A DNA stretch of 64,000 nt from Thermodesulfomicrobium sp. WS (lineage in GTDB: Bacteria; Desulfobacterota; Desulfovibrionia; Desulfovibrionales; Desulfomicrobiaceae). This document shows, one piece after another, positions 1 to 64,000 of the stretch. Under the pieces are notes generated by a model. The model was not told the origin of the DNA. It saw only the letters and a program-made list of their open reading frames with translations, and did no database searches. The position numbers and the translations under genes are program-made. The stretch lies in the NCBI RefSeq assembly GCF_027925145.1, contig NZ_AP027130.1, forward strand, positions 930,001 through 994,000, in the 5' to 3' direction. Each line of letters begins with the position of its first letter. Positions within the stretch are counted from its first letter, which is position 1.

Positions 1-697
1 GGGTTTCTGCGGAGTTGCCACCCATAATCAGGACGCAATCGCTATTTTTGATATCGATGACATGGTTGGTCATAGCGCCGCGTCCAAAGGATTCTGCTAA
101 TGCTGGGACTGTGGAACTATGACAAATACGGGCCTGGTGCTCGATGTAGGTGAGCCCCAGGCTGCGGAGCATGGCTTGGTAGATCCAGCACTCTTCATTG
201 TCCATGGCCGCCGAGCCTACGGAAGCGATGCCTTCGCAGCGGTTGACGGTCTGGCCCTTAGCGTTGGTCTTGGCAAAGGTGGCGTCACGGGTGGCTTTGA
301 CGCGTTTGGCGATCTCCGTGATCATCCAGTCCCAGGACTTGGGTTCCCACCGGTCGCTGCCCGGGGCGCGGTAGAGCGGCTGGGTGACGCGGCGGTCATT
401 TTCCGCCAGTTGGAAGAGGGCTGCGCCTTTGGCACAAAGGCTGCCTTGGTTGATGGGGTGATCGGGGTCACCTTCCACGTTGATGGCACGACCGGTCTTT
501 TCGTCGGTGGATACGATGAGACCACAGCCTGTGCCGCAATAGCAGCAAATGGTGGTGGTTTCTTTGCCTTGGCGTAACTGCATGAGCTGGGCATTGGCCT
601 TGGCTTCCTTGGGGAGGCCAAGTCCGAGTCCGTGGAAGGCCGTGACAGCCGCAGCTGCGGCTGTAAGTTGAATAAATTCACGCCGTTTGAACTGCAT
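1..697 (-). CDS. fdhA: Formate dehydrogenase alpha subunit, Cys version (5' part only)
   Basis: N-terminal part of a periplasmic molybdenum/tungsten formate dehydrogenase catalytic subunit, which oxidises formate to CO2; the rest lies beyond the window's left edge. The start at 697 follows a GAGGAG ribosome site and opens with a twin-arginine signal (KRREFIQL). The [4Fe-4S] motif CCYCGTGC and its fourth Cys (SLCAKG) follow. The active-site position in the context HQARI-x-HS is encoded by TGT at 122-124 (Cys192), whereas the sister gene at 1974-5009 has TGA there. From 124 to 417 the DNA differs from the sister gene at only six sites, but beyond 124 toward the window edge identity drops to about 73%. 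It has its own start region downstream of the fdhB terminator, so it is probably expressed separately. Confidence 0.93.
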   Translation of the reverse strand, partial: MQFKRREFIQLTAAAAAVTAFHGLGLGLPKEAKANAQLMQLRQGKETTTICCYCGTGCGLIVSTDEKTGRAINVEGDPDHPINQGSLCAKGAALFQLAENDRRVTQPLYRAPGSDRWEPKSWDWMITEIAKRVKATRDATFAKTNAKGQTVNRCEGIASVGSAAMDNEECWIYQAMLRSLGLTYIEHQARICHSSTVPALAESFGRGAMTNHVIDIKNSDCVLIMGGNSAET

Positions 698-1152
698 GCG
701 CTCCTCCTCGTCGGGTTGGGGTGAGCCTCCTTTTCGGAGGCATATTTGAGGTATTGCGCCTATGAAGACTTGCGGAAAAAAGCACAAGAAAGGTGAAAAT
801 ATGGAGATTTTATCACCACGAGTATGCCCGTGTGAACAGGGAGATGGTTGGGTGTGTTGTAATGGGCCTGCAGAGAAATTTTAATTAAATTAATATATTA
901 TTTTAAATGGAGGGGCTATTTCATATTGATCTCTTCAGGGAAATTGCAGGAAATTATTGTGGTGTTTTTCTATAGAAACCATGATGAAAAATGATGAAAA
1001 TTTTCCATCAATATAAAAATTAGTAATATTTTATATTTTCATAAACTTATTATTTTATTTCTTGTGTAAATTTGTTGGTAATTGTTGAAATAGATGTCAG
1101 CGCTACTCATTGGAAATGATTATGTATTTTATGGCATAATTTTATGCTTTCC
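698..1152. other. AT-rich intergenic region upstream of the Cys formate dehydrogenase gene
   Basis: No gene is seen in these 455 bases. About 840-1150 is extremely AT-rich compared with the GC-rich genome around it. It contains a direct repeat ATGATGAAAA at 981-1000, a near-palindrome at 992-1010, and a perfect arm pair GCATAA/TTATGC at 1134-1147 beside the fdhB terminator. A GCCTCC/GGAGGC hairpin at 725-741 would sit in the leader of the fdhA mRNA just upstream of its ribosome site. The region most likely holds the promoter and regulator sites of the minus-strand fdhA copy, but no clear -35/-10 pair stands out. Confidence 0.6.
992..1010. promoter_or_regulatory. Near-palindromic candidate operator
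   Basis: TGATGAAAA pairs with TTTTCCATCA as an inverted repeat with one unpaired base, overlapping the second copy of the ATGATGAAAA direct repeat. It lies about 300 bases upstream of the Cys-type fdhA start. A regulator site is a guess from symmetry and position only. Confidence 0.22.
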
Positions 1153-1181
1153 AAAAAGCCGGGGAGCCTTTGGGCTCCCCG
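1153..1181 (-). terminator. Rho-independent terminator after fdhB
   Basis: GGGGAGCC at 1161-1168 pairs with GGCTCCCC at 1173-1180 around a four-base loop. On the minus strand the stem is followed by a short T tract (complement of AAAAA at 1153-1157). It separates the fdhA-fdhB unit from the second fdhA copy. A second GC-rich hairpin (GGGCCGGA/TTCCGGCCC, about 1194-1214) lies between the fdhB stop and this terminator. Confidence 0.8.
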
Positions 1182-1232
1182 CATGCGTTGGTGGGCCGGA
1201 GGGTTTCCGGCCCAGGTTGAGGAGGTGGGTCG

Positions 1233-1961
1233 TTAGGCCAAGGGTCTGCGGAACGGGGTCAGCCGGGCCAGGAGGCTGCGGCGGTCAAGCAGCGGCACAT
1301 CGAGGCTTGCCACGGCGTAGGTATGGATTTTCTTGGGTTCTACCGGGTAGAGGTAGATGACCCGCACACTTTCCGGGTCCCCCAAGGTGGCCTCGGGGTA
1401 TCTTTTTTGGGCCTCGGCCAGGCGTTTTTGGGCCAGGGCGAGCATGTCGTCGTAGTCGCCGAAGTTCATGGTTCCAGTGGGGCACACCTGCACGCAGGCC
1501 GGCTTGAGGCCGTTTTGTACGCGGTCCAGGCACATGGTGCACTTGGCCATGACCTTGGTCTGCGCGTTTTGGCGGGGGATGTTGTAGGGGCAGGCCTCGC
1601 GGATTTCGTTGAAGTCCGGGAGGTCTTTGGTCTTTTCGGTGAAGACCACGGCCCCGGTTTTTTCGTCGTGGTAGATGGCCGCGCTGTCGTAGGCATCGGC
1701 GGTCATCTTGCAGGGCGGCTCGATGCAGTGCCGGCACTGTTCCGGGAAGAAGGCCCAGGTGACGAGCCCCCCTTGAGCGTCAGCGATTTCCTGCATGTGG
1801 ACGAGTTTGTAGGTGATGGCCGAGAGGTCTTTGGGGTTCTGGTGGGAGCCCCAGTTTTTGGTCTCTTCCGCCGGGAGTTTGTTCCATTGCTTGCAGGCCA
1901 CCTGGCATCCGCGGCAGGCCGTGCATTTGGTCAGATCCACAAAGAAGGCTTTTCCGGACAT
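1233..1961 (-). CDS. fdhB: Formate dehydrogenase beta subunit, iron-sulfur electron transfer
   Basis: This 242-residue protein carries ferredoxin-like [4Fe-4S] motifs: CTACRGCQVACK near residue 13, a CRHCIEPPC group near 76, CPYN near 125 and CTMCLDR/CVQVCP near 140-160. It should pass electrons from the catalytic subunit to a periplasmic cytochrome c. It has no signal sequence of its own, as expected for a partner carried across the membrane by the twin-arginine signal of FdhA. The start at 1961 has a GAGAAAGAGCC-type ribosome site and lies 12 bases after the Sec-type fdhA stop, so the two form an operon. No gamma (cytochrome b) subunit follows, which fits the soluble two-subunit FdhAB type of Desulfovibrio. 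Confidence 0.93.
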   Translation of the reverse strand: MSGKAFFVDLTKCTACRGCQVACKQWNKLPAEETKNWGSHQNPKDLSAITYKLVHMQEIADAQGGLVTWAFFPEQCRHCIEPPCKMTADAYDSAAIYHDEKTGAVVFTEKTKDLPDFNEIREACPYNIPRQNAQTKVMAKCTMCLDRVQNGLKPACVQVCPTGTMNFGDYDDMLALAQKRLAEAQKRYPEATLGDPESVRVIYLYPVEPKKIHTYAVASLDVPLLDRRSLLARLTPFRRPLA

Positions 1962-1973
1962 GGCTCTTTCTCC

Positions 1974-4900
1974 TTAGGCTTTGCGCACGTTGACCATGAA
2001 GGCCTTGCTTTCCGGAATGGCCGTGTTGGGATCGCCCACTGCTGCGGTCAGCAGGTTCGCGGCGTCTCCGCCGCCTTTGGGCCATATCCAGCCATAATGC
2101 CAGGGAATGCCCACCTGGTGGATGGTGTTTCCAAGGACCTTAAACGGCTTCATGCGCTTGGTGACGATGGCCACCGCCGTGAGCTGGCCGCGGGGATTTT
2201 CCAAAATGACTTTGTCGCCATTTTGAATGCCTTTGATCTTGGCGAGCTCTTCGCTCATCTCGCAGAACATCTGCGGCTCGGCTTCCAAGAGCCACGGGAC
2301 CCAACGGGAGAGTACTCCGGTCTGCCAGTGCTCCGTGACCCGGTAGGTGGTGCACACAAAGGGATAGCGCGGATCACATACCGCCCGTTTGTGGGCTTCA
2401 CCCGCAAACTCCACGGCCACGGGGCTGTTGAGCCGTTTGGAGAAGGGATGCTCGAGGACCGGGCATTCCAGGGGCTCATAGTGCTCGGGGAACGGGCCGT
2501 CGTTGAGGCCTGGGCCATAGATCGCGGCCACACCGTGCGCCAGCATGATGAAGGGGTGCTTGGCGCCTGGATCACCGCCGCCGTCCACCACGTCGATGGT
2601 CCACTTTTTGCCGGCTTCGTCCCAGGCCAGCACGGGTTTTTGTGGCTGGTAGGGCTTGCCGGCGAGGTCCACGGAAGCGCGGTTGTAGATGATGCGGCGG
2701 TTTACCGGCCAAGACCAGGCCCAGTTGGGGAAGAGCCCGACCTTTTCCTGGGCCGGGGTCTGGGTGGCGTCGCGGCGGGCGGCCATGTTGCCTTTGGCGG
2801 TGTAGGAGCCGCAGTAGATCCAGTTGCCCGAGCAGGTGGAGCCGTCGTCTTTGAGGAAGGCAAAAGAGGCCACCTGGGTGCCGGCCTTGATGGTCTCTTC
2901 CTTGCCGTCCGGGGTCTTCACCACCGTGTCCTTGAGGTAGTAGCCGTTGATGAGCTTGGCCACCTTGTGGGGGTCGAAGGCATGCCCATCGCCCCAATCC
3001 GCCACGTTGAGACCCAAGATGGGCTCAGGCATCACCCCGCCTTCCTTCTGGTAGAGCTCGCGGATCTTCAGGAAGAGCTCATAGATGATGTCGCCGTCGG
3101 GTTTGCTTTGTCCCGCAGGCTTGGGGCCGGCGTAGCGCCACTGCATCCAGCGGCCGGAGTTGGTGATGGAGCCTTCTTTTTCCACGGACACACAGCAGGG
3201 CAGGAAGAACACCTCGGTCTTGACGTCCTTGGGGTTCATGCCCGGGCCCATCCAGAAGGAGCCGGTCTCGTTTTCAAAGATGTTGACGTTGACCATCCAG
3301 TCGAGCTTGGCCAGGGCCTGGCGGGTCTTGTTGGAGTCCGCGCCGCTGGCGGCCGGGTTCATGCCCCAGGCAAAGAAGCCCTTGAATTTCCCCTTGAGCA
3401 TCTGATCGAAGAGGAAGAGCCAGGAGGCGTTCTGTCCCTCGTCGAGCTTGGGCAGCCACTGGTAGGCGGTCTCGAGATCGGCGTCCTTGTACAGGGCCTT
3501 GAGGAGGCTTGCCAGGTACTTGGGCTTGTTCTGCCACCAGTTGACGCTCTTGGGGTCCTTGCTCACCGGGGTGTTGGCCTTGTTGTAATCCGCCAGAGTG
3601 GGCCAATTGGCCCGCGGCGTGGCCATGTATCCGGGAATGATGTGAAAGAGCAGGGCTTGGTCCGTGGAGCCTTGGACGTTGGATTCCCCGCGCAGGGCAT
3701 TGACGCCGCCGCCGGCAACGCCCATATTTCCAAGTAAAATCTGGATGATGGACATTGCGCGGATGTTCTGCACACCAACGGTATGTTGGGTCCATCCCAT
3801 GGCATAGAGGATGGTGCCGGATTTATCCGGTTTTCCTGTAGCCGTGTATGCCTTGTACACGGCAAGGATCTTGTCCTCAGGCGTTCCGGTGACAGATGCT
3901 ACGGTCTTGATGTCGTAGCGGCTGTAATGCTGCTTGAGCAATTGGAAGACACAGCGGGGATCCTTGAGGGTCATGTCCCGCTTGGGCACGCCGTTTTCGT
4001 CCAGCTCAAAGGCCCACTTCGTCTTGTCGTACTTGCGGGTTGCCTCGTCGTAGCCTGAGAACAGACCGTCGTGGAAGCTATAGTCCTTGGAAACGATGAA
4101 CGATGCGTTGGAATAATTGGTGATGTATTCCTTGAAATACAGATCGTTATCGAGAATGTACTTGATCATACCGCCCAGGAAAGCAATATCCGTTCCTGAG
4201 CGCAGTGGGGCGTAGATGTCCGCTTTGGTGGAGGTGCGGGTATAGCGGGGATCCACATGGATGATCGTGGCCCCGTTTTCCTTGGCCTTGAGGACCCACT
4301 TGAAGGAAATGGGATGGTTTTCGGCAGCATTGCTGCCCATGATCAAAATGCAATCACTGTTCTTGAAGTCGATCCAGTGATTGGTCATCGCGCCGCGTCC
4401 GAACGACTCTGCCAGAGCCGCAACTGTGGCGCTGTGTCAAATACGGGCCTGGTGCTCGATGTAGGTGAGCCCCAGGCTGCGGAGCATGGCTTGGTAGATC
4501 CAGCACTCTTCATTGTCCATGGCCGCCGAGCCTACGGAAGCGATGCCTTCGCAGCGGTTGACGGTCTGGCCCTTGGCGTTGGTCTTGGCAAAGGTGGCGT
4601 CGCGGGTGGCTTTGACGCGTTTGGCGATTTCGGTGAGCATCCAGTCCCAGGACTTGGGTTCCCACCGGTCGCTGCCCGGGGCGCGGTAGAGCGGCAGGGT
4701 GACGCGGCGGTCATTTTCCGCCAGTTGGAAGATGGACGCCCCCTTGGCGCACAGCGCGCCCTGGTTGATGGGGTGATCCGGATCGCCTTCGACGTTGATG
4801 GCACGACCGGTCTTTTCGTCGGTGGACACGATGAGTCCGCAGCCCACCGAGCAATAACAGCAGATGGACGTGGTCTCCTTGCCTTTGCGCAGCTGCATGA

Positions 4901-5009
4901 GTTGCGCGCCGGCCTTGGCCTCTTCCAGGCTGATCCCCAGCCCGCCAAAGGCCGTGACAGCCGTGGCTGCGGCGGTCAGTTGGATGAATTCTCTTCGCCG
5001 AAGTTGCAT
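1974..5009 (-). CDS. fdhA: Formate dehydrogenase alpha subunit, selenocysteine protein
   Basis: Periplasmic catalytic subunit of formate dehydrogenase (formate to CO2; bis-molybdopterin guanine dinucleotide Mo or W). The gene is one frame interrupted by an in-frame TGA at 4437-4439, read as selenocysteine 191 in the context HQARI-U-HSATVAAL; with it the product is 1011 residues, normal for the family. The start at 5009 has an excellent AGGAGGG site and opens with a twin-arginine signal (RRREFIQL). The N-terminal [4Fe-4S] motif CCYCSVGC...LCAKG follows, then the molybdopterin oxidoreductase domain and a C-terminal dinucleotide-binding domain. fdhB follows 12 bases downstream. A naive gene caller would split this gene at the TGA. 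Confidence 0.96.
4401..4439 (-). promoter_or_regulatory. Candidate bacterial SECIS element at the fdhA TGA codon
   Basis: Starting at the TGA, the mRNA can fold a short stem (UUGC with GCAG) closing a loop that begins GGCUCU. Place and size resemble the Escherichia coli fdnG/fdhF SECIS hairpins, whose loop contains GGUCU. SelB binding is inferred. The same stretch in the Cys copy (about 86-124) has lost the stem. Confidence 0.5.
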
Positions 5010-5116
5010 AATACCCTCCTTGTTGCTGATCCCTCGGCATACTCGCGTACCGGAGATATGCTGCCTCTCCGATAATGGCCTCATGGAGAATGGCCCCAGG
5101 GAAGACAAGAAAGGGC

Positions 5117-5974
5117 TTATTGCTCAAAGTTTGGCACAAAGGCGCAGAGGTATTGGGCGAGGATGGGGAAGATATCTTCGTGGCGGTGGTTGTAGCGGAA
5201 TTCTAATTCTTTGATATATAATGGAAAATTGACCGGCGATATGCCGCGCAGGCGTTGGAACCAGGCCTTGGAAAAGGACCAGAACCCTCGGGAAGAGTCG
5301 ATGAAGAGCCCTTTGTCCGCGTGCTTGATGCGGCAGGCGCTCGACAGGGCGCTGCCGCCGGTGAGCAGGGCTGCATAGTGCTTGTAGCGGTCGGTGTAGA
5401 TGATCTTGCCGAGACTGGCAGTTTTGAGGTGGAAATTCATCTTGAAATGGAGGATGCTCTCGGCATCTAATTCAGGGATGAGGTCCACGAACACATGGTC
5501 TCCGCGTTCCACGATGCCGAAGACCGGCATGCGCATCCCGTTTCCCCGGCCTTCTTTGCGGAATTTCCCCGAAGGGCCGAGGTCGAGACCGTGGATGGAG
5601 GAAAAGATGAGGCGGGCGTCCAGGCTGTGGGCCACGATGGCCATGCGCAGGGTGGTGACGGATTTGTAGGCCGTGTTGTAGGACATACCCAATTGTTCGG
5701 CCATGCGGCTGGTGGGCGCTTCCAGCTCGAAGAGTTTGATCAGCCGCAGCCATTGCTGGCAGGAGAGGTTGCCGTTGTTGAGAAAGCGCATGCTGAAGTC
5801 GTGGAAGGTGTAGCCGCAGCGGGAGCAGCGGCGGTATCCTTGACGGATGGCGTAGAGGCGGCGGGTGCGGCACTTGGGGCAAAAACGCTGATGGTTTTTC
5901 CAGCAAAATCCCAACAAAAATTTTCTGGCAGAATTTTCCGTTTTGACAATTTTTTCGTAGAGTTCAAGCTTCAT
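5117..5974 (-). CDS. IS1595/ISXO2-type DDE transposase, solitary
   Basis: The 285-residue product has an N-terminal zinc ribbon (CPKC...CSRC, about residues 20-42) and a helix-turn-helix-like stretch. An ISXO2-type DDE core follows, with candidate acidic residues in IHGLD, IYTDRY and KELEFRYNHR. The start at 5974 (MKLELYEK) is chosen because the longer frame up to 6439 overlaps the divergent lipoprotein gene and reads as non-natural sequence; its ribosome site is weak. I could not find terminal inverted repeats or a target-site duplication in 5010-5116 or 5975-6100. It may be an inactivated insertion or a host-kept transposase gene. It lies between the formate dehydrogenase unit and the sensor operon. 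Confidence 0.75.
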   Translation of the reverse strand: MKLELYEKIVKTENSARKFLLGFCWKNHQRFCPKCRTRRLYAIRQGYRRCSRCGYTFHDFSMRFLNNGNLSCQQWLRLIKLFELEAPTSRMAEQLGMSYNTAYKSVTTLRMAIVAHSLDARLIFSSIHGLDLGPSGKFRKEGRGNGMRMPVFGIVERGDHVFVDLIPELDAESILHFKMNFHLKTASLGKIIYTDRYKHYAALLTGGSALSSACRIKHADKGLFIDSSRGFWSFSKAWFQRLRGISPVNFPLYIKELEFRYNHRHEDIFPILAQYLCAFVPNFEQ

Positions 5975-6100
5975 AACAGGAATTTGCTTAGGAAAAAATT
6001 TGCGTATTATGCATGCGAAGGCCGCGAGGTCCTCCGGACTGTATGGAGGAGCTGGCGATGGCTTATGTCGGATAAAGCATAGAATTGCAATGGGGGCGGC

Positions 6101-7339
6101 ATGGGGATTCGAGAAAAACGAGCTTCCGGGTGGCGGCAATGGGTGTGGCTGCTGCTCGTGCTGTGGGGGTGTCAGGAAGCGGAAGTGGTGGTGCCCATGC
6201 CGGAGGTGAAGGACTCTGGCGTGCATGACACGGAAGTGATTTTTGGCTCTTCTCTCGCTCTGCAAGGCCACGCCGGGTATCTCGGCCAGGAAACCATCAA
6301 AGGGGCCATGGCGTATATTCAGTATGTCAATGAGGCTGGCGGTGTACATGGCCGTCATATTCGGGTGCTCACCCGTGACGATTCGTATGATCCGCCAAAA
6401 TGTCTTTACAATACACAACGTTTTCTTATCGATGACCAAGTTTTTGGACTATTCTGTTACGTTGGTACTCCAACTACTGTAAAAGTCTTACCATTGATTC
6501 AAGATGCTCGAGTCCCACTTTTAGGGATGTTTACTGGTGCTAATGCGTTGCGCGATCCTTTTTTACCATATGTAGTCAATGTCAGGGCATCATACTATCA
6601 AGAAACACAGGCTGCTATACAGCATCTCGTTGGCGACTTAGGGCTCAAGCGCATCGCTGTATTCTACCAGTACGACGCCTTTGGTTTCGACGGGCTGACG
6701 GGTACGGAGCTCGCCCTCAAGGAGTTCGATTTGGAACCCGTGGCGCGCGGAAGTTATGTGCGAGGCACCAATGACGTGACCGAGGCTGTGGAGCGCATTG
6801 CCGCCGCGGATGCTCAGGCCGTGGTGATGATCGGCACCTCGGACCCCTGCGCCAACTTTATCCGTCAGACCTTGCGTCGGGGAGTACGCCCTCTTTTCTA
6901 CATGGTCTCTTTTGTGGGGGCGCGGGAGCTTTCCCGCAACTTGGCCGGGACCAACCTCGACGGCGCTCCCGTGATCATGAGCCAGGTGGTGCCGCCACCG
7001 CGCAGCGCCGACGGCACGCCGACTCCCAGCGCCCAAGAGTTCGTGGAGCTTATGGCGCGGTATTTCCCCGGGGAAGAGCCGAACTTCGTGGGCTTTGAAG
7101 GCTATATCAACGCCAAGGTCCTGGTGGAGGCCCTGCGTCGTGCCGGCCGTGAGTTGACCCGCGAGAGATTTTTGGCTGCCGTGGAATCTATGACGGATTT
7201 TTCCATTGGTCCGGATGTGCGTTTGTCTTTTGGTCCTGCAGACCACCAAGGGTTGGATATGGTGTACTTTACTATACTTCGCGGCGGCCGTTTCGTGCTT
7301 TTGGACCGATGGCATGATATTCAGGAGGCGTGGCAATGA
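6101..7339 (+). CDS. Liv-type periplasmic ligand-binding lipoprotein (sensor partner)
   Basis: Type I periplasmic binding protein of the Leu/Ile/Val-receptor class, 412 residues. It begins with a lipoprotein signal ending in LWG-Cys24, so it is likely lipid-anchored, and the binding fold follows from about residue 44. No ABC permease or ATPase lies nearby. Instead its stop overlaps the start of a membrane histidine kinase (ATGA), which suggests it presents a ligand to that kinase rather than to a transporter. The ligand cannot be told from sequence. A patch at about 6410-6650 is clearly more AT-rich, with unlike codon use (TTA, ATA), compared with the rest of the gene. The ribosome site (GGGGGCGG) is weak. 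First gene of a seven-gene operon. Confidence 0.85.
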   Translation: MGIREKRASGWRQWVWLLLVLWGCQEAEVVVPMPEVKDSGVHDTEVIFGSSLALQGHAGYLGQETIKGAMAYIQYVNEAGGVHGRHIRVLTRDDSYDPPKCLYNTQRFLIDDQVFGLFCYVGTPTTVKVLPLIQDARVPLLGMFTGANALRDPFLPYVVNVRASYYQETQAAIQHLVGDLGLKRIAVFYQYDAFGFDGLTGTELALKEFDLEPVARGSYVRGTNDVTEAVERIAAADAQAVVMIGTSDPCANFIRQTLRRGVRPLFYMVSFVGARELSRNLAGTNLDGAPVIMSQVVPPPRSADGTPTPSAQEFVELMARYFPGEEPNFVGFEGYINAKVLVEALRRAGRELTRERFLAAVESMTDFSIGPDVRLSFGPADHQGLDMVYFTILRGGRFVLLDRWHDIQEAWQ

Positions 7340-9330
7340 TTCGCTTCTATTCCCGCGTCTCTTTGAAGAACAAGATTTTTTTCTCAATCCTCGGAGTTAT
7401 ACTTGTCATCAGTGTGACTATCGCATTTTTGGCACGGTGGATTCTTATTTCTGGACTCACCAAAGAGCTTGAACTGCGTGGGATTGCGGTTGCCCGATCC
7501 ATTGCCGAGCGGGGCGCGGGTTTTGTCTTGGAAAAGAACAATCCTGAGCTCTTGAGCTTGATATTTGACGAAGCAAGACTCCGGGAGCGACAATTTCTCA
7601 TCAATTATATTTACGTTCTCGATAGATCTCGCAATGTACTCGCGCATACATTAACAATTCCATTTCCCGAAGCATTTCGTACAGCAAATCCCATTCCAGA
7701 GAATGTCCCGCAGAGCGTGCGTTTGCTACGGCACGGCGATAACGTTTCCTACGACATCGCTGTGCCCATCCGCGAAGGGATCTACCGCATCGGCAGTGTC
7801 CATGTGGGCCTGAGCAAAGACCATATCGATCGTTTGGTGGCCAAACTCCGGTTCATGTTTTTGGGGTTCATTTCCGCGGTCATCATCATCGTCTTCTATG
7901 TGAGTCATTTGGTCTCTCGGCACATCACCATGCCCCTGCGGCGGCTGACCCGCATTTCTGATGAGTTGAGCCGGGGGAACTTCGACGTGCCCATCGATCT
8001 CGGCGAGGGATTGGATTGGGCGGTGACCAATTGTCCGGCCTACAAGGACACCAACATGCCGTGCTGGCACTTCGACCAGCAAGCCGTCCGCGGTGGGCGG
8101 GGAGTGCGGCGGGAGACCGGCCAGGCATGCACCACGTGCCAATTTTATCGCAAACGTCCAGGCCGGGATGAAGTGGTGCAATTGGCCGATTCCTTCCTCA
8201 ACATGGTGTGGTCCATCCGGCTGTACCGCAAACGCCTGCAGGAGTCGGAACAGAAATATCGATCCCTCTTCGACTCTGGACCAGATCCCATATTTGTGGT
8301 GGACTGCGCCACGCAAACTATCCTGGACGCCAACCCAAGGGCAGAGGAAGTCTATGAATATCCTCTGCAAGAACTCTTTGGCATGGAATTCGAAAAATTG
8401 GATCCAGATCAAGCCAAGCAGTGTTTTCTTGCATTGGAGAGTGGAGAAACCAGGACTGGGTGCGTCTACTACCCCAAGGTCATCCATTACAAAAAGGGCA
8501 ATCGTCCATTTTACGTCAATATGCATGCCTGTCCCATCAGCTATGGAGGCAAGCAGGCCATCATCGTCGCGGTAGCGGATATCACCGAGATGATGGAAAA
8601 GGATGCCCAGCTCGTCCAGGCGGCCAAGATGAAGACCTTGGGCGAGATGAGCGCCGGCATTGCCCATGAGATCAATCAGCCCCTCAACGCCATCAAGATG
8701 GGCAGCGAGTATCTCGGCCTGCTTTTGGAACAGGGCCGTCCGGTATCGGATACGCAGATTCGCGAGATCACCACCGAGATCAGCCAGCAGGTGGACCGCG
8801 CCGCAGAGATCATCAACAATCTTCGGGCCTTTGGCCGCAAATCCGGACTCACCCTAGAGCGGGTGGACCTCAACGAGCCCATTCGGGGCGTGCTGTCCAT
8901 CATTGGCCGGCAGTTTTCTCTCCAGCGCATCGCCATCCGCCTGGACCTGGCGCTTTCTCTGCCTTGGGTGCGGGGACATAACAACCGGTTCCAACAAGTA
9001 TTTTTCAATTTGCTCAACAATGCCCGCGATGCTATCCAAGAGCGCATGGAGAGCGAGCCCGAACTCTACGGCGATATCCTCATTCGCACCTTCGTGGACG
9101 ACGATGGGCGAGTGGTGGCCTCGGTATCGGACAACGGTTCGGGCATCCCCGAGGACGTGCGCAACAAGATCTTTGAGCCGTTTTTCACCACCAAGCAGAC
9201 AGGCAAGGGCATGGGGCTGGGACTGGCCATCACCTACGGCATCGTCCGGGACTATGGCGGTACGATTACCATTGAAAGTGAGCCGGGTCGAGGTACCACC
9301 TTTCGTCTGTCCTTTCCTGCCGCCAGCTAA
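7336..9330 (+). CDS. Membrane sensor histidine kinase with Cys-rich HAMP insert and PAS
   Basis: The 664-residue kinase has a transmembrane segment near 13-37, a periplasmic sensor of about 130 residues, a second membrane segment near 173-195 and a HAMP region. A Cys-rich insert follows (Cys233, Cys243, Cys265, Cys268), then a PAS domain near 310-425. The HisKA box [12 protein letters not shown] has phospho-acceptor His444, and the ATPase domain carries the N box ([10 protein letters not shown]), DNGSGIP and GMGLGLAI. The ATG at 7336 is preferred to a GTG at 7330 because AGGAGG at 7323-7328 is spaced for it. The start overlaps the stop of the binding-protein gene. The Cys pattern could bind metal or act as a redox switch; that is inference. 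Parts of the sensor (about 7560-7730) and PAS (about 8255-8560) are more AT-rich. Confidence 0.92.
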
Positions 9331-9347
9331 TGCGAGGAGACCCCGCC

Positions 9348-10076
9348 ATGGAACGAGAAAAGATCCTCATCATTGACGACGAAAAGCCCACGCTCAAGAT
9401 GTTTTCCCTGTTTTTGGAGGTGTACGGCTTTGCCATCTTGACGGCCGAGTCCGGAGAAGAGGGCCTTGAGGTCTTTGATCGGGAGCGCCCGGAAATCGTG
9501 CTCACCGATATCAAGATGCCGGGCATGGATGGCATCGAGGTCCTGCGCGAGATCAAGCGCCGCTCGCCCACCACCGAGGTGATCGTGATCACTGGTCACG
9601 GCGATATGGATTTGGCCATCCAGGCCCTGAATCTGGATGCCGCGGACTTCATCAACAAACCCATCCAGCGGCAGAGTTTGGAGCAGGCGCTCTCGCGCGC
9701 CCGGGAGCGACTCTCCCTGGCCAAGCGCCGGCAGCACGAGGTGGAGGCCCGTTGGGAAGGAGATATCCTCGTCATTCACATCCAGGGGAGCCTCAACGCC
9801 TATTCCGAAGGCTTGCTCCGCGAGGCCTACCAGCAGGGGCTGGATGCCCGGGTGCGGCGAGTGGTGCTGGAATTCGAGCCCAGTACTTCCGTCAATGGCG
9901 CGGGCATCGCCATCCTCACCCAATTGGTCTTGGATAGCGAAAAAGACGGGGTGGAGATCGTCATGGCCGGTCTTTCGGACAATTTTCGGCGCGTGTTCGA
10001 TATCGTTGGGCTCACCCGCATGGTGCGTCTTTACCCCACGGTGGCCGAAGCGTGCCAGAAGGGAGGTGCGGCATGA
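9348..10076 (+). CDS. Response regulator with receiver and STAS domains
   Basis: The 242-residue protein has an N-terminal receiver domain with acidic pocket Asp10/Asp11, phospho-acceptor Asp54 (LTDIKMPG) and a conserved Lys in FINKPI. From about residue 135 it continues into a STAS domain of the anti-sigma-antagonist type. It has no DNA-binding or catalytic output, so the signal probably leaves through protein-protein contact. ATG 9348 is chosen over ATG 9330 because GAGGAG at 9333-9338 is correctly spaced for it. It sits 17 bases after the kinase gene, its natural partner. Confidence 0.88.
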   Translation: MEREKILIIDDEKPTLKMFSLFLEVYGFAILTAESGEEGLEVFDRERPEIVLTDIKMPGMDGIEVLREIKRRSPTTEVIVITGHGDMDLAIQALNLDAADFINKPIQRQSLEQALSRARERLSLAKRRQHEVEARWEGDILVIHIQGSLNAYSEGLLREAYQQGLDARVRRVVLEFEPSTSVNGAGIAILTQLVLDSEKDGVEIVMAGLSDNFRRVFDIVGLTRMVRLYPTVAEACQKGGAA

Positions 10077-10606
10077 AGAAGTTGCTTATGGCTCTCGGGA
10101 TTTGGGTGTTGGGGGCCGTTTCTGTGGGAGCGCAGCCGCTAGGACCCGGGGCATCCATCGCCCAGATCCGTTTTCCCGCCCCGCATCTTGCCGAGGATGC
10201 CGCTACCTTGGGGGTGAAGCCCGGGGGCTTTTTTACCGTGAAGGACTTGGGCGCCGATCTGGTGCTCTTGGAAGTTATCGGGGTGTATTGTCCCCAATGC
10301 CACAAACAGGCCCCAGGGTATAACTCGCTGTATGGCCGTTTGCAGAAAGGCAAGACCAAAGGGCGGGTGGCCATGTTTGCGGTGGCCGCCGGCGGCACGG
10401 ACCTGGAGGTGGCCCAGGCTCGGGAAAGCATGTATCGCTTCCCCGTGGTGAGTGATCCCAACTATGTGGCCCACAAGGCCTTGGGAGAACCCTTGACCCC
10501 ATACACCATCGTGTGTCGTGCCGACGGCACCATTGTCTGGGCGCATCTGGGCGTGGTGGAGGACGTGAGCGAACTCTACGCCCGCATTCGCGATCTCTTG
10601 CCCTAG
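10073..10606 (+). CDS. Exported thioredoxin-like protein (CPQC motif)
   Basis: A 177-residue thioredoxin-fold protein of the TlpA/AhpC-TSA type with an N-terminal signal segment (residues 1-21) and a CPQC redox pair at Cys73 and Cys76, so it probably acts in the periplasm. The start at 10073 overlaps the receiver-STAS stop (ATGA) and has a GGGAGGTG ribosome site. It could reduce or oxidise a protein thiol in the relay encoded around it. Its substrate is unknown. Confidence 0.82.
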   Translation: MKKLLMALGIWVLGAVSVGAQPLGPGASIAQIRFPAPHLAEDAATLGVKPGGFFTVKDLGADLVLLEVIGVYCPQCHKQAPGYNSLYGRLQKGKTKGRVAMFAVAAGGTDLEVAQARESMYRFPVVSDPNYVAHKALGEPLTPYTIVCRADGTIVWAHLGVVEDVSELYARIRDLLP

Positions 10607-10614
10607 AGGCGGTC

Positions 10615-12201
10615 ATGCTCGGCGATAGCTGCCAGCCGTTGCGCGATGATCTGGAACGCACTGCCTATCATTTGGAAGTGCTGCGGGATGTGGCAGCCCA
10701 GATTGAGGCCACGCGCAAGCCGCGGGCCATCCTCGAAACGGTGCTACTCTCCGCCATGGGGGGGCTTGGAGCATCGAGTGGATGCGCGCTCCTGGTCGTG
10801 GGCGAGGGCATCCAGGACTGTATTGGCAAGGGGCTTGCCTGTGATCCGGAGGCGGTGCCGCCAGAGCTTCTGCTCCCTGTGCTGGAGCGGGTGCGTTCGT
10901 CACGCCATCCGGTGGCCGTGAACGCCGCGCAATGGGCGCGGTGGCCGTGGCCGGTAGCGGCCGCTTTGGGTCTGCCGGTGGAGAGTGAGCAGGCGGCGCT
11001 GCTTCTCCTGGGCCCGTCTTTGGGGGCAGGTGCGTATGACGACGAGGACATGCGCTTTTTGCACACCCTCGGGGTGCTGCTCCAGGTAAGCTTGCGATTT
11101 GCCTTGGCCGGTATGCGGGAAGAGCTCCTTTCCGCACAGCTGGTGCGCCGCAACGAGGAGTTGGACCGCCAGGTCTTGCACCTGCGCACCCAGCGGGAGC
11201 TGGCCTTGGAGTTGGGGCAGGGGCGAAGCCTGGACGAGACCGCGGCCCGAGCCTTGCCGCTCATCTTGGGGGGCTTTGCCTATACCAAGGGGGTGCTGGT
11301 GCTCGTGGACCGACAGCGGGATTGGGTGCTGGCCGAGGCGCGGGGAAGCGTTTTTCGACCGGAAAAGCGCGCGGCGGATGCCCTGCTTTTTGCCTGCCTT
11401 TCCCGGTGTGTCACCAAACAGATCCCCCCGCTGCATGTGGAGGAGGTCTCTTTGGAGGACAGCCCGGATATGGGGCTGGATTTTACGCCGCGCCGCGGCT
11501 TTTTCTTTCAGGTGCGCGAAGGGCTCTTTGGTGCGGCCCTGTTGGGAGAGCCTTTGCAGGAGGCGGCAGCAAACCACGATTCCTCGTTGCTCGCCTGCAT
11601 GCAGCAATTGGTGCTCCACCTCCACGGGGCCGACGCCTTTGCCACCATCGTCGCCCTCAACCGGGATCTGGAGGAGCGCAACCTGCGCCTGGAGCAGATG
11701 GTGGAGGAGCTCACCGCAGCCCAGAGCCGCATCACCAAGCTGGAGCAGCGGGTGCGGCAGGTGCTGGGGGCGCTGGAGGACAAGGCGTGGCAGGTGGCCC
11801 GGGCGCGGGTGATGGACTTCGTGTTTTTGCTGCTGCTTAGCGCTGCCCTGGGCTTTGCCTTCAACAGCCAAAATCCGCAGGGGGTGGAGCTGCTGCCCCC
11901 TTCCGTGCCGGCAAGCGTGCAGGTGGTGGCCGCCATCCCCAAGGATGCGGTGGTGGTGGATGCGCGGCCGCGGCAGTACTTTGAGCGGGGAAGCCTTCCG
12001 GGCGCTGTCAATGTGCCTCCGCAATTTTTCGATCTGGTTTACCCTATGCTTTTGGGAAATCTCGACCCGGAGCAGCCGGTGGTGGTGTTCGGACGCACCT
12101 GGAGCCGGCTCTACGACGTGGAAACCGCCCGCCTCTTGGTGGAGCGGGGGCATGAGACGGTGTTGGTGCTCGAAACTCTTCCGGCGGAGGTGCGGCCATG
12201 A
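10615..12201 (+). CDS. GAF-like / coiled-coil membrane protein with periplasmic rhodanese domain lacking the catalytic Cys
   Basis: The 528-residue protein has a cytoplasmic region with two GAF-like segments (about 15-170 and 175-345) and a coiled coil near 350-395. One membrane segment near 400-418 and a C-terminal rhodanese-like domain (about 440-528) follow. The rhodanese active-site loop normally starts with the catalytic Cys; here it reads VVVFGRTWSRL, with Gly in that place, so sulfur transfer by the usual route is unlikely. The start at 10615 follows AGAGGCGG just after the thioredoxin gene. The GAF calls are by fold pattern and are less certain than the rhodanese call. The architecture would place a sensor inside the cell and a binding domain outside. 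Confidence 0.72.
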   Translation: MLGDSCQPLRDDLERTAYHLEVLRDVAAQIEATRKPRAILETVLLSAMGGLGASSGCALLVVGEGIQDCIGKGLACDPEAVPPELLLPVLERVRSSRHPVAVNAAQWARWPWPVAAALGLPVESEQAALLLLGPSLGAGAYDDEDMRFLHTLGVLLQVSLRFALAGMREELLSAQLVRRNEELDRQVLHLRTQRELALELGQGRSLDETAARALPLILGGFAYTKGVLVLVDRQRDWVLAEARGSVFRPEKRAADALLFACLSRCVTKQIPPLHVEEVSLEDSPDMGLDFTPRRGFFFQVREGLFGAALLGEPLQEAAANHDSSLLACMQQLVLHLHGADAFATIVALNRDLEERNLRLEQMVEELTAAQSRITKLEQRVRQVLGALEDKAWQVARARVMDFVFLLLLSAALGFAFNSQNPQGVELLPPSVPASVQVVAAIPKDAVVVDARPRQYFERGSLPGAVNVPPQFFDLVYPMLLGNLDPEQPVVVFGRTWSRLYDVETARLLVERGHETVLVLETLPAEVRP

Positions 12202-12674
12202 GGCAGTGGCTGGCTTGGCGCGGGCACTTTTGGATCGCTTTGGTGCTGCGCCTCTATTTGGGCGGGCTGTTCGTGCTGGCAAGTTTGCACAAAATCCAGT
12301 TTCCCGCTGCCTTTGCCGACGCGGTGGTGGACTATCAACTGGTGCCGTACATGCTGGTCCCGGTGATGGCGGTGGTGCTCCCGTGGCTGGAGCTTTTGGC
12401 GGGGTTGTGTCTGGTGCTCGGGGTGCGCGCCAAGGCCGCGGCATGGACCGTGGCCGCGCTTTTGGCCATGTTTAGCGTGGCGGTGGCTTCGGTGCTGTGG
12501 CGGGGGCTGCCGGTGGGATGCGGCTGCTTTGAGACGTCCGGGGAGCCTGCCTCATGGCTGACCGTGGCCCGGGATTTGGTTTGGCTGGGCATGGCGCTGT
12601 ACGTCATTGGCTACGATCGTTTTTTGCACCTGGAGCGCTTGTTCCTCCTTTCTTCTGCGGAGCTTGAGCGATGA
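12198..12674 (+). CDS. MauE/DoxX-like membrane protein
   Basis: The 158-residue protein has four predicted membrane segments and the short Cys motif GCGCF (Cys108, Cys110) typical of MauE-like members of the DoxX family, which are linked to thiol or quinone redox work. The start overlaps the stop of the rhodanese gene (ATGA). Pairing with a rhodanese-domain gene suggests the two proteins interact in the membrane. Catalytic role unknown. Confidence 0.78.
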   Translation: MRQWLAWRGHFWIALVLRLYLGGLFVLASLHKIQFPAAFADAVVDYQLVPYMLVPVMAVVLPWLELLAGLCLVLGVRAKAAAWTVAALLAMFSVAVASVLWRGLPVGCGCFETSGEPASWLTVARDLVWLGMALYVIGYDRFLHLERLFLLSSAELER

Positions 12675-12985
12675 AAACCTTGTGGACCCTCGCCGTGGTG
12701 CTTGTTCTTATGAGCTGTAGTGGCGGTCGCATGGACGTGGCGGGGAGGTACACGAGCCAGTCCCAAAACAGCGGCGAGCCCGTGCAGATCGTCATGACCT
12801 TGGCCCCGGATGGGACCGGCAAGTGGCAGGTGGGGACGGAGGAATCCGTTTTTTCGTGGTCCGTGGATGGGGAGCGGCTGCGCCTCTACACCCGTCGCGG
12901 CGGAGTGCTGGAGGGGCGGGTGATCGCCCCGGATTTTCTTCGGGTGGACGTCCCCGGCTGGGGGATGGTGGAGTTTCGGCGCTAG
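12671..12985 (+). CDS. Small lipoprotein of unknown function
   Basis: A 104-residue protein with a lipoprotein signal ending in LMS-Cys16 and a small beta-rich body of about 85 residues. It starts within the MauE-like stop (ATGA), so it is the last gene of the sensor operon. Its 3' end overlaps the end of the convergent proC gene by four bases. I do not recognise the family. Confidence 0.75.
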   Translation: MKTLWTLAVVLVLMSCSGGRMDVAGRYTSQSQNSGEPVQIVMTLAPDGTGKWQVGTEESVFSWSVDGERLRLYTRRGGVLEGRVIAPDFLRVDVPGWGMVEFRR

Positions 12986-13761
12986 GCGCCGCGCCCGAGT
13001 TCTTCGCTGCGCCGGGTGGCGGCGCGCACGGCCTCGAAGATGGCGTGGCGAAAGCCGCAGGCATCCAGGGCGGCAAGGCCGGCGATGGTGGTCCCCCCAG
13101 GGGAGGTGACGGCTTCGCGCAAGAGCGCCGGGTGGGCGCCAGGCTCTTGGGTCATGGCCACGCTTCCGGCAATGAGCGCGCGCACCATGGCCGTGGCCTC
13201 CGGCCGGGCAATACCCACGAGCACTCCAGCGTCAATGAGGGCCTCCATGAAGGCAAAGACATACGCCGGCCCGGAGCCGATGAGGCCGGTATAGGCGTCG
13301 AGGAGCCGCTCTGGAAGGATATGGGTCTGTCCCAGTCCCGCAAAGAGACTGGGGACCGTGGTCTTGGCTTCGTCGGAGAGGTCCGGATCGTCCAGACAGA
13401 GGGCAAAGACTCCCTGGCCGATGAGCGCGGGGGTATTGGGCATGACGCGCACCACCGGCGCGCCGCCAGACCATTCCTTGAGACGCGCCACCGGAATGCC
13501 GGCGGCCACGGAGACGAGGACGGCCCCGGCAGGAAGGCCAAGTCCCCGGGTGACCGCCTCGGCGATCTGCGGCTTCACTGCCAGGATCACGTACTGCGCC
13601 TTGCTCACAGCCTCGTTTGCGGAAGAGGTCAGCTGGACGTGGGGTCCGAGGGCGTCCTGATGAACATTGGGGTCATAGCCGTACACGACGTGCGTCGTGC
13701 CCCAGCCGCGCGCCAGGGCACCACCCATGTTTCCCAGTCCAATGATGGCGATATCGGCCAT
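12982..13761 (-). CDS. proC: Pyrroline-5-carboxylate reductase
   Basis: Last step of proline synthesis: reduces pyrroline-5-carboxylate with NAD(P)H. The 259-residue product opens with the Rossmann motif IIGLGNMGGALARG and has VRVMPNTPALIGQG and the C-terminal signature region around LREAVTSPGGTT. The start at 13761 (MADIAIIG) has GGAGGCG upstream; a longer frame to 13803 lacks family similarity. The gene after ndk on the same strand. Confidence 0.95.
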   Translation of the reverse strand: MADIAIIGLGNMGGALARGWGTTHVVYGYDPNVHQDALGPHVQLTSSANEAVSKAQYVILAVKPQIAEAVTRGLGLPAGAVLVSVAAGIPVARLKEWSGGAPVVRVMPNTPALIGQGVFALCLDDPDLSDEAKTTVPSLFAGLGQTHILPERLLDAYTGLIGSGPAYVFAFMEALIDAGVLVGIARPEATAMVRALIAGSVAMTQEPGAHPALLREAVTSPGGTTIAGLAALDACGFRHAIFEAVRAATRRSEELGRGA

Positions 13762-13815
13762 GACCGCCTCCGTGATGTTGGGGTGAGAGCGGGGGCTGGT
13801 CACCCCCGCCCGTGA

Positions 13816-14232
13816 CTAGCCGACGAGTTCCAACGCGCTGAAGAAAAACGGGATCTCCACAGCTGCTGTTTCGGGACTGTCCGAGCCGTGGCACGAGTTG
13901 CGTTCGATGTCCAGGGCGTACTTCTTGCGGATGGTGCCTTCCGCCGCCTGGTCTTTGTTGGTGGCGCCCATGAGGTCCCGGTAACGCTGGATGGCGTTTT
14001 CGCCCTCCAGACACAGGGCCACGATGGGGCCCGAGCTCATATACGTGGTGAGGCTTGCAAAGAAGGGGCGCGCTTGGTGCACGGCGTAGAAGGCTTCCGC
14101 CTGGGCCTTGGAGAGGTGCAGCATCTTCATGGCGATGATGCGCAGCCCTGCGGTCTGGATCATGGCCATGATTTCCCCCTGGAGACCCCGCTCCACGGCG
14201 TCCGGTTTGATGAGAGCAAGTGTCCGTTCCAT
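13816..14232 (-). CDS. ndk: Nucleoside diphosphate kinase
   Basis: Transfers the gamma phosphate from ATP to NDPs through a phosphohistidine. The 138-residue product is full length, with the start MERTLALIKPDAV and the catalytic motif RNSCHGSDS (His115). The ribosome site AAGGAG stands before 14232. It reads into proC with a 54-base gap, so the two may be cotranscribed. Confidence 0.97.
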   Translation of the reverse strand: MERTLALIKPDAVERGLQGEIMAMIQTAGLRIIAMKMLHLSKAQAEAFYAVHQARPFFASLTTYMSSGPIVALCLEGENAIQRYRDLMGATNKDQAAEGTIRKKYALDIERNSCHGSDSPETAAVEIPFFFSALELVG

Positions 14233-14316
14233 GAAAACTCCTTGAAAAAGAATTCTTTCTTATCTATCCTGAAAGAGAGCGAAAAACAAGATGAGGCAGG
14301 GATTCTTTTTTTTTGG

Positions 14317-14328
14317 TTGAACGTTCAA
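14317..14328. promoter_or_regulatory. Perfect palindrome TTGAACGTTCAA, candidate operator
   Basis: A 12-base perfect palindrome right after a T9 run and just upstream of the ribosome site of the GAF-gap unit, in the divergent gap between ndk and the GAF gene. An operator role is inferred only from symmetry and position. Confidence 0.3.
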
Positions 14329-14344
14329 AATCAAGGAGTGCGTG

Positions 14345-14905
14345 ATGGCGGACAAGCGGTTGTATGAGGTGTTTTACGAGGTGAGCCGCACGGTGAACTC
14401 GTCGTTGGACCCCAGCGAGGTGCTGGCGCGCATTGCCGAGCAGGTGACCCGGGCTATGGGAGTCAAAGGATGTTTTCTGCGTTTGCTCGATCGCACAGGT
14501 ACAGTGCTCAAGCCCGCGGCGTTTTATGGCTTGAGTGATCGATATGCCCGCAAGGGGCCCGTGGAGGTGGCACGCAGCAAAATCGATCAGGAGGCCCTTG
14601 CTGGCCAGATGGTGACTATCCTGGACGCCCGTACGGACGAACGGTTTCAGTACCGCGAGGACGCGGCCAAAGAAGGGCTGGCGTCGATCCTGGTGGCCCC
14701 CCTGATGGTGGAAGGCACGCGGCCCATCGGGGTGCTGCGGGTATACACCGATACCCCGCGGGAATTCGACGCCGAAGAGCGGAAGTTCTTGCAGGCCATC
14801 GCGGATATCTCGGCCATTGCCATCGAGAACGCCCGCATGCATCAGACCCTGAAGCGGCAGATGGAACTCATCCATGCCTACGACTACCAGACCTTTGAAG
14901 ACTAG
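14345..14905 (+). CDS. GAF-domain protein upstream of gap
   Basis: A 186-residue cytoplasmic protein consisting almost entirely of one GAF domain (about residues 20-165), a fold that binds small ligands or senses redox state. The ATG at 14345 is chosen over GTG 14342 from AAGGAG spacing. Only 12 bases separate it from gap, so it is probably cotranscribed and may sense a metabolite of the same pathway. As I recall, a GAF gene stands beside gap in other Desulfovibrio too. No output domain is present. Confidence 0.85.
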   Translation: MADKRLYEVFYEVSRTVNSSLDPSEVLARIAEQVTRAMGVKGCFLRLLDRTGTVLKPAAFYGLSDRYARKGPVEVARSKIDQEALAGQMVTILDARTDERFQYREDAAKEGLASILVAPLMVEGTRPIGVLRVYTDTPREFDAEERKFLQAIADISAIAIENARMHQTLKRQMELIHAYDYQTFED

Positions 14906-14917
14906 AGGGAGCTCGTC

Positions 14918-15937
14918 ATGACGAAAACGCGTATCGGCATCAACGGCTTTGGCCGCATCGGCCGGCAGGTGCTCAAAACTATCTGGCAGCGGCATCGGGA
15001 TAGCTTGGAAGTAGTGGCTATCAATGACTTGTTCGACACGGCGACCAACGCCCATCTTTTGCGCCATGACACATCCTATGGGCATTTTCCCGAGCGTATC
15101 GAGGCGGACGGCTCCGTCATCCGCGTGGGAGGGCAATGGGAAATCCAGAGTTTTGCCCAGCGCGATCCCAAGCTCATCCCGTGGGGAAGCTTGGGGGTGG
15201 ATATCGTCGTGGAGGCCACGGGTATCTTTCGCACCGGCCCCACGGCCCGGCAGCATCTGGAGGCTGGCGCCAAGAAGGTGATCATCACCGCTCCTGCCAA
15301 GGAAGAGGATGTGACCATCGTGCTCGGCGTAAACCAGGATGCCTACGACCCGGCCCGGCATCACGTAGTCTCCAATGCCTCGTGCACCACCAATTGCCTG
15401 GCCCCGGCGGTGAAGGTGATGCACAGCCGTTTTGGGGTGGTCAAAGGCGTGCTCACCACGGTGCATGCCTATACCAACGACCAGCGCATCCTCGATTTGC
15501 CGCACAAGGATTTGCGCCGGGCCCGGGCTGCGGCCTGCAACATGATCCCCACCTCCACGGGTGCGGCCAAGGCCGTGGCCAAGGTGCTGCCCGAGCTCGC
15601 CGGCCGTTTTGACGGCTATTCGGTGCGTGTTCCTACCCCTGCGGTTTCCTTGGTGGATTTCGTGGCTGTGCTGGAGCGCGACACCACCACCGAGGAGCTG
15701 CGCTCGGCCTTCCGCGAGGCCGCAAACGGGGAGCTTGGCGGCATCCTTGCCTACAGCGAAGAGCCGTTGGTGTCTTCGGACTTTCTGGGCAATCCCCATT
15801 CCGGCATCGTGGAGGCGGAATTTACCGCTGTCCAATGCGGCAATTTGGCCAAAGTGTACATCTGGTACGATAACGAGTGGGGCTACTCCTGTCGGGTGGC
15901 GGACCTGGCCCATTACATGGCGCAGAAAGGGCTTTAA
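14918..15937 (+). CDS. gap: Glyceraldehyde-3-phosphate dehydrogenase, type I
   Basis: Glycolytic/gluconeogenic enzyme. The 339-residue product has the N-terminal NAD site [12 protein letters not shown], the active-site block SNASCTTNC (Cys156), the catalytic His in the HAYTNDQ block, and the C-terminal WYDNEWGYS. Ribosome site GAGGGAG. It follows the GAF gene closely. The 3' end faces the convergent YibQ-like gene across 72 bases, with no clear terminator. Confidence 0.97.
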
Positions 15938-16009
15938 CTGGGACGCAAAGAGGTTCGCCCCCCGAAGTCTCCGTGCATCTTGAGGGGAGAGGCCGCACTC
16001 CAGGAACCG

Positions 16010-17293
16010 TTAGGGGCTGGGGATCTGGGCGAATCGGGGCGCAAGGCGGCTCAAGGAGACCACCTGCGTCCGCCCCGCCCGCTCCCGGGCCCAGATGGCG
16101 AGTGCTCGCAAGGTTTGCGGATAGGGATGGCCAATGGCAATGGCCATCCCTTTTTGGTGCGCCAGGGCTTCGGCCTTGCGCAATTGGGCGAGGACCGCCG
16201 GTGTGGAGGCCACATTGTCGAGAAAGATGGTGCGCCGCAGGTAGGGAAGGCCGGCGTCCCGGCTGACGGCAGGGACGGCGCTCCTGGCGGAGGTGGCGCT
16301 ATCCACGAAGATTTTATCGCGGCGGCGCAGGGCCTCGAGCATGGCGGTCACGCCGGCAGCGTCTTCGGTAAAGCGAGACCCCATGTGGTTGTTGGCGCCG
16401 ATGGCATACGGCACGCGTGTGCAGGCTTCCTCCACCAGGGCGTGGATACGGGCAGGGTCCATGTGCGCCATCAGGGTGCCTGGTCCGGAGTTGGGGTGGG
16501 GAAAGCCGTGGGGCTCGCAGGGCAGATGCACGAGGACGTCGCGCCCGGCGCGGTGGGCGATTTGGGCCGTGGCCTGGGCCTTGGGGGTGTAGGGAAGGAT
16601 GGAGAAGACCACCGGGATAGGAAGGCTCGCCAGGGTTTGGGCGGCCACGAGATCCTGGCCGAGGTCGTCAATGATGATCACCAATTGTCCGGAAGCGGTC
16701 GTGGTGGGCGGCAGGAGCGGGGGCTCTGGCTGGAGGATGATGCGGTGGGTCGCGATCCCCTGGATGCGGACCTCCAGGTCACGGGCGTCTGGGGTGCGCG
16801 AAAAAAGTCGTGGGGTGCGGGGCAGGCGCGCGAGGATCTGCTCTAGGGCAACGCGAAACCGCGCCGGGTCCGGGGCAGGGATCTCCATGGTCTGGAACTG
16901 GATTTCCCCCAGGCTCGTGGCGCGGGTATCCACGGAACTGATGTGGAGGCGCTGTGCGTCCAGGCCGCAGGACTCCGCCGCTCGGGCGATGGCGTCGTCG
17001 ATGAAGTGGACGAGGATTTCGGCGTTTTCGCCTTGGGCTTCATAGGGAAGGTCGAGGGGGAGTTTGGACGACGGTGCCGGGCTTGGGGCGGCAGGCGGCG
17101 TAGGGGGAGGCGCCGGGCGCGGGGCAGGTGCTGGGACCTTGGCTGCCGGGGGAGGGGCGAGCACCGCCCGCAACCCCCAGAAGGTGATGGCCACCAAGGT
17201 GAGGAGTGCAAGCGCCAAGGCGATGCGTCCTCCTGCCGCCTTGGAGGGGCGGCGGGAGGAGCGCTTTTTGGACGAGGATTGGCGGCGGGCCAT
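16010..17293 (-). CDS. Divergent polysaccharide deacetylase-fold protein (YibQ/DUF610 type)
   Basis: The 427-residue protein has a very basic N-terminus, a membrane anchor near residues 25-45, a long Ala/Pro-rich linker to about 75, and a C-terminal NodB-like deacetylase-fold domain from about 200 (IIIDDLGQD, NNHMGSRFT, AIGHPYPQT). It lies 12 bases after the CtpA protease gene and downstream of the EnvC-like gene. That order (envC-ctpA-yibQ) recurs in many proteobacteria and suggests envelope work. The true substrate is unknown. Confidence 0.88.
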   Translation of the reverse strand: MARRQSSSKKRSSRRPSKAAGGRIALALALLTLVAITFWGLRAVLAPPPAAKVPAPAPRPAPPPTPPAAPSPAPSSKLPLDLPYEAQGENAEILVHFIDDAIARAAESCGLDAQRLHISSVDTRATSLGEIQFQTMEIPAPDPARFRVALEQILARLPRTPRLFSRTPDARDLEVRIQGIATHRIILQPEPPLLPPTTTASGQLVIIIDDLGQDLVAAQTLASLPIPVVFSILPYTPKAQATAQIAHRAGRDVLVHLPCEPHGFPHPNSGPGTLMAHMDPARIHALVEEACTRVPYAIGANNHMGSRFTEDAAGVTAMLEALRRRDKIFVDSATSARSAVPAVSRDAGLPYLRRTIFLDNVASTPAVLAQLRKAEALAHQKGMAIAIGHPYPQTLRALAIWARERAGRTQVVSLSRLAPRFAQIPSP

Positions 17294-17304
17294 GCCTGGA
17301 GAGG

Positions 17305-18579
17305 CTAGCGCGCCTGGATTTGGGTGATGTGCGGCAGGGATTTCACCAGGCTCAAGGCCAGGCGCAGTTGATTGTCCCGGCCAAGGATCTCCTGCACGTC
17401 GTTCTCCGGGCTTTTCCCAAGCTCCCCATTGGGGTTGTCCAAGTGGCGGGAGAGATCGGCTTCGCGGCGCAGCATGGAGCTCTCCTCTGCGCTCGTGGCG
17501 TTGGTCACCAAGGGGACCTCAATGTCCGGTTGGATCCCTTCGGCCTGAATGGAGCGGCCGCTTGGGGTATAGTAGAGGGCCACGGTGAGTTTGATGGCAG
17601 AGCCGTCGGCCAAGGGGATGATGGACTGCACCGAGCCCTTGCCGAAGGTCCGCTCGCCGACGATGATGGCACGTTTGCGGTCCTGCAGGGCGCCGGCCAC
17701 GATTTCCGAGGCCGATGCCGAACCGGCATTGACCAGGACTACCATAGGGCAGGTGATATCCGTGCTTTGGGCCGTGGCCAGCTCGTCTTGACGGCTTTGC
17801 GGATCTCGGCCCTGGGTGTAGACGATGAGACCATCGCGCAGAAAGGTATCACTGACGGACACGGCTTGATCCAGCAGGCCGCCGGGATTGTTGCGTAAAT
17901 CGAGGACAATCCCTTGGAGTGGGGTCTTGGTGGTGTATTCCCGCAGCTTCTTGTGCAGGTCCGCCGTGGTGGTGGCTTTGAAGTCGGTGATGCGCACCAG
18001 GAGGTATCCAGGTTCGAGCTCCCGGGTCTTGACGCTCACCAAGGGGATGATGCCGCGCACGATGGTGACTTTCTCCGGGGCCTTGGAGTCGGTATGGAGG
18101 ATGGTGAGGGTGACGCTGGTATCCTTGGGGCCACGAATCTTGGACACCGCGTCCTCGATACTCATGTCCGACGTGGATTCGCCGTTGATTTCCAGGATAA
18201 TGTCTCCGGCGCGCAGTCCAGCCTGAGCCGCTGGCGTATCCTCGATGGGGGCGATGACCGTGAGCCGGCGATCACGGACGCCGATTTGGATGCCGATGCC
18301 GCCGAATTCTCCCTGGAACTCCTCCTGCATCATCTTGAACTTGTCGAGATCGATGAAGGCGGAATGGGGATCAATGGCCCCCAGCATCCCTTGGATCGCC
18401 CCGTGGATGAGATCGGTGCGGTTGACGGGCTGAACGTAATTTTTTTCAATGAGGTCGAGTGTTTGGCTGAATTGTTTGAGGGCCTGATATTGATCGGCGT
18501 CCCGGGCGAGACTTTGGGCCGGGGTGCCGGCCAGGATGAAGAGCAGAGCCATGGCTCCGATGCCATGCATAAGGCGCAT
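17305..18579 (-). CDS. ctpA: S41 family C-terminal processing peptidase
   Basis: Exported serine protease with a Ser/Lys dyad. The 424-residue product has a signal peptide (residues 1-25), an S41 N-terminal helical part, a PDZ domain near 95-180 (GIGIQIGVRD...GDIILEING), and the protease core with the catalytic Ser in GSASASE (about 288) and the Lys in GERTFGKG about 25 residues later. The start at 18579 has AAGGAGGA and is preferred to the longer frame, whose extra 107 residues are not natural protein. It sits between the EnvC-like and YibQ-like genes. Confidence 0.94.
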   Translation of the reverse strand: MRLMHGIGAMALLFILAGTPAQSLARDADQYQALKQFSQTLDLIEKNYVQPVNRTDLIHGAIQGMLGAIDPHSAFIDLDKFKMMQEEFQGEFGGIGIQIGVRDRRLTVIAPIEDTPAAQAGLRAGDIILEINGESTSDMSIEDAVSKIRGPKDTSVTLTILHTDSKAPEKVTIVRGIIPLVSVKTRELEPGYLLVRITDFKATTTADLHKKLREYTTKTPLQGIVLDLRNNPGGLLDQAVSVSDTFLRDGLIVYTQGRDPQSRQDELATAQSTDITCPMVVLVNAGSASASEIVAGALQDRKRAIIVGERTFGKGSVQSIIPLADGSAIKLTVALYYTPSGRSIQAEGIQPDIEVPLVTNATSAEESSMLRREADLSRHLDNPNGELGKSPENDVQEILGRDNQLRLALSLVKSLPHITQIQAR

Positions 18580-18628
18580 ACATTCCTCCTTGGAGAGGGA
18601 AAATACGAAAGCTGCCATAACCACACCG

Positions 18629-19717
18629 TCACAGAGGAGCGAGCCATTCCAGCGGGTTGAGGGCTTGGGCGCCGGAGCGCAGTTCAAAACGCACGCCCGG
18701 CCCCTTGACCTTGGGGGAAAACCCACAGCGTCCCAATGCCGTTCCTTGCGTGACCGCCTGGCCTTCCTCCACACTGGGGTCCGCCAAAAAAGCGTAGACC
18801 GAATAATATGTTTCTCCGTGGTAGACAATGACCACGTGTCCCAGACCTCGCAGGGTGTCGCTGTGCACCACCTTGCCCGCGGCAATGGCCCGAACCGCAT
18901 CGCCGTCTTTGGCGGCGATGTCGATACCGGTCACCGGCGGGGATGCCTTGGGGGCGAACCGGTTGATGACCCGTCCTTGGACGGGCCAGGGAAGCTTGCC
19001 CTTGGCAGCGGAGATCTTCTGCGCTGCCTCCAGGGCGGCCTTGCGCCGGAGGTCTTCCAGGGCCGCCAGCAGGGACCCGAGCTGCGCTTCCCCCTCCAGG
19101 CGCTGGGCGCGCAGTTTTTCCGCCTCCTTGACCTGGGCCAGGCGCTGGCGGGTGATGTCATCTTTGATGGCAGCGAGGCGTTTGCCTTGGGCTTCGAGCT
19201 CGGCTGAGGCCGCACGCACGGCTTCGGTCTGGGTGGAGAGGGCCGCCTGCTCATGGGCGAGCTGGGCGCGGTTTTGCCGCAGCTCCTGCAGCACTGCCGC
19301 CAGCCAGGTGCTTTCCCGGTCCGCCTCGGCCCAGGTTTCCGCGCGCAGCGATTTGAGGCGCATGGTTGCGGTCCACAAGACCCGGGTGAGCTCCGAGGCG
19401 CGCCTTGCCAATTGGTCGTGGCGGGACTGGATTTGGGCGAGTTGCGCCTCCAGATCTCTTTTGCGTCCCTGGGTGGCTTCCCATGCCTTTTGGGCCTCGG
19501 CGAGTTGCTCTTCAAGGGCGCGGATTTTGGCGTCCAAACGTTTGAGCTCCGCCTGAACCGCTGCCTCCCTGCGTTTGGTCTCTTCCAGCGCCTGGCGTTG
19601 GGCCTCGATTTGCTGTTGGGTGCCGCGGAGCTTTTCTTGGGTCGTGGAAGCCCCCATGGCCACAGCGGCAGCCAGGCAGAAGCACAGCGCGAAGAGGCAG
19701 ATGCAGCGGTACGGCAT
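18629..19717 (-). CDS. EnvC-like murein hydrolase activator with degenerate LytM domain
   Basis: The 362-residue exported protein has a signal peptide to about residue 23, long coiled coils (about 25-245) and a C-terminal LytM/M23 domain. The zinc ligands of active M23 enzymes are missing: the His before GIDIAA is absent, and the HxH of the last motif is replaced in GVRFELR. This matches EnvC, which activates amidases without cutting peptidoglycan itself. The start at 19717 is the best fit to a signal peptide; its ribosome site is weak. The ctpA gene follows after 49 bases. Confidence 0.88.
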   Translation of the reverse strand: MPYRCICLFALCFCLAAAVAMGASTTQEKLRGTQQQIEAQRQALEETKRREAAVQAELKRLDAKIRALEEQLAEAQKAWEATQGRKRDLEAQLAQIQSRHDQLARRASELTRVLWTATMRLKSLRAETWAEADRESTWLAAVLQELRQNRAQLAHEQAALSTQTEAVRAASAELEAQGKRLAAIKDDITRQRLAQVKEAEKLRAQRLEGEAQLGSLLAALEDLRRKAALEAAQKISAAKGKLPWPVQGRVINRFAPKASPPVTGIDIAAKDGDAVRAIAAGKVVHSDTLRGLGHVVIVYHGETYYSVYAFLADPSVEEGQAVTQGTALGRCGFSPKVKGPGVRFELRSGAQALNPLEWLAPL

Positions 19718-19749
19718 GGAGAGCCCCTGAGCACGCCCTGCCCTTGGGG

Positions 19750-20394
19750 TCAAGATGAAGGAAGGAGCGGGGCGAGCGGGCAGAGGGCGCAGCGGGGCTT
19801 GGCGCGGCACCATTCTTTGGCCGTGCGCACGATAAGCGCATGGAATTCTTTGTACAGCTGGACGTCTGCGGTGAGGGCGTCTGCAAAATAGGCGCGCAGG
19901 TCCTCGTAGCTGATGTCTTCAGGAACGAGGCCGTGGCGGTGGAAGATACGCCGGGTGTAGGCGTCTACCACGAAGCTGGGGATCTCCAGGGCGTAGAGCA
20001 GGATGGAGTCCGCAGTCTCCGGGCCGATGCCCGAGACCTCGAGCAGACGCTCGCGGATGTGCGGGACTTGGCGCAAGGCGAGGATATCGCCGCCGTGGTG
20101 TTGCAGAAAGGTGAGAAAATGCCGGAGCCGTTTGGCCTTGACCCGAAAGTAGCCTGCAGGGCGGATGAGTTCGGCCAGGTGCGCTTCGGGCAGGGCGAGC
20201 ATGGCGGCCGGAGAGAGGACGTCCGCGGCCTTGAGGGCAGCGATGGCCCGCTCTACGTTGGTCCAGGCCGTATTCTGGGTGAGGATGGCGCCCACCGCCA
20301 CCTCGAACGGGGTTTCGGCCGGCCACCAACCGCTTTCGCCCAGGGCGGCGAGCATGGTCTCGAAGTACTGACGCAGCAGGGGTTCGCGGCGCAT
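19750..20394 (-). CDS. Endonuclease III-like HhH-GPD DNA glycosylase
   Basis: The 214-residue base-excision repair protein has the helix-hairpin-helix VSGIGPETADSIL and the catalytic Asp in FVVDAYTRRI. Two departures from endonuclease III are visible. The Lys of the hairpin (GxGxKTA) is Glu here, so lyase activity may be lost. The C-terminal Fe-S motif has three Cys (CRAKPRCALC) but lacks the fourth, the chain ending in PLAPLLPSS. The start at 20394 overlaps the prmA stop by one base (TAATG). Confidence 0.85.
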   Translation of the reverse strand: MRREPLLRQYFETMLAALGESGWWPAETPFEVAVGAILTQNTAWTNVERAIAALKAADVLSPAAMLALPEAHLAELIRPAGYFRVKAKRLRHFLTFLQHHGGDILALRQVPHIRERLLEVSGIGPETADSILLYALEIPSFVVDAYTRRIFHRHGLVPEDISYEDLRAYFADALTADVQLYKEFHALIVRTAKEWCRAKPRCALCPLAPLLPSS

Positions 20395-21245
20395 TAGGCG
20401 GTACGGAAGACGAGGCTTGCCCACTCGCCTTGGGTGTGGCGCTGCGGGGAGGGAAGTCCCAGGTCGGTGTAGGCGGTTTCCACGGCAAGGGCCTGCTCGC
20501 CGGCGAGGATGCCCGAGAGGATCAAAATCCCGCCAGGCAGGAGGCGGGCCGTGATGTCGCGCGCCATGTCGATCAAGGGGGCGGCGAGGATATTGGCGAG
20601 CACCAGATGGAAGTGGGCGGCTGGGGCGTCCGTGATGGTCCCGGTGCGGACTTCCACGCCCTGGGCCTTGTTGACGGCGAGGTTTTCCGCGGCGTTGTCC
20701 ACGGCCACGGAGTCGATGTCCAGGGCCAGGCCGGTGAGCCCCAGACGGCTTGCGGCCAAGGCCAGGATGCCTGAGCCCGTGCCGAGGTCGAGGAAACGCT
20801 GCCCTGGAGCGATGGCCCCTTCCTGGGCAAGGGCGTCCAGGGCCTCCAGGCAGAGGGCGGTGGTGGCGTGGTGGCCGGTGCCGAAGGCCATCTTGGGTTC
20901 GATGACCAGGGTCCAAGGTCCGGCGTGCTCCGCCGCCAACCACGAGGGAACCACCGTAAAGCGCCCGATGGACAAGGGGGAGAAAAATTGCCGCCAGGCG
21001 GCGTTCCAGTCGGCATTGTCCACGGAAGTGGTGGATACTTCCACTGCCGGGCACACTTCGCACAGGGCGGCGTGGAGGTGGGCGGCGTGTTCGGGGAGCG
21101 TGCTGTGCACCACCAGGTGGCGCACGCCATCGCGCATGCCTTCGTCTTCCCAGCCCCAGGAGGCGTGGAGGGCCAGGACCATGGTGACCATGTCTTCGCA
21201 GGAGGGGGGAAAGGCCACATGAATACGGGTGAGTTTATCGGTCAT
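20394..21245 (-). CDS. prmA: Ribosomal protein L11 methyltransferase
   Basis: A 283-residue SAM-dependent methyltransferase with the motif FLDLGTGSGILALAASRLG, the upstream family block EPKMAFGTGHHATT and the NILAAPL motif of PrmA. The start at 21245 overlaps the ABC permease stop by 11 bases. It probably modifies L11 on lysines; that is known for the family. Confidence 0.92.
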   Translation of the reverse strand: MTDKLTRIHVAFPPSCEDMVTMVLALHASWGWEDEGMRDGVRHLVVHSTLPEHAAHLHAALCEVCPAVEVSTTSVDNADWNAAWRQFFSPLSIGRFTVVPSWLAAEHAGPWTLVIEPKMAFGTGHHATTALCLEALDALAQEGAIAPGQRFLDLGTGSGILALAASRLGLTGLALDIDSVAVDNAAENLAVNKAQGVEVRTGTITDAPAAHFHLVLANILAAPLIDMARDITARLLPGGILILSGILAGEQALAVETAYTDLGLPSPQRHTQGEWASLVFRTA

Positions 21246-21975
21246 GGCTGGTACGGGCTTGGTAGCGGGCCATGCGCCGCTCCAGACGGCGGGAGAAGGC
21301 CGTGAGCACCCAGCAGATGGCGAAGTAGAGCAGCGCAATGGCGAGGAAGATCTCCATGGGCGCTTTCATGGTGCGGGTGTAGACGTGGCGCGCGGCCAAG
21401 GTGAGTTCGTTGACGTTGATGATCATGGCCAGCGAGGTATCCTTGGTGAGGGATACGAACTGGTTGACGAATGACGGGATCATGTTGCGCAGGGCCTGGG
21501 GGAGGATGATGTGCACCATGGCCTGGGTATGGGAAAGGCCGGAGCCCCGGGCCGCCTCCATCTGCCCTTTGGGGATGGCGAGCACGCCGGCGCGCACGAT
21601 TTCCGCGATATAGGCGCCGGTGAAGACGATGAAGGCCGCAATGGCGCTTTCCGTTTCCGGGACGCTTTGGTTCATGAGCAGCGGGGCGAAGAAGTAGAAC
21701 CAGAAGATCACCATCAACAGCGGCGTGCCGCGGATGATCTCAATATAGATCAGCGCCGGCCAGGAGAGCCATGGCCGCTTGGAAAGGCGCATGAGTCCGG
21801 CGGCAAGGCCGATCCAAAAGGCGCCGAAGATGCCGATGACGGCCATGACGATGCTCATGGCAAGCCCGCCCAGAGGACCTTGGGGGTAGGCTCCCACCAG
21901 CAGGTAGTCGAAATTTTTCCACACCACGCCCCAGTTGGCGAACAGCCCCGAAAACCACTGCCAGAAATGCTCCAT
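21235..21975 (-). CDS. Polar amino-acid ABC transporter permease
   Basis: A 246-residue inner-membrane permease of the His/Glu/Gln transporter family, with several hydrophobic segments and the EAA-loop region (GQMEAARGSGLSHTQAM...LPQALRNMIPSF). The start at 21975 has GGAGGACGG directly upstream; the longer frame is not supported. It pairs with the permease at 21986-22690 from the same operon, giving a heterodimeric channel. The substrate is probably an acidic or amide amino acid, by family resemblance only. Confidence 0.92.
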   Translation of the reverse strand: MEHFWQWFSGLFANWGVVWKNFDYLLVGAYPQGPLGGLAMSIVMAVIGIFGAFWIGLAAGLMRLSKRPWLSWPALIYIEIIRGTPLLMVIFWFYFFAPLLMNQSVPETESAIAAFIVFTGAYIAEIVRAGVLAIPKGQMEAARGSGLSHTQAMVHIILPQALRNMIPSFVNQFVSLTKDTSLAMIINVNELTLAARHVYTRTMKAPMEIFLAIALLYFAICWVLTAFSRRLERRMARYQARTSHDR

Positions 21976-21985
21976 CTCCGTCCTC

Positions 21986-22690
21986 CTACCGCCTGCTGCC
22001 GATGTGTAAGCAATGCTTGTTGTACTGGTTGATGATGAAGGACACCAGCAGGGACAACGACAGGTAAATGAGGGTGGAAACCGTGAAGGCCTCAAAACCG
22101 TGGAAGGTGTGCGCCTCCACCTGACGGGCCATGTAGGTGAGTTCCATGACGCCGATGGTCATGGCCAGGGAGGAGTTCTTGATGAGATTGAGAAACTGGC
22201 TGATGAGCGGTGGGATGATGATGCGAAAGGCTTGCGGAAGGATGACATAGCGCATTGCTTGGATAAAGGTCAGGCCGGTGGCGCGGGATGCTTCCAGTTG
22301 CGTTTTGGGGATGGAAAGAATTCCGGAACGGAGTTCCTCAGCGATAAAGGCCGCTGTGTACGTGGAAAGGGCGATGATCGCCGTGGCGAATTCGATGTTT
22401 TGCTGGTAGAGCCACTTCTTGAAAAATTCTGGGAAAACGGGGTCAGACCCAAAATACCAGAAAAAGATCTGCACCATGAGCGGGGTGTTGCGGAAAAACT
22501 CCACATACCCTGCAGAAAACCATACGAGCGGCCGTACCCGGGACAGACGCAGCACGGTGAGGAGCGTCCCCAGGAGCAGGGCAAAAAAAATGGAAATGCC
22601 GGAGAGCTCCAGCGTGACGGTAAGACCGTCCACGAACCAGCGGCCGTACTCGCCGGAAAAAATCAGGGCCCAATTGAAGGTATAGTTCAT
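21986..22690 (-). CDS. Polar amino-acid ABC transporter permease
   Basis: A 234-residue permease of the same family with the EAA loop around TQLEASRATGLTFIQAM and five or so membrane segments. It is separated from its binding protein gene by 58 bases containing a hairpin and lies 10 bases before the second permease. Confidence 0.93.
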   Translation of the reverse strand: MNYTFNWALIFSGEYGRWFVDGLTVTLELSGISIFFALLLGTLLTVLRLSRVRPLVWFSAGYVEFFRNTPLMVQIFFWYFGSDPVFPEFFKKWLYQQNIEFATAIIALSTYTAAFIAEELRSGILSIPKTQLEASRATGLTFIQAMRYVILPQAFRIIIPPLISQFLNLIKNSSLAMTIGVMELTYMARQVEAHTFHGFEAFTVSTLIYLSLSLLVSFIINQYNKHCLHIGSRR

Positions 22691-22713
22691 GAGCGTCTAC
22701 GGAGCGAGGTTAC

Positions 22714-22733
22714 GGGCGGCCCCAAGGCCGCCC
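22714..22733 (-). other. Intercistronic hairpin after the amino-acid binding protein gene
   Basis: GGGCGGCC pairs with GGCCGCCC around a four-base loop. No T tract follows on the minus strand, so it is more likely an mRNA-stabilising or partial read-through element than a full terminator. It would raise the amount of binding protein over permease, as is known for such operons. Confidence 0.55.
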
Positions 22734-22748
22734 GGGATGCGTTGGGCC

Positions 22749-23567
22749 TTAGGGCCAGATTTCCATGGTCCAGTTGAGCGGCAGCGGGAACTTGGTGTCC
22801 GGGCCGAACCACTTGGCATAGATTTGCTGATATTCTCCGGACTTCCACATCTCCATGAGGGTGATGTTGACAAAATCGCGAAAATCCGAGTCGTTTTCCG
22901 GCAGGCCGATGCCGTAGGGTTCTGCCGCAATGTCTTCGCCCACGATAATCCACTGTTCTGGATGGTCGTCGGAGTTGCGGATGCCGAGCAAAATGGGGGC
23001 ATCGGTGGTTACGGCCGCCACTTTGCCTTGCTTGAGGGCGAGGAAGGCCTCGGGGTAGGTCTCAAAGGACACCACCGTGCACTCCGGCTGGGCCTTCTTG
23101 ATGTTCTGCTCCGACGTGGAACCCTTGGCCGATCCCACCTTCTTGCCCGCGAGATCCGCCACGGATTTGATGCCCGAGTCTTTGTGCACCAGGAGCTTTT
23201 GGGTGGCGGGGAAATAGGTGATGGAGAAGTCGATCTTTTCCTCGCGCTCGATCTTGTGGGTCATGGTGGCGGCGATGAGGTCGATGGCGCCCTGCTCGAG
23301 CATGGGGATGCGGGTGGCGGAGGTCACGGGCTTGAGTTCCAGTCCCACGCCCAGCTTCTTGGCCAGGGCGGCGCAGATGTCGATCTCGAAGCCGACGATC
23401 TGGCGCGTCTGCTCGTCCACGTAGCCAAAAGGCGGCTGGGAGTCTTTGACGCCGGCGATGAGTTTGCCGCGGCTTTTCACCTCGTCCAGTTTGCCGGCAT
23501 GGGCCGCGCTTGCGCCCAAGGCCAGGGCGGCAAGGATCACCAATGTCCGCTGCCAAAATCCGTTCAT
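22749..23567 (-). CDS. Periplasmic amino-acid binding protein
   Basis: A 272-residue family 3 solute-binding protein with a cleavable signal peptide ending near ASAAHA (residue 24) and the family block IAGVKDSQPPFGYVD...VGFEIDICAALAKKLG. It gives specificity to the ABC transporter encoded around it. Ligand not certain; glutamate/aspartate-type by resemblance. Confidence 0.93.
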   Translation of the reverse strand: MNGFWQRTLVILAALALGASAAHAGKLDEVKSRGKLIAGVKDSQPPFGYVDEQTRQIVGFEIDICAALAKKLGVGLELKPVTSATRIPMLEQGAIDLIAATMTHKIEREEKIDFSITYFPATQKLLVHKDSGIKSVADLAGKKVGSAKGSTSEQNIKKAQPECTVVSFETYPEAFLALKQGKVAAVTTDAPILLGIRNSDDHPEQWIIVGEDIAAEPYGIGLPENDSDFRDFVNITLMEMWKSGEYQQIYAKWFGPDTKFPLPLNWTMEIWP

Positions 23568-23589
23568 GGTACGCTCCTTTGGTTGGGGG

Positions 23590-24318
23590 TTAGAGGATTT
23601 CCTTCAAAAACGCCTTGGTGCGTTCGTGCTGCGGACTCGTGAAGAAGTGCTCCGGGGTGCCGCGTTCGAGGATCTCGCCGTGGTCCATGAAGATGACCCG
23701 GTCCGCCACTTCCCGGGCAAAGCCCATCTCGTGGGTGACGCAGAGCATGGTCATACCCTCTCGGGCCAGATCCTTCATGACGCTCAGCACCTCGTTGATC
23801 ATCTCCGGGTCCAGGGCGGAGGTGGGTTCGTCAAAGAGCATGATCTTGGGCTTCATGGCCAGGGCCCGGGCAATGGCCACCCGCTGCTGCTGGCCGCCGG
23901 AGAGCTCCACCGGATACTTGTGGGCCTGGTTGCCGATGCCCACGCGCTCCAAAAGGGCAAGGGCTGTGGCCTCGGCCTCGTCTCGAGGGATCTTTTTCAC
24001 CTTCATGGGCGCCAAGGTGATGTTTTTCAGCACCGTGAGGTGGGGATAGAGATTGAACTGCTGGAAGACGATGCCGATTTCCGCGCGCAGTTGGTTGATG
24101 TCCTGATCTTTGGCATGGATGTTCTTGCCTTCGATGAGGATCTCGCCTTGGTCGATCTCTTCGAGGCGGTTGACGCAGCGCACCAGGGTGGACTTGCCGG
24201 AGCCGCTGGGGCCGCAGATGACGAGCACCTCGCCTTTCTCGACGCTTTCATTGATGTTCTTGAGGACATGGAAGTCCCCGTACCATTTATGGACGTTGTG
24301 GATCTCGATCATGGGCAT
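23590..24318 (-). CDS. Amino-acid ABC transporter ATP-binding protein
   Basis: A 242-residue ATPase with Walker [11 protein letters not shown], signature [15 protein letters not shown], Walker [13 protein letters not shown] and the switch His in CVTHE. The start is put at 24318; a second ATG at 24312 is equally possible because the ribosome site (GAGAAAC) is weak. It is the first gene of the transporter unit, 91 bases after argD. Confidence 0.94.
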
Positions 24319-24364
24319 GGTGTTTCTCAAAAATGAAAAAAATCGTTCCGAGTATGCAGGATGC

Positions 24365-24393
24365 TTGCTACAAGGAGTTGCGGGTACTGTCAA
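24365..24393 (-). promoter_or_regulatory. Candidate sigma-70 promoter for the amino-acid transporter operon
   Basis: A perfect TTGACA (complement of 24388-24393) and, 17 bases on, TAGCAA (complement of 24365-24370), 47 bases before the ATPase start. The -10 is a weak match. Confidence 0.35.
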
Positions 24394-24409
24394 ACGAGGC
24401 TGGATTCCT

Positions 24410-25615
24410 TCAGGCCGAGGTGGCGGCCAGGGCCTCTTCCAGGGCGGTGCAAAAACCTTCCAGGTGGGACTCGTCCACGATGAGCGGCGGCAGCAACCGC
24501 AATACCGTCTCTTGGGTGAGGTTCACGAGATAGCGGCGGGCCAGAAGCTCCTGCCAGACGGCCTTGCCCGGAGTCGTGAGCTCGATGCCTACCATGAGGC
24601 CTGCGCCGCGCACTTCCTGGATGCGGCCCGGGTGCTTTTGCGCCACGGCCTGCAGGCGCTCCTTGAGCCACGTGCCCAGCCGGGCGGCGCGGGCCACCAG
24701 GCCGTCGCGCTCGATGATGTCGAGCACCGTGGCGGCCACGCGGCTCACCAGGGCGTTGCCGCCAAAGGTGGTGCCGTGGCTGCCGGCGGGAAAGCCTTGG
24801 GCTATCTGGGCGGTGGTCAGCACGGCCCCCATGGGCAGGCCGCCGGCAATGCCTTTGGCAATGGTTATGATGTCCGGGGTAAGGCCAAGGCCCTGGTAGG
24901 CCCAGAAGTGTCCGGTGCGGCCCATGCCGGTCTGGATCTCGTCGCAGATAAGGAGCACCCCCCGCTCGCGGCAGAGGCGTTGCATGGCTGCGGCGTAGTC
25001 CGCCGGCAGCGGACGTACCCCGCCTTCTCCTTGGATGGGCTCCACGAGCACGGCCGCGGTGTGCTCGTCCATGGCGGCCGCAAGGGCGTCGGCGTCGCCG
25101 AAGGGCACGGTGGTGAAGCCCTCGGGCAGGGGGCCAAAGCCGATCTTGACCTTGTCTTGACCGGTGGCCGTGAGTGTCGCCAGGGTGCGGCCATGAAAAG
25201 AGCCCGCGAGGGTGATGATGCGAAAGCGGTCTTGTCCGCGCACTTCGCGCATGAAGCGGCGTGCGAGCTTGATGGCCCCTTCGTTGGCCTCGGCGCCGGA
25301 GTTGCAGAAGAAGGCCCGCTCCATGCCCGGGGCGGTGGCCAGGAGTTTTTCCGCCAGGACGAGCTGCGCTTCGTGGTACAGGAGGTTGGAGACGTGGACC
25401 ACCGTGCCGGCCTGGGCGCAGATGGCGGCGGTCACCTCGGGGTGGCAATGGCCCAGGGCGCACACCGCGATGCCGGAGAGCAGATCCGTGTAGCGCTCCC
25501 CTTCCGGGGTGTAGAGGTCCATGCCTTCTGCCCAGGCCACCGCCAGAGGGTAGCGGGCATAGGTGGGACACAAGAGTTGAGCCTCGCGCTCCATGAGTTG
25601 GGAAGAAGTCATCAT
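24410..25615 (-). CDS. argD: Acetylornithine aminotransferase
   Basis: A class III PLP aminotransferase of 401 residues in arginine synthesis. It has [18 protein letters not shown], the PLP-aspartate block [13 protein letters not shown] and the Schiff-base Lys in [14 protein letters not shown]. Two adjacent ATG codons (25615, 25612) are possible starts. The gene lies 18 bases after dut. It could also use succinyl-diaminopimelate precursors, as known for ArgD enzymes. Confidence 0.92.
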
Positions 25616-25633
25616 GTGGTCATCATCCTTGGG

Positions 25634-26122
25634 TTAGTGGGTTCCGGTATGACCGAAGCCGCCGGCGCCGCGCTCGGTGGGGGTGAGCTCGGACACGGGG
25701 ATGCACTGCACCGGAATCACGGGTTGGAAGACGAGCTGGGCGATGCGCATGCCTTGGGTGACGGTGCGCGGCTCCTGCGAGAGGTTGAGGAGCATCACCG
25801 TGATTTCACCGCGAAAATCCGGGTCGATGACGCCAACGCCCTGGGCCACCACCAGGCCTTGCCGGGCGCCGAGGCCGCTTCGGGAATAGACAAAACCTGC
25901 CACCCCCGGCATGAGAGGCTCCACAGCGATACCTGTAGGGAAAGGGTGGCGTGCCCCTGGGACAAGCGTAATCGTCGCTTCTGCCATGCAGGCGCGAAGG
26001 TCGAGGCCGCACGATCCGGCGGTGGCCGGACAGAGCCCTGCAGCGCCGTAGAGCGAGGAGAAAAAGCGGACTCGTACGGGGCAGGGTGCTTCCGGGAATG
26101 TGGACCAAGAAGGAGAATGCAT
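25634..26122 (-). CDS. dut: dUTP diphosphatase
   Basis: Hydrolyses dUTP to dUMP. The five family motifs are present: AGSCGLDLRA, YSRSGLGARQGL, GVGVIDPDFRGEI, RIAQLVF and ERGAGGFGHTG. The ATG at 26122 gives 162 residues, about 15 more at the N-terminus than usual; no ATG, GTG or TTG lies in frame between it and the conserved part. This start codon overlaps the start codon of the divergent glgP gene by two bases. Confidence 0.9.
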   Translation of the reverse strand: MHSPSWSTFPEAPCPVRVRFFSSLYGAAGLCPATAGSCGLDLRACMAEATITLVPGARHPFPTGIAVEPLMPGVAGFVYSRSGLGARQGLVVAQGVGVIDPDFRGEITVMLLNLSQEPRTVTQGMRIAQLVFQPVIPVQCIPVSELTPTERGAGGFGHTGTH

Positions 26123-28679
26123 GCAACCGCTCCAGACGTATACGGTTATTCCGCGGCTTCCTGAGCCGCTTTTGGGCCTCAAAGAGCTGGCCCAGAACCT
26201 CTATTTTTCCTGGCACCATGAGATCGAAGACATCTTCGTGCAGATGGACCGGGATCTTTGGGAGCGCACCGAACACAACCCGGTGCTCTTTTTGAACCGC
26301 ATCCCCCAGACCGCGCTGGAAGAATTGGCGCAGGATGAGTTTTTTCTCCAGCGCCTGTCAACCATCGTCCAGGACCAAAGACGCTATTTGCAGCGCCAGG
26401 GGGCGAGCATTCCTGGGTTTTCTGCGGACCAAGTGGTGGCCTATTTCAGCGCCGAGTACGGCATTGCCCATTGTCTGCCGCTGTATTCCGGCGGGCTGGG
26501 GGTGCTGGCTGGAGACCACCTCAAGGCCGCCAGTGACCTCAACCTGCCCATGGTGGGCGTGGGGCTTGCGTACCGGGAAGGGTATTTCCGGCAGTATCTG
26601 ACCCACGACGGCTGGCAGCAGGAGCGGTATCCCATCAATGACTTCGACCAGATGCCCCTGATTCCCGTGCGCGATGCCCAGGGGCGGCGCCTGGTCGCCC
26701 AGGTGCCCATGGCCGGGGCTCCGCTCTTTTTTGGCATTTGGCGGGCGCAGGTAGGCTGCGTGCCGCTCTACCTGCTCGATAGCAATGTGCCGGAGAACTC
26801 CCCGGCCCGGCGGGAGATCACGGCCCGGCTCTATGGCGGGGACCTGGAGATGCGCCTGCAGCAGGAGTATCTGCTGGGCATTGGCGGGGTGGAAGCCCTG
26901 CGCCGCCTGGGGATTTCCCCTGCGGTGTACCACATGAACGAAGGGCATTCGGCCTTTGCCGGTCTTGCCCGGGTGCAGGAGTTTATGGCCCAAGGGCTCC
27001 CCTTCGAGGCCGCCGCCGAGCTGGTGGCCCAGGGTTCGGTCTTCACCACCCACACGCCGGTGCCCGCGGGCAACGACCGTTTCCCGCCGGAGCTGGTGGA
27101 GCGCTATTTTGCGCAGTTCGCCAAGGACTTGGGCCTGGCGTGGAAGGTCTTTCTCGCCCTGGGTCGGGAAAACCCCCATGACGACCGTGAGCCGTTTTGC
27201 ATGACGGTGTTGGCCTTGCGCCTTTCTCGGGTCAGTAACGGGGTGAGCCTGTTGCACGGCGAGGTCTCCCGCCGCATGTGGGCCGCAGTGTGGCCGCAAT
27301 TTCCCGCCGAAGACATCCCGATTATCTCGGTGACCAATGGCGTGCATTTCCCCACCTGGGTGGCCCCGGACCTCTCCTCCCTCTACGATCGGTTTCTGGG
27401 ATCCTCCTGGCGCGAGGACCCGGACCATCAGCGGGTGGGGGAAAAGTTCGGCGCCATCCCGGACATCGAGCTCTGGCGCACCCATGAGCGGTTGCGCGAG
27501 CGGCTGGTGGACTTCGTGCGCACCCGTTTGCGGTGGCAGATCCAGGCCCGCGGCGGCCGTGCCTGGGAGTTGGAGGCGGCGGAGAACGTGCTCGATCCTG
27601 CGGCCCTCACCATCGGTTTTGCCCGGCGTTTTGCCGCCTACAAGCGCGCCTTTCTCCTGCTCAAGGACCCGGCCCGGCTCTCCCGCCTGGTCAACGACTC
27701 GGAGCGGCCGGTGCAATTCGTCTTCGCCGGCAAGGCCCATCCCAAGGATACCGAGGGCAAGCGCATCATCCAGGAACTCATCAATCTGTGCCAGTCGTCG
27801 GAGTTCCGGCACTCCATGGTCTTTCTCGAAGACTACGACATGCACGTGGCCCGGCATTTGGTGCAGGGCTGTGATGTATGGCTCAATACCCCGCGCCGAC
27901 CGCTGGAGGCCTGCGGCACCAGCGGCATGAAGGCCATGGCCAATGGCGTGCTCAATGTGAGCACCCTGGATGGCTGGTGGGACGAGGCCTGGCGGCCGGA
28001 CAACAGCCTGGGCTGGGCCATCGGCAGCGGCGAGGAATACGACGATGCCGAGTACCAGGATTTCGTGGAAAGCCAGATTTTGTACAATATCTTGGAAAAA
28101 GACGTGGTGCCGCTCTTTTATGAGCGCGGCCGCGGCTCCTTCCCGCGCGAGTGGGTGCGGCGCATGAAGCGCGCCCTGCAGGTGCTCGGCCCGGTGTTCA
28201 ACGGTCACCGCATGCTGGAAGACTATGCCCGGGTGGCCTATCGTCCGGCCATGGAGGCAGTGCGCCGGCTCTCCAAGGATCACTTCGCCCCGGTGCGCGA
28301 TTTCGCCGCCTGGCGCATGCGCTTGATGACCGGGTGGGACGCCTTGGCGGTGCGGGAAGTGCGGGCTGCGCACACCGGCGAGGTGTACGTGCACGACGCC
28401 GTAAGCGTGGAGGCGCAGGTGTGGCTGGGCAGCCTCACCCCGGAGGACGTGAGTGTGGAGATCTACGCCGGGCCGGTGGATGGTCTTGGCCGCTTCATCA
28501 CCCGTCGCACCACTCCCATGGATCCGGTGGGGCTGACGGAGGATGGGTGGATGCGCTACCAGGGCCGCACCATGGCCGAGGATACGGGCAAATTCGGCTT
28601 TACCGTGCGTGTGGTGCCCCGGCATCCGTTGCTGCGTGATCCCCATGACTTGGGGCTGGTGCGCTGGACTGGGGCATGA
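26121..28679 (+). CDS. glgP: Alpha-glucan (glycogen) phosphorylase
   Basis: Releases glucose-1-phosphate from alpha-glucans. The 852-residue protein is of the short bacterial/archaeal type, with an N-terminal DUF3417-like segment ([15 protein letters not shown]) and the PLP block [14 protein letters not shown] (Lys604). ATG 26121 is preferred to GTG 26100 because AAGGAG at 26110-26115 fits it. The start overlaps the divergent dut start. tlyA follows with a four-base overlap. Confidence 0.95.
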
Positions 28680-29446
28680 AGCAGCGGGCCGACCTCCTGA
28701 CCGTCACCGAGGGGCTTGCGCCCAGCCGCGAGGCCGCCCGGCGCCGCATCATGGCCGGGGAAGTCTTTTGCACCGTGGAGGGCCGCACGGAGCGGGTAGC
28801 GAAGCCCGGCCAGCTGCTTCCGGCTGGGGCGGTGCTTTCCGCCACCGCGCCGCCGCGTTTCGTCTCCCGCGGGGGAGACAAGCTCTTGTCCGCCCTGGAG
28901 GGGATCGCCGCCCGTGGCCTGGAGCTTCCCCTTGCGGGCGTGGTGGCCCTCGATGCCGGGGCGTCCACGGGCGGATTTACAGACTGCCTGCTCCAGCATG
29001 GCGCGGCCCGGGTGTACGCCGTGGACGTGGGCCGCGGTCAGCTTCACACCCGACTCCGCGAGGACCCGCGGGTGGTGAATCTGGAAGGTGTCAACCTGCG
29101 CCATGCCCCGGCGGATCTCCTCCCGGAGGCCGTGCACGTGGTGGTGGCGGACTGCTCGTTCATCTCCTTGCGCCACATCTTGCCCCCGTGCCTCACCTGG
29201 CTTGTGCCGGGCGGCCTGGTGCTCGCCCTGGTCAAACCCCAATTCGAGGTGGGGCCGCGCTTGGTGGGAAAAGGCGGGGTGGTGCGGGACGAAGCTGCCC
29301 GTCTGGCCGCAGTGGAGGGCATCCGCCGCTTTGCGGAGGAAGAACTGGGGCTGACACCGCTGGCCACCATCCCTTCGGCGGTGCTTGGCCCCAAAGGCAA
29401 TCAAGAATACTTTCTGTTTTTGCGATGGGAGAAAAGCCGTTCATGA
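28676..29446 (+). CDS. tlyA: TlyA-family rRNA 2'-O-methyltransferase / hemolysin-like
   Basis: The 256-residue protein has an N-terminal S4 RNA-binding domain (about 5-60) and an FtsJ-type methyltransferase domain (VVALDAGASTGGFTDCLL, then VKPQFEVG and KGNQEYFL). Known family members methylate ribosomal RNA; some have been called hemolysins. It overlaps glgP by four bases and trmH by four bases. Confidence 0.9.
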   Translation: MKQRADLLTVTEGLAPSREAARRRIMAGEVFCTVEGRTERVAKPGQLLPAGAVLSATAPPRFVSRGGDKLLSALEGIAARGLELPLAGVVALDAGASTGGFTDCLLQHGAARVYAVDVGRGQLHTRLREDPRVVNLEGVNLRHAPADLLPEAVHVVVADCSFISLRHILPPCLTWLVPGGLVLALVKPQFEVGPRLVGKGGVVRDEAARLAAVEGIRRFAEEELGLTPLATIPSAVLGPKGNQEYFLFLRWEKSRS

Positions 29447-30081
29447 ACCTTGCCCCTGATGCCTTGCTCACTGAAACCCGCAAGGCCCGACTGCGCCGGG
29501 TGGTGGCCGCTCGCCAGCTGGATCTCACCTTGGTGCTGCACAATATCCACGACCCGCACAATGTTTCCGCGATCTTGCGTAGCTGCGACGCCTTTGGGGT
29601 GGGCAGGGTGCATCTTCTCTATACCCGGGAGTCGTTTCCGAACCTCTCCGAGGCTTCGTCGGCCTCGGCGCGCAAATGGGTGGATACTGTTCGGCACCGC
29701 GACGCCGCCTCGCTGGTGGCACACCTCCAAGGCCAGGGGTTTTCCGTGGTGGCCACGGGCATGAGCTCGGATGCGGTGCCGGTCATGGAGTGGAACTTCA
29801 CCCGGCCCACGGCCGTGATCTTGGGCAACGAGCACCGCGGCCTGGACCCAGATCTGGCGGCTTTGGTGTCGCACACCGTGTGCGTGCCCATGTACGGCAT
29901 GGTGCAGAGCCTCAACGTGTCCGTGGCTGCGGCCATCATCCTCTATGAGGCCATGCGCCAGCGCCGCGCTGCCGGGCTCTTGGAGCGTCCGGCCCTGGAC
30001 CCCGAGGCGCAGGAGGTCTTGTACGCCGATTATTGTCTGCGCGGCAAACCCTATGCGGAGGTGCTCCGTGGCCGGAAATAG
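29443..30081 (+). CDS. trmH: tRNA (guanosine-18-2'-O)-methyltransferase
   Basis: A 212-residue SpoU-family (SPOUT knot) methyltransferase. The blocks HNIHDPHNVSAILRSCDAFG, LGNEHRGLD and PMYGMVQSLNVSVAAAIILY agree better with TrmH than with RlmB. The start at 29443 overlaps the tlyA stop; GGAG lies 11 bases before. Confidence 0.87.
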   Translation: MNLAPDALLTETRKARLRRVVAARQLDLTLVLHNIHDPHNVSAILRSCDAFGVGRVHLLYTRESFPNLSEASSASARKWVDTVRHRDAASLVAHLQGQGFSVVATGMSSDAVPVMEWNFTRPTAVILGNEHRGLDPDLAALVSHTVCVPMYGMVQSLNVSVAAAIILYEAMRQRRAAGLLERPALDPEAQEVLYADYCLRGKPYAEVLRGRK

Positions 30082-31141
30082 TTTTGGCGAAGTCTTGCGG
30101 CTCACCACCTTTGGCGAGTCTCATGGCCCGGCCCTGGGCGGGGTGGTGGACGGCTGCCCGCCGGGGATTGCGCTCTCGGAGGCGCGCATCCAGGAAGACC
30201 TGGACCGCCGCCGGCCGGGAAGCGGCGGCATTGCGGCGACCACGCGCAAAGAGCCCGACCGGGTGCGGCTGCTCTCCGGGGTGTTCGAGGGCTTCACCAC
30301 GGGCACGGCCATCGGCTTTGTGGTGGAAAACGAAAACCAGCGCTCCGGAGACTACGACAGTCTGCGCGAGATTTTTCGGCCCGGGCACGGGGATGTGACC
30401 TATCAGGCCAAATACGGCCGGCGCGATCACCGTGGTGGTGGCCGGGCCTCGGGCCGGGAGACCGTGGCCCGGGTGGTGGGCGGGGCCATTGCCGCCGCCA
30501 TCCTGGAGACCGTCGGCGTCAGCGTGCATGCGGCGTCGGTGGAACTGGGCGGCATTGCCGCCGTGGGCCGGGATCTGGCCGGGGCGTGGAATCGCCCCTT
30601 TTTCGCTGCGGATGCCGAGGTGCTGCCGGCGTGGGAGGCCTTGGTGGCCGAGGTGCGCGCTGCCGGGGACACTGTGGGCGGTATTGTGGAGGTGGTGGCC
30701 CAGGGGGTGCCTGCCGGCTTGGGTGAGCCGGTGTTCGACAAGCTCGACGCCCGTCTGGCGGCTGCGGTCATGAGTGTGGGCGCGGTCAAGGGGGTGGAGA
30801 TCGGCGCCGGCTTTGCCGCGGCCCGCAGCCGGGGAAGCCAGAACAACGATCCGCTCACAGCCCAGGGCTTTGCCTCCAACCACGCGGGCGGCATCTTGGC
30901 CGGCATCTCCACCGGACAGGACATCGTGGTGCGTGCGGCGGTCAAACCCATCCCCTCCATTGCCGTGCCCCAGCGCACCCGGGACATCTCCGGGCAGGAA
31001 CGGGAGATCCGCGTGGGCGGCCGCCACGATATCTGCGCCATCCCGCGCATCGTGCCGGTTTTGCGGGCCATGGTCTGCCTTGTCCTGGCGGATATGCTCC
31101 TGATGCACCGCGCCATACGTCCTTGGGGGAATCTGGCGTGA
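30068..31141 (+). CDS. aroC: Chorismate synthase
   Basis: Last step of the shikimate pathway, FMN-dependent. The 357-residue product has TFGESHGPALGGVVDG, GRRDHRGGGRASGRET and HAGGILAGISTGQ. The start is a GTG at 30068 (V-A-G-N-S-F-G), fixed by GGAGGTG at 30057-30063. It overlaps trmH by 14 bases. Confidence 0.95.
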   Translation: MAGNSFGEVLRLTTFGESHGPALGGVVDGCPPGIALSEARIQEDLDRRRPGSGGIAATTRKEPDRVRLLSGVFEGFTTGTAIGFVVENENQRSGDYDSLREIFRPGHGDVTYQAKYGRRDHRGGGRASGRETVARVVGGAIAAAILETVGVSVHAASVELGGIAAVGRDLAGAWNRPFFAADAEVLPAWEALVAEVRAAGDTVGGIVEVVAQGVPAGLGEPVFDKLDARLAAAVMSVGAVKGVEIGAGFAAARSRGSQNNDPLTAQGFASNHAGGILAGISTGQDIVVRAAVKPIPSIAVPQRTRDISGQEREIRVGGRHDICAIPRIVPVLRAMVCLVLADMLLMHRAIRPWGNLA

Positions 31142-31176
31142 GGCGGCTTCGCGTTGGCGGGTGAGGGGCATGCGCG

Positions 31177-31956
31177 ATGGAGATTTCCGGTTTTTGGATC
31201 AAGCGCATTTTGGGCCAGGGGCTCATGCCGCTCGGCGTGAGCGTGTGCCTTTCCCTGTGGGGGATGCTCCTGGCCTTGGTGGGCCGGCCCAAGCGGGCCG
31301 TGGCCCCGTTCGTGCTGGCGGCTTCGCTGCTCTACGCCGTCAGCCTCGATCCGGTGGCGGCCTGGATGGTGGCGCCCTTGGAGCGCGCGTATGCGCCTCT
31401 TCGGCTGGATGACGCCCGGCTGGCGGGCGTGCGCTGGATCGTGGTCTTGGGAAGTAGCCACCACCACGACGCCGCGCTCCCGCCCCTCTTGCGCCTGGAT
31501 ACCGTGGCCACCGCCCGCCTGGCCGAGGCGTTGCGTCTGGCCCGGCGGGCGCCGCGGGCCCAGGTGCTGTGCACCGGGGGAAGCCCCACTGGCGGCACGC
31601 CGCATGCAGAGGTGCTGGCCGCGGCCGCCGTGAGCCTGGGGCTGGATGCCGGGCGGGTGGCTGTGGAAAACGCCTCCCTGGATACCCCGCAGCAAATGGC
31701 GGAGGTGGCCCGCCGCGTGGGCCACGAGCCCTTGGTGCTCGTCACCTCCGCCACCCACATGCCTCGGGCCGTGCGTCTGGCCCGTGCCTGCGGGCTCTCC
31801 CCCATCCCGGCGCCTGCGGCCTACGAGTGCTTTTCCCCGGACGGCCTGCCCTTTTTGCCGTACGCCCGCAATCTCCTTGCCTGCCACCGCGCCCTGCACG
31901 AGTATTTGGGCCTGCTCTGGGGCTGGATCACCGGCCGGCTCCAGCTTTGGGAGTGA
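31177..31956 (+). CDS. YdcF/DUF218-family membrane protein
   Basis: The 259-residue protein has two N-terminal membrane segments (about 12-36 and 42-65) and a DUF218 domain (IVVLGSSHH, CTGGSPTGGTPHAE, VTSATHMPRAV). Relatives such as ElyC act on envelope or undecaprenyl carriers; the role here is open. It follows aroC by 35 bases. Confidence 0.87.
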   Translation: MEISGFWIKRILGQGLMPLGVSVCLSLWGMLLALVGRPKRAVAPFVLAASLLYAVSLDPVAAWMVAPLERAYAPLRLDDARLAGVRWIVVLGSSHHHDAALPPLLRLDTVATARLAEALRLARRAPRAQVLCTGGSPTGGTPHAEVLAAAAVSLGLDAGRVAVENASLDTPQQMAEVARRVGHEPLVLVTSATHMPRAVRLARACGLSPIPAPAAYECFSPDGLPFLPYARNLLACHRALHEYLGLLWGWITGRLQLWE

Positions 31957-32034
31957 GGACGGAGTGTATCGCCGCTGTCCCCTTGTCACTGCCCCCAATC
32001 CTGGCTAAGGAACCCGGACCAGGAGGGTTTGGAT

Positions 32035-32445
32035 ATGGTTATCGATGTGCGCGCCTGGAACGACATGCAGGCCTTGGATCAGCTCTTGGACGCCCTGTGG
32101 CACAACCCCAACGTGCGGCAGCGGGCCTTCGCCTTCCCCCCGGTCAATGTGGAAGAGACCGACACCGCCCTGGTGGTGACTGCTGCGGTGCCGGGAGTGG
32201 CCCCCGCAGACGTGGAGGTGACGCTGGAGGACAAATCCCTCATCATCCGCGGCGAGCGGCAGGCGGAACCAGGCCGCTACTTCCGCCAGGAGCGGCCGGT
32301 GGGGCCGTTTCAGCGGGTCATCACCATGGAGGCTGCGGTGGACGGTGACGGCGTCCACGCCAGCCTGCGCCATGGCATCCTCACCATCACCCTGCCCAAA
32401 ACCCAAGCCGCCAGCCAGCGTCGTATCCTCGTGGAGGGCGAATAG
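32035..32445 (+). CDS. Small heat-shock protein, Hsp20 family
   Basis: A 136-residue alpha-crystallin-type chaperone with the beta-sandwich core about 35-130 (VEETDTALVVTAAVPGV...LRHGILTITLPK). ATG 32035 has AGGAGG at 32021-32026; an in-frame TTG at 32029 is less likely. The second Hsp20 gene follows at once. Confidence 0.93.
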   Translation: MVIDVRAWNDMQALDQLLDALWHNPNVRQRAFAFPPVNVEETDTALVVTAAVPGVAPADVEVTLEDKSLIIRGERQAEPGRYFRQERPVGPFQRVITMEAAVDGDGVHASLRHGILTITLPKTQAASQRRILVEGE

Positions 32446-32811
32446 ATGGACACCGCCCGCATCCCGCTGCCCCAAGGCCGGCCGGCAGCGGACATCATCG
32501 AGCTTCCCGACGGTTTTGTCATTGTCTTGGACCTCCCTGGCGTCTCCCGGGAGAGTTTGTCCGTGGAGCTGCGGGGCACGGAGCTGGTGGTGCGCGGCCG
32601 CGCGCTCCTCGCCCGGGAGCCGGGCCGCAAGCCGCTGCACCTGGAATTCGGGGACGCCGAGTTCGTGCGCTCCTTCACCGTTGCCCACACCGTGGACCGG
32701 GAACACATCCGCGCCACCTTCCGCCACGGCCAGTTGGAGCTGTTTCTCCCCAAGTCCCACCACGGCAAGCCGCGCACCATCCCGGTGGCAAGCGCGGACA
32801 CCCAATCCTGA
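32446..32811 (+). CDS. Small heat-shock protein, Hsp20 family (second)
   Basis: A 121-residue alpha-crystallin-type protein starting directly at the stop of the previous gene. The core (DGFVIVLDLPGVSRESLSV...FRHGQLELFLPK) is diverged from its neighbour, so the pair may work as a mixed oligomer; that is inference. Confidence 0.92.
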   Translation: MDTARIPLPQGRPAADIIELPDGFVIVLDLPGVSRESLSVELRGTELVVRGRALLAREPGRKPLHLEFGDAEFVRSFTVAHTVDREHIRATFRHGQLELFLPKSHHGKPRTIPVASADTQS

Positions 32812-32821
32812 TACTCCCAAA

Positions 32822-32854
32822 CAGCAACCGCCCCATGCGGCGGGGCGGTTGCTG
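32822..32854. terminator. Strong hairpin between the Hsp20 unit and the convergent FecR gene
   Basis: A 13-base perfect stem (32822-32834 with 32842-32854) around a seven-base loop. It has no good T tract on either strand, so its terminator role is likely but not certain. It may serve both directions. Confidence 0.65.
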
Positions 32855-32877
32855 TTGCGGTGCATCGGCGTCCATCA

Positions 32878-35800
32878 CTAGCGCGCCTCCACGCCCCCTG
32901 CTGCGGTGCCGGAGAAGGTCCCTCCAGTATCGTCGTACTGCCCCGCCGCTACGCCGTGCATGGCATCAATGATAATGGTATTGAGAGATCCAAGGCCCTG
33001 ACCGGATACTGTTGCCGCCCATTGACCCCCACCCCAATAGGTTGGGGTGAATTGGATATCGCTGAGCGACGATCCATCACCGAGTGATACTGTTGTCGTC
33101 CCAATTATAGGATGCCCTGACGTGAAACCTCCGGTAACGGATCCCGTTGCCCATACTGTGGGTATCCCGCCAGCCGTTGGTGCAAGGAATTTGACGTCCT
33201 GGAGTTGAACATTGAAGGTAGTATCCCCGCCACTTAAGGTTGTTTGTCCTACAGTATATGCTGGCAGATTCAGGGCAGTGAGTTGAGATGGATTGGACGA
33301 GACCATGTGGAGATACTCCTGGGTTTCCATCCAGGGGCCAATGGCCGTGGCACTCCACGTGAGATCTGGGGATGCGGAAGGATCGAATGTCCCGATGGTC
33401 TCGCCCACGAAGATGCCCGTGGAGACCGAAGGACCGCCAACAATCACGAATCCAGCAGCCGTGGTCCCTCGAATGACGTTGCAGACTGTGCCGGCTGTTG
33501 TGTCGAAGAATTGGGCGGTTACCATGCCCTGGGCAACATCTAGTCCTAGCATTGATGATGATTGCAATGGAAGTACGGCAGTTGCTGGGTACGATAGGTT
33601 CGTATCTGTATATGTTCCTGATAGATCGAGATACCCAACGCCCCATGGAAACAAGGCCGCCCGCTTGAAGGTGGTGGGTGCATCTGCCGTCGTTATGGCA
33701 CCAGACCCAAGAGTTCCTGTGCCATTTACGGGAGAAGAATATACCACACCGAGGCCAATGGTGCCGAGTCCTGATGAGGGTTCAAGCACCACAGCATGTT
33801 GGAATCCCCCTTGGGCGTCCACCATGTTCACGGAGCTCAGGACATTGGCTTCTGCCCCTTCGCCGAAGCCGCCGGTGAGGATCCCGGCACCCCCAGATGG
33901 ATTGACATATACGACCACGATCCGGCCGGAGAGGTTGTACTGGTCATTGGTGCGCTGGGCGAGCCAGCCGGCCATGTATCCCGCGTAGTCTCCGCCTCCC
34001 GAAAGCACCGTGCCGTCGATCTCGGTGTGCCACGTGGTTGGAGAAGGTGCTGTCAGGGAACCCAAGAAGGCGATGGGGTGGTGCGGAGGGTTCGGGTTGG
34101 GATTGTACCATGGAGAATCGGCGCTCCAGCCCCCCAAAATGTACTGGAGGGACAAATCAGAAATAGTGCCTGTGGCTTTGTGGATGAGGGGAACAGGCTG
34201 GAGATTGCCTTGGAAGGCAAGGGCCGTGATTGCGCTGGAATTATCCAGCGCTGCTTGAAGGGATCCTGAACTGCTGCTCCACCAATGGGTATCTGTGAGA
34301 ATATGGAGGGAATTCAATGTGTAGTTTTGGGTACCCGGCCCGGTGGGCGGGGTGCTTGTCCCGGCACGCAGCGTCCATGCCGTTGGAAGCACGTATCCCC
34401 CGGCTTCCAGGGTGGTGCCGTTGGTGGGGACAGGCGTGCTGGGGGTTATACTGCCTGTGGACAGAATCGTAGGTCGGAACTCCACCCCTGCTGCGGCGCC
34501 GCTTGAAGGTGCTGGGGTGCTTCCTGCATATACATTGCCCCAAAGGCTGGCATATACGGGGGATATGGGATTGTTGCTATCGGCGGTGATGCCAGAAGCG
34601 CCATCGGTATTGGTGGCGCGGAATTCGACGCTCGAGTTTTGCCCGAGTGGAAGGCCCGCAATGGTGGCGTTGTAATGCTTCTCTCCCAACGTCTGATCCA
34701 CGAACTGGGCAGATTGCCACGGACCATTGTTGACGCGGAACTCCACACTGGCCACCCCGCTTTCTGGGTCCATGGCATAGATATCGTAGACGAGCGTGAC
34801 GGATCCCGGCACCGCCTTGGCGAGGATGCTTACAATCTGCGGTGGGGTGGTGTCCGTGGAGCCGCCACCACCGCCGCCACCGCCACCACCGGGGTCAGGC
34901 GTTGGGCCTGGATCAGGGGTAGGCCCTGGGTCAGGGGTAGGCCCTGGGTCAGGGGTAGGCCCTGGGTCAGGGGTTGGGCCTGGGTCAGGCGTTGGGCCTG
35001 GCTCAGGGGTGGGAGTGGGTTCAGGGGTTGGGCCGGGTTCTGGGGTAGGTGTGGGTTCAGGGGTTGGCTGTGGCTCGGGCTGCGGCTCAGGGGTGATCGT
35101 TTGCGGCTGGGCCTCGGTGATGGGGATGACCACGACGGTTTGCGTGGGCGTGGTCGGCGTATCCCCAAGGGCCACTGGCTCAGGTCCTGCTCCAGCCATG
35201 GGCTGGAAGGTGCCGCCTCCCGAAGGAGTCTCGGTTGCTGCTGCCGCAAGAAGGTTGCCACCGCCTGCGGCCCCGCCTCCCGTTGCGGTATCGCCCCCTG
35301 GCGTCCCGGTGCCGCCACCGGTAGGAGCGCTGGATGTGCCCCCGCCACCGGGTGTGCCGCCACCGATGGTGGTATCCTGCTGGTGCTTTTGGATCTGCTG
35401 CTCTGTTGCCGGTTGGGGCTGACCGGGCGGGGCATCTTCAGGCACGGCCACGATCTGGCCGGCCTCCACGATGATCTTCTGCTCCGGGAAAGCGGGGTTG
35501 AAGACTTCCACCCGGCCTTGGAGCACGAGCACGTAGGACACCGAGCCCTCTTTCCAGGTGATGTACTGCGTGCCGCGCACACCGGCCACGGCGTTGGGGG
35601 TGCGGATCTCGAAGGCGTGGCGTCCTGGTTCGGTGGCAATGGCCTTGACGGTTTGCGGGTCCACCACGGCCTCGGCCTTGCCGCGAGGCAGTTCCAGGGT
35701 CCGTTGGCCATTAAGGCGGTACTCACGGATGTCCAGGCGGGAGCGCTGGCCGATGTTGAGCACGTTACCATCGGTAAAGGTCACCTGCGCCTTGGAGTTA

Positions 35801-35985
35801 CTCTTGGTGCGGATCATGTCGCCTTCGTCCACCGGCATGCCCACGTGGGCCGGATCCCCAGGGGTGGCGCCGCGATGCAGGACATCTACGCTTCCCTCCA
35901 CGGCGGAGATGCGGCCTACCGGGGCGGCGAGGGCGGATGCTGCGACCAAGGCGAGGAGGATGAGGGCGCAGAAGAAGGTGCGCAT
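32878..35985 (-). CDS. Large secreted FecR-domain protein with Pro-rich repeat linker
   Basis: The 1035-residue protein has a signal peptide (1-20) and a FecR domain (about 25-180; GRISAVEGSVDV, VAGVRGTQYIT). A Gly/Ala-rich stretch leads into a Pro-rich linker built of GPTPDP repeats (about 300-365) and a poly-Gly run. An Ig-like segment (about 375-465, DTTPPQIVSI) and a C-terminal region of about 560 residues with no fold I recognise follow. It has no transmembrane anchor or FecI/FecA neighbour, so it is not a classical ferric-citrate regulator. DNA at about 33080-33660 is less GC-rich than the rest. The TPR/beta-barrel gene immediately upstream on the same strand (9-base gap) may export or anchor it. 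Confidence 0.85.
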   Translation of the reverse strand: MRTFFCALILLALVAASALAAPVGRISAVEGSVDVLHRGATPGDPAHVGMPVDEGDMIRTKSNSKAQVTFTDGNVLNIGQRSRLDIREYRLNGQRTLELPRGKAEAVVDPQTVKAIATEPGRHAFEIRTPNAVAGVRGTQYITWKEGSVSYVLVLQGRVEVFNPAFPEQKIIVEAGQIVAVPEDAPPGQPQPATEQQIQKHQQDTTIGGGTPGGGGTSSAPTGGGTGTPGGDTATGGGAAGGGNLLAAAATETPSGGGTFQPMAGAGPEPVALGDTPTTPTQTVVVIPITEAQPQTITPEPQPEPQPTPEPTPTPEPGPTPEPTPTPEPGPTPDPGPTPDPGPTPDPGPTPDPGPTPDPGPTPDPGGGGGGGGGGSTDTTPPQIVSILAKAVPGSVTLVYDIYAMDPESGVASVEFRVNNGPWQSAQFVDQTLGEKHYNATIAGLPLGQNSSVEFRATNTDGASGITADSNNPISPVYASLWGNVYAGSTPAPSSGAAAGVEFRPTILSTGSITPSTPVPTNGTTLEAGGYVLPTAWTLRAGTSTPPTGPGTQNYTLNSLHILTDTHWWSSSSGSLQAALDNSSAITALAFQGNLQPVPLIHKATGTISDLSLQYILGGWSADSPWYNPNPNPPHHPIAFLGSLTAPSPTTWHTEIDGTVLSGGGDYAGYMAGWLAQRTNDQYNLSGRIVVVYVNPSGGAGILTGGFGEGAEANVLSSVNMVDAQGGFQHAVVLEPSSGLGTIGLGVVYSSPVNGTGTLGSGAITTADAPTTFKRAALFPWGVGYLDLSGTYTDTNLSYPATAVLPLQSSSMLGLDVAQGMVTAQFFDTTAGTVCNVIRGTTAAGFVIVGGPSVSTGIFVGETIGTFDPSASPDLTWSATAIGPWMETQEYLHMVSSNPSQLTALNLPAYTVGQTTLSGGDTTFNVQLQDVKFLAPTAGGIPTVWATGSVTGGFTSGHPIIGTTTVSLGDGSSLSDIQFTPTYWGGGQWAATVSGQGLGSLNTIIIDAMHGVAAGQYDDTGGTFSGTAAGGVEAR
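34892..35092. repeat. 18-base in-frame tandem repeat (GPTPDP units) within the FecR gene
   Basis: At least six units of about 18 bases read GPTPDP on the minus strand at about 34892-35001, followed by degenerate P-E-P/T units. Several units are identical (core GGGTCAGGGGTAGGCCCT), so copy number may change by slippage without shifting frame. Confidence 0.85.
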
Positions 35986-35994
35986 GGGGCCCTC

Positions 35995-37476
35995 CTAAAA
36001 GGTCGCCTCGAAACCGAGGGTATAGAGATTGCGGGTATATTCATAGATGGCGATGGTGGAGTCCGCCTCCACGCGGGTGTATTGGAGCGAAAATTTGCCC
36101 CAGTCCCAGGGCCGCCAAATGAGCCCGAGGCTGCCGGTGTAGGTTTCGTCCCGGCGGTGTTTTTCGAACACGGTATGCTCTCCGTCGTAATCCTGGAAGA
36201 AGGCGTCGCCGCTGGCCAGGGCGCTGAGCTCTTGGGTGAGGGGGTAGAGGAGCGACAGGTAGGGCCGGTAGCCGGTATTGCGCCAATTGACCCCGCGGGT
36301 CTCATCCCGCGAGAGCTCAAGGCCGAGGGTGAAGAGACCGCCTCGGTCCAGGGGCTTGAGGTAGGCGAGGGCCGCAGTGCCGAGCACCCCGTCTCGGTTC
36401 TCGTCGTCCATGAGGGGGGCTTCGATGAGATCACGACGATTGATGCCGATGGCCGCTTGGAGGAGATGGCCGGGGACCAGGGTGGTGAGCAGGGTGGGGC
36501 GTACCCCGAGGGTGATGGAGTAGCGCTGCCCATCGAGCCAGGCATGGGTCGCCGTGACCGGCAGGGTGACCAGGGTGTCGGAGGACAGGCTCCGGCCCGG
36601 GATCAGGGAGAGGGAAAGGCTGGTGAGATCGTGCGAGTTGATGGTTTCGTGCCACACGCCAGTGGCCGTGAGCTGACCAAGAAAGCTCCACGGCCCCTCG
36701 ATAAGGGGGGAGAATTCGGCGCGCAGGCTGCCCACCATGGCGGAGTCGCTTTGGCGGGAGCTGATGCCTCCGGGCACGTCATCGGTGGGTTTGAGGATGA
36801 CGTTGTCGTCGTATTGGTACTGCAGCCCCGCGGTATATCGCCAGGTCTTGTGGCTGGTCATGAGATTGGCCAAGGCGGTGTCGTATTGCCGAGCGAATTC
36901 CGCAATCTCCGTGTCTGGGGCGATGTTGGTGATGGCCTGGAGGGTCTGGCGGGCCGAGGAATACCGGCGCTCGCTGACGTCGAGCATGGCCAGCTGCAGG
37001 TCTGCTCGAGGGGCCAGGCGCGGATCCATGGCTTTGGCCTCGGCAAAGGCGTGGCGGGCGCCCTCGGTTTTTCCTTGGCGAGCCAGCACCAGGCCGCGCA
37101 AAAACATGAGGGCGCCGGACCGGATCCCAGCGCCCTCGGCCTCATCCAAGATGCGGCCGGCCTTCTCGGTGTCTCCCAAGGCGAGGAGCACGTCGGTGAG
37201 TTCGGTGTAGGCGTCGTTGACCCGGGGAGTCAGGCGCAACGAGCGCTCGAGGAAAATGGCTGCCTTTCGCAGTTCTCCGGTCTGCTTGGAGGTGAGCCCC
37301 AAGTAGAAGGCCGCCACCGAGCCGTGCGGCCCGGACTCGGGAATGGATTGGAGGATCTCCAGGGCTTCTTCGTAGTTTTCCGCCCGGTATTGGGCGATGG
37401 CGTCTTCCAATGCTGCAGCGGATGCGGCGGCAGGAACTCCAAAGCACAAGAAAATACAGAGAAAAATTGGCAGCAT
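35995..37476 (-). CDS. Exported TPR protein with C-terminal outer-membrane beta-barrel
   Basis: The 493-residue protein has a signal peptide (1-20) and TPR repeats at about 22-200 (YRAENYEEALEIL, GELRKAAIFLERSL, RQGKTEGARHAFAEA). A beta-strand-rich C-terminal half of about 280 residues ends in Phe, as is typical of outer-membrane barrels. This resembles Slam-type or DUF560 proteins, TPR-plus-barrel exporters of surface proteins; the likeness is by architecture only. It is the first gene of a two-gene unit with the FecR protein. Confidence 0.8.
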   Translation of the reverse strand: MLPIFLCIFLCFGVPAAASAAALEDAIAQYRAENYEEALEILQSIPESGPHGSVAAFYLGLTSKQTGELRKAAIFLERSLRLTPRVNDAYTELTDVLLALGDTEKAGRILDEAEGAGIRSGALMFLRGLVLARQGKTEGARHAFAEAKAMDPRLAPRADLQLAMLDVSERRYSSARQTLQAITNIAPDTEIAEFARQYDTALANLMTSHKTWRYTAGLQYQYDDNVILKPTDDVPGGISSRQSDSAMVGSLRAEFSPLIEGPWSFLGQLTATGVWHETINSHDLTSLSLSLIPGRSLSSDTLVTLPVTATHAWLDGQRYSITLGVRPTLLTTLVPGHLLQAAIGINRRDLIEAPLMDDENRDGVLGTAALAYLKPLDRGGLFTLGLELSRDETRGVNWRNTGYRPYLSLLYPLTQELSALASGDAFFQDYDGEHTVFEKHRRDETYTGSLGLIWRPWDWGKFSLQYTRVEADSTIAIYEYTRNLYTLGFEATF

Positions 37477-37717
37477 GGCAAGACTCCTGCTCTATATTCT
37501 TCTTGCAAAAGAGCATAGATTGATTCGTTCCCCACGGCAAGAGGGAATGGAGAGATTGTTGCTTAGAGGCATGGGCCAGTGCTCAAGATAATATAGAAGA
37601 AAACCAAATGGTTCGGTATGATTTCGCGAAACTTGAACCCGGAGCCTTGTCTTTTTGAGAACAAATATTAATAGTTCATCAGAAATTTCTTGAGGATCGC
37701 TGCACAGGAGGTGCTCT

Positions 37718-37993
37718 ATGCGGATGGAAACCTTATTGTACTTCTTGCGGTATTTTGAGCCGCATTGTGAGGAACGGGAAGGCGTGCGGCGCTGCTATCT
37801 TTCGGCCTTGGACTATCCGGAGGCCGAGGACGCCGCCCAGGCCTTGGAAGAGCATGGCATGGCGGTGACGTCGCTCGAGCGGCGGTTCGTGCGTCTGGAT
37901 GTGGTGGATGGGGATCGGCGCTGGGTGCCGTGCGCGGCCACCGCCTCGGACGCGCTGCCCATTTGGGAGGCGCGGTGCAGCTCCGCGCAGTGA
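37718..37993 (+). CDS. Small protein of unknown function upstream of msrA
   Basis: A 91-residue soluble protein with a strong AGGAGGTG ribosome site at a good distance and typical codon use, so translation is likely. It contains four Cys (residues 17, 25, 72 and 87), and no known motif is seen. It lies 33 bases upstream of msrA on the same strand, after a 241-base AT-rich gap (37477-37717) that must hold promoters in both directions. Confidence 0.7.
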   Translation: MRMETLLYFLRYFEPHCEEREGVRRCYLSALDYPEAEDAAQALEEHGMAVTSLERRFVRLDVVDGDRRWVPCAATASDALPIWEARCSSAQ

Positions 37994-38026
37994 AGGGCGC
38001 TCACAAGCAAACATAAGGAGAAACCC

Positions 38027-38629
38027 ATGGGGTGGATGCCGACAATGCTGGGTGTGGTCGTGGTGAGCTTGGCTGCAACTCCGGTTGCAGCCAAAAACCT
38101 CCGCGAGGCGGTGTTTGCCGGGGGCTGTTTTTGGTGTGTGGAGCACGCTTTTCGGAATACGCCGGGGGTCGAGGATGTCGTCTCTGGCTATACTGGCGGC
38201 AACGTGGAAAACCCCGCCTACGAGGAGGTTGCTTCCGGCCGCACTGGGCATTTTGAAGCGGTGCTGGTGCGCTATGATCCGCAGCAGATGGATTTTTCCC
38301 GTTTGGTGCGGATTTTTGGTGAGAATATCGATCCATTGGATGCCGGCGGACAGTTTTGCGACCGCGGGCCGCAGTATCGATCGGCCATTTTTGTGGCCGA
38401 TGCCGAGGAAGAGCAGATTGTCCGGCAATGGATCGCCGCAACCGAGGCGCGTTTGGGGTCTCCGGTGGCCACCCTCGTGCTGCCTCGAGCCCCCTTCTAT
38501 CCTGCGGAGGCATATCACCAGGACTATGCGGGGAAAAACCCTCTGCGCTATCACCTCTACCGCCAGGGCTGTGGGCGTGACGCCCGCCTCAAGACCATTT
38601 GGGGGGACAAGAACCCGGCCAAGGAGTAG
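38027..38629 (+). CDS. msrA: Exported peptide-methionine (S)-S-oxide reductase
   Basis: Repairs methionine sulfoxide in proteins. The 200-residue product has an N-terminal signal segment (residues 1-22), so it should work in the periplasm, unlike cytoplasmic MsrA. The active site is AGGCFWC (Cys34). GGQFCDRGPQYRSAIF and the C-terminal Cys (RQGCG) are typical; the last may be the resolving Cys. Confidence 0.93.
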   Translation: MGWMPTMLGVVVVSLAATPVAAKNLREAVFAGGCFWCVEHAFRNTPGVEDVVSGYTGGNVENPAYEEVASGRTGHFEAVLVRYDPQQMDFSRLVRIFGENIDPLDAGGQFCDRGPQYRSAIFVADAEEEQIVRQWIAATEARLGSPVATLVLPRAPFYPAEAYHQDYAGKNPLRYHLYRQGCGRDARLKTIWGDKNPAKE

Positions 38630-38635
38630 GGCACG

Positions 38636-38668
38636 TTCCCCCTGGGGGCCTCGGCGCTCCAGGGGGAA
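38636..38668. terminator. Hairpin between convergent msrA and YaaW-family genes
   Basis: TTCCCCCTGG (38636-38645) pairs with CCAGGGGGAA (38659-38668) around a 13-base loop. With A/T at the outer edges it can act in both directions, although T tracts are short. Confidence 0.65.
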
Positions 38669-38680
38669 ATCGCTGCGGAT

Positions 38681-39415
38681 CTAGCTTTGGGTAAGGTGTT
38701 TGGTGCGCAGGTAGATGACCTGCATGACCACTGGGATCATGAACCAATGGGCCGATCCCGTGAGATTGATGGGGGAGATGGAGTCGAACTCCACCATCAG
38801 GGGTTTTTCCGTTGCCTCCAAGGCAGGCACGAATTCGGGCGGCACTTGATCGCGGTAGCCGATATTGCTGGCGAACATGGCGGCCCCGTGCGCCACGCAG
38901 AGGGCGATACGGCTGGCGATGGTGTCGTCGAAGCGCATGGCCTCGGTGATGGCCACGTTGACGGCAAGTTGGTTCATGCTGGCGGGCTTGATGGCAAAAG
39001 CCGCGCTCACTGCTTCGAGGTTGGCCTTGGAGAGGCGCTGTAAGGATTTGGTGAAGAGGAAGGAGTAGAGTTCGCGTTCGATGATCTCGGTGGCGGCATT
39101 GGGGTTGTAGCGCAGGTCGAAGCGGTCGCACACGTCGCCGAGGATTTTGATGTAATGCTTGCCGCGGCCGCCTCGGGCGATGGCCGCAAGGGGATTGGAA
39201 CCATAGAGCTGGATTTCGCCGGCGATGACCTCCCAATACAGAGAGTGGTTGGGGGCATGCTGTTTGTAGAGGGGGTGGTTGGGGAGCCGGCGGACGACGA
39301 AACGCTGCTTGCCTTCCCGATCGTAGAGAAGGACATGGACGAGGATGTTGAGGTCCTCGTTGCTGCACTCCTTGAGAAAATCGAGGTCAGGGTCCGGGCG
39401 GTAGTAGGTGCTCAT
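38681..39415 (-). CDS. YaaW-family (UPF0174/DUF3944) protein
   Basis: A 244-residue protein whose N-terminal part (DLDFLKECSNEDL) and middle block (WEVIAGEIQLYG...RGGRGKHYIKILGDVC) match the plan of Escherichia coli YaaW, a protein of unknown function. It has hydrophobic segments near the C-terminus (about 165-235). The start at 39415 is chosen because upstream residues are not conserved-looking and AGCAGGA stands before it. It is alone on its strand between two terminators. Confidence 0.75.
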   Translation of the reverse strand: MSTYYRPDPDLDFLKECSNEDLNILVHVLLYDREGKQRFVVRRLPNHPLYKQHAPNHSLYWEVIAGEIQLYGSNPLAAIARGGRGKHYIKILGDVCDRFDLRYNPNAATEIIERELYSFLFTKSLQRLSKANLEAVSAAFAIKPASMNQLAVNVAITEAMRFDDTIASRIALCVAHGAAMFASNIGYRDQVPPEFVPALEATEKPLMVEFDSISPINLTGSAHWFMIPVVMQVIYLRTKHLTQS

Positions 39416-39525
39416 GCGGCAAATCCTGCTCAAGGTTGGAAGAGTGGCGAAAAAATGCTCCCGAGCCGCTAGCAAAGGTCGGTGCCCCGGTCAATACGTC
39501 GGGCAGCAGACCAACAGTTGGCGTC

Positions 39526-39555
39526 AAAAAAGCGGGAAGCTCGTTGCTTCCCGCT
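39526..39555 (-). terminator. Rho-independent terminator after the SNF2 helicase gene
   Basis: AGCGGGAAGC (39531-39540) pairs with GCTTCCCGCT (39546-39555) around a five-base loop. On the minus strand it runs straight into six T. Confidence 0.9.
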
Positions 39556-39610
39556 TTGTGATTTTTCGGCGTCTGCCGCATTCCTTTGCCGATCCGGGAT
39601 GGCTGTCTCG

Positions 39611-42600
39611 CTATACCTCGAAGAGCATTTCCAGGTCTGCCCGGGTGAGGCTCTTCCAGGCCGATTGTCCTGGGATGATGGAATCGGCGATGCCCTTTTT
39701 GGATTCCTGCAGCTTGAGGATCTTTTCTTCCACCGTGTTTTCGCAGATCATCTTGTACGAGAACACCTGACGGGTCTGGCCGATGCGGTGGGTGCGGTCC
39801 GTGGCCTGATCTTCCACTGCAGGGTTCCACCAGGGATCGTAGTGGATGACGTAATCGGCGGACGTCAGGTTGAGGCCCGTTCCCCCTGCCTTGAGGGAGA
39901 TGAGGAAAATGGGAATTTCGGGTGAATTGTTGAAACGGTCCACTTGTTCGAAGCGGTCTTTGGAGGTGCCGTCCAGGTAGCAATACGGGATCTCGACCAT
40001 GTTGAGCCAGTTGCGGATGATGTGGAGCATCTGCACGAACTGCGAGAACACGAGCACCTTGTGCCCGTCGTCAATGATGGAGGTGACCAGATCTTTGAAG
40101 GCTTCGAACTTGCCGGAAGAGACGTTGGTGTTGACCCCTGGTACATCGAGCTTGAGCAGCCGTGGATGGCAGCAGATCTGCCGCAGCTTGAGCAGTGCGT
40201 CCAAAATGGAGATCTGGCTCTGGGCGATACCTTTTTCGTCCACGTCTTGGAGCACTTGCTCCTTGAGCTTTTTGGCCAGGGCCGCGTAGAGTTCCATCTG
40301 GTCGTCCAAGAGGCTCGAGTAGTAGATGTTTTCCACCTTGGGCGGCAGGTCTTGGGCCACCTCGCTCTTGGTACGGCGCAGGATGAAGGGTTTGACCCGG
40401 GCCTTGAGGTAATTCAGGCTGTCTTCGTCCCCGTCCTTGATGGGTTTGACGAATCCCTTCTGGAAAGCGGTCTGGGAGCCGAGAAACCCCGGCATGAGGA
40501 ATTCGAACAAGGACCAGAGCTCCAGCAGGGTGTTTTCGATGGGGGTGCCGGACAGGCACAGGCGGAAGCGGGCCTGGATCTTGCGCACGCTGCGGGCGGT
40601 GATGGTGTTGGGGTTTTTGATGTTCTGGGCCTCGTCAAGGATCACGGCGTTGAATTCGAACTTGAGCAGCTCATCCAAGTCGCGGCGGAGCAGCGCGTAC
40701 GTGGTGATGATGAGCTCGGACTCCTCGATCTTCTTGAAGAGATTCTCCCGCCGCGAGCCGTAAATGACCAGCCGCTTCATGTCCGGTACGAATTTCTGCG
40801 CCTCGCGCTCCCAGTTAGGCAGCACCGAGGTGGGCACGATGATCAGATTGGGGCCCTTGGCGCCGTGTTCTTTCATGTATTGGATGAAGGCCAGGGTTTG
40901 GATGGTTTTGCCCAGGCCCATTTCGTCGGCGAGGATACCGCCAAAATGGTATTCGCGTAGGAAGTTCATGTAGCTGATGCCCTGGAGCTGATAGGGGCGC
41001 AACGTGGCATTGAGCCCCTTGGGCGGGGTGACGGTCTTGATCTCCGTGAAGTCGTGGAGCTTTTCTCGAAGCGTCGTCCAGAATCCGTCGGCAACAGTTT
41101 CGGGGATGTCTTCGACGATCTTGTCGAGGATCGGGGCTTCGAAGTTCTCGAAGCGCTTCTTGGGCGGCTTTTCTGGGTCCAGTCCCATGGCCGCCAGCTT
41201 GTGCCCGAGCTTTTGCAACCAGGATTCCGGCAAACTGGTGTAGGAGCCGTCCTTGAGCTGCACGTAGCGCTTGCCCTGGGTCCATGCCTTCCAGATCTTG
41301 TCGATGGGCACGCTCATGCCGTCGTAGTCCACCGAGATCTCGAGGTTGAACCACTTGTCTTCTTCCTGGGTGGTGATCTCCGCCACTACTTGGGGCGTGG
41401 CCTTGCGCACTTTGTAGCGCGAGAGGTCCTTTTCGCCAAAGACCCGGTACTGCTCCACCAGCCGCGGATAGGCGTCCAGCAGGAAAGAGATCGCCTCTTC
41501 GGGCTCCAGGAACCACATGGACTGGGACCTGGGCTGGAAGTTCATCTCCATGAGGGTGGCGATGAGCGCCTCTTCCTTTTCCTGGTCGCGGCGGATGAGG
41601 AAGGATTTGCCTTCGAACTGGTAGCTGCCGGTCTGGAGGTCCTGGTTGGGGCCCGGCAGGGTGATGTCCCCGTGTTCCGTCTCGTAGATGTTGTGGATTT
41701 CCAGCGTCAGCAGGCTCCCCTCTTCCCCCAGATAGAGCTTGGGGTTGTAGGTGGCGGCGGCAAAGATGGGCTTCATGTGCTCCAGGAACTCGTCCTGGCC
41801 ATGGAGGTCCGAGGCCGGAAGCTGGGTCCACACGCGGTCGAGAAATTCCGGGATCTCTGCATGGGGGATGCGCGGCGGGGCCGTGACGAGCTCTTGCACC
41901 AGGCGCGGCTCTAGGCCGGTCTGCACCGGGTAGAAGCGGTGCTTGAGGCATACCCACAAGGGGAGTTTGCCGAAGATGGAGATGGGCTGCCGGGCGATGG
42001 AAAAGGGGACCTTGCCTTCACGGCCGAGCATGATGTCGAAGGTAAGGCCTTCTTCGGAAAATTCGGGGCGCAGCTGCAGGCGCATGGGCGTGCTTTCGAT
42101 GGTCACCGGCTGTTCGGTATCTTCCCAGAAGAGATAGTATTCGTTGCGAATCGCCCAGAAGAACCAGGTCATGAGCCCTGCCGGGATCTCCACACGGTGT
42201 CCGTAATAATCCAAATACTGGCCGATCTGTTCCGCCACTTTGGGAAGCTCGGGCGCCATTTCGCACCAATCGGGGTTTCGGATGATCTGTTCCAGAGTGA
42301 CTGGATTCTGTACCGTGGAGAGTCCAGACTTGTTTTGACGGGCACGGAAGAATTCCATTTGCAGTCGATCTGGCTCTGGATGAAATCGATAGATGATGTA
42401 GTGTTCGCCAGGCTCTGGTTCGAGATGGGTGGCGAAAAAGGAGCGAAATGTTTGCTTCCATTGGGATTTGACAGTGCTGGATTCCTTTTCTTCCTCTGTG
42501 CCTGCAGAGGATGTTGACTTGAGGATATGCAGTGCCGTGGCTGCAATGTGCGGACACACTCCAGAGAACGAGTCTGGACAGTTGCAATAGGCGTGCACCA

Positions 42601-42823
42601 TCCCATACTCGAGATTGATGCTGATTTCCGGCGTGTACGATTGGAAGTCTTCCCCTTGGAAGTGCGCCTCTACCTCCCAGGTCTCTTCCCCCGGGTGGAT
42701 GCTGATTTTGGGAGCGCCTTCTTCGGCAAGCAGATATTGCGCCGCGCCTTGGATATGCTCCGGCACGCTGTCGTTGAGATATCCGCGGAGGATATGCTGG
42801 ACGCTGTCGTTTGCGTGGGTCAT
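39611..42823 (-). CDS. SNF2-family DEAD/DEAH helicase with N-terminal SWIM zinc finger
   Basis: The 1070-residue protein has a SWIM zinc finger near residues 78-92 (CNC...CPH: Cys80, Cys82, Cys90, His92), a long middle region, and a C-terminal SNF2 ATPase with Walker A ADEMGLGKTIQ, Walker B ILDEAQNIKN and late motifs SLKAGGTGLNLTSA and ATDRTHRIGQ. Such proteins translocate on double-stranded DNA. The start at 42823 (MTHAND) has GGAGAAGG; upstream codons look unlike protein. The first third of the gene has somewhat lower GC. Confidence 0.92.
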   Translation of the reverse strand: MTHANDSVQHILRGYLNDSVPEHIQGAAQYLLAEEGAPKISIHPGEETWEVEAHFQGEDFQSYTPEISINLEYGMVHAYCNCPDSFSGVCPHIAATALHILKSTSSAGTEEEKESSTVKSQWKQTFRSFFATHLEPEPGEHYIIYRFHPEPDRLQMEFFRARQNKSGLSTVQNPVTLEQIIRNPDWCEMAPELPKVAEQIGQYLDYYGHRVEIPAGLMTWFFWAIRNEYYLFWEDTEQPVTIESTPMRLQLRPEFSEEGLTFDIMLGREGKVPFSIARQPISIFGKLPLWVCLKHRFYPVQTGLEPRLVQELVTAPPRIPHAEIPEFLDRVWTQLPASDLHGQDEFLEHMKPIFAAATYNPKLYLGEEGSLLTLEIHNIYETEHGDITLPGPNQDLQTGSYQFEGKSFLIRRDQEKEEALIATLMEMNFQPRSQSMWFLEPEEAISFLLDAYPRLVEQYRVFGEKDLSRYKVRKATPQVVAEITTQEEDKWFNLEISVDYDGMSVPIDKIWKAWTQGKRYVQLKDGSYTSLPESWLQKLGHKLAAMGLDPEKPPKKRFENFEAPILDKIVEDIPETVADGFWTTLREKLHDFTEIKTVTPPKGLNATLRPYQLQGISYMNFLREYHFGGILADEMGLGKTIQTLAFIQYMKEHGAKGPNLIIVPTSVLPNWEREAQKFVPDMKRLVIYGSRRENLFKKIEESELIITTYALLRRDLDELLKFEFNAVILDEAQNIKNPNTITARSVRKIQARFRLCLSGTPIENTLLELWSLFEFLMPGFLGSQTAFQKGFVKPIKDGDEDSLNYLKARVKPFILRRTKSEVAQDLPPKVENIYYSSLLDDQMELYAALAKKLKEQVLQDVDEKGIAQSQISILDALLKLRQICCHPRLLKLDVPGVNTNVSSGKFEAFKDLVTSIIDDGHKVLVFSQFVQMLHIIRNWLNMVEIPYCYLDGTSKDRFEQVDRFNNSPEIPIFLISLKAGGTGLNLTSADYVIHYDPWWNPAVEDQATDRTHRIGQTRQVFSYKMICENTVEEKILKLQESKKGIADSIIPGQSAWKSLTRADLEMLFEV

Positions 42824-43048
42824 GAGAAAAACCTTCTCCTCGATATAAAGATGCTGCGCCTCAAGGTGGAAGACACAGATTGGCATTGTCCGTATTGGAA
42901 GCAGTGGGGTTTGGCAAGGGGAGAGAGGAAATTTTGAGCGCTTCTGTCCCGTTCCAGGTCTTCTTGGGCGCATGAGGACAGCACTTCTATCTTGGATGTG
43001 CACGTCTGGCAATACCTTGGAACAAAACTGTGGAAACCATGTGCTTGG

Positions 43049-45499
43049 TCAAGGTTTTCGGATTGATAGAGACTGCTTGAGGGTATGCGTGCACGGGGCG
43101 GCCTGGACGGGGTCTTCGGGCCAGAAATGTTTGGGGTAGCGGCCGCGCATTTCTTTGCGCACTTCGCGGTAGGTTCCGGCCCAGAAGGCGGCGAGGTCCT
43201 GGGTAATGTGCAGGGGACGGTTGGCGGGGGAGAGCAGGATCAGGGTGATGGGGACACGGCCGTGGGCCAGGCGTGGGCTTTGGGTGGCCCCGAACATTTC
43301 CTGGAGCTTGACCGATACGCGTGGCCCAGCTGGATCGGCATAGTCGATGGGACGTTTTGCTCCGGCAGGGGTGGATATGCTCTGGGGCAGTAAACGGTCC
43401 AGACGTTGGATTGCGTCATATCCGTGCGTGGTGACAAGCCAGTCCTCTAGGGGACGGGTCAGGTCCATGGTCGCGGCCTGGGCAAGTCTTGAGCAGTGCA
43501 TGAGGTTCGGGCCGAGCCAATGCTCCAAGGATTCCATGAGCGAGGCATCGTCCCAGGCAGGCCAGTGCTCTGGATCGAGGCTGTGGGCCAGGCGCACCCG
43601 AGCCACCAGCTGGCGGGCGCTCTCGGTCCATTGGAAGAAGGAGAGGCCGCTGCGGCGGATGGCCTCGGCCAGAACTGTCTTACGCTCTTCGGGTGTGGGG
43701 GTGTCGGGGTGGGTGCTTACGGGAAGGGCGTCGGCGAGCAGTTGGTTTTCCGCCACCACGCGGCCGTCGTCGCCTTCCAGACGCACGCTGCGCTCCAGGC
43801 GCAGGCGCGGCCCCCAGACGTGCTGGATGTCGGGGATATCCACCGGGGCTGCGGCGTGGATGGTGAGCGTTCGGGCCGAGCTGCCCGACAGGCAGGGCGC
43901 CACCAGGTACGTTGCCTCACCATAGCTTGGCGTGGGGCACACGGCCTTGGTGCCGGTGGTCAGCCGCCACGAGCCATCAGGCATGCGTGCGGCGAGGCGG
44001 TCCGGGTAGGCCAACAGGGTGAGCAAGCCTACTTGTTCCGGGAAGAGCGGGGCGTCTGCAGCAATACCGAGGCTGCGGCGCAGTCGGTGGAAGACCGTGC
44101 GCCAGGGGCCGGGCTCGTGGATGGCGGCCAGGGCGTGGCGCAGGTTGGGCTCGCGGCGCACCAGGGCTCCTCCTTCTTCCAAGAGCGCGGCCAGGGCGCA
44201 GGCCGTGGCCCGAAGGTGCTCGGGGCAGGAGGCCACCATGTGTCCGAGGCGCGGCGCCAGGGGGAGACGGAGCAATGTGCGGCCGTGGTCCGTGGCGCGT
44301 CCGTGGGCGTCCAGGGCGCCGAGATCGGTGAGCACGGTACGGGCGCGTTGCAGTGGCGCGGCGGGCGGCGGGGTGAGCCAGGCAAGGTCGTGGACTGGGC
44401 TCCCCCATGCGGCCACTTCCAGGGCAAGGCGCGTCAGATCGGCTTCCAGGATCTCGGGCCGCGCCGCCGCGGGGCGATGGCAGTCTTCCTTGGGGTCCCA
44501 GAGACGGTAGCATACCCCTGGGCCTATGCGTCCTGCCCGGCCGGTGCGCTGCTGGATGGTGGCCGTCGATGCAGGCACCGTGGCTAGTGTCGTGAGGTCG
44601 CGGCCGGGGTCGTAGCAGGGCACCCGGGCAAGGCCGCAGTCCACCACCACCGTGACCCCGGGGATGGTGAGGGAGGTCTCGGCAATGCTGGTGGCGAGCA
44701 CCACCCGCCGCTTGCCTTCGGCTTGCGGCCGCAGGATCTGGTCTTGCTGGGCTGCGGGGGTGGTGCTGTGCAGCGGCAGCACCTCTGCCGGCAGGTCTGC
44801 CAAAGCCTGGGCGAGGCGCTGGATTTCGCGCATGCCGGGGAGAAAGACGAGGACAGTGCCGCCATGGCGCAGACAGGCGTGGCGGGTGACCCGGGCGGCG
44901 TGGGCGAGGATGTCCTCCCCAGGGCGCGGCGGCAGGTACTCTACCTCCACCGGATGGCTGGGGGCCGTGGCGGTGACGACCGTAAGGTTGGCAAGCACCG
45001 TGGCGAAGTCCGCTGGCTCGACAGTGGCGGAAAGGAGCACGAGGCGCAGGTCCGGCCGCAGGGTGGCGCGGGCGTCTTGAGTGAGGGTGAGGGCGAGATC
45101 CGCGGCCAGGGCGCGTTCGTGGCACTCATCGAAGATGACCGCGGCAAAGGCTTCCAGACCGGGGTCTTCCTGCAGGAGGCGCAGATACACGCCGTAGGTG
45201 GCCACAGTCAGGCGGGTGCTCGGGCCGACTCGGGTCTCCAGACGGGTGCGCAGGCCGATGGTGCCCCCCACCTGTTCTCCCAGACCGTGGGCGAGGAAGC
45301 GCGCCGCTGCCCGCGCGGCCATGCGCCGGGGCTCAAGCAGGAGGATGCCGCGGCCTTGGGCCCAGGGGGCGTTGAGGAGTTGGGGGGGGATGCGCGTGGT
45401 CTTCCCCGTACCTGGCGGCGACTGCACCAGGAGGGACGCGCCCGGGGCGCGGAGACCGTCCAGGGTGGCGGCGATGGCAGCGGCGAAGGTCTGGTCCAC
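43049..45499 (-). CDS. hrpB: HrpB-type ATP-dependent RNA helicase
   Basis: The 816-residue product is the usual HrpB length. Walker A PPGTGKTTRIP lies near residue 30, then DECHER, SATVE, QRTGRAGR and the HrpB C-terminal domain. The start is taken as GTG 45499, eight bases after the pgpA stop, because the longer frame reads through pgpA. No good ribosome site is seen, which suggests translational coupling. Confidence 0.87.
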   Translation of the reverse strand: MDQTFAAAIAATLDGLRAPGASLLVQSPPGTGKTTRIPPQLLNAPWAQGRGILLLEPRRMAARAAARFLAHGLGEQVGGTIGLRTRLETRVGPSTRLTVATYGVYLRLLQEDPGLEAFAAVIFDECHERALAADLALTLTQDARATLRPDLRLVLLSATVEPADFATVLANLTVVTATAPSHPVEVEYLPPRPGEDILAHAARVTRHACLRHGGTVLVFLPGMREIQRLAQALADLPAEVLPLHSTTPAAQQDQILRPQAEGKRRVVLATSIAETSLTIPGVTVVVDCGLARVPCYDPGRDLTTLATVPASTATIQQRTGRAGRIGPGVCYRLWDPKEDCHRPAAARPEILEADLTRLALEVAAWGSPVHDLAWLTPPPAAPLQRARTVLTDLGALDAHGRATDHGRTLLRLPLAPRLGHMVASCPEHLRATACALAALLEEGGALVRREPNLRHALAAIHEPGPWRTVFHRLRRSLGIAADAPLFPEQVGLLTLLAYPDRLAARMPDGSWRLTTGTKAVCPTPSYGEATYLVAPCLSGSSARTLTIHAAAPVDIPDIQHVWGPRLRLERSVRLEGDDGRVVAENQLLADALPVSTHPDTPTPEERKTVLAEAIRRSGLSFFQWTESARQLVARVRLAHSLDPEHWPAWDDASLMESLEHWLGPNLMHCSRLAQAATMDLTRPLEDWLVTTHGYDAIQRLDRLLPQSISTPAGAKRPIDYADPAGPRVSVKLQEMFGATQSPRLAHGRVPITLILLSPANRPLHITQDLAAFWAGTYREVRKEMRGRYPKHFWPEDPVQAAPCTHTLKQSLSIRKP

Positions 45500-45507
45500 G
45501 GCAGGGG

Positions 45508-45978
45508 TCAGGGAAGCAGGACGCGCAGCAGCCAGAGAATCCCCAGGGCCATAAGACCCGCCACCACGTCGTCGAGCATGATGCCGTGACCTCCGGCAAT
45601 GCGGCGCTCCAGGGCGTGGATGGGCCATGGCTTGATGATGTCGAACAGTCGGAAGAGAACGAACGCCAGCGCCAGCTGCCACCACGGGGCGTGGGGGGCC
45701 GTGGTGGCGAGGACGATCCATTGCCCGAGGAGCTCATCGATGACCACGCAGCCAGGGTCATGGCGCTGGAGGAGGACTTCGGCGCGCGTGGCCGCCTGCA
45801 CGCCCACGAGGTAGATGCCGAGGCAAACCCCCAGCCGCAGGGGCATGGGGAGTGGGAGAAACAGTACCGGCGCCAGGATGGCGGCCGCAGCCGAGGCCCA
45901 GGTGCCGGGGGCCTTGGGCAGGCGGCCGATGCCGCCCAAGGTGGCGAGGCCGAGCACAACACCGGCAGAGAGCTTCAT
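45508..45978 (-). CDS. pgpA: Phosphatidylglycerophosphatase A
   Basis: A 156-residue membrane enzyme of phospholipid synthesis (phosphatidylglycerophosphate to phosphatidylglycerol). It has the block LPKAPGTWAS and the acidic motif CVVIDELLGQWIV. The start at 45978 overlaps the maf stop (ATGA). Confidence 0.92.
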   Translation of the reverse strand: MKLSAGVVLGLATLGGIGRLPKAPGTWASAAAAILAPVLFLPLPMPLRLGVCLGIYLVGVQAATRAEVLLQRHDPGCVVIDELLGQWIVLATTAPHAPWWQLALAFVLFRLFDIIKPWPIHALERRIAGGHGIMLDDVVAGLMALGILWLLRVLLP

Positions 45979-46571
45979 GGGGCAGGCTCCACCGCACCCA
46001 TGCGCAGCAAGGCGGCGACGGTTTCTGCCAAGGGAAGACCGATGACCGCGCTCACCGATCCGCGCACCGACTCCACCAAAAAGCCGCCAATCCCTTGCAC
46101 CGCGTAGGCCCCGGCCTTGTCGAGACCTTCGCCGGTGGCGGCGTAGGCGCGCAGGAGTTCTGGAGAAAATGCGGCCATGCGCACCTGTGCCGAAACCGCG
46201 AAGGCGTGCTCGCAGCTTTCCTGACGCAGGGCCACGGCGGTATGCACCTGATGCTCGGCGCCGGCCAGAAGTTCCAGCATATGCAAGGCCTCCTCCGGGT
46301 CGCGGGGCTTTCCCAGGATGCGGCTGCCCAGGGCCACTACGGTGTCCGCGGCAAGGATGACCGCTTCCGGGTCGTGCACGGCGGCCGCCTTGGCGCGGGC
46401 GAGGGCAAGGGCGTGGGCCAGTGGGTCTGCGCCTGGGAGGGCGGACTCGTCGATGGATGGTACGCGCACCACGAAATGCAGGCCAAGACTTGCAAGCATG
46501 GCCTGGCGCCGTGGCGATGATGAGGCCAGGATCAGGGGACGCTTGGGGCGCAAAGGGCCGCGACCGATCAT
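45975..46571 (-). CDS. maf: Maf-family nucleotide pyrophosphatase
   Basis: A 198-residue house-cleaning pyrophosphatase with ILASSSPRRQAML at the start and the catalytic ILAADTVVAL. Overlaps both neighbours by four bases, so it is in the middle of an lpd-maf-pgpA-hrpB operon. Confidence 0.93.
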   Translation of the reverse strand: MIGRGPLRPKRPLILASSSPRRQAMLASLGLHFVVRVPSIDESALPGADPLAHALALARAKAAAVHDPEAVILAADTVVALGSRILGKPRDPEEALHMLELLAGAEHQVHTAVALRQESCEHAFAVSAQVRMAAFSPELLRAYAATGEGLDKAGAYAVQGIGGFLVESVRGSVSAVIGLPLAETVAALLRMGAVEPAP

Positions 46572-47923
46572 GGGAGCGGCTCCTTGGGCGCGGTAAGGGC
46601 GGCGCGTACGGCCTCATCGAGGCTCGGATGGGCGAAGATATGGGTGTGCGCCGCCGATTCGTCCCATCCGTCCCGCACCATGGCTTCGGCCAGGCCCGCA
46701 AGATGCGAGACCCGTGCCCCGACCGCCGCCACCCCCACGACCTGCCCATGGCGCCAGTACACCTGCACCATGCCGTGCACATGCCCATGGGCCTGGGCCA
46801 TGGGGTTGGCCGCGAGCATGGCGCGGGAGACGAGCACATCGTGCGTCTTGAGTTCGGCATACGCGGGCCCCACGCGCACCAGTTCCGCGCCGCCGTACAC
46901 ACAGGCGGGGATGGGGCCAGGGGTATAGGCCCCCTGGGTTGCTCCGAGTGCGTGGGCCACGGCAAAGTGGGCCTGGTGTTCGGCGGCGTGGGCGAGCAGC
47001 GTGCGGCCATTGACGTCGCCGATGGCGTAGACGCCAGGGGCCGCCCGGAGTTGGGCGTCGGTGATGACGAAGCCGCGGCCATCCACCTGCGCCCCGGCAG
47101 CCTCAAGGCCCAGGTCTTCAGTGTTGGGACGCCGACCGATGGCCACGAGCACTGCCTGGGCCGTGCAGGTGGCCTCCGGCAGGCGGACATGGACGTTGGC
47201 CCCGTCCACAAGGACTTCCTGCACCGGAGCGTTGGTGTGGACTGTGATGCCGCTGCGCTTGAGCATGGAGGCAAGCGCCTGGCCAAGGGCGGGGTCTTCA
47301 CTGGGGACCAGGGTGGGGGCCGCCTCCACCAGGGTGACGGCCGTGCCCACGCGGTTCCAGAATTGCGCCATCTCCACGCCAATGGCCCCCCCGCCGATGA
47401 TGGCAAGGCTCTGGGGGGCTTGGGAGAGTTCGAGGACCTCCGTGGAGTCGAGGATCGGGCCGCCGAAGGGGACGCCTGGAAGGGGCATGGGGCGGGAGCC
47501 GGTGGCCACGAGGATGATGGGCGCCTGGATGCTGATGTCCTTTTCCGGCACCGTGACCGTGTGCGGGGCGATGATGCGGCCGCGGCCGTGGATCACCTGT
47601 ACTTTGCCGCCCTCCAAAGCCGTAGTCATGGCCTTGTGGGTGGCCTGAACGATGGTCTGAACGCGGCGGCGCAGGGCGGCAAGGTCCAGGGCGGCCTCGC
47701 CCTGCACGAGACGCAGACGCCCCATGGTGCGCAGCCCCTCCAGGGGTTCGCTGGCGCCAAGATAGATCTTGGTGGGGATGCACCCCCAATTGAGGCAGGT
47801 GCCGCCCAGGGGGCCGGCTGCCACGAGCACGGTGGCTTTTCCTCTTTGACTGGCGGCAAGAGCTGCGGCATAACCGGCCGGCCCTGCGCCCAGGATGACC
47901 ATATCGGCATGCAACTGGGTCAT
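46568..47923 (-). CDS. Dihydrolipoamide dehydrogenase-like flavoprotein
   Basis: The 451-residue class I pyridine nucleotide-disulfide oxidoreductase has FAD motif VILGAGPAGYAAA and redox-active disulfide GGTCLNWGCIPTK. The second nucleotide site is IIGGGAIGVEMA, and the C-terminal acid/base His is in FAHPSLDEA. The start at 47923 has TTGGAG. No E1/E2 or glycine-cleavage genes are near, so the partner is open; a lipoamide or other disulfide substrate is possible. Confidence 0.88.
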   Translation of the reverse strand: MTQLHADMVILGAGPAGYAAALAASQRGKATVLVAAGPLGGTCLNWGCIPTKIYLGASEPLEGLRTMGRLRLVQGEAALDLAALRRRVQTIVQATHKAMTTALEGGKVQVIHGRGRIIAPHTVTVPEKDISIQAPIILVATGSRPMPLPGVPFGGPILDSTEVLELSQAPQSLAIIGGGAIGVEMAQFWNRVGTAVTLVEAAPTLVPSEDPALGQALASMLKRSGITVHTNAPVQEVLVDGANVHVRLPEATCTAQAVLVAIGRRPNTEDLGLEAAGAQVDGRGFVITDAQLRAAPGVYAIGDVNGRTLLAHAAEHQAHFAVAHALGATQGAYTPGPIPACVYGGAELVRVGPAYAELKTHDVLVSRAMLAANPMAQAHGHVHGMVQVYWRHGQVVGVAAVGARVSHLAGLAEAMVRDGWDESAAHTHIFAHPSLDEAVRAALTAPKEPLP

Positions 47924-48016
47924 GGCATACTCCAAAAAGAGATCACGTACAGCGTCCCGCTGCCTACTGGACCCATGGCCTTTGGGCAAGGGGCATCGGG
48001 GCCACCTGGGGAGGTT

Positions 48017-48790
48017 ATGGAAGCGAAAAAGCAGCAGACTGACGAGCGCCGGCGAGGCTTGGCGGCGCTCTTCGACGAATACGAGCTCAAAGACCTATTT
48101 CGAAAATACGTACAGTTGCTCTTGGTCCTGGAAGGGCTCATTTTTTTGGTGTGTTGGGTGTACCAATTGGGCCTCGACGAGGCCGCGGTGACGGGGCACC
48201 CCGTGGATATCCCTTTCCCCTGGAAGACGTATTTCGTGGTGGCCTTGAGTGCTCCGGTCGCCGTGACGTTTTTGGTGGGCATTGTGGTGGCGGGATTCAA
48301 CGCCTTTGTGTATGGCCATCAAGGGCGTCCCCTGGTGCGGGCGAAGAAAGAAGACGGCACCGAGGGCCGTCTGGCGGCGGCGATCAATTTTTGTATGCAG
48401 CTGCCGTTCCTTGTGATTTTGGGGATGGTGGGCATCCTTATTGGAGTGCTCTATAATCTTGGGAGCATCCTGGAGTTTCTTGGTCGTTTTGGCGAGGCGG
48501 CATCCCGGATTATCCTCATCGGCCTTGGGGCTGTGCTTGCTGCAGGGACCATCTACGCCGTGGTGCGCCTGATTCTGCAGTACAAACTGCGCGCCAAGAA
48601 TATGGAGTACGAATATAAGCGGCAGGTGATGGAACAGCTGGGTATTGCCATTGTGGACAACACCGTGGTGCATAAATCCGGCACGATTCTGCCGCCGGGA
48701 TCCATCGACGTGACGCCGCAGCTCCCCCAAGGGGGCTCGCAACCGCCTGGAGAGGCGCCCCGGCCCGGTGCCGGGGATGCAGCGTCGTAG
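48017..48790 (+). CDS. Four-segment membrane protein of unknown function
   Basis: A 257-residue protein with hydrophobic segments near 33-50, 71-95, 126-148 and 160-182, an amphipathic charged N-terminus and a soluble Pro/Gly-rich C-terminal tail. Start at 48017 with GGGGAGG close before it; an in-frame ATG at 47975 has no ribosome site. A strong terminator follows, so it is a single-gene unit, divergent from lpd. I do not recognise the family. Confidence 0.75.
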   Translation: MEAKKQQTDERRRGLAALFDEYELKDLFRKYVQLLLVLEGLIFLVCWVYQLGLDEAAVTGHPVDIPFPWKTYFVVALSAPVAVTFLVGIVVAGFNAFVYGHQGRPLVRAKKEDGTEGRLAAAINFCMQLPFLVILGMVGILIGVLYNLGSILEFLGRFGEAASRIILIGLGAVLAAGTIYAVVRLILQYKLRAKNMEYEYKRQVMEQLGIAIVDNTVVHKSGTILPPGSIDVTPQLPQGGSQPPGEAPRPGAGDAAS

Positions 48791-48798
48791 CGCACACG

Positions 48799-48829
48799 CG
48801 GGGGCAGACTGTGCTGCCCCCGTTTTTTT
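48799..48829 (+). terminator. Rho-independent terminator
   Basis: CGGGGGCAG (48799-48807) pairs with CTGCCCCCG (48814-48822) around a six-base loop and is followed by T7. The purE stop codon on the other strand lies in the T tract. Confidence 0.93.
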
Positions 48830-49313
48830 AGACCAGGGCTGCGGCGTCCGTTTCCACCTGCTCGGCCATGGTCTGCCGGGCCTCGCGGAGGCGTTGGGCC
48901 AAGGCGGCATCACTCGTGGCGAGGATTTGGGCCGCCAGCCAGGCGGCATTGCGCGCCCCGGCGCTATCTAGGGCCACGGTCGCCACGGGAAAACCGGGGG
49001 GCATTTGCACCGTGGCAAGCAGGGCGTCCATGCCGCCGAGTGTTGAGGCTGCCACCGGGATGCCGATGACCGGCTTGATGGTTCGGGCGGCAACGGCCCC
49101 GGCGAGATGGGCTGCCATGCCCGCAGCGCAGATAAATACCTGGACTCCTTGTTCCTCTAGTTCACGCACCAAGCGTTCGGTGCGCTCCGGGGTGCGGTGG
49201 GCAGAGGTGATGGTAAAGACATACGGGATGTCGAGGCTGGCCAAGAGTTCGGCGCAGGGCCGCACGACTTTTTCGTCCGACTTGCTTCCCATGAAGATGG
49301 CGACGTGGGGCAT
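48828..49313 (-). CDS. purE: N5-carboxyaminoimidazole ribonucleotide mutase
   Basis: A 161-residue class I PurE of purine synthesis. [10 protein letters not shown], the SAHRTPE active-site motif and [25 protein letters not shown] are intact. Start at 49313 with AAAGGAG. It follows purD by 17 bases. Confidence 0.95.
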
Positions 49314-49330
49314 GGTGGGCTCCTTTGGGG

Positions 49331-50608
49331 TTATGGGGTGCGGTGAATCCCTTTATGGGCGATATCCTTGCGGAAAAAACAGCCTTCAAAATGGATGCGG
49401 CCTGCTGCGGCGTAGGCACGGGCCTGGGCCTCGGCCAAGGTATCGCCCAGGGCGGTGACCCCGAGCACCCGGCCGCCGGCGGTAACCAGTTGGCCCCCCT
49501 GCAGGGAGGTGCCGGCGTGGAAGATCACCGTATCTGGCAGTTGGGCGGCTTCCTCGATGCCGCTGATGGGCAGCCCCTTGCGGTAGGCGCCCGGGTAGCC
49601 TTGGGATGCCAGTACCACGCAGCAGCTGGGTCGGGAGGTGAAGCGCACGTCCCGAGGATCGAGTCCTGCCCGGCAGCAGGCGAGCATGATGGGGACCAGA
49701 TCGCTTTCCAGGCGCACCATGAGGGGTTGGCATTCCGGATCGCCGAAGCGCACGTTGTATTCGAGGACCATGGGCCCGGCAGCGGTCATCATGAGTCCGG
49801 CGTAGATGACGCCCACGAAGGGGTGGCCGAGGGCGTTGAGGTGGCGCACCATGGGGGTGATCACCTGCTCGGCTACGGTAGCGGCCTGGGCATCCGGGAG
49901 CACGGGTGCTGGGCTGTACGCCCCCATGCCGCCGGTATTGGGGCCGGTGTCTCCATCCCCGACCCGTTTGTGGTCTTGAGCCGAGGGCAGAACGGCGATG
50001 CGCTCGCCGTCACAGAGGGCCAGGAGCGAGACTTCCTCGCCCGTTAAGGCTTCTTCGATGATGACGCGCTCGCCCGCGGCGCCAAAGGCCTTTTCCGCCA
50101 TCATCTGGCGCAGCGCCGCTTCGGCCTCGGCCAAGGTGGCGGCCACGACCACCCCCTTGCCTGCCGCGAGGCCGTCAGCCTTGATGACCATGGGCAGGGG
50201 ATGCTTGCGGACGTAAGCCAAGGCCGGCTCGAGCTCTTCGAAGACGGCAAAGGCCGCTGTGGGGATGCCGGCTTCCTGCATCATGGTCTTGGCAAAGGCC
50301 TTGGAGCCTTCCAGTTGGGCGGCAAAGGCCGATGGACCAAAGCAGGCGATGCCGGCCTGGGCGAGGGCGTCTGCAAGGCCAAGGACCAGCGGGGCCTCGG
50401 GGCCTGCCACCACCAGGTCCACGGCGTGCTCCCGGGCAAAGCGGACCAATGCCGGGATGTCGGTGTCCGCGATGGGCACATTGGTCCCCAAGGCTGCGGT
50501 GCCGCCGTTTCCCGGGGCGATCCACAGCTGCGAGGTCAGGGGGCTTTGGCGGATCTTCCAGGCCAGGGCATGTTCCCGACCTCCAGATCCTACGAGCAGG
50601 ATATTCAC
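49331..50608 (-). CDS. purD: Phosphoribosylamine-glycine ligase
   Basis: ATP-grasp enzyme of purine synthesis, 425 residues, with [15 protein letters not shown] and the ATP-grasp core [17 protein letters not shown]. Two GTG codons stand in tandem; the one at 50608 gives better ribosome-site spacing to AGGAGG (50614-50619) and begins where the family usually starts. Confidence 0.95.
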
Positions 50609-50656
50609 CACAGTCCTCCTTGATGATTGATGCTGTTGGAATGCTCGATGCGGGAT

Positions 50657-52375
50657 TTACCCGCGGCGTTTGAAGAGTTTTTCGAAAGCGTCCACCCCAA
50701 GACGGATCAGGGTGGGACGGCCGTGGGGACAAAATTCTCGCTCCGGGGTGTTCCACCAGGCTTCGAGCAAGGCGTGCGCCTCCGACGGGGAAAGCACGTC
50801 GCCGGCCCGCACTGCCCCGTGACAGGCCATGCGGGCGTGCAGGGCCTGAAGGTCTCGTTTACTCCCCTGAAGGGCGTCGATGATGAAGTCTTTGGCCCGG
50901 GCCACGGCGAGGATGGCCGGAATGCGGTGCACCACGAGGCAGGGCGGGGTGTGTTCCAGGGCAAAGCCCAGGCGCGTGAGCGGCTCCCATAGAGCTTCCA
51001 CGGTGTCCACCTCGGAGGCATGCACCGGAAAGGAGAGGGGTGGCACGAGTCCTTGGGCATTGGCCGGGGTGGTGGCGATGGTGTGGAAGAGCACGCGCTC
51101 GTGCGCCGCATGCTGGTCGAGCAGGACCACTTCGTCGGTGCCCAGGAGCACCAAGTACGTGGCCGCCACCTGCCCGACGTAGCGCCAGGGCAGGGGGGAT
51201 GATGTGCGCGGCGGCGCAGCGGCTGCTTGCGGGACCGAAGACTCCCAAGCAGCGGGGGCTTCTGCTGCCACGGCCAAGTGTTCCATGAGCCGGGTTTGGG
51301 CAAATTTGCGAGAAGCGGGCTCAGGAGGCAGGGATGGGGAAATGCCCATAGGCGACGCCATGGGGAGTGGCGCATCTTCCCGGTGCAGCCCTGCCTGCAG
51401 GACGCGGGAGATCGCCTGGAAGACGGCGCGAAACACCATGCCTTCGTCCTGGAAGCGCACCTCGATTTTGGCCGGGTGGACATTGACGTCCACCATCTCT
51501 GGGTCCAGACGGATGTCCAAGACCACTTGAGGGAATTCGTTGGTCAAGATCCTTCCCCGGTAGGCCTCGCGCACTGCGCGCACCAGGAGCTTGTCCTGCA
51601 CAGGCCGACCGTTGACCGCAAGCAGGATGCGGTCGCCGCGGCCTTGGGCCCGGGATGGGTCACCCACAAGGCCCACGATGTGCACCGGGCCCACGCTCTC
51701 CACCGGTTGCATGGCGTCCACGATTTCTTCGGGCCAGAAAAGCCGCAAGCGTTCGGCCAGGGAAGCCTGGGCCGGTAGGGAAAAGACGGTGCGGCCCGCC
51801 TGGGAGAAGCTCAAGGCCACATCCAGGTGCAGGAGACTTATGCGCTGAAAGATCTCCTGGCATTTGCGGGCCTCAGTGGTGGGGGGGCGCAGGAACTTGA
51901 GGCGGGCAGGGACGTTGGCGAAGAGATCGCGAACAATCACCTCCGTCCCCTGGCCCATGGCCACGGGCCGGGGGGCTTGCAGACGGCCGAATTCCGCTTC
52001 CACGACCAGGCCCTCGCCGCCGCTGGTGCTGCTTGCCAGACGCAGGCGGGAGACGCTGGCGATGGAGGCCAAGGCTTCCCCGCGAAAGCCCAAGGTCCGG
52101 ATGGCGGTGAGGTCTTCGAGACGGTGGATCTTGCTCGTGGCGTGCCGGGTCAAGGCAAGGGGGAGGTCTTCGGGGAGGATGCCGTGGCCGTTGTCGCGCA
52201 CCTGGATGCGGCTTTGGCCGCCGCCTTCCACCATGATCTCCACCCGCGTGGCCCCGGCGTCCAAGGCGTTGTCCAAGAGCTCTTTGAGCACGCTGGCCGG
52301 CCGTTCCACCACTTCTCCGGCAGCGATGTGATTTTGCAGGGATTCTGGGAGCTGATGAATGCGGGGAAACGTCAT
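50657..52375 (-). CDS. mutL: DNA mismatch repair protein MutL
   Basis: The 572-residue protein has the GHKL ATPase with KELLDNALDAGAT, DNGHGI and GFRGEAL, then a linker and a C-terminal dimerisation/endonuclease domain. The endonuclease motif DQHA-x2-E is present (LLDQHAAHER), but the following x4-E position is His. ACHGAVRAGD and CPHGRPT motifs are kept. Start at 52375 overlaps the lptD stop (ATGA). Confidence 0.94.
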   Translation of the reverse strand: MTFPRIHQLPESLQNHIAAGEVVERPASVLKELLDNALDAGATRVEIMVEGGGQSRIQVRDNGHGILPEDLPLALTRHATSKIHRLEDLTAIRTLGFRGEALASIASVSRLRLASSTSGGEGLVVEAEFGRLQAPRPVAMGQGTEVIVRDLFANVPARLKFLRPPTTEARKCQEIFQRISLLHLDVALSFSQAGRTVFSLPAQASLAERLRLFWPEEIVDAMQPVESVGPVHIVGLVGDPSRAQGRGDRILLAVNGRPVQDKLLVRAVREAYRGRILTNEFPQVVLDIRLDPEMVDVNVHPAKIEVRFQDEGMVFRAVFQAISRVLQAGLHREDAPLPMASPMGISPSLPPEPASRKFAQTRLMEHLAVAAEAPAAWESSVPQAAAAPPRTSSPLPWRYVGQVAATYLVLLGTDEVVLLDQHAAHERVLFHTIATTPANAQGLVPPLSFPVHASEVDTVEALWEPLTRLGFALEHTPPCLVVHRIPAILAVARAKDFIIDALQGSKRDLQALHARMACHGAVRAGDVLSPSEAHALLEAWWNTPEREFCPHGRPTLIRLGVDAFEKLFKRRG

Positions 52376-54606
52376 CGTTCCCAGGCCCCTAGCTGGTCGA
52401 GATAGACGCGCAGTTCCAAACGGGTGTCGGTATCGGTGCGTGACCAACTGGTTTCCAGGTCAAAGCATTGGTGGTCATACCGGATGGCCACGGTTTTTTC
52501 CAAGTCGATGCCTTCCTCCCAGTCCGTGCGGTAGGTGAGGGCGGCGCTCACACCCCGACCAAAGTTCCACCCTGCGCCCATCTGCGCAATGTTTTGGCGC
52601 TCTTGGTTTTGGCGCAGATATTCGTCCATGGGGGCGAGGAAATCAAGGCCGAAGAGTGCGTAGCCGTGACCCGGCCAGGAGGCCACGAGATTATGCTCGT
52701 GTTCCGTGATTTTGGTCGCATAGGGGGAGAACCAAGTGCGGTCTGTCAGGGAGAGCCAGGGAGTCAGGGCTGTGGAGACCTCAAGAAGCAGATCGGACCA
52801 GGGCCGCTGCGGGTAGCGGGAGAGATCGTGGTTGCGTCGCGCCTCGTTGATCTCGAACCCCTGCTCGATTTTGACTCGCAAGAACTCCGCAAAATCCATG
52901 GCTGCGGACCCGGCCGCTCCTTGGGCCTTGCGGGTAAAGACGTTGGTGATGCTGTAGCGCAACTCATTGGTGGCATTGACCCGATCACGGGCATCGAAGA
53001 GGGGATAGCTTTCTTGGTCGCGCTCCGGGATGTAGGTGTAGATGAGCTGGGGTTGGATGGCATGACGGACGGCAAGCCAGTTGCCCGGAGCTGCTTGTGG
53101 CGGCGCGCTCAAGGGAAAGACGCGAAAGAGCTCCGTGGAAAGGGCGGAAGAAAAGTCCCAGAGCCCGCGGAAGCGGGTGTTGCTCTGTGTGTCGACCTGA
53201 GCGGATTCGTTTTCGAAACGGTCAATATCGTACAAGGTGCCGCGGACACCGATTTTGGGAATAAAGGAGAACGCGGGTTCGTGGAGCGCAAGTCCCACCG
53301 TGGGATGGATGTCCATGCGGGTACCCGTGGTGCCGTATTCCCGCCAGAAGGAAACCACCTGGGCCTCGCCTTCCACGGTAATGGGCGTGTCCTCGATATT
53401 GGTCTGGTACAGGTAGGCATCCAGTTGCGGAAGCCTTTGGAGGGTGGGGTTGCGGTCCTTGGTAAAGTCCGGATTGTCGTTGTTACTGGTGTAGGCCAGG
53501 TTTTGAACATACTCGACGAGGCCGAAGAAACCGAAGTGCGCCCAATTGTGGGAAAGGAGCAGGCGGTTGATCCGCCTTTTGTCATCCTGATCCGCGATAT
53601 CGCGACCGAAAGCCGCAAGAAAGGTTTTGCGGCTCTTGCGAAAGCCCGAGTATCCATGGCCGAAGTCCCGGAGGTAGTCCTGGTCCGATACCCAATCGAG
53701 GTCCAGCTTCACTCCAAAGTCGGGGTTGCCCAAGTGGCCGTCATACTTGCCGCGAAGCCAGTAGCGGTTGCGGTTGACGCGCTCCCAACCGGCGTTGTCG
53801 GTGTAGGGGGACGCACCTTCGATTTGGTTGTCATAGAGATAGTCGAAGCGGAAAAGGCCTTTGGAATAGATGTCCGGAGTCACGCGGTATTCCGCGCCGA
53901 GCATGAGCCCTTTTTCCGTCATGAGGTTGGCGTACAGGGTGACGTCGCTCTCCTCGTCAATGACCTGGTAGTACGGCTGGTTATATACCAATCCCAAACG
54001 CTCGCTCAGGCTGGTTTCCGGCAAGAGAAAGCCGCTTTGGCGTTTGGTCTTCACCGGAATGATCGCATAGGGGGCGTAGAGAAGTGGCTGGTTGAGGACC
54101 TGGAAGCGAGGATTCCACAATTGGGCATACCCGTCGAGGGTGATCGCCCCTTGGGAGGTCTTGATGGACCATGCGGGGCGCTCGCCGTCGCACACGGTTA
54201 CCGTGGCTTCCCGGAATTCGTAGCTTTCTTCGCCGGTGCGCTTGAGCAGCGCCCCGGAGAAATACATGTGCGGATCCGCGAGAAACACCGTGCCGTTCTT
54301 GAGCCAGCCGCGGTTGGTGGCGAGGTCGAATTCCGCCTCTTCCGCCTGGAGGTAATCTCCGCCCAAATGGGCTTGGATATGGCCGCGAAGATAGACCCAG
54401 CGGGAAGCGTGGTAGTAGCGGGCGTAATCCGCTTGGATGGAATCTTCGCCTCGTTTCACAAACACGTTGCCGAACGCTTCAACGTACTGGCTGTCATGGC
54501 TAGCCACGGTGCGGTCCGCGGTCAAGCGCCAGGTGTCTGGTGGGGCCTCGGCGAGGGCAAAACATGGAAGGAGACACACGAGCACGGAGAGGAGCCAACG
54601 GGACAT
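52372..54606 (-). CDS. lptD: LPS-assembly protein LptD
   Basis: Outer-membrane protein that inserts lipopolysaccharide. The 744-residue product has a signal peptide (1-19), an N-terminal LptA-like beta-jellyroll (about 25-125; YVEAFGNVFVKRGEDSIQADYARYY) and a barrel of about 550 residues. It heads the lptD-mutL-purD-purE unit. The 217 bases upstream (54607-54823) are the divergent promoter region shared with the dsr-side gene. Confidence 0.9.
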   Translation of the reverse strand: MSRWLLSVLVCLLPCFALAEAPPDTWRLTADRTVASHDSQYVEAFGNVFVKRGEDSIQADYARYYHASRWVYLRGHIQAHLGGDYLQAEEAEFDLATNRGWLKNGTVFLADPHMYFSGALLKRTGEESYEFREATVTVCDGERPAWSIKTSQGAITLDGYAQLWNPRFQVLNQPLLYAPYAIIPVKTKRQSGFLLPETSLSERLGLVYNQPYYQVIDEESDVTLYANLMTEKGLMLGAEYRVTPDIYSKGLFRFDYLYDNQIEGASPYTDNAGWERVNRNRYWLRGKYDGHLGNPDFGVKLDLDWVSDQDYLRDFGHGYSGFRKSRKTFLAAFGRDIADQDDKRRINRLLLSHNWAHFGFFGLVEYVQNLAYTSNNDNPDFTKDRNPTLQRLPQLDAYLYQTNIEDTPITVEGEAQVVSFWREYGTTGTRMDIHPTVGLALHEPAFSFIPKIGVRGTLYDIDRFENESAQVDTQSNTRFRGLWDFSSALSTELFRVFPLSAPPQAAPGNWLAVRHAIQPQLIYTYIPERDQESYPLFDARDRVNATNELRYSITNVFTRKAQGAAGSAAMDFAEFLRVKIEQGFEINEARRNHDLSRYPQRPWSDLLLEVSTALTPWLSLTDRTWFSPYATKITEHEHNLVASWPGHGYALFGLDFLAPMDEYLRQNQERQNIAQMGAGWNFGRGVSAALTYRTDWEEGIDLEKTVAIRYDHQCFDLETSWSRTDTDTRLELRVYLDQLGAWER

Positions 54607-54823
54607 GGGGCCTCGGGTGTTTTTGGAGGTGACGAGCGAACCTCGCCTATCACGTTTTGTCCCAAAAGCCTAGCCCTGGATCGGGCGCCGTTGCGGCCGA
54701 GTCCACTTTGTCGCTTTTTTCACGTGCAGCTTGACCTTGAGACCCCCGTTCTTTACAACCCTCCGCAATTGCGGGCCACTTGTGGTTCGTTCGTTATCGC
54801 GCACACCAAGGAAAGGAGCATGC

Positions 54824-55342
54824 ATGGACCTTGAGCGTACACTTCGGGAGCGCCAAAGCGCCATCGCCGAGGAATGGGCTGGCGCCATCCTGCGCGCTTA
54901 CCCCGAGGAAGGGGCCAAGTTTTTCGGTTCGGTGCATAATCGGTTTGCCAACCCAGCGGGATATACTTTTCGGACCAATACCGAGCGGATTTTGGCCAAT
55001 CTTTTCCAGGGGGGGAGGGAGGCGGAGTGCGCCAAAGACTTGGACGGGATATTGCGCATCCGGGCAGTACAGGGGCTTTCTCCATCAGTGGCCTTGAGTT
55101 TCATCCCGGCCTTGAAAGAGATTCTCTATCGCGAACTGTGTTCGGTGACCGGTCCGGAGCAAGCCGATGCACTGCTGCATGATTGGTATGTCCGTATTGA
55201 TCGCCTTCTGCTCATGGGTTTTGATATCTACATGAACTGCCGGGAAACCTTGTGGCAGCAGAAGGCCAATCAACTGTATGACCGCACCCACAAGTTGCTG
55301 GAAAAGGCGAACCTTATTCAGAAAGAGGACGTTACGGGGTAG
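54824..55342 (+). CDS. RsbRD N-terminal-type sensor domain protein at the head of the dsr cluster
   Basis: A 172-residue all-helical protein resembling the RsbRD N-terminal (non-heme globin-like) sensor domain (RQSAIAEEWAGAIL, RTNTERILANLFQGG). Start at 54824 with AAAGGAG. It lies 47 bases before dsrM on the same strand and may sense a metabolite or redox state for the complex. No output domain is present. Confidence 0.78.
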   Translation: MDLERTLRERQSAIAEEWAGAILRAYPEEGAKFFGSVHNRFANPAGYTFRTNTERILANLFQGGREAECAKDLDGILRIRAVQGLSPSVALSFIPALKEILYRELCSVTGPEQADALLHDWYVRIDRLLLMGFDIYMNCRETLWQQKANQLYDRTHKLLEKANLIQKEDVTG

Positions 55343-55389
55343 TCCCGTTGGTATATTTTTGTGTAACCCTATAGCGAGGTAGAAGGTAC

Positions 55390-56388
55390 ATGAAAGCTCT
55401 CTACTCCCTCTTCCTGGTCTTTGCCCTTGCGGCAATCGCCTTGGTGGGTGCCGGGGCTTTAGGTATGGAACGGACCTTTGGTCTGTACATACCTTTCCTG
55501 GCCGCCGCTGTGTTTGTGGTGGGTTTCTGTTGGCGCGTCGTGCAGTGGGGAAAATCGGCAGTGCCGTTTTGCATTCCCACGACCTGCGGGCAACAAGAAT
55601 CCCTGCCCTGGATCAAGCAGAGCACCATTGAAAATCCCTCCACCACTACGGGGGTGGTGCTGCGGATGCTTTTGGAAGTGCTTCTGTTCCGGTCATTGTT
55701 TCGCAACAATAAACCCCAGCTGTATAGTGATACGCGGGTGCGGTACGCCTCGAGTAAATGGCTGTGGCTGGGCGCCTTGGCTTTCCATTATTCGTTTTTG
55801 ATCATTTTTGTGCGCCATATGCGGTTCTTTACCGAGCCGGTTCCGGCGTTCATTCGCGGCATCGAATCCGTGGATTCCATGCTCCAGATCGCAGCTCCCA
55901 CGCTGTATCTCACCGACCTCATCTTCATTACCGCCGTCACCTATCTGTTCTTGCGGCGGGTAGTGGTGCCGAGCATACGCTATATCTCTCAGGTGCAAGA
56001 TTATTTCCCGCTCTTCTTGATTCTGGGTATTGGCCTGACGGGCATTTTCATGCGCTATTTTGCCAAGGTGGACATCATGGCCGTGAAAGAGCTCACCATG
56101 GGGCTGGTGACCTTCTCGTGGAAGGTCCCCCAGGGTATCGGCGTGATCTTCTATGTCCATGTGTTTTTGGTTTCGATCTTGTTGATGTACTTCCCGCTCA
56201 GCAAACTTATGCATATGGGCGGGGTGTTTTTGAGTCCCACGCGGAACATGAATTGCGCCTCACGGAAATTCCGGCACATCAATCCCTGGAAGTTTGAAAA
56301 TGTCCATTATCATACCTATGAAGAGTATGAGGACGAGTTCCGGGAAAAGATGGTGGAGAAGGGACTTCCTGTTGAAAAGCCTCTGTGA
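55390..56388 (+). CDS. dsrM: DsrM, cytochrome b subunit of the DsrMKJOP complex
   Basis: A 332-residue NarI-like membrane protein with about six membrane segments. It has heme-ligand candidates His133 and His143 (AFHYSFLIIFVRHMRFF). It takes electrons from menaquinol or passes them to it and works with DsrK. A GAAGGT ribosome site precedes 55390. Confidence 0.94.
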   Translation: MKALYSLFLVFALAAIALVGAGALGMERTFGLYIPFLAAAVFVVGFCWRVVQWGKSAVPFCIPTTCGQQESLPWIKQSTIENPSTTTGVVLRMLLEVLLFRSLFRNNKPQLYSDTRVRYASSKWLWLGALAFHYSFLIIFVRHMRFFTEPVPAFIRGIESVDSMLQIAAPTLYLTDLIFITAVTYLFLRRVVVPSIRYISQVQDYFPLFLILGIGLTGIFMRYFAKVDIMAVKELTMGLVTFSWKVPQGIGVIFYVHVFLVSILLMYFPLSKLMHMGGVFLSPTRNMNCASRKFRHINPWKFENVHYHTYEEYEDEFREKMVEKGLPVEKPL

Positions 56389-56406
56389 GAGTAAGGAGCC
56401 AAACGC

Positions 56407-58038
56407 ATGTCCACGTTGCCACGCCCTGAAGAGCTCTATGCCAACATCAACCACACGCCGCCCAAGACAGATTGGATGGACGTGCCGGTGGATATCAAGC
56501 CGGGTCGGTACTGTTATGCAGCCAATCCGGAGAGCTTGAATTATGTAGGATTTCCGCATGCCCGCAAATGGAATCCTCTCGACGAGGATTGGAAGCTTCC
56601 GGAAAATTGGAAGGAGATCATTTTCAACGGTATCCGTGAACGCCTCGATAAATATCGTTCCTTCAAGGTGTTCATGGATATTTGTGTGCGTTGCGGCGCT
56701 TGCGCCGACAAGTGTCATTTCTTCATCGGCTCGGGCGACCCCAAAAACATGCCGGTGCTGCGCGCTGAGCTGATTCGCTCCGTGTATCGTGGGGAGTTTA
56801 CGACTTTTGGAAAGCTGCTGGGAAAATTTGCCGGCGCGCGCCCTTTGACGGAACAGGTGCTCAAGGAGTGGTGGTACTATCTGTTCCAGTGCAGTGAGTG
56901 CCGGCGGTGCTCGGTATTCTGTCCGTACGGCATTGATACTGCCGAGATTACCATCATGGGGCGGGAGCTCATCAATCTCTTGGGCCTCAATATCGACTGG
57001 ATCGCCACGCCGGTGGCCAACTGCTACCGTACAGGCAACCACCTAGGCATCCAGCCCCATGCCTTCTTCGATATGATCGACTTCTTCTGCGATGATATCG
57101 AAGACATCACTGGCATTCGTCCGGAGCCCCAGTTCAACAAGAAAGGGGCGGACATCCTCTTTGTGACCCCGTCGGGCGATGTGTTCGCCGATCCAGGTAC
57201 GTATACCTGCATGGGATATCTCATTCTCTTTGAATATCTCAAGCGTGAGTACGGATTGGATGTCACCTGGTCCACCTACGCTTCCGAGGGTGGAAACTTC
57301 GGTTTCTTTACCTCTCATGAGACCATGAAGCGTCTCAATTCGAAGATTTACATGGAAGCAGCACGTTTGGGGGTCAAGTGGATCATCGGCGGTGAGTGCG
57401 GCCATATGTGGCGTGTGCTCCATCAATACATGGATACCCTCAATGGTCCTGAATTCCAGTCTCCCAATATGATTGTGCCCACCAATCCCATCACCGGGAC
57501 AGTGTTTCAGCATGCGGCAAGCACCAAAATGATCCATATTACTGAGTTTACTGCTGATCTCATCAAGCATGGAAAACTCAATTTGGACAAGAGTCGCAAT
57601 GCAGGGATTCATCTGACGTGGCATGACTCCTGTAATACGTCCCGCGGCATGGGACTTTTTGAAGAACCTCGGTATATCGCTCGCCATGTGGTGGAGAAGT
57701 TTACGGACATGCCTCCGGGAACCATCCGGGAGGAGACCTTCTGCTGCGGCGGCGGTGCAGGCCTCAATGCCGGTGAGTGCGAAGAACTCCGCATGATGGG
57801 TGGTCTGCCGCGAGCCAGCGCGGTGAAATATGTGCATGAAAAGTATGGGGTGAACATGCTGGGCTGTGTGTGCGCCATCGACCGGGCCGTGCTCCCGGGC
57901 ACCATGAAGTATTGGGTGCCAGAGGTGAGCGTCTGCGGCCTTCATGAGTTGGTGGGCAACGCCTTGGTCATCCCAGGGGAAAAGGAACGCGAAGTGAATT
58001 TGCGTGGTGAGGACCTGCCCGGGAAGGAGGATGAATAA
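56407..58038 (+). CDS. dsrK: DsrK, iron-sulfur subunit with CCG domains
   Basis: The 543-residue HdrD-like protein has two [4Fe-4S] motifs, CVRCGACADKC (Cys93, 96, 99, 103) and CSECRRCSVFCP, and a C-terminal CCG region (CCGGGAG, Cys446-447) that binds the special catalytic iron-sulfur centre in HdrB/HdrD relatives. The known proposal is that it reduces the DsrC trisulfide. Start at 56407 with AAGGAG. Confidence 0.95.
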   Translation: MSTLPRPEELYANINHTPPKTDWMDVPVDIKPGRYCYAANPESLNYVGFPHARKWNPLDEDWKLPENWKEIIFNGIRERLDKYRSFKVFMDICVRCGACADKCHFFIGSGDPKNMPVLRAELIRSVYRGEFTTFGKLLGKFAGARPLTEQVLKEWWYYLFQCSECRRCSVFCPYGIDTAEITIMGRELINLLGLNIDWIATPVANCYRTGNHLGIQPHAFFDMIDFFCDDIEDITGIRPEPQFNKKGADILFVTPSGDVFADPGTYTCMGYLILFEYLKREYGLDVTWSTYASEGGNFGFFTSHETMKRLNSKIYMEAARLGVKWIIGGECGHMWRVLHQYMDTLNGPEFQSPNMIVPTNPITGTVFQHAASTKMIHITEFTADLIKHGKLNLDKSRNAGIHLTWHDSCNTSRGMGLFEEPRYIARHVVEKFTDMPPGTIREETFCCGGGAGLNAGECEELRMMGGLPRASAVKYVHEKYGVNMLGCVCAIDRAVLPGTMKYWVPEVSVCGLHELVGNALVIPGEKEREVNLRGEDLPGKEDE

Positions 58039-58424
58039 TGTACGACAAGGGAAAAATTCTCACTGGCCTTGCCGTGTTTGTGGTCGTGATGACCTATCCA
58101 TTCTGGAACAACATCGGGCGGGCAGCGTATGTAAAGCCGGAGCTGGAAAAGCCGCGCATTGCCAAGCAGTGCGTGGAGAACGTGGAGTTCATGCGTGCTG
58201 AACACATGGCAATGCTCAACCAGTGGCGTGATGAAGTGGTGCGTGATGGTATGCATGAATACCATTCTGCATCTAGTCATGAGGCGTATGCCAAGTCTTT
58301 AACGAAGACTTGTTTGAAATGCCACGAGAATAAAGATAAGTTCTGTGACAAGTGCCATAATTCCGTTGGCGTGAGCCCGTATTGCTGGGATTGCCACGTT
58401 GACCCGAAGGGGGTGAAGCAATGA
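58038..58424 (+). CDS. dsrJ: DsrJ, triheme cytochrome c
   Basis: A 128-residue periplasmic cytochrome with an uncleaved signal anchor (about 7-22) and three heme motifs, CLKCH (92-96), CDKCH (103-107) and CWDCH (116-120). The lone Cys45 matches the Cys known as an unusual heme ligand in DsrJ. Start overlaps the dsrK stop (TAATG). Confidence 0.95.
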   Translation: MYDKGKILTGLAVFVVVMTYPFWNNIGRAAYVKPELEKPRIAKQCVENVEFMRAEHMAMLNQWRDEVVRDGMHEYHSASSHEAYAKSLTKTCLKCHENKDKFCDKCHNSVGVSPYCWDCHVDPKGVKQ

Positions 58425-59215
58425 ACACCACGCGCCGCTGTTTTCTGAAGCTCGCTGGTATCGCTGCGCTGGGATGGGGCGTGCGCCCAGCGTCGCAGGT
58501 GCTGGCCTCGGGAGGGGCTGCGCCCAGCGAAGGGCTTCTTTTGGCCTCGCGTCATGCTGTGCACGCTGGTCCCAACGCCCTCACGGCCAAGCGTTGGGCC
58601 ATGGTGATCGACACCCGGGCGTTGACCCCGGAAATCATCAAGGAAATGGTGCACGCCTGCCATTCCATCCATAACGTGCCGGACATTCCCTCGAAACAGA
58701 ACATCAAGTGGATTTGGGAAACGCATTTTGAGAACCTCTTTTTGGAAGACGTGCACGAACACTTGCCAGAAGATCATCCCAAAATTGGTGTTGCCTTGTG
58801 TAACCATTGTGACAATCCGCCCTGTGTGCGGGTGTGTCCCACCAAGGCAACGTTCCAGCGGGAAGATGGCATCGTGATGATGGATTTTCATCGCTGTATC
58901 GGCTGCCGTTACTGTATGGCGGGCTGCCCATACGGATCGCGCAGCTTCAACTTCATGGACCCGCGGCCATATATTGCTTCCATCACTCCCAATTTCCCCA
59001 CCCGCACCAAGGGGGTGGTGGAGAAGTGTGAGTTTTGCGCCGAGCGCCTGGCAGAGGGCAAGTTGCCGGCCTGTGTGGAGGTTTCTCAAGGAGCGGTGGT
59101 TTTTGGTGATCTGGAAGATCCGGAGTCGCCGGTGCGTAAAGCGCTGGCGTCGCGGTTCTCCATCCGGCGCAGCCCCTCCCTGGGAACGCAACCGTGTGTT
59201 TACTATCTCGTGTAG
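58421..59215 (+). CDS. dsrO: DsrO, periplasmic iron-sulfur protein
   Basis: A 264-residue protein with a twin-arginine signal (RRCFLK) and ferredoxin-like clusters (CNHCDNPPCVRVCP, CIGCRYCMAGCPYG, CEFCAERL). It links DsrJ to DsrP on the periplasmic side. Overlaps dsrJ by four bases (ATGA). Confidence 0.94.
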   Translation: MNTTRRCFLKLAGIAALGWGVRPASQVLASGGAAPSEGLLLASRHAVHAGPNALTAKRWAMVIDTRALTPEIIKEMVHACHSIHNVPDIPSKQNIKWIWETHFENLFLEDVHEHLPEDHPKIGVALCNHCDNPPCVRVCPTKATFQREDGIVMMDFHRCIGCRYCMAGCPYGSRSFNFMDPRPYIASITPNFPTRTKGVVEKCEFCAERLAEGKLPACVEVSQGAVVFGDLEDPESPVRKALASRFSIRRSPSLGTQPCVYYLV

Positions 59216-59224
59216 GGGGAAGAC

Positions 59225-60379
59225 ATGCTGGAAAAAGCCCTTCAAGGATCGAAGTTGTATTGGGGGTGGCTCGGCTTCTTGGCCTTGCTCGCGCTAGTGG
59301 GCGTGGCCTGTTATTGGCAACAGCTCTCCCATGGCCTGACCATCACCGGCATGAGCCGGGATGTGACCTGGGGATTTTATATCGCCCAGTTCACTTTCCT
59401 GGTGGGCGTGGCCGCTTCGGCGGTCATGCTGGTCATTCCCAAGTACCTTCATGACTACAAGAAGTTCACCAAGATTTTGATCCTTGGCGAATTCAACGCG
59501 GTGGCCATGGTGCTTTTGTGCCTGCTCTTCATCGTGGCGGATTTGGGCTCTCCCCAACGCCTCATGAATGTGCTCTTGCATCCCACTCCCAATTCCATCC
59601 TGTTTTGGGACATGGTGGTGCTCAATGGCTACCTGCTCATCAACATCCTGGTGGGTTGGGTGACCCTGGAGGCGGAGCGCAAACAGGTGGAACCGCCCCA
59701 TTGGATCAAGTTCTTTGTCTATCTGTCCATCCCCTGGGCGGTGTCCATCCATACCGTGACGGCCTTCCTCTACGCAGGTCTTCCCGGGCGGGGGTACTGG
59801 CTCACTGCAGTGTTGGCGGCGCGCTTTTTGTCCTCGGCGTTTGCTGCGGGCCCGGCCTTTCTCATTCTGGTCACGTATATTGCCCGCATGTTCACCGGCT
59901 TTGATCCGGGCAAAGACGTGCTCCCCACTTTGGGCAAGACCGTGGTGTACGCCATGATCGTGAACATTTTCCTCTTCCTCTGCGAAGTGTTCACGGTGAG
60001 CTATAGCCAGATCCCGTCGCACATGGCGCATCTGCAGTATCTCTTCTTTGGCTACCATGGCCATGGGGTGCTGGTCCCGTGGATGTGGGCGTCCATGATC
60101 ATGGGCGTGGCGGGCATTCTGATCCTCTTGGTTCCCAAGAACCGCAAGCAGGACAACATGCTCATCATTGGCTGCCTGTTGGTGTTCATTGGCGCCTGGA
60201 TCGACAAAGGATTGGGGATGATCGGCGGCGGTTTCGTGCCCAACCCCTTGCATGAAGTGACGGAATACGTTCCCACGCAACTGGAGTTGGGGGTATCTTT
60301 GGGAATTTACGCCGTAGGTTTCATGGTCTTGACCATTTTGTACAAGGTGGCCATCGGCGTGAAGCAGGAAGTGGAGTAG
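59225..60379 (+). CDS. dsrP: DsrP, NrfD-like membrane subunit
   Basis: A 384-residue protein with about ten membrane segments of the NrfD/PsrC family (SRDVTWGFYIAQFTFLVGVA, GSPQRLMNVLLHPTPNS). It handles quinone on the periplasmic side. It closes the dsrMKJOP block; a hairpin follows. Confidence 0.94.
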   Translation: MLEKALQGSKLYWGWLGFLALLALVGVACYWQQLSHGLTITGMSRDVTWGFYIAQFTFLVGVAASAVMLVIPKYLHDYKKFTKILILGEFNAVAMVLLCLLFIVADLGSPQRLMNVLLHPTPNSILFWDMVVLNGYLLINILVGWVTLEAERKQVEPPHWIKFFVYLSIPWAVSIHTVTAFLYAGLPGRGYWLTAVLAARFLSSAFAAGPAFLILVTYIARMFTGFDPGKDVLPTLGKTVVYAMIVNIFLFLCEVFTVSYSQIPSHMAHLQYLFFGYHGHGVLVPWMWASMIMGVAGILILLVPKNRKQDNMLIIGCLLVFIGAWIDKGLGMIGGGFVPNPLHEVTEYVPTQLELGVSLGIYAVGFMVLTILYKVAIGVKQEVE

Positions 60380-60388
60380 AGGCGAAAC

Positions 60389-60412
60389 CTGCCGGCGGGT
60401 TCACGCCGGCAG
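60389..60412 (+). other. Hairpin between dsrP and the ferredoxin gene
   Basis: CTGCCGGCG pairs with CGCCGGCAG (nine bases) around a six-base loop, with no T tract. It may be an mRNA-processing or partial termination element after dsrMKJOP. Confidence 0.6.
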
Positions 60413-60520
60413 AACCTTATGCGCCGCCCCGCTTGTGGTTTACAGGCGGTCTCAAGGTGTGTAAGGGATGGGGCGCCGCGCATATGGCGGTAGTTTTTTC
60501 AAGATTTTCGGAGGTATATC

Positions 60521-60709
60521 ATGGCTTACAAGATTACGGTGGATCTGGACAAGTGTGTGGGCGACGGCGAGTGTGTGGATGTGTGCCCCGTGGAAGTGTA
60601 CGAGCTTCAGGATGGCAAGGCCGTGGCCGTGAACGAAGAAGAATGCCTGGGCTGTGAGTCCTGCGTGGAAGTGTGCGAGCAGGACGCCATCACTGTGGAA
60701 GAGGCCTAA
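60521..60709 (+). CDS. Small bacterial-type ferredoxin with Asp at one cluster position
   Basis: A 62-residue two-cluster ferredoxin. The second motif CLGCESCVEVC is complete, but the first reads CVGDGECVDVCP, with Asp in place of the usual second Cys. Known ferredoxins with this change (such as Desulfovibrio africanus FdIII and Pyrococcus furiosus Fd) bind a cluster that can change between [3Fe-4S] and [4Fe-4S]. It has its own leader and a terminator behind it, and lies between dsrP and dsrAB. The CGGAGG ribosome site is good. Confidence 0.93.
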   Translation: MAYKITVDLDKCVGDGECVDVCPVEVYELQDGKAVAVNEEECLGCESCVEVCEQDAITVEEA

Positions 60710-60722
60710 GCATTGGCGGTAT

Positions 60723-60757
60723 GGCAGGTCTTCGTTGAGGAGGCCTGCCTTTTTTTC
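60723..60757 (+). terminator. Rho-independent terminator after the ferredoxin gene
   Basis: GGCAGG (60723-60728) pairs with CCTGCC (60744-60749), with inner pairs, followed by T8. Confidence 0.9.
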
Positions 60758-60785
60758 ATCTATTGCCTTGCATATAAAGGTAGGC

Positions 60786-61454
60786 ATGCAGGAATTCTCT
60801 CCTTTTTTCAATGAATATTCCCAGTTGGCCGCATCGGTAGAGCGTTTGTGTGCCCAAGTGGCGGAGCAATTTGCTCATGCGGTGCGTTGCCATGAAGGAT
60901 GTACTGATTGTTGTCATGCCCTTTTTGATATTCCTCTTATAGAGGCGATATACCTTCAACATCATTTCTCTGCTCTGGACGACGATCTGAAGCAACGTAT
61001 TTGGATTGATGCGGATAAGACGGATCGTCATATCGAAGTGCTCAAAAAGCGTCTGTACAAAGAACACGCCCGCAGCGGCGATACGCAGGCCATTTTGCAG
61101 CAGGCAGGCGCTGAGCGAGTGCGGTGTCCACTTTTGGGGGAAGATGATCGGTGCACGCTCTATGCCCATCGTCCCCTCACCTGCCGCATCTACGGCTTGC
61201 CTTTGGACGTTCACGGGCAGGGGTGCTCGTGCGGCTTGTCGGGATTTGTGCCGGGAGAGCGCTATCCTGCCATCAAGGTGGCGCCGTTGCAGGACCGTTT
61301 GGTGGATATGAGTCGACGTTTGCTTGCGTCGGTGGGGTCTCCGTATCTCGATTTTGCCACCATGTTCGTGCCTGTTTCGCGGGCGCTCCTCACTACGTAT
61401 GATGCTGTATTTTTTGGTCTTGAGCAGCTTGATTCCGAGGAGAAGGACGGATGA
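60786..61454 (+). CDS. YkgJ-family cysteine-cluster protein
   Basis: A 222-residue protein with the Cys pattern of the YkgJ/UPF0153 family: CHEGCTDCC near 37-45, then CPLLGEDDRCTLYAHRPLTCRIYG, and CSC near 146. It is expected to bind zinc or an Fe-S cluster. Start at 60786 with AAAGGTAGG. First gene of a group leading to dsrAB. Confidence 0.85.
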   Translation: MQEFSPFFNEYSQLAASVERLCAQVAEQFAHAVRCHEGCTDCCHALFDIPLIEAIYLQHHFSALDDDLKQRIWIDADKTDRHIEVLKKRLYKEHARSGDTQAILQQAGAERVRCPLLGEDDRCTLYAHRPLTCRIYGLPLDVHGQGCSCGLSGFVPGERYPAIKVAPLQDRLVDMSRRLLASVGSPYLDFATMFVPVSRALLTTYDAVFFGLEQLDSEEKDG

Positions 61455-61822
61455 AGCGTTCTCCTGCCAGGACTTTGGAACATGAGCGTCAGAAACGCGC
61501 TATCTATGACGCCATGTCTCCAAGGCGACGGAAATTTATTGATCGGATCGGGTATGACCGGTGGGATCCTTTTGCGGAGCCCAAGGATCCGATTGAGTGG
61601 CGTACTGATGGGACCAGTCGTACCACCCAGCAATTGGTGCGGGAATTTTTGCAGCAGCATGCTCCGGAAAACTATAGTAATGGCTATGGTGCTGGAGTTT
61701 TAGAAATCTGTCTCGGTATCATCAATGGCGATGATCGGTATATTGGGATGTACGAGTTTGCTTTGTGGTACGCAGAAGAACTGAAAAAAAGCGGACTCAA
61801 TATTCGGGATTATCGTCCATAA
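61451..61822 (+). CDS. Small protein of unknown function upstream of dsrAB
   Basis: A 123-residue soluble protein with a basic N-terminus and a block FIDRIGYDRWDPFAEPKDPI. I do not recognise the family. It starts within the stop of the YkgJ gene (ATGA), so it is cotranslated with it. Confidence 0.75.
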   Translation: MKRSPARTLEHERQKRAIYDAMSPRRRKFIDRIGYDRWDPFAEPKDPIEWRTDGTSRTTQQLVREFLQQHAPENYSNGYGAGVLEICLGIINGDDRYIGMYEFALWYAEELKKSGLNIRDYRP

Positions 61823-61837
61823 ACCAAGGAGAACTGC

Positions 61838-62485
61838 GTGTCGTCGAAAATTCAGCCGGACTACGGCCCTCAAGATCCAGAATCCATTAAAATTGCGTTG
61901 CAAGAAAATCCAGATTCTGCAACGTTGTTGTACAATCTTGGGGTTTCGTTGATTGCCCAGCGCCGCCTCGATGAAGCGGAAAAGGCTTTTCGGGATGCGC
62001 TGGCGTTAGAGCCAGAAATCGCAGAGGCGTATGTGCAATTGGGAGGACTGGCCATGCATCGCGGCGATTTGGATACATGTTTGGAAATGAACAAAAAAGC
62101 CGCGCAAATTCGTCCTCGTTTTGCTGTTCCTTGGGGAAACATTGGCTTCGTACACATGCAGCGCCAAGAGCCGGACAAGGCTGTCAAAGCATTGAAAAAA
62201 GCATTGAGCCTGGACCCAAAGTTCATCCAGGCTCATACGACATTGGGGAGCGCCTATCTTGCTTTAGGGGATCCTGATGGTTGCATCATGCAATGTATGA
62301 AGGCCATCGAAATCGAACCCATGTTTGGCCCGGCGTATAACAATATCGGTCTTGCCTATTTGGAAAAAGGCGAGGTGGAGAAGGCCGTCCCGTATTTTGA
62401 AAAAGCATTGGAAACGGGATTTGAGGTGGAGTCGGCGGTGCTGGAGGAGATTGCCCCGTACCGTTCGGGCGCACAAAAACCATGA
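61838..62485 (+). CDS. TPR protein upstream of dsrAB
   Basis: A 215-residue cytoplasmic protein with about five TPR repeats from residue 25 to 195 (NLGVSLIAQRRLDEAEKAF...). It has no signal peptide. Start is GTG 61838 with AAGGAG. It lies 15 bases after the orphan at 61451-61822 and 158 bases before dsrA. It may be a scaffold. Confidence 0.88.
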   Translation: MSSKIQPDYGPQDPESIKIALQENPDSATLLYNLGVSLIAQRRLDEAEKAFRDALALEPEIAEAYVQLGGLAMHRGDLDTCLEMNKKAAQIRPRFAVPWGNIGFVHMQRQEPDKAVKALKKALSLDPKFIQAHTTLGSAYLALGDPDGCIMQCMKAIEIEPMFGPAYNNIGLAYLEKGEVEKAVPYFEKALETGFEVESAVLEEIAPYRSGAQKP

Positions 62486-62518
62486 AAAAAAGATTTTCTG
62501 GTTGACTTTTTTGGGACT

Positions 62519-62547
62519 TTGAACCATGCTTCACAAGCAGGTATGAT
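62519..62547 (+). promoter_or_regulatory. Candidate sigma-70 promoter of dsrAB
   Basis: TTGAAC (62519-62524), 17-base spacer, TATGAT (62542-62547, five of six to consensus), in the 158-base gap before dsrA. Confidence 0.45.
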
Positions 62548-62581
62548 TGAGTAACTGCTTGAAATCGTTGGTGAGAGGTTG

Positions 62582-62605
62582 GCGGGCTTGATGGCCAAGT
62601 CCCGC
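62582..62605 (+). other. Leader hairpin before dsrA
   Basis: GCGGG-CTTG pairs with CAAG-T-CCCGC around a short loop, with one bulge. It lies between the candidate promoter and the ribosome site of dsrA and may shield the 5' end of this high-level message. Confidence 0.5.
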
Positions 62606-62643
62606 AACACAAGTATCCGGTCTAATCTCAAGGAGGATGCGTA

Positions 62644-63957
62644 ATGCCTAAACACGAGACCCCGTTGCTGGATCAGCTGCAGAGCGGTCCCTGGCCGAGT
62701 TTTGTGACGGACATCAAGGAGGAAGCTGAGCGCCGTCACAAAAACGAGCGGAATGTGGAATTTCAGGTTCCGGTAGATGTCTGTGACGACCTGCTCGGCT
62801 TGCTGGAACTGTCGTACAATGACGGCACCACCCACTGGAAACACGGCGGTATCGTCGGCGTGTTCGGGTATGGTGGCGGTGTTATCGGTCGTTACTGCGA
62901 CCAGCCCGAAAAGTTCCCGGGCGTGGCCCATTTCCACACGGTGCGCGTGGCGCAGCCTGCCGGCCTGTACTACACCTCCGAGTACCTGCGTCAGCTGTGC
63001 GACATCTGGGAGATGCGTGGCTCTGGCCTCACCAACATGCACGGCTCCACGGGTGACATCGTGCTCTTGGGCACCACCACGCCGCAGTTGGAAGAGATCT
63101 TCTTCGAACTCACCCATAAGATGAATACGGACTTGGGCGGCTCGGGCTCCAACCTGCGCACCCCCTCCTGCTGCTTGGGTGAGTCCCGCTGTGAGTGGGC
63201 CTGCTACGACACGCAGGAACTGTGCTACCAGATGACCATGGAATACCAGGACGAACTCCATCGTCCGGCCTTCCCCTACAAGTTCAAGTTCAAATTCGAT
63301 GGCTGCCCCAACTGCTGCGTGGCCTCCATCGCTCGTTCCGACATGGCCTTCATCGGCACCTGGCGGGATGAGATCCGCATCGACCAGGAAGCCGTGGCCG
63401 CGTACATCGGCGGCGAGCTGCAGCCCAATGCCGGCGCTCACTCGGGCCGCGACTGGGGTCCCTTCGACATCCAGAAGGAAGTCATTGACCTGTGTCCCAC
63501 CGAATGCATGTGGATCGAAGACGGCAAGCTCATGATCAATAATCGTGAGTGCACCCGCTGCATGCACTGCATCAACGTCATGCCCCGCGCTCTGCGCATC
63601 GGTAATGACCGCGGCCTGTCCATCCTCGTGGGCGCCAAGGCCCCCATCCTCGATGGCGCGCAGATGGGTTCGCTCCTCGTGCCCTTCGTCAAGGTGGAAG
63701 AGCCCTACGACGAGATCAAAGAGGTCATCGAGAACATCTGGGAATGGTGGATGGAAGAAGGCAAGAACCGTGAGCGCCTGGGCGAGCTCATCAAGCGTCA
63801 GGGTCTGGCCAAGGCCATTTCCGTCGTCGGCCTCAAGCCCATGCCGCAGCACGTGCAGGAACCCCGTCACAATCCGTACATCTTCTGGAAGGAAGAGGAC
63901 GTGCCGGGCGGTTGGGATCGCGACATTGCGGAATACCGCAAACACCATCAGAGATAA
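62644..63957 (+). CDS. dsrA: Dissimilatory sulfite reductase alpha subunit
   Basis: Cytoplasmic siroheme enzyme; reduces sulfite with DsrC and DsrB. The 437-residue product has siroheme-[4Fe-4S] ligands Cys177, Cys183, Cys221, Cys225 and ferredoxin-domain Cys284, Cys303, Cys306, Cys309, in the same positions known for Desulfovibrio vulgaris. Start at 62644 with AAGGAGG. dsrB follows after 14 bases. Confidence 0.98.
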   Translation: MPKHETPLLDQLQSGPWPSFVTDIKEEAERRHKNERNVEFQVPVDVCDDLLGLLELSYNDGTTHWKHGGIVGVFGYGGGVIGRYCDQPEKFPGVAHFHTVRVAQPAGLYYTSEYLRQLCDIWEMRGSGLTNMHGSTGDIVLLGTTTPQLEEIFFELTHKMNTDLGGSGSNLRTPSCCLGESRCEWACYDTQELCYQMTMEYQDELHRPAFPYKFKFKFDGCPNCCVASIARSDMAFIGTWRDEIRIDQEAVAAYIGGELQPNAGAHSGRDWGPFDIQKEVIDLCPTECMWIEDGKLMINNRECTRCMHCINVMPRALRIGNDRGLSILVGAKAPILDGAQMGSLLVPFVKVEEPYDEIKEVIENIWEWWMEEGKNRERLGELIKRQGLAKAISVVGLKPMPQHVQEPRHNPYIFWKEEDVPGGWDRDIAEYRKHHQR

Positions 63958-63971
63958 GAAGGGGGTAGACA

Positions 63972-64000
63972 ATGGCTTTTGTTTCTTCCGGTTACAATCC
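63972..64000 (+). CDS. dsrB: Dissimilatory sulfite reductase beta subunit (first codons only)
   Basis: Nine complete codons (MAFVSSGYN) and the start of a proline codon before the window ends. This agrees with the known DsrB N-terminus of Desulfovibrio, and the position 14 bases after dsrA confirms it. Confidence 0.92.

Follow-up and report, generated by a model that had tools for sequence, protein, structure and literature searches.

The Cys-type formate dehydrogenase gene of Thermodesulfomicrobium sp. WS is a mosaic, large parts of which have in all likelihood been overwritten by gene conversion, with the Sec-type gene of the neighbouring operon as donor and the Cys-type gene as recipient. 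One of the tracts concerned ends at the very codon, TGA in one copy and TGT in the other, by which the two enzymes are distinguished. The comparison revealed local identity far above that of the flanks, discordance between the trees of tract and flank, and a donor that is unchanged beside a recipient that is changed, as expected for a non-reciprocal conversion. An earlier note on this DNA had described the tract at the codon and had proposed either gene conversion or a recombination join; site counts, a three-state HMM, trees of the separate regions and the direction of transfer now back conversion.

Organization of the two operons

The window, that is, the whole stretch of DNA that was analysed, comprises 64,000 nucleotides (G000:C1:930001-994000) of the complete 2.36-Mb genome (G000). 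The sequence to its left was added as L003 (L003 coordinate = window position + 10000), and negative coordinates denote bases to the left of window position 1. The features are summarized in Table 1. Two fdhAB operons lie in tandem, head to tail, the Sec type (copy B) upstream and the Cys type (copy A) downstream, with fdhB after fdhA in each of them. Both fdhA genes exceed the curated cut-off of TIGR01553 (formate dehydrogenase alpha subunit, 814 bits), and both are complete: copy A (window 697 to about -2339) is open over 1012 codons, and copy B (window 5009 to 1974) has a single in-frame TGA, at codon 191.

Table 1. Features of the tandem fdhAB locus (window positions; negative numbers lie to the left of the window)
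Feature	Position	Strand	Basis or remark
fdhA copy A (Cys type), 5' part	1-697, gene continuing to about -2339 (L003 7662-10697)	-	TIGR01553, 1504 bits
fdhA copy B (Sec type, probable conversion donor)	1974-5009	-	TIGR01553, 1529 bits
fdhB of operon B (4Fe-4S subunit)	1233-1961	-	Identical copy in operon A
Catalytic Cys codon TGT of copy A	122-124	-	Sequence
Sec codon TGA of copy B	4437-4439	-	Sequence
SECIS element of copy B	4384-4442	-	Rfam SECIS_3, 30.6 bits, below the gathering score of 63; E = 0.00088
Probable converted tract in copy A (recipient), ending at the Cys codon	123-417	-	98% identical to B 4438-4732
Donor counterpart of this tract in copy B	4438-4732	-	Sequence comparison
Short, probably converted patch in copy A	477-517	-	1 difference in 41 (HMM)
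Unconverted Cys island in copy A, window part	1-122, continuing to about -299	-	27% different from B
Segment of copy B matching the Cys island	4016-4437	-	HMM
Perfect tract, 2,229 bp, 0 differences	B 1160-3388; A -3155 to -927 (L003 6845-9073)	-	Sequence comparison
Intergenic region 5' of copy A, AT-rich, promoter-like matches	698-1159	-	Unrelated to the region upstream of B
Terminator-like hairpin 3' of fdhB, operon B	1160-1181	-	Perfect tract ends at the hairpin base

The two genes form a Sec/Cys isozyme pair, as indicated by the in-frame UGA and the SECIS element in B, the tRNA-Sec and SelB encoded in the genome, and an intact copy A without a SECIS. In copy A the SECIS search gave no Rfam match and only a weak fold, and the fold is more stable in B. 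The nucleotides of the element are nearly invariant over 33 Sec genes and have decayed in 25 Cys genes.

A gene at 5120-5974 (minus strand), which encodes an IS1595-type transposase domain and a zinc ribbon, is also found 5' of fdhA in the relatives G001, G002, G006 and G015, and seems to be a resident gene, perhaps a domesticated one, and not a mobile element. Together with sensor genes, it precedes copy B as well as the Sec gene in G006 and G015, which belong to another genus of the same family, and copy B therefore occupies the old locus. Between the same flanks there is one operon in the sister genome G001 (Sec type) and one in the congener G002 (Cys type).

The tract ending at the Sec/Cys codon

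An exact count reproduced the figures of the earlier note: the 294 sites of 124-417 and 4439-4732 show 6 differences, and the adjoining 1-121 and 4316-4436, which had been estimated to differ at about one site in four, differ at 34 of 121 (28%). Agreement between the copies extends to the middle base, G, of TGT (Cys) or TGA (Sec), so that the tract really reaches 123/4438, and the first mismatch past the tract is the third base of this codon. A change-point fit placed the edge at the same third base, with a support interval of -4 to +5 nt, in agreement with the former claim that the tract ends at the codon. In a base-by-base alignment of the full genes the identity was unlike, not similar, on the two sides of the codon. 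The two codons just before the Cys codon in copy A (CGT ATT) are those of B, and do not occur together in any of the other Cys genes (25 Cys genes compared).

When the codon differences were permuted over the 540 codons that precede the perfect tract, the longest identical run of 45 codons exceeded all permuted values (mean 11.4, maximum 30 in 20,000), and the 6 differing codons among the 97 of the tract were fewer than in any permutation (mean 29, minimum 19). Strong constraint on protein and codons, with no exchange at all, might be invoked for a region that encodes conserved FdhA sequence. This explanation has practically no chance of being correct: it is refuted by the permutation test and by the unconverted Sec/Cys pairs of G006 and G015, which are about 72-75% identical in the same stretch, and it is also contradicted by the tree discordance and by the synonymous sites inside the 2,229-bp perfect tract.

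Mosaic structure of copy A

Along the full gene, the identity between A and B was 76% (nt 1-280), 98% (281-573), 73% (574-996), 88% in patches (997-1624) and 100% (1625 to the end). The three-state HMM assigned gene nt 178-218, 279-571, 995-1109, 1177-1237, 1293-1334 and 1372-1547 to converted patches and gene nt 1623-3849 to a tract free of differences. Its states separate tracts with approximately 2.5% difference from the perfect tract, and at least two rounds of copying are therefore the simplest account. The perfect tract includes the terminator hairpin and the whole of fdhB as well as the 3' half of fdhA; this 2,229-bp repeat, which is larger than the tract first reported, is a very recent conversion. 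Between the tracts there is a 423-bp island, 27% different from B, with its start at the Sec/Cys codon. The earlier note had missed the other parts of the mosaic because most of gene A lies outside the window, which it leaves at base 1.

A perfect tandem repeat of 2.2 kb is hard to assemble, and a related metagenome-assembled genome (MAG) is gapped at the 29-mer of the SECIS, so an assembler that merged or copied the repeats has to be considered as the source of the pattern. We regard such an artefact as highly improbable, as the genome is a single contig, the copies are told apart by the 6 differences of the tract, by unique flanks and by the island, and the tandem order agrees with the synteny of relatives. 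In the MAG (L019 around 5727-6000) the scaffold gap is bounded on both sides by the same 29 SECIS bases, and conserved SECIS sequence may break metagenome assemblies. A hidden second copy in the sister MAG G001 was also considered and rejected: its N-gap sits on the SECIS 29-mer, which is nearly identical in all Sec fdhA genes, and hence looks like a k-mer break and gives no evidence for a twin.

Direction and relative age of the conversion

Copy B was 92-94% identical to the Sec gene of G001 in all five regions, while the identity of copy A to B swung from 73% to 100%, indicating that B was the donor and A the recipient. Within the reported tract, A and B agreed against G001 at 16 sites and A and G001 agreed against B at 1 site, a pattern which places the copying later than most of the split between G000 and G001.

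We reconstructed phylogenetic trees of the separate regions. In those of the tract and of the 3' region, copy A grouped with B, G001 and G002 (100/99-100), and a single Cys clade was rejected for both (tract, P = 0.0004; 3' region, P = 0.019). In the tree of the island, the Cys gene of G002 was the partner of copy A (100/99). When the SECIS region was left out, this pair persisted (98/97), a grouping of A, B and G001 was rejected (P = 0.033) and a single clade of the genus was not (P = 0.29). An old Cys clade across families, seen in the island with 99/96, fell to an unsupported 53/62 without the SECIS region, and hence is not claimed. The discordance between the trees suggests that the split into Sec and Cys genes within the genus predates the species compared and that most of copy A was replaced later. 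The locus also serves as a warning: a tree built from entire Sec and Cys FdhA genes blends different histories.

In sequence beyond the island, the 5' part included (96/95), A and G002 cluster with the Sec genes of their own genus, which would also be seen if the events had occurred in the reverse order, with the Sec operon duplicated and a Cys cassette (the codon and about 420 nt or more) then pasted into the second copy from an older Cys gene; the island would in that case have been inserted and would be no remnant. We consider this order unlikely because neither the 5' end (76%) of A nor its promoter region is a recent copy of B, because unconverted patches are scattered downstream of the island too, and because the tracts are younger than the G000/G001 split while the pairing of A with G002 in the island is older. 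A breakpoint common to A and G002 was also rejected, since the break in G002 lies 31-110 nt upstream of the codon.

Other Sec/Cys pairs

Conversion-like tracts were also found among 20 other within-genome Sec/Cys pairs, the clearest and independent cases being G027 and G267, and none of these 20 pairs has a tract edge at the codon. A general rule that conversion tracts end at the Sec codon is therefore not upheld, with 1 of 34 edges at the codon across 21 pairs. These pairs also bear on the possibility that the SECIS hairpin itself stopped the tract, either by a replication stall with template switch or by a block of branch migration at its base. The fold starts shortly after the TGA, and the other long tract ends at a hairpin too, that of the terminator. 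However, homology ends at the terminator anyway, and the tracts of G027 and G267 and the break of G002 end elsewhere than at the SECIS, so that we give this possibility little credit.

The sister genome G001 has tRNA-Sec and SelB. In G002 (L125; 85% complete, Cys gene only) tRNA-Sec and SelB were both absent above the cut-off, and a loss of selenocysteine use is possible in this congener. In other genera, too, a Sec and a Cys fdhA gene were seen side by side in the same orientation (G078, L131; G142, L132); whichever region is considered, the Cys gene of G078 clusters with the Sec gene of that genome, which suggests that it arose from a Sec gene on a separate occasion. A plasmid search returned distant FDHs only, all below 60% identity.

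Residues separating the Sec and Cys classes

Residues 191 and 194 (B numbering) separate the 33 Sec from the 25 Cys genes almost perfectly, and residue 197 does so in part. At position 194, Ala occurs in 32 of 33 Sec proteins and Ser in 24 of 25 Cys proteins, and at position 197 the Sec proteins have Ala and the Cys proteins mostly Pro; copy A retains the Cys-type residue at all three positions. The locus points to residues 194 and 197, beside the catalytic one, as partners of the Sec/Cys choice; a part of the pattern may reflect release from the SECIS constraint. Residues 843, 847, 851 and 867 (B numbering) form a weaker class-associated cluster around C849 and C878; judging by the alignment, these two cysteines seem to correspond to the disulfide that acts as the redox switch in D. 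vulgaris FdhAB. Copy A is of the Sec type at these four positions because the region has been overwritten.

Proposed mechanism and the role of selection

We propose that RecA-type homologous exchange would have copied sequence of the Sec operon into the Cys operon repeatedly, leaving B unaltered, and that the tandem arrangement would have offered the opportunity. The short tracts, among them the one first reported, are the older set (about 2.5% diverged), and the tract of at least 2.2 kb is very recent. The promoter, the 5' end, the scattered patches and the island, which begins at the Cys codon and extends over about 420 nt, would be remnants of the original Cys gene. A UGA carried into A without a complete SECIS would stop translation at codon 191 and yield a truncated protein, and a UGA carried in with the SECIS would make A a second Sec gene. 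Given this cost, lineages that keep a selenium-independent enzyme would be those in which the tracts stopped before the codon. Under selenium shortage the Cys enzyme may act as a backup, a role that has been proposed in other Sec/Cys pairs of FDHs (PMC6288185). The copying itself is demonstrated, with its direction and relative age; we infer the recombination enzymology, the selection on the edge and the selenium-dependent use of the two enzymes.

The earlier note had further suggested that selection keeps the Sec and Cys sides apart. In support of this, the boundary coincides with the class-separating residues 191, 194 and 197, which favours selection for keeping a Cys cassette, although the exact nucleotide may be due to chance; on the other hand, the 20 other pairs lack an edge at the codon and the break in G002 lies upstream of it. 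That selection fixed the edge at the codon is thus plausible, and we would place it about level with coincidence. Conversion may well be real and the edge nonetheless the accidental end of one neutral tract, an explanation to which we give somewhat less than an even chance. The other edges are scattered, and a tract that crosses the codon abolishes the Sec/Cys difference and is invisible in Sec/Cys pairs, so that only edges before the codon can be observed. Against coincidence, the fit lies within -4 to +5 nt of the codon, where the class-defining residues start, and when only the three longer tracts of this pair (six edges) are considered, the chance is roughly estimated at about 3%. In favour of coincidence, an exact edge at the codon was seen once, and the rough chance expectation of one edge within about 7 nt of the codon is 0.17.

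A codon recoded in this way would be expected to act as a natural barrier against conversion: UGA without SECIS breaks the recipient and UGA with SECIS removes the backup enzyme. The present locus is a clean one for this barrier, since donor, recipient, direction and relative age are readable and the congeners show the alternatives (G001 Sec only, G002 Cys only). It seems doubtful that Sec/Cys FDH twins of sulfate reducers evolve in concert outside a protected cassette that begins at the recoded codon, with selection against the import of UGA, whether accompanied by the SECIS or not, repeatedly stopping conversion there.

Comparison with known systems

Sec/Cys FDH pairs and gene conversion between paralogues are both already known, and the present locus is an instructive new case; the open-access literature yielded no report of conversion between an FDH gene of the Sec type and one of the Cys type, which is weak evidence of novelty. 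In Acetobacterium woodii (tandem Cys/Sec fdhF1/fdhF2) and Treponema primitia (paired fdhF), the use of the two genes is presumed to be set by selenium supply (PMC6288185). These pairs resemble the present one in that Sec and Cys FDH paralogues share a gene neighbourhood, but they belong to another, H2-linked FDH family, and conversion within them is unreported in the sources. Sec-to-Cys substitution in FdhA has been mentioned (PMC13188914), and here too a Cys version has arisen beside a Sec version; however, what the Cys gene contains is an island of preserved old sequence and not a point change of the codon. As in paralogue conversion in mammals (PMC2720389) and M. tuberculosis (PMC12046097), the tracts are patchy, the copying is non-reciprocal and the paralogues are more identical than the orthologues, but unlike in those cases the copies differ in the decoding of one codon, a possible functional reason for one edge.

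Among solved structures, both copies are nearest in sequence to the periplasmic FDHs of D. vulgaris and D. gigas (1608-1621 bits, full-length homologues). Sec192 of the W/Sec FdhAB of D. vulgaris Hildenborough (PDB 6SDR, 9QM0) aligns with Sec191 of copy B, and the class-specific residues 194 and 197 align in or beside its mobile catalytic helix, Ile191-Thr196 (PMC11134731). In contrast to D. vulgaris FdhAB and D. gigas FDH (1H0H), which are single Sec enzymes, the enzyme described here is accompanied by a tandem Cys twin that has most of its DNA in common with it.
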